Shown here piece after piece: positions 1-25,757 of a DNA stretch of 25,757 nucleotides. Source of the DNA: a virus. Made by a program: the position numbers and the translations under genes. The stretch spans positions 1 to 25,757 of IMG/VR virus record IMGVR_UViG_3300020215_000132; one strand, written 5' to 3'. The notes under the pieces were generated by a model. The model saw only the letters and a program-made list of their open reading frames with translations, was not told the DNA's origin and did not search any database. Numbering within the stretch: the stretch's first letter is position 1; the number at the start of each line of letters is the position of its first letter.

Positions 1-1
1 A

Positions 2-505
2 CTTTTCAACCTAAAGAAGAAGCCGGGAGAAGGATCAGTCGCCTCTGATACTACGGCAACCAAAATAGAAGGAGTGACCCGGAAAAATAAATCGGTATCT
101 CAGGCCACTTTGGATAAGGTGAAAAAATTTACCGGACGAGATTATATCCAAGGGTCAGAGGATTTCCGCTTCTCTCAGGAATTCAAAGGCGGCTCACCAA
201 ACGGGGCCAGGAGAGTTGCCGGTTTCGGGGCTGTTGGTGGAACGATAGCCGAACTCTTAAACATTCCTTTTCAGTATGGAGCGGGAGCCGGCGCGGCGGC
301 AGGGCTTGCTGTTGATAAATTCGGTGGGAGAATGGCCGCCGATTTAATTGATTGGTATGTCAGAAATCAACCGATGGCACTTGGCCGGTATGCCCCCATC
401 ATGATCCAGGCGGCGGAAAAAGGTGCCCCCGCAATAGCGTTCATGCATTCGATCTTTGAAAGGGATCCCGAATATAGAGCGACCATTCAGAGGTTGAAAC
501 AGTGA
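2..505 (+). CDS. C-terminal part of a large phage protein (5' end outside window)
   Basis: The reading frame is open from the left edge to the TGA at 503-505, so this is the tail of a longer gene; the GTG at 74 is internal and need not be a start. The visible 167 residues hold a basic, Ser/Thr-rich stretch, then a Gly/Ala-rich hydrophobic segment (around GAGAGAAAGLAVDKFGG), then a mostly helical end. I do not recognise the family. Its place before the lysis genes fits the end of a large virion-associated or ejected protein of a short-tailed phage, but that is inference from position only. Confidence 0.6.
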   Translation, partial: LFNLKKKPGEGSVASDTTATKIEGVTRKNKSVSQATLDKVKKFTGRDYIQGSEDFRFSQEFKGGSPNGARRVAGFGAVGGTIAELLNIPFQYGAGAGAAAGLAVDKFGGRMAADLIDWYVRNQPMALGRYAPIMIQAAEKGAPAIAFMHSIFERDPEYRATIQRLKQ

Positions 506-506
506 A

Positions 507-578
507 TTACCCGAACACCGTAAGCATAAGAAGTACGCAGAACCACCAGAAGCAGCATTTAAGGAGGAAGGATCTCAT
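507..578 (-). CDS. 23-residue membrane peptide, antisense to the lysis leader
   Basis: A 23-codon ORF on minus sits between two plus-strand genes. It has GGAG six bases before its ATG and encodes a hydrophobic Cys/Trp/Phe-rich peptide ending in LMLTVFG. Its last 17 residues (KCCFWWFCVLLMLTVFG) match the end of the 78-residue protein at 3215-3451 (KCCFYWTIIALMLTVWG). Where the residues agree, the codons usually differ only at the third position on the minus strand (TGC/TGT, CTT/CTA, GTG/GTC, AAA/AAG). That pattern argues that both are translated. Function unknown; it could be a single-pass membrane peptide. A longer minus ORF reaches 746, but the strong ribosome site favours the short form. 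Confidence 0.45.
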   Translation of the reverse strand: MRSFLLKCCFWWFCVLLMLTVFG

Positions 579-615
579 GAATGTCTCCAGTTTACAAAAT
601 AGGGGGATGGCATGA
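577..615 (+). CDS. Possible 12-residue leader peptide coupled to the holin-like gene
   Basis: ATG at 577 follows a strong Shine-Dalgarno (AGGAGG at 562-567, nine bases away). It opens a 12-codon frame whose TGA at 613-615 overlaps the next ATG at 612 as ATGA. This is the geometry of a translationally coupled leader. The peptide shows no recognisable feature. The start codon also overlaps the antisense ATG at 576-578. It may simply be a ribosome landing site rather than a functional product. Confidence 0.3.
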   Translation: MNVSSLQNRGMA

Positions 616-863
616 GTCGCGCCGAACTCCTTTCCGGGAAAAACCTTGCAGTCATAGGATCTGTCGTTGGTATAGTTACATTCCTTGTTTTCTTCTTCGG
701 TCGTTATGAAACCGTTGAAGCCCACAGGGCGGATATGGCAGCGCACAAGCGCGAGTCATACCTGGAACTGAAACTGTTGATTCGGGAAGCGATGGACGAG
801 TCATGGGAGAAATTTGAGAAAGAGCATCACAAGCACATAAACCGAGGGGCAAATGGCCGATGA
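612..863 (+). CDS. Small membrane protein, holin-like
   Basis: 83 residues with one transmembrane segment at about residues 12-30 (NLAVIGSVVGIVTFLVFFFG) followed by a charged helix rich in Glu, Lys and His. One membrane span, a charged C-terminus and a position just upstream of the endolysin make this the best holin or holin-associated candidate: a protein that would permeabilise the inner membrane and release the endolysin. Sequence alone does not prove holin activity. GGGGGAT lies just before the ATG, and the ATG overlaps the stop of a 12-codon leader. The gene ends shortly before the endolysin, forming a compact lysis cassette. Confidence 0.6.
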   Translation: MSRAELLSGKNLAVIGSVVGIVTFLVFFFGRYETVEAHRADMAAHKRESYLELKLLIREAMDESWEKFEKEHHKHINRGANGR

Positions 864-884
864 AGTCCATAAATGGGGTGTCGA

Positions 885-1463
885 ATGAGTAACGCTTGGG
901 ACCGCGCAATCAGCTTCACTCTTTCTCACGAAGGCGGGTATGTGAATCATCCCTCCGACAGGGGGGGCGAAACGTTCCGAGGGATATCCCGAAAAAACTG
1001 GCCAGATTGGCCTGGGTGGAAAATTATCGACCAAGCAAAAGTCCTCAACCCTGAAGGGTTTGCCCGAGAAATATGGCATAGCGTCGACCTTGAGCATCAG
1101 GCTCGACTTTTTTACCGGAAAAATTTCTGGGACACGGTTCATGGAGACGAACTCCCGGGGAAAATCGCCATGGTCCTTTTTGACACAGCGGTGCATTCTG
1201 GTGTCAAAACGGCGATCAAAACACTCCAATCGGTCCTTCCGGGCGTGGATGTGGATGGGGTTATTGGTCCTCAGACGGTTAAGGCCACACACGATGAGGG
1301 AGATGATGTTTTGATTAACTTCCTTGCTGCCAGAGCTAGACTCCTTCACGATATCATGGACCGCGACCCATCGCAAAAGATCTGGGCTATCGGGTGGTAT
1401 AAAAGGCTCTTTATGCTGGCGGACGTGGTATTCAAGGAAAATGGTCCCGGGCTTACTGCATAG
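885..1463 (+). CDS. Endolysin, glycoside hydrolase family 108 with peptidoglycan-binding domain
   Basis: 192 residues from ATG 885, which has GGGGTG before it; an in-frame ATG at 873 would add four residues. The N-terminus carries the GH108 signature (LSHEGGYVNHPSDRGGETFRGIS), with E16 of the EGGY motif as the expected catalytic acid. The second half has the DGVIGPQT motif of the PG_binding_3 domain that normally follows GH108. The enzyme should cleave the glycan backbone of peptidoglycan during lysis. No signal peptide or signal-anchor is seen, so export would depend on a holin, which fits the membrane genes on both sides. Confidence 0.93.
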   Translation: MSNAWDRAISFTLSHEGGYVNHPSDRGGETFRGISRKNWPDWPGWKIIDQAKVLNPEGFAREIWHSVDLEHQARLFYRKNFWDTVHGDELPGKIAMVLFDTAVHSGVKTAIKTLQSVLPGVDVDGVIGPQTVKATHDEGDDVLINFLAARARLLHDIMDRDPSQKIWAIGWYKRLFMLADVVFKENGPGLTA

Positions 1464-1528
1464 ATTTATAAAAAAGGGAATCGGCATAACTCTATTCAAG
1501 ATCCGCTTCGGCGGAGGAGGGGAACAAA

Positions 1529-1783
1529 ATGAACATGGTCAGCGGAATCGTATTGAGCGGGGCGGGGGTGACATTCCTCCTCTTTATAGCGGCGAGGCTT
1601 CTCCCCAACGAGAGGGTCAAGGCGATGGGGGTGACGGCCGGAAAAGCGGTTAGCGCATTTGGAGCCGGCAAGCTCGGGAAGGTTTTCTATGAAAAGATCG
1701 AAGACTTCATTCAGAACTCTTCCGCCGTATTCTTCGCTGGCATGAAAGAGGGTCTTGATTCGGACGATCAGCAGACAAAATAA
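1529..1783 (+). CDS. Small single-span membrane protein of the lysis cassette
   Basis: 84 residues with a transmembrane segment near the N-terminus (SGIVLSGAGVTFLLFIAARLL) and an amphipathic, charged C-terminal half. It follows the endolysin and has a strong GGAGGAGGGG ribosome site. A CCGC-TTCG-GCGG hairpin with a UUCG tetraloop (1503-1514) stands directly before that site and may shape its accessibility. It is probably a lysis accessory protein (second holin, antiholin or spanin-related), but there is no lipobox and no family match I can name. It is the last gene before the terminator at 1820. Confidence 0.6.
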   Translation: MNMVSGIVLSGAGVTFLLFIAARLLPNERVKAMGVTAGKAVSAFGAGKLGKVFYEKIEDFIQNSSAVFFAGMKEGLDSDDQQTK

Positions 1784-1819
1784 CTTCAATCTTTGGTGAC
1801 ACAACTCGGCGAGACATCG

Positions 1820-1856
1820 CCCCGCCCTTAGGATAAGGGCGGGGTATTTCTTTTTC
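1820..1856 (+). terminator. Rho-independent terminator of the lysis operon
   Basis: A perfect 11-bp stem (CCCCGCCCTTA at 1820-1830 with TAAGGGCGGGG at 1834-1844) with a three-base loop is followed by a T-rich tract at 1845-1855. It closes the plus-strand lysis genes before attP. There is no T tract on the minus-strand side, so it does not look bidirectional. Confidence 0.9.
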
Positions 1857-2047
1857 GTCAGCCTGTGATTTTGTATGATCTTGTCTAGTGCCACTAACAC
1901 TAATGCAAGGGACGGTGTCACCAAAAGTGTCACCAAAAAGTGCAAAAAGATCAAACAAAACGCAACACAATGCAACACGGTTGGCTTGATCGGTAGTTTT
2001 GCACCATCGACGGAAAAATACGAAAAGTGTTGATCCGTAAGATTTAC

Positions 2048-2087
2048 GCCGAGGTAGCTCAACTGGCAGAGCAACGGTTTTGTAAAC
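2048..2087 (+). other. 5' half of a tRNA-Thr(TGT) gene: attachment core
   Basis: The sequence reads as acceptor strand GCCGAGG, then TA, a D-arm GCTC...GAGC with AACTGGCA loop, a base A, anticodon strand ACGGT and loop TTTGTAA with anticodon TGT, then AC. After this it departs from tRNA: the returning strand should be ACCGT but reads ACAGT, and no variable loop or T-arm follows. It is therefore a tRNA fragment whose identity ends in the anticodon stem-loop, a known crossover position for tyrosine integrases. Confidence 0.85.
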
Positions 2088-2103
2088 AGTTCCGTTTTCC
2101 GTC

Positions 2104-3213
2104 TCAAACATCCCCCTTTTTGTCACCACTTTTGTCACCAAACGGGTCATATTTGGCCAGAGATTCCCTCTTTTTTCTTATATCGTCAGTGTAGTAGATC
2201 ATCGTAACATTCACGCTTGAATGCCCCACGCTTCGGGAAACCTCCTGAATTGGTTCTCCGGATTCCAGCATTCTCGTGATATAGGTGTGCCGAAAATTAT
2301 GGATGGTTTTCCCTTCTATCTTTACACGCTTAAAAGTCCGTTCAAAAAGCTCTTCAACCGCCGTTTTTGACCGCACGCCATTCCGGCCGGGGAAAATGAG
2401 GGGGCCATTTACCTCTTCCACGCGCCGGCGAATTATTGGAAGGATTTCATCGCTGATGGGATTCTCTCGGATCTGAGAGTTTTTCGGGACAAACTTGGTC
2501 CTTTTCCAGTTCCAGGGCCAACCTTTTATTTCATTGGAGTCCCACGCCTCGATTTTGTATGTTCCTTTGTTCAAATAGATGTACTTCTTGATAAGATGGC
2601 ATAGTTCGTTAAGCCGCACGCCAGTGTAGAGAAAGACCATGAACATATCCCAAAGTTCTTGGTTTCCATGTTTCTTTAAATCAGAGCGAATCTCATCCAA
2701 CTCTGCCGGCGTGAATGGAATACGTGATCTTACCGGAATGCTGAATTTCTCCACATATTTGCAGGGATTTTTATGGATGTAATCGTGCTGTATGGCTTGA
2801 TTGAAAAAGGCGTGAAGCGTCCCAAAATCAATATTGGCTGTTGATTTAGAGGTTTGTTCGGCGCGGATGTTCATGAATCTCTGTATATGCTCATGCTTGA
2901 TCCGGCGGAGTTCCCCAGGGTTGATAATGGCCTGAAAAGCGTTTAAGGCGGTAAGATCACGCTTAAAAGAGGTGGATTTCTTCCTGACACGGGCGGTTTC
3001 TTCATACTGTTTACGCCACTCGGCAAAGGTAATGGCATGATCCTTAGGACTATCGCCGTGAAGAAGTTTCCTGTCCTTTTCAGCTTGAAGGACACGGGCT
3101 TTCAGTTTGTCGGTTGTTTTAAGGGATTCGCCGTGTTTCTTCCCGGTTTCGTCCGTCCAGCCATAGTACCAGAATGGGCTGCCTTTGCGTTGATAAAGGT
3201 AGGAGGTAGCCAC
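2104..3213 (-). CDS. int: Tyrosine site-specific recombinase (phage integrase)
   Basis: 369 residues from a GTG start (3211-3213) with GGGGA before it, one base after the upstream stop. The N-terminal part resembles an arm-binding domain, residues 60-150 a SAM-like core-binding domain, and 165-350 the catalytic domain. Visible catalytic residues are R200 (TGVRLNEL), K240 region, H305-R308 (HNFRH), H331 (GHSS) and nucleophile Y340 (MIYYTD). It should integrate the phage at the tRNA-Thr anticodon loop represented at 2048. Its C-terminus GDKSGDKKGD is encoded by two of the TGTCACCA arm-type repeats, so gene and site overlap. It ends an operon of small membrane and secreted proteins. Confidence 0.96.
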   Translation of the reverse strand: MATSYLYQRKGSPFWYYGWTDETGKKHGESLKTTDKLKARVLQAEKDRKLLHGDSPKDHAITFAEWRKQYEETARVRKKSTSFKRDLTALNAFQAIINPGELRRIKHEHIQRFMNIRAEQTSKSTANIDFGTLHAFFNQAIQHDYIHKNPCKYVEKFSIPVRSRIPFTPAELDEIRSDLKKHGNQELWDMFMVFLYTGVRLNELCHLIKKYIYLNKGTYKIEAWDSNEIKGWPWNWKRTKFVPKNSQIRENPISDEILPIIRRRVEEVNGPLIFPGRNGVRSKTAVEELFERTFKRVKIEGKTIHNFRHTYITRMLESGEPIQEVSRSVGHSSVNVTMIYYTDDIRKKRESLAKYDPFGDKSGDKKGDV

Positions 3214-3214
3214 A

Positions 3215-3451
3215 CTATCCCCAGACCGTTAGCATGAGGGCGATTATCGTCCAGTAGAAACAACACTTGATTAGGATATGGTGCGGACGGATGGGGCCAA
3301 TGTCCACTGGTTTTGAGGTGGGGACTAAAACCATCGTTTCAAGCATTTGCGACATCCGTCGCCTCTGTCGGACATGCCTGATTAGAAGCACCCAAGCCAC
3401 GACTATAACCACCCATCCGCAATTAATTGCCAGGTTGTCCAAAGGTTGCAT
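3215..3451 (-). CDS. Small two-span membrane protein upstream of the integrase
   Basis: 78 residues from ATG at 3449-3451, overlapping the upstream TGA as TGATG and preceded by AAGGA. There are two hydrophobic segments: residues about 10-25 (INCGWVVIVVAWVLLI) and the extreme C-terminus (KCCFYWTIIALMLTVWG), with a basic, Arg-rich stretch after the first. The C-terminal segment is shared with the short peptide at 507-578. The integrase GTG starts one base after its stop, so the two are translationally linked. Function unknown; a lysogenic-conversion or exclusion role is possible by context. Confidence 0.7.
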   Translation of the reverse strand: MQPLDNLAINCGWVVIVVAWVLLIRHVRQRRRMSQMLETMVLVPTSKPVDIGPIRPHHILIKCCFYWTIIALMLTVWG

Positions 3452-3672
3452 CAATATCCTTTTTTCGTTCCCTTCTTGCCCGTGTAAGGGTTCCGGTTTC
3501 CCTTGGTGGACCAGTTATCGCCCTTGGACTGGTTCGGACTCGTCTTGTAGTGGGGTTTCCGGTAAGTCCCGCTTTTGGTGATCCCGCCACGGTTGCGGAC
3601 GGTTCCAGCCTCAGAGATATTGTTAAAAAATGCCAAGAACAGCCCCGCGAGCATCAATCGTTTTATATTCAT
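3451..3672 (-). CDS. Small secreted protein with NPYTG-type C-terminus
   Basis: 73 residues. The first ~22 form a signal peptide (KRLMLAGLFLAFFNNISEA, with an Ala-X-Ala-like cleavage context). The mature part is basic and polar, with KPHYKTSPNQ, WSTKGNRNPYTG and a Lys/Gly-rich end. This YRxPHYxxxP...NWSxxGNxNPYTG pattern resembles a widespread class of small exported bacterial proteins of unknown function. The ATG directly abuts the TAA of the upstream 33-residue gene, and the 3' end overlaps the next gene. It would act in the periplasm or envelope of the lysogen. The exact role is unknown. Confidence 0.75.
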   Translation of the reverse strand: MNIKRLMLAGLFLAFFNNISEAGTVRNRGGITKSGTYRKPHYKTSPNQSKGDNWSTKGNRNPYTGKKGTKKGY

Positions 3673-3774
3673 TTATTCTCCGTCGTAGAAGTCGTCTCCG
3701 CCGTTGTCTGCTTTTTCGACTAAATAGACAATTAGAAGGATCAAACCGACAACTCCCCACCATGGAATAAACAT
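3673..3774 (-). CDS. 33-residue single-span membrane peptide
   Basis: ATG at 3772-3774 opens 33 codons ending in TAA (3673-3675), immediately followed by the next ATG. The product starts MFIPWWGVVGLILLIVYLV, one transmembrane helix, and continues with an acidic tail (EKADNGGDDFYDGE). A GGAGG lies about 12 bases upstream, a slightly long spacing. The junction with its neighbour and the clean membrane-plus-acidic-tail layout support a real gene. Function unknown. Confidence 0.6.
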   Translation of the reverse strand: MFIPWWGVVGLILLIVYLVEKADNGGDDFYDGE

Positions 3775-3805
3775 TATTTTTTATTTCCTCCGATGGTGAG
3801 GCGGG

Positions 3806-4084
3806 TCATGGCATCCCCTTGGTTACACCGTTTTTCACCCAGAAGGGGATCGGAACATACATAAATTTGTTTTCAGTATCGACTGCCAAAACCCAGGACT
3901 TGCCAGTCTCTCTATCGAGCAAGATACCGTAAAAAGGCAACTTCATTTGGTCTGTCTCGATACTTCCTATGTCCTTTATAAACTGATATCGAGGAAGATA
4001 TTCGCTACCTTTGTCCGGGGCGTCTTCCGACCAGGCATTGCCGTATAAAGCACAGCAGAGCAAAACCAAAACCAACCGCTTCAT
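3806..4084 (-). CDS. Small exported protein of the integrase operon
   Basis: 92 residues with a clear signal peptide (MKRLVLVLLCCALYGNAWS, then EDAP) and a mature domain of about 70 residues that looks beta-rich (PFYGILLDRETGKSWVLAVDT). Cysteines lie only in the signal segment and no canonical lipobox cleavage follows, so it is probably periplasmic rather than a lipoprotein. GAGGAG precedes the ATG, which overlaps the upstream stop as ATGA. Expression from an integrase-linked, lysogeny-side operon suggests a host-altering (moron) function. No family recognised. Confidence 0.75.
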   Translation of the reverse strand: MKRLVLVLLCCALYGNAWSEDAPDKGSEYLPRYQFIKDIGSIETDQMKLPFYGILLDRETGKSWVLAVDTENKFMYVPIPFWVKNGVTKGMP

Positions 4085-4188
4085 AACCGTCTCCTCTTAA
4101 TTCTGTCGAACACGTAGGCCCAAAGGAGTGCCAGGGCTACCCACAAAGCAAATTCAATTTTGTTTATATCGCCGACGGAGAAACGCAT
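4081..4188 (-). CDS. 35-residue membrane peptide, first gene of the minus operon
   Basis: ATG at 4186-4188 opens 35 codons. After a short polar N-terminus comes one transmembrane helix (IEFALWVALALLWAYVF) and a strongly basic end (DRIKRRRL). The TGA overlaps the ATG of the next gene (ATGA), which is the main support for translation. No Shine-Dalgarno is visible, so it may be leaderless or weakly translated. Function unknown. Confidence 0.55.
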   Translation of the reverse strand: MRFSVGDINKIEFALWVALALLWAYVFDRIKRRRL

Positions 4189-4207
4189 TAAACAAAAAAA
4201 ATACTGT

Positions 4208-4234
4208 TTGACTCGTATTTACAAGTATTGTAAT
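4208..4234 (+). promoter_or_regulatory. Candidate promoter for the receiver-domain gene
   Basis: TTGACT (4208-4213) and TGTAAT (4229-4234) each match five of six sigma70 consensus bases, but the spacer is 15 bp, shorter than optimal. It is the only promoter-like signal before the isolated plus-strand gene at 4284. A C6G9 run (4238-4252) lies just downstream in the presumed 5' untranslated region. Confidence 0.4.
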
Positions 4235-4283
4235 TTTCCCCCCGGGGGGGGGCCAATCAATCAATGGGGGAAACACCTTTATT

Positions 4284-4652
4284 ATGCGAGTAAGAGAAAA
4301 GATCCTTGTCGTGGAGGACAATCCTGCCACATTGCGGATGTGTGCTGCGACTCTTGAGGCAATGGGCTATATCCCCGTGCTTGCTACCGGATGGCTTGAG
4401 GCAGTCCAGAAAGTGGGGACTGACATAAAAATGGTATTTACTGATTATTGTATGCCTCACTGGACAGGGGTTGATGTCCGGGACATGATACGCCAGAAGC
4501 TTGGCAAATCCGTTCCAGTTGTATTGCTCACCGCTTTGGATAATGAACATTTAGAAAATGATTTAAAGAAATTTGATTTAGTAATCCGAAAGCCATTCAC
4601 TTTTCAAGAAATGTCCGACGCACTGGCTCATTTCCTACCCATAAAAAATTAA
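4284..4652 (+). CDS. Stand-alone response-regulator receiver domain protein
   Basis: 122 residues, one complete CheY-like REC domain with no output domain. Visible residues are the acidic pair E11-D12 (VVEDN), phospho-acceptor D54 (VFTDYCMP), T83 (LLTA) and K103 (RKPF). All elements needed for phosphorylation are present, so it could receive phosphate from a host histidine kinase or act as a phosphate sink or protein-interaction switch. It is transcribed alone on plus between two minus-strand lysogeny units and has only a weak ribosome site (GGGGG about 13 bases upstream). This layout is typical of a moron acquired by transfer. Confidence 0.9.
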   Translation: MRVREKILVVEDNPATLRMCAATLEAMGYIPVLATGWLEAVQKVGTDIKMVFTDYCMPHWTGVDVRDMIRQKLGKSVPVVLLTALDNEHLENDLKKFDLVIRKPFTFQEMSDALAHFLPIKN

Positions 4653-5140
4653 AAGTGTTTCTTCCTGCTTTCTAGCTTTTCCTTTACTTGCCCTGTCTGT
4701 ACAGGACGGTGCGGGGCCTCATGCAATCCAATCACAGTGTTTTTTAGCAATTCTCGGACGTCTTCCACCTTTAGCAGATCCCCATCAAGATAAGCGTTTA
4801 ATAACCACCGAATTTCGTGGATCGGGTCCCTCATATCTTTTTCACAAAGTTTCTTTAAACCTTCCGCCTCTTCATTCGAGAAATACCGTAAAAAATCATT
4901 AGCTTGGATGGGTTGCGTGGGCGATTTCTCCGCAGAGACACCAAAGCTTTCCATTAATTGATCAACGGAAACGCCTAACATTTTTGCAACTTTGGGGCGG
5001 ATCTCTTCTTCTGGTAAACCGCGACCATTCGCCCACCGGCCTACGGAAGCTTCTTGCACACCGACAGCTTCTGCAAATCGACGTTTTGCCCCGCGTTCTA
5101 TCCCACCATTCCATTTTTTAATCAGACCAATAAAGTTCAT
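4649..5140 (-). CDS. CI/Cro-family (XRE HTH) lysogeny repressor candidate
   Basis: 163 residues. Residues about 15-62 form an XRE helix-turn-helix (KRRFAEAVGVQEASVGRWANG...MLGVSVDQL). The remainder is an acidic helical region ending in a basic tail, with no S24 peptidase (LexA/CI self-cleavage) motif. If it is the prophage repressor, induction would need a route other than classical RecA-stimulated autocleavage. It is divergent from the early operon and faces the inverted-repeat operator at 5183-5206. TTTTCCGTCG lies directly before its ATG where a ribosome site would be. It is convergent with, and overlaps by four bases, the receiver-domain gene. Confidence 0.8.
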   Translation of the reverse strand: MNFIGLIKKWNGGIERGAKRRFAEAVGVQEASVGRWANGRGLPEEEIRPKVAKMLGVSVDQLMESFGVSAEKSPTQPIQANDFLRYFSNEEAEGLKKLCEKDMRDPIHEIRWLLNAYLDGDLLKVEDVRELLKNTVIGLHEAPHRPVQTGQVKEKLESRKKHF

Positions 5141-5182
5141 CGTATCGACGGAAAACCCCTTTTTTTAAAAATAATTTGAATT

Positions 5183-5230
5183 AACTATTGACAAAAAGCA
5201 ATAGTTAGATTAAACTTGTGCTAGTTAGCA
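5183..5230 (+). promoter_or_regulatory. Early promoter with embedded operator
   Basis: TTGACA (5188-5193) and TAAACT (5211-5216) with a 17-bp spacer make a good sigma70 promoter reading toward 5586. A perfect 8-bp inverted repeat (AACTATTG at 5183-5190, CAATAGTT at 5199-5206) overlaps the -35 and spacer. A second palindrome, TGCTA-GT-TAGCA (5219-5230), sits at the expected start of transcription. This is the geometry of a repressor operator, presumably for the divergent XRE protein. Confidence 0.8.
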
Positions 5231-5253
5231 ATTGATTTAGGTCCCATATAGGC

Positions 5254-5301
5254 CGGGCATAAAAAACCCGTCCACCCCGGGCAAGTCTCGCAGACTCCGG
5301 G
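5254..5301 (+). promoter_or_regulatory. Two adjacent hairpins in the early leader RNA
   Basis: Hairpin 1 pairs CGGG (5254-5257) with CCCG (5267-5270). Hairpin 2 has AGTCT-CGC-AGACT (5284-5296), extended past a three-base bulge by CCCGG (5276-5280) with CCGGG (5297-5301). They lie about 30-80 nucleotides after the predicted start of transcription. GTCCC (5241-5245) could instead pair with GGGAC (5299-5303), giving an alternative fold. Two tandem stem-loops near the 5' end recall the put antitermination RNAs of phage HK022, an analogy of layout only. Confidence 0.5.
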
Positions 5302-5324
5302 ACATTATAGCAAGGAATATACAG

Positions 5325-5378
5325 ATGAAACCAAACGCTCAAATAAAAAAGGTCAGACATGAACCCCTCGCGGATTAA
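5325..5378 (+). CDS. Putative 17-residue leader peptide
   Basis: ATG at 5325 follows AAGGA by eight bases and opens 17 codons (MKPNAQIKKVRHEPLAD). The TAA stop at 5376-5378 is exactly the three-base loop of the terminator-like hairpin at 5364-5390. A ribosome reaching the stop would cover and open that hairpin, so translation could control read-through. The codons are not enriched for one amino acid. No other support for the product. Confidence 0.45.
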   Translation: MKPNAQIKKVRHEPLAD

Positions 5379-5395
5379 ATCCGGCAGGGGTTTTT
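5364..5395 (+). terminator. Terminator-like hairpin (attenuator candidate) in the early leader
   Basis: Outer pairs CCCCT (5364-5368) with AGGGG (5386-5390), a small internal loop, then inner GGAT-TAA-ATCC (5372-5382), followed at once by TTTTT (5391-5395). It meets the form of an intrinsic terminator placed about 140 bases after the early promoter and 190 bases before the first early gene. Confidence 0.65.
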
Positions 5396-5424
5396 CCATA
5401 TCCGGGCTTGAGCGGGGGAGCAAT

Positions 5425-5448
5425 CCTCTTCGGGGTAACACCCCGAGG
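5425..5448 (+). other. Leader hairpin without T tract
   Basis: CGGGG (5431-5435) pairs with CCCCG (5441-5445) around a TAACA loop, extended past a three-base bulge by CCT/AGG. It is the second of four hairpins between 5364 and 5555. It lacks a T tract and may be a pause or processing site. Confidence 0.5.
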
Positions 5449-5463
5449 CCCGGTTTCGCCGAG

Positions 5464-5511
5464 GCCGCCGTCTCTTTCCATGGGGGGAGAGACGGCGGCT
5501 TTCTATTTGTT
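5464..5511 (+). terminator. Strong hairpin with T-rich tail in the early leader
   Basis: A perfect 12-bp GC-rich stem (GCCGCCGTCTCT at 5464-5475 with AGAGACGGCGGC at 5488-5499) and a 12-base loop, followed by TTTCTATTTGTT. The stem is very stable; the T tract is interrupted. Confidence 0.6.
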
Positions 5512-5512
5512 G

Positions 5513-5555
5513 GGCCAGCCCACAGGGGGGACTGTGGGACTGGCCGGAATTTTTT
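5513..5555 (+). terminator. Third terminator-like hairpin in the early leader
   Basis: GGCCAG plus CCCACAG (5513-5525) pairs with CTGTGGG and CTGGCC (5532-5545), 13 bp with one bulged A at 5539 and a six-base loop, followed after GGAA by six T residues (5550-5555). It ends 30 bases before the first early gene. Confidence 0.65.
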
Positions 5556-5585
5556 GTCCATGCCTCATTCTACCCGGAGCGTTCA

Positions 5586-6002
5586 ATGAAAAATAGTCCT
5601 GAAATTCCCGAGTTGCCCGCCATGCCTAAACCGGGGAATCACGAGGTGGGCGTTTTTTTTGCCAAAAGCTCCGTGAATTCACGAAGAAAGGGGTATAAAG
5701 GCGGTCGGAAATTGCCCAGTGCCGAGCGGTTCCAAGCATGGCGTGAGATCGAGGGAAAATCGCTTGGAGAGATGGAAGATTTGATGCAAAAGAAGGCCCG
5801 TGAATCCACGAGTAAGCGGCGGGATGGCGTCATCATCAATTTCCCGGACGGATTCCTCCTCCGCTACCTCATGGAGCTTGAATACGGTCGCTTTAAATCC
5901 CCCACCTGGTTCATTTTGCTTCTTATCGAAACCTTTGGCGTCAATCTGGCTTGGTGGCTTTTCTATGACGGTGTTCCCTACGGAGAGGAAAGCGAGAAAT
6001 GA
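5586..6002 (+). CDS. First early protein, degenerate XRE-type HTH (Cro-like candidate)
   Basis: 138 residues with GGAG six bases before the ATG. A Pro-rich, basic N-terminus (1-45) is followed by RFQAWREIEGKSLGEMEDLM and, after an insertion, by FLLRYLMELEYGRFKSPTWFILLLIETFGVNLAWWL in which the later helices of an XRE domain (LExGR..P....L...FGVNL.WLL.G) can be read. I read this as a diverged Cro/CI-type DNA-binding domain with an insertion near the turn. As the first gene of the early operon opposite the repressor it holds the usual position of Cro. The stop overlaps the next ATG. The family call is tentative. Confidence 0.6.
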   Translation: MKNSPEIPELPAMPKPGNHEVGVFFAKSSVNSRRKGYKGGRKLPSAERFQAWREIEGKSLGEMEDLMQKKARESTSKRRDGVIINFPDGFLLRYLMELEYGRFKSPTWFILLLIETFGVNLAWWLFYDGVPYGEESEK

Positions 6003-6223
6003 CCATTTCTCTCCAGAAAGAAGGCTATGGACCCATTATGACCACTGGCGAAGTCTGCCGAGTCATGAGAATTTCCCGGTGGACCCTAGGAAGAAAAATC
6101 GAGGCCGGAGACTATCAGGAATTAGTGTGGCTTCCACGCAAAAGCGAAAGGGAACCTATGCGATTCTGGCGTGAATCAGTGGAGAATCTTCTTGAGAGGC
6201 TTTATCAGGAGGCGGCAGCATGA
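5999..6223 (+). CDS. Excisionase-like HTH_17 DNA-binding protein
   Basis: 74 residues. Residues 14-60 (MTTGEVCRVMRISRWTLGRKIEAGDY ... RFWRESVENLLER) follow the MerR/excisionase winged-helix pattern: TxxEVxxxLxISRxTLxRxxxxGxF, then a wing and a W/F-x-x-x-x-V/I-x-x-L ending. It may act as a recombination directionality factor for the integrase or as a small early regulator. The ATG overlaps the stop of the upstream gene (ATGA) and the stop overlaps the following ATG. Confidence 0.75.
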   Translation: MTISLQKEGYGPIMTTGEVCRVMRISRWTLGRKIEAGDYQELVWLPRKSEREPMRFWRESVENLLERLYQEAAA

Positions 6224-6384
6224 TCACCGCTGAATACATCGAAGCACGGATAAAGCGCATGGAGGCCGAGGGTCGGTCGGAGCAAGAGATCATCGAAGAG
6301 GCCCGCCGGCTTCTTGTCGAATGGAATAAGGAAACGAGAGCGAAGCTTTTGGGCGTCAAGGCTGTTCAGGAGGCCGTGAAGTGA
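6220..6384 (+). CDS. 54-residue helical protein
   Basis: ATG at 6220 overlaps the upstream TGA, and the TGA at 6382-6384 overlaps the next GTG. The product is a single predicted helix rich in Glu, Arg and Ala (ITAEYIEARIKRMEAEGRSE ... ARRLLVEWNKE). CAGGAGG lies nine bases before the start. Overlaps at both ends make translation likely. No family recognised. Confidence 0.7.
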   Translation: MITAEYIEARIKRMEAEGRSEQEIIEEARRLLVEWNKETRAKLLGVKAVQEAVK

Positions 6385-6530
6385 CAGAGCTTAGGGACTA
6401 TTGCTCAGAGTGTGGGAAGGAAAACCCGAGTATCCGTCCGGACTGTCTGACCGAATGCCACGGAGCGACGGTCGTCCATTCATGGGTTGATACGAACTGG
6501 GCCGAAACCGGAACACAGGGGGCCGATTAA
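6381..6530 (+). CDS. 49-residue cysteine-rich (zinc-ribbon-like) protein
   Basis: GTG at 6381 overlaps the upstream stop, with AGGAGG at 6369-6374, and TAA at 6528-6530 abuts the next ATG. The N-terminus has CSECG, then DCLTEC, giving a four-cysteine cluster that could bind zinc. The remainder is unstructured. A small metal-binding early protein of unknown role. Confidence 0.65.
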   Translation: MTELRDYCSECGKENPSIRPDCLTECHGATVVHSWVDTNWAETGTQGAD

Positions 6531-6851
6531 ATGCTGCCCATCGTTCGACACCTTTTAACCGAATGCCGTGATGGGAACTGCGGAAACTGCCCCCGGTGGA
6601 TCCACTCTCAGGAATGGGGAACAGGCCAATTTATCGAGATTCGATGCAACTGCACCAAATGCCACGCCGAGGCAAAGGAGACAGCCAATGGATATCTACA
6701 ACATCGAGGGCACTCGGATCGGAACAGCGTCGAGGGCGGAGGACGCGAGGCGGGTTTGCGCGACGGAGGGTGGGTTTTGGATGGACGCGCAGGGGTACGG
6801 GGAGATATCGACGCCTGTGGCGGCGTCGGCGTGATTAGGAGGACCTCATGA
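6531..6851 (+). CDS. Cysteine-rich small protein; 3' half overlaps another gene
   Basis: The ATG directly follows the upstream TAA. The first ~52 residues hold a dense Cys set (C12, C17, C20 and the CNCTKC group at about 39-44), a zinc-finger-like arrangement. From about residue 53 the frame runs through the +1-frame gene at 6688-6834 and becomes Gly/Arg/Asp-rich, low-complexity sequence, ending at TGA 6849-6851 overlapping the next ATG. The N-terminal domain looks genuine. The C-terminal half is either an overprinted tail or the result of a lost stop. Function unknown. Confidence 0.6.
   Translation: MLPIVRHLLTECRDGNCGNCPRWIHSQEWGTGQFIEIRCNCTKCHAEAKETANGYLQHRGHSDRNSVEGGGREAGLRDGGWVLDGRAGVRGDIDACGGVGVIRRTS
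6688..6834 (+). CDS. 48-residue small protein nested in the previous frame
   Basis: ATG at 6688 has AAAGGAG seven bases upstream. The protein (MDIYNIEGTRIGTASRAEDA then RRVCATEGGFWMDAQGYGEI) has a balanced composition and a plausible beta-alpha layout, unlike the overlapping frame. It lies wholly inside the 6531-6851 frame. The ribosome site favours it as a true gene. No family recognised. Confidence 0.6.
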   Translation: MDIYNIEGTRIGTASRAEDARRVCATEGGFWMDAQGYGEISTPVAASA

Positions 6852-7015
6852 CCCGCTTTGCTATTGCCCTCTCCTTCGCGTCTTGCACCATTCTTGGCGT
6901 TATGGCTGGTGTTTTGATTGATCGAACACAAAAGCGCCTGGCGGCTGAAGAAGAGCGGATTGAAGCCGGCTTAATCCAGGTGTACTCGTCCACCACGACG
7001 AAGGGGGTTATGTGA
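6848..7015 (+). CDS. 55-residue single-span membrane protein
   Basis: ATG at 6848 follows AGGAGG (6838-6843) and overlaps the TGA of the 6531 frame. The N-terminal hydrophobic segment (FAIALSFASCTILGVMAGVLI) is a signal-anchor or uncleaved signal helix, followed by a Glu/Arg-rich amphipathic helix and a Ser/Thr-rich end. TGA at 7013-7015 overlaps the next ATG. A small inner-membrane phage protein of unknown function. Confidence 0.7.
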   Translation: MTRFAIALSFASCTILGVMAGVLIDRTQKRLAAEEERIEAGLIQVYSSTTTKGVM

Positions 7016-7224
7016 TGCTGACCATTCATTGCAATAACCCCGATTGCTCGAACCCCGTCGCCGTGCAGGGGGAATATTGCGGGACTTGCCAGTACAAGCG
7101 GGGGGAAGTGGACCGGAGAGCCAATAGCGGCCGGCGGGAGATTGACTATCGGTTCCCTTGGGGTCTGTTCTTTTGGCTTATCGCAGGCGCGGCGTTGTTC
7201 GGGTGGGCTTTGGGAAGACGTTAA
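7015..7224 (+). CDS. Small zinc-ribbon protein with C-terminal membrane anchor
   Basis: 69 residues from ATG 7015; a GTG at 7012 is an alternative. Residues 6-26 hold CNNPDCSNPV and CGTC, a four-cysteine ribbon. A basic linker (RRANSGRRE) leads to a C-terminal transmembrane segment (WGLFFWLIAGAALFGWALG) ending in RR. This tail-anchored layout would put the zinc ribbon in the cytoplasm. Function unknown. Confidence 0.7.
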   Translation: MLTIHCNNPDCSNPVAVQGEYCGTCQYKRGEVDRRANSGRREIDYRFPWGLFFWLIAGAALFGWALGRR

Positions 7225-7250
7225 TTTAAAAAGAGGAAAAGGAGAGAGCT

Positions 7251-8096
7251 ATGGAAAACCAAGGAAAGGAACTATCAACGCGGGCGATGCCGAATCTGGC
7301 AATAAGTCTAACGGAAATGAAGGACATGGCGACGGCGGTATCAAAATCGGGACTCTTCCCAGCGATTCGGACCCCGGAAGCGGCCTTAACCCTGATGATG
7401 CTTTGCCAAGCGGAGGGTATCCACCCCGTCCAGGCGATGCGGCGGTTCCATATCATCCAAGGGCAGCCGGCTATGAAAGCCGATGCAATGCTGGCCGAGT
7501 TTATGGACCGGGGCGGCAAGGTCGATTGGTTAGAAATGACCGATACGGTCGTGGCCGCGGAATTTACCTCCCCGCACCTGAAAAGCCCTGTCAAAGTCAG
7601 GTGGGACATGGAACGGGCGAAAAAGGCGAATCTGACCGGCAAAGATAACTGGAAAAACTTCCCCCAGTCTATGCTGCGGGCGCGGGTCATTTCAGAGGGG
7701 ATTCGTATGGCGATGCCTCAGGTGGTGGTAGGGATCTACACCCCCGAGGAAGTTCAAGACTTCCCTGACGACAAGCTTAAAGCGACGGCTCCTAAAGTTA
7801 CGAGGAAGCCCGAGGAGGCAGTCAGCGACACACCAAAGACTGAAGCCCAAGAGAATTTCACCCCGGACGACGTTCAAACTATCACGGTCGAAATCGCTGA
7901 TGTAAAGAAATTGGTCAAAGAGAATAAGTCTTGGTTTGAAGTGTATGACGCCGATGGTGTCGTTTATATCACCGAAAGCGAGATCTTAGCCAAGATGATC
8001 AAGGAATCGAAAGGGATGCAGTTAACATTCTCTTTCCGACATGAGAACAAGAAAAACATCCTTGTGACTCTTGGAAAGGAGGCCGTCGCCGCATGA
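7251..8096 (+). CDS. RecT/Redbeta-like single-strand annealing protein
   Basis: 281 residues with an ideal AAGGAGAG site. The first ~170 residues match the phage recombinase pattern: a helix (MATAVSKSGLFPAIRTPEAA), then QAEGIHPVQAMRRFHIIQGQPAMKADAML, then a beta segment, DNWKNFPQSMLRARVISEGIRM and the closing VVVGIYTPEEV. Such proteins anneal complementary single strands in phage recombination. The last ~100 residues, after a Pro/Glu/Lys-rich linker, form an extra domain (about 205-281) unlike the usual core. No partner exonuclease is evident; the stop overlaps the Gp157 gene. Confidence 0.7.
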   Translation: MENQGKELSTRAMPNLAISLTEMKDMATAVSKSGLFPAIRTPEAALTLMMLCQAEGIHPVQAMRRFHIIQGQPAMKADAMLAEFMDRGGKVDWLEMTDTVVAAEFTSPHLKSPVKVRWDMERAKKANLTGKDNWKNFPQSMLRARVISEGIRMAMPQVVVGIYTPEEVQDFPDDKLKATAPKVTRKPEEAVSDTPKTEAQENFTPDDVQTITVEIADVKKLVKENKSWFEVYDADGVVYITESEILAKMIKESKGMQLTFSFRHENKKNILVTLGKEAVAA

Positions 8097-8650
8097 AAAC
8101 CACTACCAAGAAGGACGAAACTCAGAAAGGGATGGCCCTCTATGACATCACGGATACCATCGCCAAGCTCCAGGCGCAACTGGAAGCATCCGGCGGTGAC
8201 GTGACGGAGGGTTCGGAAGGCGAGATCCTTGCTGAAATGATTGAGGCGTTCAAGTCGAAAGAGGTCGCCAAGGTTGACGCGTACTTCCGGCTCTATACCG
8301 AATGGGAAGTGAAAGCAGAGGCCATTCGCGCCGAGGAAAAGCGTCTCGCGCAGCGGCGGCGGAAGTTTGAGAACGCAATCAAGAACCTAAAGGACCTTGC
8401 CAAGAGGGCTATGGAAGCCCACGGAATCGACAAACTCGAAGGAAATATCGGGGATATTGTCCGCCAAAGGAACGGCGGCGTCCCTTCTGTGACGTGGAAA
8501 GTTCCCGTGGACCAACTCCCGAAATATCTTCTCCGAGTGATTGAGGAGCCGAACGCGGAAGCGGCTCGTGGCCTTCTACTGGACGGGGACGAAGAGGTGA
8601 AAGAATACGCCGAACTTGGCGATGTTGGATATTCCGTGAGGTTTCGGTAG
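8093..8650 (+). CDS. Siphovirus Gp157 family protein
   Basis: 185 residues overlapping the upstream gene by four bases (ATGA), with GGAGG upstream. The family layout is clear: ALYDITDTIAKLQ near the N-terminus, a long charged coiled coil (about 60-115, EWEVKAEAIRAEEKRLAQRR), then a beta-rich end with SVTWKVPVDQLPKYLLR. Gp157 proteins are found in phage recombination and replication modules, often beside annealing proteins as here. One member was reported in relation to phage resistance; the mechanism is not settled. Confidence 0.85.
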   Translation: MKTTTKKDETQKGMALYDITDTIAKLQAQLEASGGDVTEGSEGEILAEMIEAFKSKEVAKVDAYFRLYTEWEVKAEAIRAEEKRLAQRRRKFENAIKNLKDLAKRAMEAHGIDKLEGNIGDIVRQRNGGVPSVTWKVPVDQLPKYLLRVIEEPNAEAARGLLLDGDEEVKEYAELGDVGYSVRFR

Positions 8651-8913
8651 TGAACTCCCTGGAACATCTCGCATCGTCCGAAATTGACGAAATGATCGTT
8701 TCCAAGGAAAAGGAACTCCAAGAGGCCATGCATTCGTTGGCCGTCGTGGAGGAGGCTAAAAACCGTTTATCCCGGCAAATCCTGGAACTTCAGATCAAGA
8801 AGAAAGATACAGAAAACACTCTTTCAAAGGCGAATTTCAACGTGAAAACGATCAACTCAGAACTTCGCGTTTTGAAATCGGCCTTCTGGAAGGCGAGGAA
8901 CGAAAATAGGTGA
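8650..8913 (+). CDS. 87-residue coiled-coil protein
   Basis: GTG at 8650 shares its first base with the TAG stop of the Gp157 gene; GAGG lies eight bases upstream. The product is almost entirely a heptad-patterned helix (EMIVSKEKELQEAMHSLAVV ... LSRQILELQIKKKD), likely dimeric. No domain recognised. It is the last gene before a 317-base non-coding stretch. Confidence 0.7.
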   Translation: MNSLEHLASSEIDEMIVSKEKELQEAMHSLAVVEEAKNRLSRQILELQIKKKDTENTLSKANFNVKTINSELRVLKSAFWKARNENR

Positions 8914-8916
8914 TTT

Positions 8917-8990
8917 CTCGGCGGGTGGCAAGGGTGCGTGAGAACACCCTCAAGACGTGTTGGACGAAGCACGTCGGCCTTCCCGCCGAG
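8917..8990 (+). ncRNA. Candidate structured RNA with three-way junction
   Basis: A perfect 9-bp closing stem (CTCGGCGGG at 8917-8925 with CCCGCCGAG at 8982-8990) encloses two hairpins: AGGGTG/CACCCT (8931-8936, 8945-8950; loop CGTGAGAA) and GACGTG/CACGTC (8954-8959, 8970-8975; loop TTGGACGAAG). It starts four bases after the stop of the 8650 gene. I do not recognise it as a known riboswitch or ribozyme. No promoter of its own is evident, so it may be a processed or cis-acting element of the early transcript. Confidence 0.5.
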
Positions 8991-9010
8991 CAATTTGCAG
9001 GAGCAACCTC

Positions 9011-9100
9011 CGAGGGGCGCGGGTAAGGTTTTCCGTCGGGATTGTCAATCAATTACTAGTTTACGCCAAATTAGTAATTGCGAGGGGCGCGGGTAAGGTT
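9011..9100 (+). repeat. 20-bp direct repeat flanking an AT-rich palindrome
   Basis: CGAGGGGCGCGGGTAAGGTT occurs at 9011-9030 and 9081-9100. The 50 bases between are much richer in A+T and contain TTTTCCGTCG and a perfect 9-bp inverted repeat (CAATTACTA at 9050-9058, TAGTAATTG at 9072-9080). It resembles a protein-binding or mobile insert bounded by a duplication. Confidence 0.75.
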
Positions 9101-9131
9101 CGGGGTGAGTCCAGAAACCCCACAATTTCAC

Positions 9132-9211
9132 GCTGTCCGGCGTCGCAAGGCGGTTGCAGCGACACACCATGCTTCCTGTTCGTCGGGGCAGGCACTCCCG
9201 GCCCGGACAGC
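9132..9211 (+). promoter_or_regulatory. Structured 5' leader of the 9231 gene
   Basis: GCTGTCCGG (9132-9140) and CCGGACAGC (9203-9211) form a 9-bp closing stem around GTCGC/GCGAC (9142-9163) and CCTG/CAGG (9175-9192) hairpins. It ends nine bases before AAGGAGAG, the ribosome site of the next gene, so refolding could influence its translation. No known riboswitch class recognised. Confidence 0.45.
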
Positions 9212-9230
9212 CAATTTCGAAGGAGAGAAT

Positions 9231-9722
9231 GTGAGCATCTACGCCAAAAACACCGTTGTCAGCGTCGAGAAGTCTCGCGCCGAGATCGAAGGTATTCTAA
9301 CCCGCTACGGGGCCACCGCCTTTGCCTACGCCACAAACATGGACAAGGCCATGATCCAGTTTCAGGCTCAAGGGCGTCGGATCATGTTCGTCTTAAACCT
9401 TCCGGACCCAAAAGAGGACCGTTTTATCTATCCGACCCGCGCCGGGAAAATTGTGAAGTGGCGCGGCGAAAGGCCCCCAGAGGCGGCCCGAAAGGATTGG
9501 GAGCAGGCTTGTCGGCAAAAGTGGCGGTGTCTCGCTTTGGCAATCAAGGCGAAGTTGGAGTCGGTCCAGTCTGGGATTGCGACCTTTGAGGACGAGTTCC
9601 TGGCCCATATCGTCATGCCGGACGGTAAGACAATTTCTCACCATGTGCGGCCTCAGATCGAGAATGCCTATGCCACGGGCAAAATACCGCCCATGTTGCC
9701 AAATTTTGGGGAAAAAGAATGA
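9231..9722 (+). CDS. Conserved phage protein of unknown function
   Basis: 163 residues from GTG 9231, chosen for the AAGGAGAG site four bases upstream; the open frame extends further back into non-coding sequence. The sequence (MSIYAKNTVVSVEKSRAEIE, RYGATAFAY, MIQFQAQGRRIMFVL, WEQACRQKWRCLALAIKAKL, FEDEFLAHIVMPDGKTI, GKIPPMLP) matches a conserved family seen in many prophage early regions beside recombination genes. I know no assigned activity. The stop overlaps the MazG-like gene. Confidence 0.85.
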   Translation: MSIYAKNTVVSVEKSRAEIEGILTRYGATAFAYATNMDKAMIQFQAQGRRIMFVLNLPDPKEDRFIYPTRAGKIVKWRGERPPEAARKDWEQACRQKWRCLALAIKAKLESVQSGIATFEDEFLAHIVMPDGKTISHHVRPQIENAYATGKIPPMLPNFGEKE

Positions 9723-9940
9723 TTGCCACCGAAGAAATTAAACTTGAATTGGCCAAGGCGAGGGAGAAACACCCGGGGGCATTCAATAGCCCGCATGAGG
9801 CGTATGGGGTCCTCATCGAAGAGGTCCAAGAGTTCTTTGATGAGGTCCGCCGGCAAAAGTGGAACCGTGAAGCGATGCGTAAGGAATTACTCCAAATTGC
9901 GGCCGTTTCCCTTCGGGCCATTGAGGATTTGGACCTGTGA
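9719..9940 (+). CDS. MazG-like nucleotide pyrophosphohydrolase family protein
   Basis: 73 residues overlapping both neighbours by four bases. The helical core has HEAYGVLIEEVQEFFDEV (residues 26-43) and RKELLQIAAVSLRAIEDL (54-71), matching the EExxE ... ExxQIAA metal-binding pattern of all-alpha NTP pyrophosphatases. Such enzymes hydrolyse nucleoside triphosphates to monophosphate and pyrophosphate. In phages they may adjust nucleotide pools or signalling nucleotides. It is short, a single minimal domain. Confidence 0.8.
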   Translation: MIATEEIKLELAKAREKHPGAFNSPHEAYGVLIEEVQEFFDEVRRQKWNREAMRKELLQIAAVSLRAIEDLDL

Positions 9941-10314
9941 CATTCCGCCTCCGGTCAAAGAAATGGTTGAAGCTGGCCGGCGTCAACGTCCCCGGCAAAT
10001 ACCGCGCAAAGCGACAGGAATTCAATGGCCGGCATTATGACTCAAAAATGGAGGCCGACTACGCCGGGGAACTGGAGTTCCGCAAAAAGGCTGGAGACAT
10101 CAAGGACTGGAAGCCACAGGTAACGCTGGACCTCCGGATAAACGGGATCCATATCTGCAATTACCGGATTGATTTTGTGGTTGAGCATAACGACGGGATA
10201 ACCGAATACGTCGAGGTTAAGGGCTTCGAGACGAGGGACTGGCTGCTGAAATGGCGGATCTTTGAAGCGATTTATGGACATTTACCGAATGTCCGGTTGA
10301 CGGTAGTGAAATGA
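9937..10314 (+). CDS. DUF1064 family nuclease-like protein
   Basis: 125 residues from GTG 9937, overlapping the upstream TGA. The family pattern is visible: YDSKMEADYAGELEFRKKAG (about 34-53), then WKPQVTL, YRIDFVV (D79) and EYVEVKGFET (E93, K95). D79...E93-x-K95 and the upstream E39 fit a PD-(D/E)XK fold. DUF1064 proteins are predicted phage endonucleases, perhaps resolving branched DNA. Its place by the RecT-like and Gp157 genes supports a recombination role. Confidence 0.8.
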   Translation: MTFRLRSKKWLKLAGVNVPGKYRAKRQEFNGRHYDSKMEADYAGELEFRKKAGDIKDWKPQVTLDLRINGIHICNYRIDFVVEHNDGITEYVEVKGFETRDWLLKWRIFEAIYGHLPNVRLTVVK

Positions 10315-10328
10315 CGAAAGGAGGCCAA

Positions 10329-10586
10329 GTGCCCGAACTTATCCAAACCGAATTACCGATGGGACGAGAAATCGTCCCTATTCCCAAAGCACAGGAGGAG
10401 CTTTTAAAGCTCATTCCTTGCCGGAAGCTCCACGGAGAGCTTGTTCCTTATGCTGATTTCCGTGAAATTTATCGGCTCCTGAGTGGTTACGAGTATGGCA
10501 GCGAGGACCTTCGCTTTTTCCGGGAAGAGATCGAGGCAATGAAGGCGAAGAAGGAATATCGGGAACCGAAGGCGGGAAGGCGGTAA
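10329..10586 (+). CDS. 85-residue early protein of unknown function
   Basis: GTG 10329 is preferred because AAAGGAGG ends four bases upstream; ATG 10311, overlapping the previous stop, would add six residues. The product has a Pro/Glu-rich N-terminus and two helical segments (YADFREIYRLLSGYEYGSED, FFREEIEAMKAKKEY), ending in a basic tail. No family recognised. It lies between the nuclease-like gene and a coiled-coil gene. Confidence 0.65.
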   Translation: MPELIQTELPMGREIVPIPKAQEELLKLIPCRKLHGELVPYADFREIYRLLSGYEYGSEDLRFFREEIEAMKAKKEYREPKAGRR

Positions 10587-10588
10587 AT

Positions 10589-11068
10589 ATGAACGATCTG
10601 GCTGAATACAACGCATTGGTGGAAAAGGAAGCGGACCTCCTCCAAAGGAGGGAGGAGCTTGCTGATGAACTGGCCCCCCTTAAAAAGCAGAAGGCTGAGG
10701 CCGTCGGCCGCGCCCGTCAGCGAAGACAGTATTCCGACCCTCAATGGTTTTCGACTTTGATTTCTAAGATTGATTTCTTGGAGTCGGAAATCCGCAAGAT
10801 CAACATCGAAACCATGCGCACTCAACGCAGGTTGGGAGAATTGCGACGGGAAAAGGCAATTCAAAGGGATATCCAGCTTCGGATTCAAGAGCGCAACGAT
10901 CCCACCCGAAAAACAAAACATCAGCTTTTTATCCAGGTTGCCAAGGAAATATTGCCAGAAAACCAGTTTCAACGGATTTGGCAGGTCGTGGAGGGCCGGT
11001 TGATGGCTGCGCGGGAGTTGGCCCCTGAGGAGCATGTCCAAGAGATTGAGGTAAACGGCAACCGATAG
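10589..11068 (+). CDS. 159-residue coiled-coil protein
   Basis: The ATG lies three bases after the previous stop. Residues 1-100 are a long charged coiled coil (LVEKEADLLQRREELADELA ... IRKINIETMRTQRRLGELRR). The rest is also helical, with FIQVAKEILPENQFQRIWQVV. No enzyme motif is seen. It closes this gene block; the next 346 bases look non-coding. Confidence 0.7.
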   Translation: MNDLAEYNALVEKEADLLQRREELADELAPLKKQKAEAVGRARQRRQYSDPQWFSTLISKIDFLESEIRKINIETMRTQRRLGELRREKAIQRDIQLRIQERNDPTRKTKHQLFIQVAKEILPENQFQRIWQVVEGRLMAARELAPEEHVQEIEVNGNR

Positions 11069-11410
11069 TAAGTCCGCCACGTAGCAGGGCGGCACAATTT
11101 CGGCGCGGATCACGTCGCGCCTCATCAAACAAATGGCGTGGTTGAGGTTTTCCAAGGGTTCCCGACACCGGATAATAACCCGAGTCCACAAAGCCCACAA
11201 CGGGCGGCCATGAAAGCATCTCCGGGTGCTTTTTTGAACGCTCGGTCCCTATGGTCGCAGACGCCGGGGATGTGGGATGAACTTCAGGTTCCCTTACGAA
11301 AGGAACACTCAAACGTGGCCGGTTTCTGGGATTCTCCCGAGAGAAAGAGTCCCGTCAACGCCCAAAATCAACAGATGGTAAATCGGAGTCTGCACAAGGG
11401 AAACTTTAAA
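11069..11410 (+). other. Non-coding structured stretch before the iteron array
   Basis: No convincing gene is seen. It holds four hairpins: CCGCC/GGCGG (11074-11092), GGCGCG/CGCGCC (11102-11121), GGGTT/AACCC (11156-11181) and a terminator-like one at 11213-11235, plus GTTCC/GGAAC at 11288-11306. A 103-codon plus-strand frame crosses it, but it has no ribosome site, spans all the hairpins and ends in the iterons. Confidence 0.55.
11213..11235 (+). terminator. Terminator-like hairpin inside the early operon
   Basis: AAAGCA (11213-11218) pairs with TGCTTT (11227-11232) around an eight-base loop, and T residues run through 11235. It is modest in stability but has the form of an intrinsic terminator or attenuator between two early gene blocks. 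Confidence 0.5.
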
Positions 11411-11460
11411 AACCGTGAAAAACCGTACAAATCCGTTAAAAACCGTTAAAAATCGTGAAA
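11411..11460 (+). repeat. Five tandem 10-bp direct repeats (iteron-like)
   Basis: AACCGTGAAA, AACCGTACAA, ATCCGTTAAA, AACCGTTAAA and AATCGTGAAA follow without gaps; consensus AACCGTTAAA. The period of one helical turn places protein sites on one face of the DNA. The period is not a multiple of three, so this is DNA-level repetition. The array is followed by TTCCGTCGG and overlaps the start of a HTH gene. It is a candidate replication origin or autoregulatory operator. Confidence 0.8.
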
Positions 11461-11633
11461 AGGTTCCGTCGGAGACGCTTACGCGGAATGAGATTTGTGA
11501 GGCGATGAAAATGAGTTGGCCGACATTGGTGAAGCTGATGAAGAAGAAGGGGGTTAAGCCGATCCAGAACGGGCGGGGCGGAAAGATGTGGTTTACGGCG
11601 CGAGATTTGGAGGCTTTGCAGAATGGCCGTTGA
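11415..11633 (+). CDS. Small HTH_17-type DNA-binding protein
   Basis: 72 residues from GTG 11415; the ribosome site is weak (AAGGGA about a dozen bases upstream). The first 15 residues are encoded by the iterons. Residues 23-72 (LTRNEICEAMKMSWPTLVKL, VKPIQNGRGGKMWFTARDLE) form an excisionase/MerR-like winged helix-turn-helix. It may bind the adjacent repeats and regulate itself or mark an origin, an inference from position. The end overlaps the next gene by 11 bases. Confidence 0.7.
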   Translation: MKNRTNPLKTVKNREKVPSETLTRNEICEAMKMSWPTLVKLMKKKGVKPIQNGRGGKMWFTARDLEALQNGR

Positions 11634-12093
11634 TCTGGCTGCTTTGGATGTTTTTGCCGAACGTTTGCGGACAAATTGCGCGTGCGGGGCTTCGACCAAA
11701 TGCGCCATGGTCCGGGATCCGTTGACCGGATGGATGGTTCTCTCCTGCTTCCTGGCTCGCATGGAGGAGGACGTTAAGCGGATTGAGGCCGGTTCCTCGA
11801 CCGACTGGGCCCGTGAAGACAAGCGCACGGAGGATGCGATTCGGGCAATCCAAGAGATCGGGGAGAGGGCGATGATGCGGGCTCCCCTGGAATCGCGCAA
11901 AAAGCCCGTTTCCGTTGCAATGGCGCGGCCCGTGGTGCAGGATCGGAAGTCAATCGCGGCCGGCGAGGATATTGACCGAAGGACGGGGATGGATCGAAGG
12001 GATGGAGAACGAAGAAGCCCCTCCCATGCGGCAATTATAAACGAATCTGTTACTGAGGAAATCCCCTGGTCCGACGACGAGCCAGTTTTCTGA
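11623..12093 (+). CDS. 156-residue phage protein with acidic C-terminal tip
   Basis: GGAGG lies nine bases before the ATG. The N-terminal third has four Cys residues (CACG, C27 and C42) around a compact segment; then comes a helix (ARMEEDVKRIEAG), a polar linker with DRRTGMDRRDGERR, and an end IPWSDDEPVF. The acidic, Phe-terminated tail is reminiscent of single-strand-binding protein tips, but no OB fold can be read. Function unknown. Confidence 0.65.
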   Translation: MAVDLAALDVFAERLRTNCACGASTKCAMVRDPLTGWMVLSCFLARMEEDVKRIEAGSSTDWAREDKRTEDAIRAIQEIGERAMMRAPLESRKKPVSVAMARPVVQDRKSIAAGEDIDRRTGMDRRDGERRSPSHAAIINESVTEEIPWSDDEPVF

Positions 12094-12110
12094 GAAAGAG
12101 GAGGAAGGGA

Positions 12111-12581
12111 ATGAAACTAGTGGTCAATAGGTGTTATGGAGGGTTTTCTCTCTCTCCAAGAGCTGTAAAAAGGTTGGCAGAGCTTGAGGGAAAGAATTGT
12201 TACTTCTTTAAGATGAAAATCGGAGATGAATCATATACTCCAATCACTATCGAAGAAATTGAAGATGGGGGTCGGATTTCGTTCTGGGTTGCTTTTACTC
12301 ATCCAAATCCTTGCGATGTATTGAAGGCCATAAAGAATTGGCATGATATGACCCAGGAGGAGAGGGGTGCCTACAACAAACTTTACCAAGAAATCAACAT
12401 CGACAGTAGACCAGAGGACCGCGCCAACAAAAACCTTGTTCGTGTTGTTGAAGAGCTTGGAAAGAAAGCCAATGGGGCTTTTGCAAACCTGGAGGTGGTC
12501 GAAATTCCGGATGGGGTAGATTGGGAGATTGACGATTATGATGGGATGGAAACGATTCACGAAAAACATAGGTCCTGGTAA
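12111..12581 (+). CDS. Conserved phage protein, unknown function
   Basis: 156 residues with a strong GAGGAGGAAGGG site. The pattern MKLVVNRCYGGFSLSPRAVK at the N-terminus and RANKNLVRVVEELGKKANG then VVEIPDGVDWEIDDYDGMET near the C-terminus is shared by a widespread family in phages and bacterial genomes. It has no established activity that I know. Base composition is more A+T rich than the neighbours. Confidence 0.8.
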   Translation: MKLVVNRCYGGFSLSPRAVKRLAELEGKNCYFFKMKIGDESYTPITIEEIEDGGRISFWVAFTHPNPCDVLKAIKNWHDMTQEERGAYNKLYQEINIDSRPEDRANKNLVRVVEELGKKANGAFANLEVVEIPDGVDWEIDDYDGMETIHEKHRSW

Positions 12582-12608
12582 CCCCGCCCCGGCGGAAGGA
12601 GGAAGGGA

Positions 12609-12848
12609 ATGCGAAAGACAAGTGTAAAGAGGTTTGTTGATAGGGTTGTTGTTGGGGACAAGAAAACGCGACCCATGGTGACGTTGGTTTTTGAAGATGA
12701 AAACGCGGGTATGTTCACTTATCAGGTCCGGCCCTGGAATGGAAGCATCGAGGTTCGGTATGGGGCGGAGTCTCTTTGCATCGAAGATGTCGCTGTTGGG
12801 CCGCTGTTGGCCGCAATCCGGGAAGTGGCAAAGGCCCTCCCCCAATGA
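12609..12848 (+). CDS. 79-residue protein, unknown function
   Basis: GGAGGAAGGG precedes the ATG. The product looks beta-rich (RFVDRVVVGDKK, MVTLVFEDENAGMFTYQVRP, IEVRYGAESL) with a final helix, possibly a small beta-barrel or sandwich fold. The ~27-base spacer before it is C-rich then G-rich (CCCCGCCCCGGCGGAAGGAGG), one of the repeated ribosome-site modules of this operon. The stop overlaps the next ATG. Confidence 0.7.
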   Translation: MRKTSVKRFVDRVVVGDKKTRPMVTLVFEDENAGMFTYQVRPWNGSIEVRYGAESLCIEDVAVGPLLAAIREVAKALPQ

Positions 12849-13048
12849 CCGCGAAAGAGGGGAAGGACGCAGAGGCGATTATTCGGAAAGGAGCCAAATA
12901 CTTTTTTGTGGGTAAATGGCGTTTGGTAATGAAAGAGGCAAAAATTCCGGGAGATATGTTTGATCCAGAGGAAGAAGTGATTGTGGCGATTATTCCGAAA
13001 TCCGCCGCACGCGAGGTCGAGGAGGGGAAAAAGTGTTTAAGTTCCTAG
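12845..13048 (+). CDS. 67-residue protein, unknown function
   Basis: ATG 12845 overlaps the upstream TGA. The sequence is a basic helix followed by a beta-like stretch (AIIRKGAKYFFVGKWRLVMK, VIVAIIPKSAA). No cysteine cluster or membrane segment. Its 3' end overlaps the start of the 13033 gene by 16 bases. Not recognised. Confidence 0.65.
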   Translation: MTAKEGKDAEAIIRKGAKYFFVGKWRLVMKEAKIPGDMFDPEEEVIVAIIPKSAAREVEEGKKCLSS

Positions 13049-13170
13049 CTGTTTTCTTTATTGTCGGAATCATGGCTTTTTCTATTTGGTTTACAGATTG
13101 GAAAGCCAAGAAATTGGCAGAAGCTACAGGAATGGACTATTGGAGCGCATTCTGGGTTGTTGCGAAATAA
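13033..13170 (+). CDS. 45-residue single-span membrane protein
   Basis: GTG 13033 follows GGAGGGG. The N-terminal hydrophobic helix (FKFLAVFFIVGIMAFSIWF) is a membrane anchor; the rest is amphipathic and rich in Trp and Lys. Overlap with the upstream gene and a good ribosome site support translation. Function unknown. Confidence 0.65.
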   Translation: MFKFLAVFFIVGIMAFSIWFTDWKAKKLAEATGMDYWSAFWVVAK

Positions 13171-13197
13171 ACCGCCCGTCGGCGGGGAGGAGGAGAT

Positions 13198-13575
13198 TTG
13201 AAACATTGCATAGATTGCAACCGCAGTTTCGACTGGAAGGATCATGGCTCAACGAAAAAGTTTGATAGCGTCGAGCGTTGTCCCGATTGCCAGAATACGT
13301 ATGAGATTAAACACCCCATGACCCCCGGAGCGCGAGAGAAGGCGGAAGAACGCAGGAGCAAAGAGTTCTGGCTGAATGACGATGGTCGCGTGGTAAAGGC
13401 TCTTGGATGGGAATGCAACAAGGGAGAAGACGGCTATTGGTGGTTCCCTACTCTTGGATATTCGGCTTCTAGAGTTTTCAATGATGAGGAATCGGCCAAA
13501 AAGGAAGCTATCTTGGAATGTGAAACGAATATCCAAAGTTGGATGAAGAAACTAGCGGCCCTCAAGGGCAAGTGA
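13198..13575 (+). CDS. 125-residue protein with N-terminal zinc ribbon
   Basis: A TTG start at 13198, with GGGGAGGAGGAG just upstream, gives a frame whose N-terminus is a four-Cys ribbon: CIDC (C4, C7) and CPDC (about C29, C32). The rest includes a charged helix (REKAEERRSKEFW), a Trp-rich beta stretch (DGYWWFPTLGYSASRVFNDE) and a C-terminal helix. Such ribbons often bind nucleic acid or proteins. The TTG choice rests on the ribosome site and the position of the first CxxC. Confidence 0.7.
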   Translation: MKHCIDCNRSFDWKDHGSTKKFDSVERCPDCQNTYEIKHPMTPGAREKAEERRSKEFWLNDDGRVVKALGWECNKGEDGYWWFPTLGYSASRVFNDEESAKKEAILECETNIQSWMKKLAALKGK

Positions 13576-13589
13576 GAAGGGAGGAAGGC

Positions 13590-13820
13590 TTGAAGGGTTC
13601 GGCAAAATACCGGATGTTCACCGACAATGGGAAGAGGCATCGCATTAGCTACGTCGATGGCAAGCCCGGCTATTGGATTTACTGGACTGACGCCTGCTCT
13701 GGATGCACGGCAGATTACGAGGAAATTGGTGGCGGATGCTTCGAGTGCGGATACACCGGGAAAACTAGGCGATGTTGGTTCGTTGAAATCAAATTACAGC
13801 CTTCCAGGGGGAGAGGATGA
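13590..13820 (+). CDS. 76-residue cysteine-containing protein
   Basis: TTG 13590 is chosen for the GGGAGGAAGG site directly upstream; no ATG precedes the conserved-looking start. The product has an aromatic beta-rich half (YRMFTDNGKRHRISYVDGKP, WIYWTDAC) and a Cys set (CSGC, then CFECGYTG and a last C) consistent with zinc binding. The stop overlaps the next ATG. Function unknown. Confidence 0.6.
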   Translation: MKGSAKYRMFTDNGKRHRISYVDGKPGYWIYWTDACSGCTADYEEIGGGCFECGYTGKTRRCWFVEIKLQPSRGRG

Positions 13821-14128
13821 CGGACAACGAGGATAAGGCTTTGATTTCGGCCATGATGATGGCGGATAGGATTCTCTTGGTCAAGTTAGCGGATCTTGGA
13901 TTTAAGTCTGAATCCATTGAAGGCGGGATTAATGCGATGGCGTCCGCCCTCCAAGCGGCGGAAGAGGAGAAAAAGAGGCTGAGGGATGCGCTGAAGAAGA
14001 TCGAAACTGAAAGCGCAAAATATATGTATGACACCGGAGGTTTTGCCCGTGGGGGATTGCAAATTGTTAATAGGGTTGCCAGGCAAGCCCTCGCCACCCC
14101 GTCCGGGAAGGGGGAAGGCAATGGATGA
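13817..14128 (+). CDS. 103-residue protein with central coiled coil
   Basis: The ATG overlaps the upstream stop, with GGGGGAGAGG before it. An N-terminal helix (ALISAMMMADRILLVKLADL) precedes a coiled coil (LQAAEEEKKRLRDALKKIET) and a Gly-rich end. The final residues ATPSGKGEGNG are encoded by a C-rich/G-rich ribosome-site module repeated through the operon. No family recognised. Confidence 0.65.
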   Translation: MTDNEDKALISAMMMADRILLVKLADLGFKSESIEGGINAMASALQAAEEEKKRLRDALKKIETESAKYMYDTGGFARGGLQIVNRVARQALATPSGKGEGNG

Positions 14129-14318
14129 GGCTATGACTGACGGAACTGCGAGAGAAAAAGACTTGCGTCAACGGCAGGAATTGCGGCGGATGGCCCGTAA
14201 TTCTGGCGACGGACTGATATATGAGGCTTTGGCGGTGCGAAATGACCTCCCTCTTTATCTGCGGGAAGATTTGGATGAGGAGACACCATATTGCCCCAAG
14301 GGAGACTCCAATGGATAA
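14121..14318 (+). CDS. 65-residue protein, unknown function
   Basis: ATG 14121 overlaps the end of the previous gene and follows GGGGGAAGG. The product is charged and helical (REKDLRQRQELRRMARNSGD) with an acidic C-terminal third (LREDLDEETP). An overlap of eight bases with the next gene supports co-translation. Not recognised. Confidence 0.6.
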   Translation: MDEAMTDGTAREKDLRQRQELRRMARNSGDGLIYEALAVRNDLPLYLREDLDEETPYCPKGDSNG

Positions 14319-14634
14319 GGCGGCAAAGGTTGTAGATAGGCCAAAGTCTGGCCACTTTTGGGTTGATGTGAAAATTGGGGATGTCGTTTTATGGGAATGC
14401 GTGGGGAGAGAACGGGCCGAAGAAAAGGTTCGTGAGATTAACGCCGCCCTCTCCGCGAGGGAAGAGGAAAGGGAGAGGGAAGTCCGGAGGTTGAGGGAGG
14501 CGGGTAAGAAGCTCATCTCACAACTTGAAGCCTTCAAGGCTGGGACAGGCGATGAAATCAACTGGAACGAGGCATACGAAATCTTTTTTGGAAGACAGTT
14601 GCCCTCCACTCCGGGGAAGGGGGCGGAAGGGTGA
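14311..14634 (+). CDS. 107-residue protein with beta N-terminus and coiled coil
   Basis: AAGGGAG sits before ATG 14311. Residues 1-40 look beta-rich (HFWVDVKIGDVVLWECVGRE). Residues 40-75 are a Glu/Arg coiled coil, followed by a short helix with NWNEAYEIFF. The tail STPGKGAEG again comes from the repeated ribosome-site module. The stop overlaps the next GTG. Function unknown. Confidence 0.65.
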   Translation: MDKAAKVVDRPKSGHFWVDVKIGDVVLWECVGRERAEEKVREINAALSAREEEREREVRRLREAGKKLISQLEAFKAGTGDEINWNEAYEIFFGRQLPSTPGKGAEG

Positions 14635-14774
14635 AGCGAATAATCCACATTGGCCGGAAAGTCCCGAAAGGTTTTGAAGAGATTACCGGAGGAATTCATC
14701 TTGGGCGCGGTATATGGATGTTTAATATCAGGCCGAAACAAGAGCTTTCCGCCCGCCCGAAAAGGAGGAGGTGA
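14631..14774 (+). CDS. 47-residue basic protein
   Basis: GTG 14631 overlaps the upstream TGA; GGGGGCGGAAGGG precedes it. The product (MKRIIHIGRKVPKGFEEITG, then IHLGRGIWMFNIRP) is small and very basic, ending in PKRRR, which is encoded by the AGGAGGAGG serving as ribosome site for the next gene. Possibly nucleic-acid binding by charge alone; not recognised. Confidence 0.55.
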   Translation: MKRIIHIGRKVPKGFEEITGGIHLGRGIWMFNIRPKQELSARPKRRR

Positions 14775-14775
14775 A

Positions 14776-15303
14776 GTGAAAGAAATTATGTTTGATGGTT
14801 TGGTTCTAAACGAGGCTCAAGTAATAAACATGATCCGAAACGGGATCAAGTTTGAATCCGAGTGTAACTCCCTCCGCTCCTCCCTGGCCGAGAAGGACGC
14901 GAGGATTGCGGAACTAGACGCCCAGATGAGGGCATGGGCAATCGAGCGGGAATCAACGAATCGCCGGTATGAGAAAGAAAAATCCCGCGCCGAGGCGGCG
15001 GAGAAGGAGAGGGATGAACTGCGAAGCGAATTCGACCAGACGTTACAGTCTGCCGGGGAAATGGCGCGGGAACTTTCGGCGGTGAAGGGGGCGCTGGTGA
15101 AGATCGCAGCCCGCGAGTGTTCGCGCCTTGTGCTGAATAAAGGGAAGAAGTGCCGAGAGAATGAAGAAGCGTGGAAGGCGTTTTCGTCTGATCCATGCGG
15201 ATCGTGTCTTGCCCGTGAAGCCCTTGGCGAATCCCCCGCCGCGCCGGGAGAGGTCCGGGACGACATCGAGGACATGCCGTTGAATCCGAAGGGGGACCAA
15301 TGA
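14776..15303 (+). CDS. 175-residue coiled-coil protein
   Basis: GTG 14776 has AAAGGAGGAGG upstream. A short N-terminal domain (FDGLVLNEAQVINMIRNGIK) leads to a coiled coil of about 90 residues (SLAEKDARIAELDAQMRAWA ... KERDELRSEFDQTLQSAGEM), then a Cys-containing segment (REC, KKC, DPCGSCLARE) and an acidic end. It may be a structural or scaffolding helper. The stop overlaps the YopX gene. Confidence 0.65.
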   Translation: MKEIMFDGLVLNEAQVINMIRNGIKFESECNSLRSSLAEKDARIAELDAQMRAWAIERESTNRRYEKEKSRAEAAEKERDELRSEFDQTLQSAGEMARELSAVKGALVKIAARECSRLVLNKGKKCRENEEAWKAFSSDPCGSCLAREALGESPAAPGEVRDDIEDMPLNPKGDQ

Positions 15304-15695
15304 GGCCGATCAAGTTCAAGGCATGGGATGAAAAAGCGCGGAAGCTACGTGATGTAAGAGCCATTGATTTTACTCCACAAGCAGGGGAGGACGCCGGCAA
15401 GGTTTGGGTATATTTCAGCGACGCCCCAAGCATCCTTATTGACCCGAAAAATTTAATCCAATTCATCGGCCGTTTGGACAAGAACGGGCGGGAGATTTAC
15501 AAGGGGGATTTGATCCGCTGGCCCGAAGGGGCAGAGGGCGTCTGGTCAGATCAGGCTGGGAAAGTTGAAGAAGTTCGCTATCCGTTTGTCTGTGGAAATG
15601 CCCATTTATGTGAAGTCATCGGCAACATCCATGAAACCCCGGAGCTTTTGTCCGCCCCCGCTTCCGGTCCCGCGAAGGGGGAGGGCCAGCCGTGA
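15300..15695 (+). CDS. YopX family protein
   Basis: 131 residues overlapping the upstream gene by four bases. The family signature is clear: MRPIKFKAWDEKARKL at the N-terminus, LIQFIGRLDKNGREIYKGDL in the middle, and EVIGNIHETPELL near the C-terminus. YopX proteins are common in Bacillus and other phages and form small beta-rich multimers; no biochemical function is established. The tail SAPASGPAKGEG lies on the repeated C-rich/G-rich module that precedes the next gene. Confidence 0.9.
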   Translation: MRPIKFKAWDEKARKLRDVRAIDFTPQAGEDAGKVWVYFSDAPSILIDPKNLIQFIGRLDKNGREIYKGDLIRWPEGAEGVWSDQAGKVEEVRYPFVCGNAHLCEVIGNIHETPELLSAPASGPAKGEGQP

Positions 15696-15910
15696 AGATC
15701 ACCGACAAGATGCGGTTGGAATTTCTTTTAAAGGGTCATGGCCGACGTGTTCAGGGTGGCGCGGGGTGGTTTTATGTCGCCACGAATGAAAAGATGGGTG
15801 TAATCCCATATCCGACGGGACTCCATCGGACAAAACGTCAAGCCATTGACGCCGCCATACGTGCAACAAGGAAGCCCGCCCCCGCTTCCGGCGGGAAGGA
15901 GGCCAAATAA
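15692..15910 (+). CDS. 72-residue protein, unknown function
   Basis: GTG 15692 overlaps the upstream TGA, and GGGGGAGGG lies before it. The core (LKGHGRRVQGGAGWFYVATN then HRTKRQAIDAAIRATRK) suggests a small alpha/beta domain ending in a basic helix. The C-terminus KPAPASGGKEAK is encoded by the ribosome-site module. The TAA stop shares its last base with the next ATG. Confidence 0.65.
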   Translation: MKITDKMRLEFLLKGHGRRVQGGAGWFYVATNEKMGVIPYPTGLHRTKRQAIDAAIRATRKPAPASGGKEAK

Positions 15911-16059
15911 TGCGCCTCATCGCGCGTTGGTTCATTAATCGTTATCAGCGGTGTAAATGCCGCGACGCCTACGGCTACGGAAAGCATGTCGTCTGCGGAA
16001 AATATCTCTATCCATGGATGAAGCCCTCCTCCGGGAAGGGCGAGGAGGAAAAGCTGTGA
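15910..16059 (+). CDS. 49-residue basic cysteine-containing protein
   Basis: The ATG at 15910 overlaps the previous TAA by one base and follows AAGGAGG. The sequence begins RLIARWFINRYQRCKCRDAY and contains three Cys (CKC and VVC). The end KPSSGKGEEE is the translated ribosome-site module. Overlaps on both sides and a strong ribosome site support it. Function unknown. Confidence 0.6.
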   Translation: MRLIARWFINRYQRCKCRDAYGYGKHVVCGKYLYPWMKPSSGKGEEEKL

Positions 16060-16298
16060 TTACAATCGAACACGCCAAAGTTTATAGAAGCGGAAGGCGG
16101 CGATACTTTACGAAGATTTCAGCTTGTCGGGCCGAGGCCTGGGCGCTTATCGCGGAGAAATATCCTTGCGAATGCGAAGCGGCTATCCCGTCGGAAAATT
16201 ATCCGGGGCTGGCTTGTTGGAGTCACAGCGATCCGAAGGCACGGAAATTGGCGGAACGTTTGACCAGGATTTTGATGAGGAAATGGAGGCTCCAATGA
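16056..16298 (+). CDS. 80-residue small alpha/beta protein
   Basis: GTG 16056 overlaps the upstream stop, with GAGGAGG before it. That site can be locked in a perfect 7-bp stem with CCTCCTC (16025-16031). The product (MITIEHAKVYRSGRRRYFTK, ACRAEAWALIAEKYPCECEA) shows a beta hairpin, then helices with four Cys. The stop overlaps the next ATG. Not recognised. Confidence 0.65.
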   Translation: MITIEHAKVYRSGRRRYFTKISACRAEAWALIAEKYPCECEAAIPSENYPGLACWSHSDPKARKLAERLTRILMRKWRLQ

Positions 16299-16663
16299 CT
16301 GACAGCGCGAGGGGGGAAGGACCGGCGAAAGTCGAAACAAGGCCGAACAGTTACGGATCAACTTATTCAAATGTTATTTCATCTGAAATTCTGACTGTCT
16401 GTGGTGTCCTCGTTGCGGTAGATAAAATGTATATCCACGAGAAAGCCAAAGAGATAAACGAAAGAATATCCCGCCACTTCATTTCCAGGGAGACAGCCGA
16501 GGAGATGGCGAGGGCGTTGGAGGAGCTTGTGGACCATCATTGCGGAGGTGTTTGTGCTGAAAATGAGGAGGCCAGGGGATACCGGAAGCACTCGTCGGTG
16601 ATGGAGCAAGTTTCCGCCGCCCTCTCCCTCTACCGCAAGGAGGCGGGGACCAATGGGGCATGA
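16295..16663 (+). CDS. 122-residue helical protein
   Basis: ATG 16295 overlaps the previous stop. The N-terminal 30 residues are polar and probably disordered; the remainder is helical (EKAKEINERISRHFISRETA, EEMARALEELVDHHCGGVCA) with a His/Cys cluster HHCGGVC. It ends the gene block before the internal promoter at 16722. Function unknown. Confidence 0.6.
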   Translation: MTDSARGEGPAKVETRPNSYGSTYSNVISSEILTVCGVLVAVDKMYIHEKAKEINERISRHFISRETAEEMARALEELVDHHCGGVCAENEEARGYRKHSSVMEQVSAALSLYRKEAGTNGA

Positions 16664-16721
16664 GGTTTGGAATGATGTTTTCTGGTGAATGGCTGTTATA
16701 GAAAATTTACAAAGAAAGGTC

Positions 16722-16774
16722 TTGACATATACGCTATTGTGCGGTATACTGTGGGTGTAAGAAAAGTTACCCAC
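16722..16774 (+). promoter_or_regulatory. Strong internal promoter with inverted-repeat operator
   Basis: TTGACA (16722-16727), a 17-bp spacer and TATACT (16745-16750) are near-consensus sigma70 elements, the best in the window. GTGGGT (16751-16756) and ACCCAC (16769-16774) form an inverted repeat across the expected transcription start, placed for repression by a small dimeric regulator. Confidence 0.88.
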
Positions 16775-16786
16775 AGGAGAGAGATA

Positions 16787-16993
16787 ATGCAAATCGTGAA
16801 TGTGAAAAACCTGAACCACAGCGAAGCAACGAAAGAACAATTATTGGACATGGCCAAGGCTAGCGGGGCCGAAATTGAATTTACACCAAGCCGTCGCGGG
16901 AACTTTGAGATTATGAAAGTTAATGGACAGGCTGTTGCGTATTGCTTTGAAAAAGAAGCCGACGCTTTCAGCTTTTTCGCGGAGAGGTTTTAA
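16787..16993 (+). CDS. 68-residue protein, first gene of the RHH operon
   Basis: AGGAGAGAG lies five bases before ATG 16787. The product (MQIVNVKNLNHSEATKEQLL, GAEIEFTPSRRGNFEIMKVN, then YCFEKEADAFSFFAERF) looks like a small alpha/beta domain. It is the first gene after the strong promoter at 16722, and the next gene is a ribbon-helix-helix protein starting in its stop codon. This two-gene pattern recalls toxin-antitoxin or self-regulated modules, but no toxin family is recognised. Confidence 0.75.
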   Translation: MQIVNVKNLNHSEATKEQLLDMAKASGAEIEFTPSRRGNFEIMKVNGQAVAYCFEKEADAFSFFAERF

Positions 16994-17151
16994 TGGCCAC
17001 CAAGAACGACAAGGCAACACTTTACATTGACATGGATGAAGCGCGGGAAGCCGAAAAGAAGGCCAAGAAAGAAATTGATCCAAGTATGAGTCTTTCAATG
17101 TTGGTTCGGCAATTGATCCGTAAATATCTCAAAGGCGAAATCAAGCTCTAA
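16993..17151 (+). CDS. Ribbon-helix-helix DNA-binding protein
   Basis: 52 residues; ATG 16993 shares a base with the previous TAA. After a short basic arm comes a beta strand (KATLYIDMD) and two helices (EAREAEKKAKKE and SLSMLVRQLIRKYLKG), the CopG/Arc-type fold that binds operators as a dimer of dimers. The likely target is the GTGGGT/ACCCAC repeat at its own promoter, giving autoregulation. That link is inferred. Confidence 0.75.
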   Translation: MATKNDKATLYIDMDEAREAEKKAKKEIDPSMSLSMLVRQLIRKYLKGEIKL

Positions 17152-17169
17152 GCCCCGGAAGGAGAAAGC

Positions 17170-17400
17170 ATGATAATAGGCGCACATTACGAAGTGGCTT
17201 TCACGCCGTTGTATGGGCCACAAAATGACACAAACCGGGAATATGAGGATTTCCGGAAGTTTGAAACAGCCGTAAAGCGGGCGGCCGAATTGGTCAAACA
17301 GGGATGCAATGGGGTTCTTGTGGACCGCTTCAATTCAAACGATGACTTGATTGCGTCTTATAGCGTTGATGCGGACGGGAACTACAAGCAAGTAGTCTAA
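17170..17400 (+). CDS. 76-residue protein, unknown function
   Basis: GGAAGGAG precedes ATG 17170. The protein starts MIIGAHYEVAFTPLYGPQND, has a helix (FRKFETAVKRAAELVKQG) and ends with beta strands (GVLVDRFNSNDDLIASYSVD). The alpha/beta layout is compact, without Cys clusters or membrane segment. It may still be transcribed from the 16722 promoter. Not recognised. Confidence 0.7.
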   Translation: MIIGAHYEVAFTPLYGPQNDTNREYEDFRKFETAVKRAAELVKQGCNGVLVDRFNSNDDLIASYSVDADGNYKQVV

Positions 17401-17437
17401 TCCACCCCCAAGGCCGGATAAAGGAGAGGAAGGCCCC

Positions 17438-17671
17438 ATGACCGAAAAGTGCGGTTGTAAGATAGTGAACGTTGATCTCCATTATGGTTTAAACGTGGAT
17501 CATCCTCTAAAGATCGAATATTGCCCTTTGCATGAATCCGCCGAGGGGATGAGGGATTTTATTAAAGATTCTATAGGGACACTCTCTTACTTAGAGAAAA
17601 GATCATCTATGCGTATTGACCCGCCATTGTTGGATCGTGGCCGGGAAATTCTCAAACGCTCAGGGGGATGA
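17438..17671 (+). CDS. 77-residue protein with Cys/His motif
   Basis: AAAGGAGAGGAAGG precedes ATG 17438. CGCKI near the start and YCPLHESAEGM in the middle give a C-x-C ... C-x-x-H pattern, as in small phage proteins that open with Cys-rich strands and end in a helix. Possibly zinc binding. Function unknown. Confidence 0.65.
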   Translation: MTEKCGCKIVNVDLHYGLNVDHPLKIEYCPLHESAEGMRDFIKDSIGTLSYLEKRSSMRIDPPLLDRGREILKRSGG

Positions 17672-17672
17672 C

Positions 17673-17954
17673 ATGCTAGCGGATTTATTAGGCTGGAACA
17701 AGAAAATAGACGAAGAGATCAAACACGTCATAGGAAGGCGATTGGAGAAAAAGATGAATCCTGAAACAAAGATTTATTTTGAATTCCCTGAATGTCCCCA
17801 TCAGTTCGGGGGATGGTGTCGGGAGTGTTTGAGGGAAATTGTCGGGAAAGAAGTAGACGCCGCCTACGAGAACGCCGCCAAAGTGGCGGAAATCGAATGT
17901 AAAGGATATGCGGAATGCGCGGAGGCAATCCGCCGCCTAAAGTCCAAGGGGTAA
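17673..17954 (+). CDS. 93-residue protein with Cys motifs
   Basis: ATG 17673 begins one base after the previous stop, with GGGGG upstream in that gene's end. An N-terminal helix (IDEEIKHVIGRRLEKKMNPE) is followed by FEFPECPHQFGGWCRECLRE, in which C-P-H and C-x-x-C could bind metal, then a C-terminal helix containing two more Cys. Not recognised. Confidence 0.65.
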   Translation: MLADLLGWNKKIDEEIKHVIGRRLEKKMNPETKIYFEFPECPHQFGGWCRECLREIVGKEVDAAYENAAKVAEIECKGYAECAEAIRRLKSKG

Positions 17955-18026
17955 TATGTATGCAAATCCCGAAAATTTATACACGTTTTTGGGATATGTA
18001 TAAAAATTTGCCAGGAGGTGGAAAAC

Positions 18027-18188
18027 GTGAAGCACTACACAAAAGAAAATCGCGGGGATACAGCTTGTGGCCGATCAAGTTTTGAGACTGCGTTTACCAC
18101 AAACAAGAAGGATCTTGTGACCTGTCGGGTTTGTTTGCGGTCCAGTGTAATGAATCCCACCCGCACCCGGAGAAGGGGGAGAGAGTGA
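18027..18188 (+). CDS. 53-residue basic Cys-containing protein
   Basis: GTG 18027 follows a near-perfect AGGAGGTG. The sequence (MKHYTKENRGDTACGRSSFE ... DLVTCRVCLRSS) has C14 and CRVC, a plausible three- or four-ligand metal site with a nearby His, then a strongly basic end (RTRRRGRE) that overlaps the next gene's ribosome site. An imperfect AT-rich inverted repeat (17970-18010) lies upstream. Function unknown. Confidence 0.6.
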   Translation: MKHYTKENRGDTACGRSSFETAFTTNKKDLVTCRVCLRSSVMNPTRTRRRGRE

Positions 18189-18433
18189 AAATCAGAGATA
18201 AGCACGCAACGATTAACGGAGACAAAACGATCTATGAGATGCCGAGCGGAGGAATAGAAGTTATTGGAGATGATGGCAAGACGCTTTTTATCGTCTCTGA
18301 GTCTGATGGTCGGTTAGAGGTCGCGGTATCTTCTGTCATGAAGCACAAGGGGAAACTGTTTGATGATCGGATAACTGTTGAGCCGAAATCAGCTAACAGG
18401 ATTTATTGTGTCCGGCCCTTGTATAAAGAATAG
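18185..18433 (+). CDS. 82-residue beta-rich protein
   Basis: GTG 18185 overlaps the upstream TGA and has GAAGGGGGAGAG before it. Alternating polar and hydrophobic residues (KHATINGDKTIYEMPSGGIE, GKTLFIVSESDGRLEVAVSS, ITVEPKSANRIYCVRP) suggest a small all-beta fold. No catalytic motif. Not recognised. Confidence 0.65.
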   Translation: MKIRDKHATINGDKTIYEMPSGGIEVIGDDGKTLFIVSESDGRLEVAVSSVMKHKGKLFDDRITVEPKSANRIYCVRPLYKE

Positions 18434-18442
18434 AGGCCGTCC

Positions 18443-18682
18443 ATGACCGAGCGCAGGAGGAAAACCAAACCTTGGAAAGTTGTAGCGTATTTGCCTTGTC
18501 CAAATTGCTCCTATTGGTCTTTAGGCGTTATGGCGAATGGCCGATTTGTTAGACACTCTGTTTCATTTGGTTCTGTAGAGCGACCACAGGGAAAAGGATT
18601 ATGGAAGAATCCTACGCCTATTTGCAAGGGATCAGGGAAGAAAGCACCGCTTCCGACCGAGCGCAGGAGGGGGAAGGGATGA
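18443..18682 (+). CDS. 79-residue basic zinc-knuckle-like protein with TERRR at both ends
   Basis: The ATG at 18443 is part of a 16-bp repeat (18445-18460), and the protein opens MTERRRKTKPW. A CPNC pair and one later Cys lie in a beta-like core. The C-terminus reads PLPTERRRGKG because the same repeat recurs in frame at 18655-18670. The second copy acts as the ribosome site of the next gene, which starts inside this gene's stop codon. Function unknown. Confidence 0.6.
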   Translation: MTERRRKTKPWKVVAYLPCPNCSYWSLGVMANGRFVRHSVSFGSVERPQGKGLWKNPTPICKGSGKKAPLPTERRRGKG

Positions 18683-18813
18683 ATGATAATGAGGTGTGTA
18701 GGAACTGTGGGCATTTGGGGATGCAACATGGATTCCCCACAAATGCGGTTTGCGGGAATATCAGTTGTTCCTGTGAAGAGTTTGAGCCAAGCGATATATT
18801 TCAGGATTTTTGA
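18679..18813 (+). CDS. 44-residue zinc-ribbon protein
   Basis: ATG 18679 overlaps the upstream stop and follows AGGAGGGGGAAGGG. The pattern CRNCGHLGMQHG ... AVCGNISCSCEEFEPS is a Cys/His-rich ribbon of a form common in very small phage and bacterial proteins. Likely metal-binding; role unknown. Confidence 0.7.
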   Translation: MNDNEVCRNCGHLGMQHGFPTNAVCGNISCSCEEFEPSDIFQDF

Positions 18814-18843
18814 GGCCACCCGCTCTAGAGCGTAGGAGGAAGG

Positions 18844-18951
18844 ATGGAATTGTGGTTACTGTGTTTCAATTGGTTCGGTCTAGGCTGGGTAATGTCTTAC
18901 CTGTTTTTCTCATGGCTTAGAGAGTGGAAGGTTAGGCATGACCGACCGTAG
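18844..18951 (+). CDS. 35-residue membrane peptide
   Basis: TAGGAGGAAGG directly precedes ATG 18844. The peptide is almost entirely hydrophobic and aromatic (MELWLLCFNWFGLGWVMSYL), then a short basic tail (REWKVRHDRP). Its TAG lies inside the next copy of the ATGACCGACCGTAG junction repeat. Function unknown. Confidence 0.55.
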   Translation: MELWLLCFNWFGLGWVMSYLFFSWLREWKVRHDRP

Positions 18952-19164
18952 ACGCTGGACACCGGAGGGAAGATGGATTTGTTTAAAGACTTGTTTGTTT
19001 TAGACCTTCCAGAATGGCTTGGGAAGCATCGCCAATGCGCCCAGGACGAGCATAGGACGCTTAAAAGCTCAGTCTCCGGTCCACCGTATGTCAAAATCCA
19101 AGGAACGCATTGTAAGCGGTTTAATGAGATTTATATTCACTCGGAGAGCCATGATCGAGCGTAG
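18938..19164 (+). repeat. Repeated gene-junction sequence (ATGA-YCGA-CGTAG type)
   Basis: ATGACCGACCGTAGACGCTG (18938-18957) and ATGATCGAGCGTAGGCGCTG (19151-19170) are near copies. In each, the preceding gene ends at the TAG while ATG opens MTDRRRW or MIERRRW. Related copies without the whole unit occur at 18445, 18655 and 18826. The first unit opens only a 21-codon frame (to 19003), which may be a relic. Confidence 0.7.
18973..19164 (+). CDS. 63-residue protein, unknown function
   Basis: GGAGGGAAG precedes ATG 18973. The product opens with a hydrophobic-acidic segment (MDLFKDLFVLDLPEWLGKHR) and continues polar with one Cys in each half. It ends in the second junction repeat, overlapping the HTH gene by 14 bases. 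No family recognised. Confidence 0.55.
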   Translation: MDLFKDLFVLDLPEWLGKHRQCAQDEHRTLKSSVSGPPYVKIQGTHCKRFNEIYIHSESHDRA

Positions 19165-19318
19165 GCGCTGGACCCGTCAGCAGCGAATGGTGTTGGCCGG
19201 CAAAGTTCTCATCTTACGCGCCAATGGCTACAAGCTGGAGGTTATTGCCTTAAAGCTCGCGGTAAATCCTTCCGTGGTATGTCGCATTTTATCGAAGTAT
19301 GGCCGAACCCGACTATAA
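19151..19318 (+). CDS. 55-residue HTH protein, last gene of the early operon
   Basis: GGAG lies four bases before ATG 19151. After MIERRRWTRQQ comes a helix-turn-helix of the resolvase/sigma-like type (KVLILRANGYKLEVIALKLA then VNPSVVCRILSKYG). It could be a late-gene regulator, since it is encoded directly before the promoter and RNA locus preceding the packaging genes. That role is inferred from position. Confidence 0.65.
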   Translation: MIERRRWTRQQRMVLAGKVLILRANGYKLEVIALKLAVNPSVVCRILSKYGRTRL

Positions 19319-19373
19319 GCAATTTTCCGTCGGAGAATAAGCAAACGGTTTTCCCCATCTGACGAGAAATTCC

Positions 19374-19382
19374 TGATATACT
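19374..19382 (+). promoter_or_regulatory. Extended -10 promoter of the small-RNA locus
   Basis: TG-A-TATACT (19374-19382) is a near-perfect extended -10 element; no -35 hexamer is evident. The start of transcription would fall at about 19389-19390, exactly where the 11-bp closing stem of the RNA begins. Confidence 0.6.
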
Positions 19383-19389
19383 GGTAATT

Positions 19390-19506
19390 GGGTATGAGAG
19401 ACTACGCGAAAGCGAGGTCTTTCTGCCCATTTTTTTTGTCATCGCGTTGATTCACCTCTCATACCCCAACCCCGCCCCCGAAAGGGACGCGGGGTCGTTT
19501 TCTTTC
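19390..19506 (+). ncRNA. Candidate ~117-nt small RNA upstream of the terminase genes
   Basis: The predicted transcript begins with GGGTATGAGAG (19390-19400), which pairs perfectly with CTCTCATACCC (19456-19466). Inside is a CGC-GAAA-GCG hairpin (19405-19414) with a GNRA tetraloop, flanked by AC/GT pairs. ACGCGA (19404-19409) can instead pair with TCGCGT (19442-19447), giving a mutually exclusive fold. A terminator follows three bases after the closing stem. No ORF with a ribosome site fits. No known RNA family recognised. Confidence 0.6.
19470..19505 (+). terminator. Rho-independent terminator of the small-RNA locus
   Basis: CCCCGC (19470-19475) pairs with GCGGGG (19489-19494), continued by CCC/GGG around a GAAA loop, then TCGTTTTCTTT. 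It also separates the early operon from the packaging genes. Confidence 0.85.
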
Positions 19507-19578
19507 CACGACTTGCCCGGCCTAGAGCTGGGCTTTATGGCCTCCGTGAGTATCCACCATGCCTGACACTGGCCCCGT

Positions 19579-19842
19579 ATGACCATTGCCGACGTCCGCA
19601 ACCTCTTCCGGGATTTTGAAAACAAGGGCATGGCCCCCACCCTCCTGCACATGGAAGAACGGGACGGGCAGGTCGAGCGGTTCGTCATCGCCAACGACCA
19701 GAAGACCCTTATGCGACATCCGAAGAGCTTCCGCCCCAGGTTCCCCAAGCATCGCCTGTCCTCTTTCCAGGAAAACGTTTATAACCCCATGTGCGTGTTC
19801 CATAGCAAAAAAGCGACGCAGTACGAAGGGTTGATCGTATGA
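19579..19842 (+). CDS. 87-residue protein before the terminase, unknown function
   Basis: ATG 19579 has no clear Shine-Dalgarno. The frame is rich in C- and G-ending codons, more so than its neighbours, which supports coding on plus but also suggests a different origin. The product (MTIADVRNLFRDFENKGMAP, RDGQVERFVIANDQKTLMRH) is mixed alpha/beta and ends KATQYEGLIV. A 93-codon frame on minus overlaps it and cannot be wholly excluded. It may be a small late protein. Confidence 0.5.
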   Translation: MTIADVRNLFRDFENKGMAPTLLHMEERDGQVERFVIANDQKTLMRHPKSFRPRFPKHRLSSFQENVYNPMCVFHSKKATQYEGLIV

Positions 19843-19929
19843 CTGATTTACGCGGGCGCGTGCGCGTGTATATTAAGTTACTTCTACCCCCCTGTAACAA
19901 GTACTTATTAATCCGTGCGGTGTCTTCCC

Positions 19930-20394
19930 GTGGCTGAACTTTCCCCGAAACAGAGGCGATTTGTGGCCGAATATCTCAAAGATCAAAACGCCACTCAGGC
20001 GGCTATCCGGTCTGGATACTCGAAAAAGACCGCTGATGTTCAAGGGCCTAGGTTGTTGGGAAATGTTCGGATTAAGGCGGCTGTGGAAGCGGCTTTGGGG
20101 GACGCCGCAAAGAAGGCCGGCGTTTCCGTGGAATATGTCCTCAGCAATCTGAAAGAAGTCGTTGAACGCTGTATGCAGCGGTCCCCAGTGATGATTCGGC
20201 AAGGCAAAGATATTGTCCAGAAGGTTGACGATCAGGGCAGGAGCGTCTGGGAATTCGATTCCATGGGGGCCAATAAGGCCTTGGAAAACATTGGTAAGCA
20301 CTTGAAGATGTTTACCGAAAAGCACGAACACACCGGCAAGGATGGCGGACCTGTCACGGTCAATATCGTGAGCTTTTCGGAGATGAAAAAATGA
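19930..20394 (+). CDS. terS: Terminase small subunit
   Basis: 154 residues from GTG 19930 (GTG 19915 would add five); no clear ribosome site for either. The N-terminus ELSPKQRRFVAEYLKDQNAT, QAAIRSGYSKKTADVQGPRL, LGNVRIKAAVEAAL is the classic Terminase_2 HTH pattern that recognises packaging DNA. A central helical oligomerisation region and a basic, polar C-terminus follow. It should bind the pac site and assemble with the large subunit encoded next, with which it overlaps by four bases. Confidence 0.93.
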   Translation: MAELSPKQRRFVAEYLKDQNATQAAIRSGYSKKTADVQGPRLLGNVRIKAAVEAALGDAAKKAGVSVEYVLSNLKEVVERCMQRSPVMIRQGKDIVQKVDDQGRSVWEFDSMGANKALENIGKHLKMFTEKHEHTGKDGGPVTVNIVSFSEMKK

Positions 20395-21740
20395 CCGAGA
20401 TCACCATTCCTTACCACTTCACGCCGCGCCCCTATCAACTCCCTCTATTGGCCGCCATGGACAGCGGCTATAAACGCGCCGTGCAGGTCTGGCACCGCCG
20501 TAGCGGGAAAGAAAAGACGGACATAGCCGGGATTGTCGCCAAGAAGATGCTGGAGCGGGTCGGTTCGTATTACTACGTCTTCCCAGAACTAAATCAGGGC
20601 CGCAAGGTGATCTGGGATGGGGCGGATAAGGACGGCTTTCGCTTCATTGACCATTTTCCGAAAGAACTTTTGGACGGGAAGCCCAACGATACGGAGATGA
20701 AGCTTCGGTATCGGAACGGGTCGCTTTTCCAGGTGGTGGGATCTGACCGCTTTGATTCTGTGATGGGAACGAACCCTATCGGTATGGTCCTTTCGGAATA
20801 CTCCCTTCAAGATCCTGCTTGCTGGGGTTACTTCCGGCCGATCTTGGCCGAGAACGGTGGATGGGCTGTGTTCAACTTCACTCCCCGTGGCGAGAACCAT
20901 GCCTATGCGCTTTGGGAACTGGCTAAGGCCGACACCAAGAACTGGTTTACATCCCTCCTGACGGTTGATGACACCGGGGCCATTCCCCGCGAGGTCTTGG
21001 AGCAGGAAAGGGCCGAAATCATGCGTCTTTACGGTAACGATGCTCTCTTTCTCCAGGAATATTACTGCTCATTCACGGTTCCCATCGCGGGGGCTTATTA
21101 CGCCGACCATATCTCAAAGGCTTACCGGGACGGGCGTGTGGGTCATGTCCCCCATGACCCACGTATCACAGTAGACACGGCTTGGGATCTTGGAATCAAT
21201 GACCGAATGGCTATCTGGTTTACTCAGTCCATTGGTCAAGAGGTTCGGGCCATTGATTACCTGGAAGGGACTGGCCAAGGTTTGCCCTATTACATCGCCA
21301 AGCTTAAAGAAAAACCTTACGTTTATGGTCGTCACGTCGCCCCCCATGACATTGAAGTGCGTGAACTCAGCAACGGCAAGAGCCGGCGGGATACGGCGGC
21401 TTCACTCGGGATTAATTTTGAATTGGCTCCCAGGCTACCCGTGGTTGACGGAATTGATGCTGTTCGCGCCATTTTCCCAAGAATGTGGTTCGACGCGGAG
21501 AAGTGTAAGGATGGATTGAATGCCTTGAAGAATTACCGGAAACAGTATGACGAGAAGCGAAAGACCTACCTAAATCAACCGTATCACGATTGGTCCAGCA
21601 ATGGGGCGGACGCTTTCCGAATGTTGGCGACCTCTTTGGATTTCCGGCAACGAAGCGTTCCGGCGCAGCAACCCGACAAATACGCCCGCGCCTTCGAGCG
21701 GCGGCAACAATCTGGAAGTCCTATGGCGGTGTTCGGATGA
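20391..21740 (+). CDS. terL: Terminase large subunit
   Basis: 449 residues, ATG overlapping the terS stop. The ATPase domain (about 20-230) has a variant Walker A, WHRRSGKEKT (34-43), a Walker B-like VLSEYS (133-138) in which the usual first acidic residue is Ser before E136, and a coupling motif NFTPRG. The RNase H-like nuclease (about 255-415) shows TAWDLG (D266), PHDIEV (D320) and HDWSSNGADAFR (D400, D407). It powers headful packaging and cuts DNA. The SEYS form and P22-type neighbours suggest a P22-like branch. Confidence 0.95.
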   Translation: MTEITIPYHFTPRPYQLPLLAAMDSGYKRAVQVWHRRSGKEKTDIAGIVAKKMLERVGSYYYVFPELNQGRKVIWDGADKDGFRFIDHFPKELLDGKPNDTEMKLRYRNGSLFQVVGSDRFDSVMGTNPIGMVLSEYSLQDPACWGYFRPILAENGGWAVFNFTPRGENHAYALWELAKADTKNWFTSLLTVDDTGAIPREVLEQERAEIMRLYGNDALFLQEYYCSFTVPIAGAYYADHISKAYRDGRVGHVPHDPRITVDTAWDLGINDRMAIWFTQSIGQEVRAIDYLEGTGQGLPYYIAKLKEKPYVYGRHVAPHDIEVRELSNGKSRRDTAASLGINFELAPRLPVVDGIDAVRAIFPRMWFDAEKCKDGLNALKNYRKQYDEKRKTYLNQPYHDWSSNGADAFRMLATSLDFRQRSVPAQQPDKYARAFERRQQSGSPMAVFG

Positions 21741-22021
21741 GAGAAGCCGAGATCCGCGCCCAACACTTCGCCAACGCGAAGCGGAACGCCCTTCTGTTCA
21801 GCCAGTTCGAGTTTTTGAATACGAGGGGGATCGCCTTTGAGGCTTTGATTAAGTCTTCGACCCTTTGGCAGAGAATCCGGTGGTTTCTGAATCCCGGATC
21901 GTTCTTGTCGTCCGTTGACGCTGTTCAGGCCAGGATTATGGCGGAAGAGCAAAAGAAGCGTAAGGAAGCCGAGGCGAAACCGAAATTGACCATTGTGGGG
22001 GCCAACGGGAATGTCCGATAA
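21737..22021 (+). CDS. 94-residue protein between terminase and portal
   Basis: ATG 21737 overlaps the terL TGA, and the 3' end overlaps the portal start by 11 bases. The protein is helical and basic (REAEIRAQHFANAKRNALLF, FEALIKSSTLWQRIRWFLNP) with a charged C-terminus (AEEQKKRKEAEAKPK). No family recognised. Tight overlap on both sides suggests a packaging or head-assembly accessory role. Confidence 0.7.
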   Translation: MREAEIRAQHFANAKRNALLFSQFEFLNTRGIAFEALIKSSTLWQRIRWFLNPGSFLSSVDAVQARIMAEEQKKRKEAEAKPKLTIVGANGNVR

Positions 22022-24074
22022 GAAACTGACCGTCGAAAAGTCCCTGACCGACTTCAAACGCGCCTACCGAGCCAAGTGGAAACTCATTGAGCGTCAGAAG
22101 GAAGATCACCTTTACGCATTGGGCGAGCAGTGGGCAGCCGAAGATCTCCAAAAGCTTAAAGATGCAGGAGTTAAGCCGATCACAGATGATCGAATTGGTC
22201 CGTTGATCTACCTTGTCACGGGTCTGCAACGGCAGAATAGAACCGAGTTTAAAGCCTATCCCGAGGGGCAGGAAGACGGGTTAAAGGCCGAAATCGCGTC
22301 GGCCCTTTTCAAACACGCTATCAAGGTTTCTGAATTCCCTTTCAAGTTCTCCGATGAGTTCAAAAACGGCGTCACCTGCGGAGAATCAAACCTGGAACTT
22401 TACCTGGATTGGACCGAAAACATCATTAACGGGAAGCCCTGCTGGAAAGAAATCCACGGGAACCGCATTTTCCCCGACCCGGATGCCAAGGAATACGATT
22501 ACTCGGACGGTCGTTTCCTCTACAAAATCACACCCAATCTGTCGCGGGAAGAATTGGCGAGCCTCTACCCGGAGATGGAATCAAAGATCGAGAATCTTCC
22601 TACCGGGAAAGGTCGCCTGGACTTGGCCGGGATGCTTCTCGGAGGCGGGGAAACTCATCGCCAGCCCAAGGATTACCCGAAATCGGGGGGAGATGCTGGA
22701 AGCAGTGACTTTGAGGACGATACGGTTGACCTGATCGAGCGGCAGTACAAGAAATGGGTAACGAAGACCTACGTGGGCGACCGGGAAACGGGCGAGATCA
22801 AAGAGGCGGAGAGCCGGGAACGTGCCGAGGGCTTTGTGGCTGATTATAAAGCCCAAATTGAGAGCGACCAGGCGGCATACATGGCGGCCGTCCAGCAGGT
22901 GGAAGCGATGCAATTTCAGCAGCCGGGGATCCAAGTCCCTACGCCTCCACCGCCTCCCGAGCGCAACCCGGATCGTTTCTTCACTTTCACGCGGAAAGTC
23001 CCTGAAATCTGGATTTTCGCCCACGTCCCCGGCATGGAAGAGCCTCTTGCCGATGAACGGGCGTGGTTTTACCCCAAGTGGAAGAAATTCGGGATTATCC
23101 CATTCTTGGCACGCTATTCGACGGCACCGCTGGAGGGAGATTCCCGCCACTTGTTGGTCCAGGGATTGACCCATAAGCTGAAAGGACCGCAGGAGTTACA
23201 CAACAAGACGACCATGCTCTTGGTGCGGCACCTGAATTCATCGGCAAATTCGGGATGGAAGTCTGAGGAAGGGGCTTGGGTCGATCCTGAAATGGTGAAA
23301 AAATTCGGGACTCAGCCGGGAATCAATCTCGAATACAAGAAGGGCGCGAGGGAGCCGATGCAGATATTCCCCGCCCCTCTTTCCCAAGGCCATGCCCAGC
23401 TTGCCGAGATGAGCGCAGAGGCCATTAAGGCCGGCTCAGGCATTAACGCCGACCTCCTGGCGGCTCAGGAAGGGGGAACGGATAGCGGACGAGCCATTGC
23501 TTTGCGCCAACGTCAAGGCCTTGTCATGGTCCAGGAGATCTTTGACAACGCCGCCAGAACCCAAAAGCTTTGCGGTCAGTTCCTTTTGTCTCAGTTGGGC
23601 GAGATTTACGACACGGAAACCGCCAAAAAGGTGTTGGGCGAGGCTTTCTTGACCAAGAATTTCCCGCCCATGATGATGGATGAGATTGACCCTACGACTG
23701 GTCAGCCCATTCAAGTCCCCATGACCGATCCGAAGACGGGACAACCCATGCAGTATGACGCCGAAATGGCGGAATTGGTTATTGCCGAGGTTTTGGCCGG
23801 AGACTTGGCCCAATATGACGTGGCGGTTGGAGAAGCCGTGGCCTCCGAGACGATGAAGATGGCGAACTCGGCCGAGATCAAAGAAATCGCTCAGGCTTAC
23901 CCCGGATTGGTTCCCCCGGATATCATTGTCGAGGAAAGCCAACTTCCCAACGCGACGAAGAATAAAGTTTTGTCAGCAATAAAAAACGCGCAGGCGATGG
24001 CTCAGGTGGGAGCAGGAAGGCCCGCCCCCAAGAAGTCCGGAAGTCCTGCGGCAGAGGAGACGAAAGATGCCTAG
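22011..24074 (+). CDS. Portal protein, P22-like
   Basis: 687 residues from ATG 22011 (an upstream in-frame GTG at 21993 would add six). N-terminal KRAYRAKWKLIERQKEDHLY and the region around RIGPLIYLVTGLQRQNRTEF followed by FKNGVTCGESNLELYLDWTE and NRIFPDPDAKEYDYSDGRF match P22-type podovirus portals. A Pro-rich insertion (PTPPPPPE) lies near residue 313, and the C-terminal third is helical with Met/Gln-rich stretches, like the P22 barrel region. The dodecamer would form the DNA channel at one head vertex. The stop overlaps the next ATG. Confidence 0.92.
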   Translation: MSDKKLTVEKSLTDFKRAYRAKWKLIERQKEDHLYALGEQWAAEDLQKLKDAGVKPITDDRIGPLIYLVTGLQRQNRTEFKAYPEGQEDGLKAEIASALFKHAIKVSEFPFKFSDEFKNGVTCGESNLELYLDWTENIINGKPCWKEIHGNRIFPDPDAKEYDYSDGRFLYKITPNLSREELASLYPEMESKIENLPTGKGRLDLAGMLLGGGETHRQPKDYPKSGGDAGSSDFEDDTVDLIERQYKKWVTKTYVGDRETGEIKEAESRERAEGFVADYKAQIESDQAAYMAAVQQVEAMQFQQPGIQVPTPPPPPERNPDRFFTFTRKVPEIWIFAHVPGMEEPLADERAWFYPKWKKFGIIPFLARYSTAPLEGDSRHLLVQGLTHKLKGPQELHNKTTMLLVRHLNSSANSGWKSEEGAWVDPEMVKKFGTQPGINLEYKKGAREPMQIFPAPLSQGHAQLAEMSAEAIKAGSGINADLLAAQEGGTDSGRAIALRQRQGLVMVQEIFDNAARTQKLCGQFLLSQLGEIYDTETAKKVLGEAFLTKNFPPMMMDEIDPTTGQPIQVPMTDPKTGQPMQYDAEMAELVIAEVLAGDLAQYDVAVGEAVASETMKMANSAEIKEIAQAYPGLVPPDIIVEESQLPNATKNKVLSAIKNAQAMAQVGAGRPAPKKSGSPAAEETKDA

Positions 24075-24327
24075 ATGGCCAAGGAAGGACCAAGCTAATG
24101 AGCAACCGCAAACGACCGAGGAACAGGCCCAAGAGGCCGTGCTGAAGGAGGATCCCGCGCCGGTGAAGGCTACCCCGCAGAAACCCGTTCTGGAGCCGCT
24201 CCATCCGGGGCAGAAGTATTTCGAGGCACCTGATGGGACGATCATCATCGGGGAATCGGATCGGGATAGGGTGTGGTATCGGCAAGGGAATGGCGGCAAG
24301 GGTTGTTGGATCAACCCGAAACGGTGA
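24067..24327 (+). CDS. 86-residue protein with disordered N-terminus
   Basis: ATG 24067 overlaps the portal 3' end by eight bases. Residues 1-45 are rich in Gln, Glu, Pro and Lys (probably disordered); the rest is a short folded segment (LHPGQKYFEAPDGTIIIGES, DRVWYRQGNGGKGCWINPK) that could be a small beta domain. Position suggests a minor head or completion protein; no family recognised. Confidence 0.65.
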   Translation: MPRWPRKDQANEQPQTTEEQAQEAVLKEDPAPVKATPQKPVLEPLHPGQKYFEAPDGTIIIGESDRDRVWYRQGNGGKGCWINPKR

Positions 24328-24331
24328 AACC

Positions 24332-24646
24332 ATGAAAAAGACATTACTTATGATCGCCTTAATTTTACTCCCAGCGTGTGTTTCCAAGTCCAGGCTGCGC
24401 GGTTACGGCGACGGAATGTATGCTGCCGGGAAAGCTGAATCGGCGCAGAAGATCGCAGATCTGGAGGCCGATAACAATGCTCTCCGAAAAGGGATGCAAG
24501 ACCTCCAGAAATCCGGTGGCCGGCTGATCCGGCAGATTGAAGAGACGAAGGTTGAGAGGGACGATTACAAGCACCGGATTGAGAAGTTCTTGGGTATCAA
24601 AGAGTGTCGATGCGTGCATAAGGCAGTTCTGAGGGACGGGAACTAG
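24332..24646 (+). CDS. Lipoprotein with coiled coil, spanin-like or exclusion candidate
   Basis: 104 residues from ATG 24332. The N-terminus MKKTLLMIALILLPAC is a lipoprotein signal with lipobox LPAC (C16). After a short Gly/Arg linker the mature part is a coiled coil (AQKIADLEADNNALRKGMQD, LIRQIEETKVERDDYKHRIE), then two Cys near the end (ECRC). It should be a lipid-anchored periplasmic protein. Lipid anchor plus coiled coil fits a spanin-type lysis component or a superinfection-exclusion protein, but its place among head genes, far from the endolysin, is unusual. Confidence 0.75.
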   Translation: MKKTLLMIALILLPACVSKSRLRGYGDGMYAAGKAESAQKIADLEADNNALRKGMQDLQKSGGRLIRQIEETKVERDDYKHRIEKFLGIKECRCVHKAVLRDGN

Positions 24647-24691
24647 TGGAAAGTTCTGGGACCAACCGCTTAACCTCGAACGATACTACTG

Positions 24692-24934
24692 ATGCCAATG
24701 AAACTCGAAACATTGAAGGGCATTGTTGACGCGAAGCTCCCTCCGGGTTTTAAGTCTGGGATTGGTGGCGGACGTTTCCCAGGTGAAGATGTGCTCTTTG
24801 TCACCGGGAACGGCAAATCGATTGGTATTCGTTTAAACGGAGCGAATCCAATTCCGCTTGCGACAGAAGAGGAGCAGAAAGAAGCAGCCGAGAAAATTGC
24901 TTGTGCGCTGATTGATTCGATAAAAGCCGTTTAG
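24692..24934 (+). CDS. 80-residue protein, unknown function
   Basis: ATG 24692 (or ATG 24698) has no clear ribosome site. The product (LETLKGIVDAKLPPGFKSGI, GEDVLFVTGNGKSIGIRLNG) appears as a short helix, then beta strands, then a C-terminal helix (EEQKEAAEKIACALIDSI), a plausible compact domain. No family recognised. Confidence 0.6.
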   Translation: MPMKLETLKGIVDAKLPPGFKSGIGGGRFPGEDVLFVTGNGKSIGIRLNGANPIPLATEEEQKEAAEKIACALIDSIKAV

Positions 24935-24973
24935 TTTAAAACCAAATCACCGGGGGGCTTAAAGGAGCATTGC

Positions 24974-25051
24974 ATGACAGTCTTCACTTTGTTCTGTTGG
25001 ATCATGATCCCAAAGGTGATTGCAGTTGTCGTAGATTTAGCAACCAGATAG
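24974..25051 (+). CDS. 25-residue membrane peptide
   Basis: AAAGGAG lies six bases before ATG 24974. The 25 codons give one hydrophobic helix (MTVFTLFCWIMIPKVIAVVV) and a short polar end. The ribosome site is good, but nothing else supports translation. Function unknown. Confidence 0.45.
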   Translation: MTVFTLFCWIMIPKVIAVVVDLATR

Positions 25052-25074
25052 AAAAAACAAATCTGTGACCGGAC

Positions 25075-25086
25075 CCCCGCAAGGGG
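25075..25086 (+). other. CCCC-GCAA-GGGG hairpin with GNRA loop
   Basis: Four GC pairs close a GCAA tetraloop (25079-25082), followed by TTTC. It is the first of two hairpins in the 185-base gap before the scaffold-like gene, which otherwise holds only the terminator-like hairpin at 25133. Confidence 0.5.
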
Positions 25087-25132
25087 TTTCAACCAGGCCA
25101 TACACCTGACCGAAGACTAGACGGCTTGTAAG

Positions 25133-25180
25133 AGGGCCGCGAAACCAGGGCGAACAGTCCTGAGCTTTCGCGGCCCTTTT
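25133..25180 (+). terminator. Rho-independent terminator before the scaffold-like gene
   Basis: A perfect 12-bp stem (AGGGCCGCGAAA at 25133-25144, TTTCGCGGCCCT at 25166-25177) with a loop containing a CAGG/CCTG inner stem, then TTTT. It would separate packaging/portal transcription from the capsid genes, or reduce it. Confidence 0.8.
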
Positions 25181-25236
25181 CTGCCGTACAGGCGACTTTG
25201 AAACCACGGGCCAAGCCCGCCAAAGGAGAAACGGAC

Positions 25237-25757
25237 ATGTCCGAAGCTGTAAACCAGACGGTGGAAGTTCCCGCCGAGGCGCAAAAGACGGAGGTCGCCA
25301 AGACCCCGACAAGAGACGAATTGAAGGCTCAGGGATGGAGCGCGAAGGAGTTGGAGGCCGCAGAGAAACGCGGAATGCTTCCCAAGGCCGAAGAAAAGAA
25401 GGCGGAAGAGCCGAAGAAGACGGAAACGCCCAACGCGGAAGGCAAGATCGAGGCGAAGCCGGAAGAGAAGAAGCCGGAACCCGAGAAGAAAAGCACTCTC
25501 CCGGACTTCACGTTCCAGACGCCGGAACAAGAGAAAGCTTTCCTTGATGCTTTCGGACCTGGGACGCCACAGCGAGCCATGTATTTCCGCATGAAGAACG
25601 AGCGGCAGTCGCGCCAACGGATCGAAAGAGAGTTGGAGGCTGAGAGAAAGGCGCGGGCAGACCTGGAATCTCGGTTAATGGCCCTGGAACGCGGAAGAAG
25701 GCCCGAAGATGAACCGGAGGGGGAGGATCCCGAGGATCGGCCTTTGACCGTCAAGGA
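25237..25757 (+). CDS. Scaffold-like protein (3' end outside window)
   Basis: AAAGGAG lies eight bases before ATG 25237; the frame is open to the window edge (173 residues seen). The N-terminal ~85 residues are extremely charged and Pro/Glu/Lys-rich (KKAEEPKKTETPNAEGKIEA), then DFTFQTPEQEKAFLDAFGPG, then a basic coiled coil (QRIERELEAERKARADLESR) and an acidic stretch. This layout, and the position after a P22-type portal where P22 has scaffold then coat, suggests the capsid scaffolding protein. The rest is needed to be sure. Confidence 0.65.
   Translation, partial: MSEAVNQTVEVPAEAQKTEVAKTPTRDELKAQGWSAKELEAAEKRGMLPKAEEKKAEEPKKTETPNAEGKIEAKPEEKKPEPEKKSTLPDFTFQTPEQEKAFLDAFGPGTPQRAMYFRMKNERQSRQRIERELEAERKARADLESRLMALERGRRPEDEPEGEDPEDRPLTVK

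Follow-up and report, generated by a model that had tools for sequence, protein, structure and literature searches.

A putative terminator-bearing leader RNA ahead of the packaging genes in a group of uncultured phages

In phage lambda, the late genes follow the promoter pR', a short untranslated leader specifying 6S RNA, and the intrinsic terminator tR', and a short RNA is made from this promoter unless the polymerase has become termination-resistant. The mechanism of antitermination by lambda Q is summarised in PMC9371919. A comparable role is played in Pseudomonas aeruginosa by AlpA, which lets the polymerase pass a terminator immediately upstream of alpB (PMC7969949, PMC9371919), and the gene transfer agent (GTA) cluster of Caulobacter is under GafY/GafZ control, with GafZ antiterminating at the cluster (PMC11150451). 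Two structured phage RNAs are also relevant: the put RNA of HK022, about 70 nt long (PMC9378689), and cabRNA, a structured RNA from the terminase region of staphylococcal phages that triggers CBASS (PMC10686824). Among open-licence papers, no description of a leader of the kind presented below upstream of the terminase small subunit gene (terS) was found.

The locus analysed here belongs to a 25.8-kb linear IMG/VR virus record, the whole of which (25,757 nucleotides) is referred to as the window. A 117-nt unit at 19390-19506, placed between a small helix-turn-helix (HTH)-like ORF and the packaging genes, had been described in an earlier note as an autonomous small-RNA gene, and was compared with packaging RNAs and regulatory RNAs on account of its position.

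The 117-nt unit and its surroundings

The main features of the window, and the corresponding leaders found in related phages, are listed in Table 1.

Table 1. Features of the window and leaders of related loci
Feature	Locus	Positions	Strand	Remarks
HTH-like ORF, 55 aa	Window	19151..19318	+	Directly upstream of the unit; weak Pfam HTH_23 match, E 0.0014, under the curated cut-off
Extended -10 promoter-like box, TGA-TATACT, TGATATACT	Window	19374..19382	+	Family motif TANACT; no recognisable -35
Arm A, 5' arm of the closing stem, GGGTATGAGAG	Window	19390..19400	+	Predicted transcript start 19390; shuffles; covariation
Early hairpin, arm A with 19415-19428, GNRA loop	Window	19390..19428	+	About 40 nt; dG -24.1; z about -6.6
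T8 run (terminator-like T1)	Window	19430..19437	+	U-rich stretch at the same place in four relatives
TCGCGT	Window	19442..19447	+	Pairs with ACGCGA 19404-19409 in the closed fold; prefix folding
Arm C, 3' arm of the closing stem, CTCTCATACCC	Window	19456..19466	+	Shuffles; covariation
T2, second terminator-like hairpin and T-rich tail	Window	19469..19506	+	dG -18.4; terminators at the same place in L004, L005, L006, L013
ORF, 87 aa, first past the leader	Window	19579..19842	+	No Pfam or PHROGs match
Terminase small subunit (terS)	Window	19930..20394	+	PHROG 51, E 1e-37
Terminase large subunit (terL)	Window	20391..21740	+	PHROG 2; relatives found
Portal gene	Window	from 22014		
Leader	L004	3552-3668		Closing stem of 10 pairs, reached in 3/3000 shuffles
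Leader	L005	3548-3659		Closing stem of 10 pairs, reached in 6/3000 shuffles
Leader	L006	3302-3396		Closing stem of 11 pairs, reached in 0/3000 shuffles
Leader	L013	35-138		Closing stem of 14 pairs with one mismatch; 88/3000 shuffles, a count that scores only its uninterrupted 7 pairs

The extended -10 box claimed in the earlier note is present and is separated by 7 nt from the predicted start; a sigma-70 scan of the window did not flag it because it has no -35. All other elements of that description were recovered as well. Arms A and C form the 11 perfect pairs reported, and when the 79-nt core was dinucleotide-shuffled 3000 times, a stem of this length never arose. The GAAA (GNRA) hairpin, within CGC-GAAA-GCG, and the alternative pairing of ACGCGA with TCGCGT both exist, and the 3' arm is followed by a terminator-like element consisting of a hairpin proper (19469-19495) and CGTTTTCTTTC. 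The unit as a whole has the expected length of 117 nt and is predicted to be structured (dG -46.9, z -4.8 versus shuffles) and has the appearance of a transcribed element. Its sole short ORF (ATG at 19393, 18 codons, stop near 19449) lacks a Shine–Dalgarno sequence and is not conserved, in line with the view that the unit holds no convincing ORF. The statement that it belongs to no known RNA family also held: an Rfam search returned no family above the gathering threshold (phi29 packaging RNA, 6S, EAR, JUMPstart, and others), and only chance matches at E 10.

The earlier description did not include the early hairpin and its U8 stretch, which use the same arm A as the closing stem. This hairpin was matched in 0 of 1000 shuffles, and together with the T8 run it looks like an intrinsic terminator; the presence of this element and of T2 leads to the prediction of two short RNAs, of about 48 and 117 nt. 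In prefix folding, the early hairpin appears first and lasts up to the point where arm C is complete (nt 77); from there on the closed stem has a small advantage (-27.8 versus -25.8 kcal/mol).

Upstream of the unit, the 55-aa ORF is a possible candidate regulator. A 79-aa cysteine-containing ORF at 18443-18682 has a weak Anti-TRAP match (E 0.017), which is under the cut-off. Downstream, a search for relatives of the 87-aa ORF found none. At 19847-19874, upstream of terS, there is a weak match to a promoter that could drive terS independently in the window.

Related loci and covariation of the closing stem

Neither a DNA similarity search in phages nor an exact-pattern scan of IMG/VR revealed a related copy of the unit; therefore, relatives were gathered through terL, and the regions upstream of terS were then inspected. 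Four of them (L004, L005, L006, and L013) have a common order of elements, consisting of TANACT, a spacer of 4–10 nt, a closing stem enclosing an inner hairpin and a U-rich stretch, arm C, and a terminator starting 0–14 nt past arm C, with terS or the first gene of the packaging operon coming next. In the window as in the four relatives, the motif stands 4–10 nt ahead of the closing stem, and each predicted start lies no more than about 3 nt from the stem's first base, in line with the claim made for the window. TANACT occurs only once in the 1.1 kb upstream of terL in the window, L004, L005, and L006, always before the leader, and once, at the equivalent place, in L007 and L013, for which the stretch was shorter; it was also found ahead of the L011 leader. 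With 23 occurrences on both strands of the whole window, the motif is not rare.

The terL proteins of the five phages are 68–87% identical, and their leader sequences are nearly unrelated. Compensatory changes in the stem spanning 19390-19466 had been proposed as a check, and they were found: across the five loci, 98% of the cells in the closing-stem alignment are paired, and 8 of 10 pairs have changed on both sides. Double-change cells number 19 against 5.8 in shuffles, an excess of about three times, in an alignment that leans to structure, its rows having been hand-aligned on the outer stem end. Between the closest pair, L004 and L005, there are four compensated pair differences and no broken ones. 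The early hairpin is distributed less evenly, with z values of -5.3 in L013, -3.2 in L006, and a marginal -2.4 in L005, and it is absent in L004; the near-balanced switch is therefore firm in the window and L013 only.

On the terL tree, the five leader carriers do not form one clade and are spread across a clade of close relatives, which indicates that the element was lost or gained more than once. Promoters followed by plain terminators, with no long closing stem, precede terS in L009, L010, L011, and L014, and no terminator was found at the equivalent place in L002, L012, and L015, so the clade does not require a gate. A descriptor combining stem and terminator, applied to both strands of 1.65 Mb of loci with 397 terminators, yielded 11 matches; TANACT stands in front of only four, which are the leaders of the four relatives, and the remaining seven, most of them weak, are at other places. 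The window's own terminator, being bulged, falls outside this stricter descriptor. L276 636-740 fits the combination of stem and terminator but was rejected as the terminator of convergent genes without a promoter. Among isolated phages whose terL is about 37–47% identical, inspection by eye of seven loci revealed no such leader upstream of terS, and a prophage scan of bacterial genomes provided three distant loci only and no clue to the host.

Several other observations were made in these loci. Genes for small cysteine-containing, zinc-ribbon-like proteins lie directly upstream of the promoter–terminator leaders of L009 (2072-2242) and L010 (116-271), a place occupied in the window, L004, and L005 by small HTH-like proteins, among which only those of L004 and L005 resemble each other. 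Upstream of terL in L032 is a perfect 18-bp inverted repeat (1118-1230, 112-nt span) with no terminator after it, and the terL frame of L033 (4001-5233) has 21 in-frame stops under translation table 11, a possible case of stop-codon recoding in a phage.

A probable operon leader and alternative readings

The distances to the downstream genes are informative about the role of the unit. In L006 and L013, the T-tract is followed at 0 nt by the next start codon; in L004 and L005, the distance is about 20–35 nt. Where the T-tract abuts the ATG, there is no space for another promoter. In L007, a TANACT box (TACACT, 536-560) is located 6 nt upstream of the terS ATG with no leader between them, which points to the box as the promoter of the packaging operon. 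The terS mRNA of L007 is predicted to be leaderless or almost so. Given the abutting start codons and the L007 box, the unit is best read as an operon leader, and we lean towards a 5' leader that lies next to the promoter of the packaging (late) operon and gates its genes through built-in terminators. The sequences themselves show the box, the stems and the terminator-like hairpins, as well as the conservation and covariation of these elements, and in some members the stem–terminator cassette appears to sit between the operon promoter and the gene. In the window, with 73 nt between T2 and the first following ORF and a weak promoter match before terS, gating is something we infer.

Transcription of such a leader could proceed as follows. 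The polymerase would start at about 19390, and the first 40 nt or so would fold into the hairpin followed by U8, pausing or stopping many polymerases and giving an RNA of about 48 nt. Behind polymerases getting past this point, arm C would displace the early hairpin to form the closed 11-bp stem; the polymerase would next meet T2, where the RNA of about 117 nt would end. The packaging genes would be expressed on read-through, which may depend on an antitermination factor or a modified polymerase made earlier in infection, along the lines of lambda pR'-tR', of AlpA at the alpB promoter, or of GafZ at the GTA promoter, so that short terminated RNAs would be the default and the full packaging mRNA would appear upon read-through. 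Terminator function, the regulation of the gate, and its agent are all what we infer here. No antiterminator gene was identified, and a -10-like pause element, the mark of Q and AlpA loading, was not found in the first 21 nt of the five loci, except for a weak one in L013.

A coupled leader peptide was considered, given ORFs ending at the start of the next gene in L004, L005, L006, L009, and L013, and dropped, since the L004/L005 spacing is not in multiples of three and the ORF in the window stops early. In L013 (52-140), AGGAGG precedes an ATG that opens a 26-codon ORF whose TGA overlaps the ATG of the next gene; this ORF is possibly a coupled leader peptide in L013 alone.

If the unit is the autonomous gene of the earlier note, its 117-nt RNA would work in trans, through base pairing or through a protein (for example Hfq) attached to the U-rich loop. 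In favour of this are the predicted promoter and terminator, a stable closed fold that ties up both ends, the U-rich single-stranded stretch, and, in the window, the 73 nt and possible second promoter before the next genes. We regard it as unlikely, since the five loci have no conserved loop or seed sequence, in two relatives the terminator extends up to the start codon of the following gene, and L007 uses the same promoter box without the RNA. Doubtful as well, and slightly less probable than a trans-acting RNA, is a novel class of leader RNA that would control the packaging operon in cis. Here arm A would first build the early terminator-like hairpin and then be captured by arm C, and this switch would itself decide passage of T2 without a protein antiterminator.

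A little less credible again is a cis-acting antitermination RNA like HK022 put, whose closed stem and inner hairpins would ride the polymerase past the adjoining and later terminators. The core of 56–79 nt immediately downstream of the start is about the size of put (about 70 nt, PMC9378689), structure is kept and sequence is not, and the closed stem is finished just before T2 is synthesised; however, the fold differs from the two simple stem-loops of put, conserved loop residues are absent whereas put has essential ones, and there is no significant similarity to the 6-kb HK022 stretch compared (26-32 kb, which may miss a put site). Terminators are common at borders between early and late regions, and the plain ones in L009, L010, and L014 would suit an unregulated, constitutive insulating pair with a weak promoter in front, the closing stem only stabilising the RNA ends. 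This reading we rank just below the put-like one, as an insulator has no need of a closing stem that covaries and begins at the predicted +1. A DNA-level packaging site (cos/pac) is very improbable, and so is a packaging RNA: the earlier comparison with packaging RNAs has position next to the terminase genes as its only link, phi29 packaging RNA and the rest of Rfam were not matched, promoter and terminators indicate transcription, and no DNA sequence is conserved among the relatives.

Under the operon-leader interpretation, what seemed an oddity of one metagenomic phage grows into a small family of comparable loci whose mechanism can be tested: in this uncultured group, a conserved RNA fold containing terminators seems to restrain expression of the packaging genes. 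Should read-through be governed by the refolding arm or by the fold itself, HK022 put would gain a companion among RNA-based antitermination elements; if a protein governs it, the adjacent small regulators would be candidate new antiterminators.

Comparison with known systems

Like cabRNA, the leader is a structured RNA of the terminase region without sequence conservation between phages, but cabRNA lies within the terS/terL coding sequence and is not a leader. Like put, it is a structured RNA leader that follows closely on a phage promoter; besides the other fold, it differs in having a terminator directly attached and in preceding a late operon, whereas that of put is early. The GafY/GafZ system resembles it in that a packaging/structural operon appears to lie behind terminators, with an antiterminator in the GTA case; unlike here, the GTA terminator, made up of 150-bp repeats, follows the first gene. 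In common with AlpA/alpBCDE, there is a terminator-like hairpin immediately upstream of the first gene and a small, possibly regulatory HTH-like protein, whereas no AlpA homologue, -35, binding element between -35 and -10, or conserved pause sequence is identifiable here. Finally, in contrast to lambda pR'-tR', the leaders are 95–117 nt long with a closing stem from +1, neither a -10-like pause element nor a Q homologue was seen, and the terminator adjoins the terS region instead of the lysis genes; the arrangement shared with lambda is that of a promoter, a short leader, and a terminator-like hairpin ahead of the first late gene.
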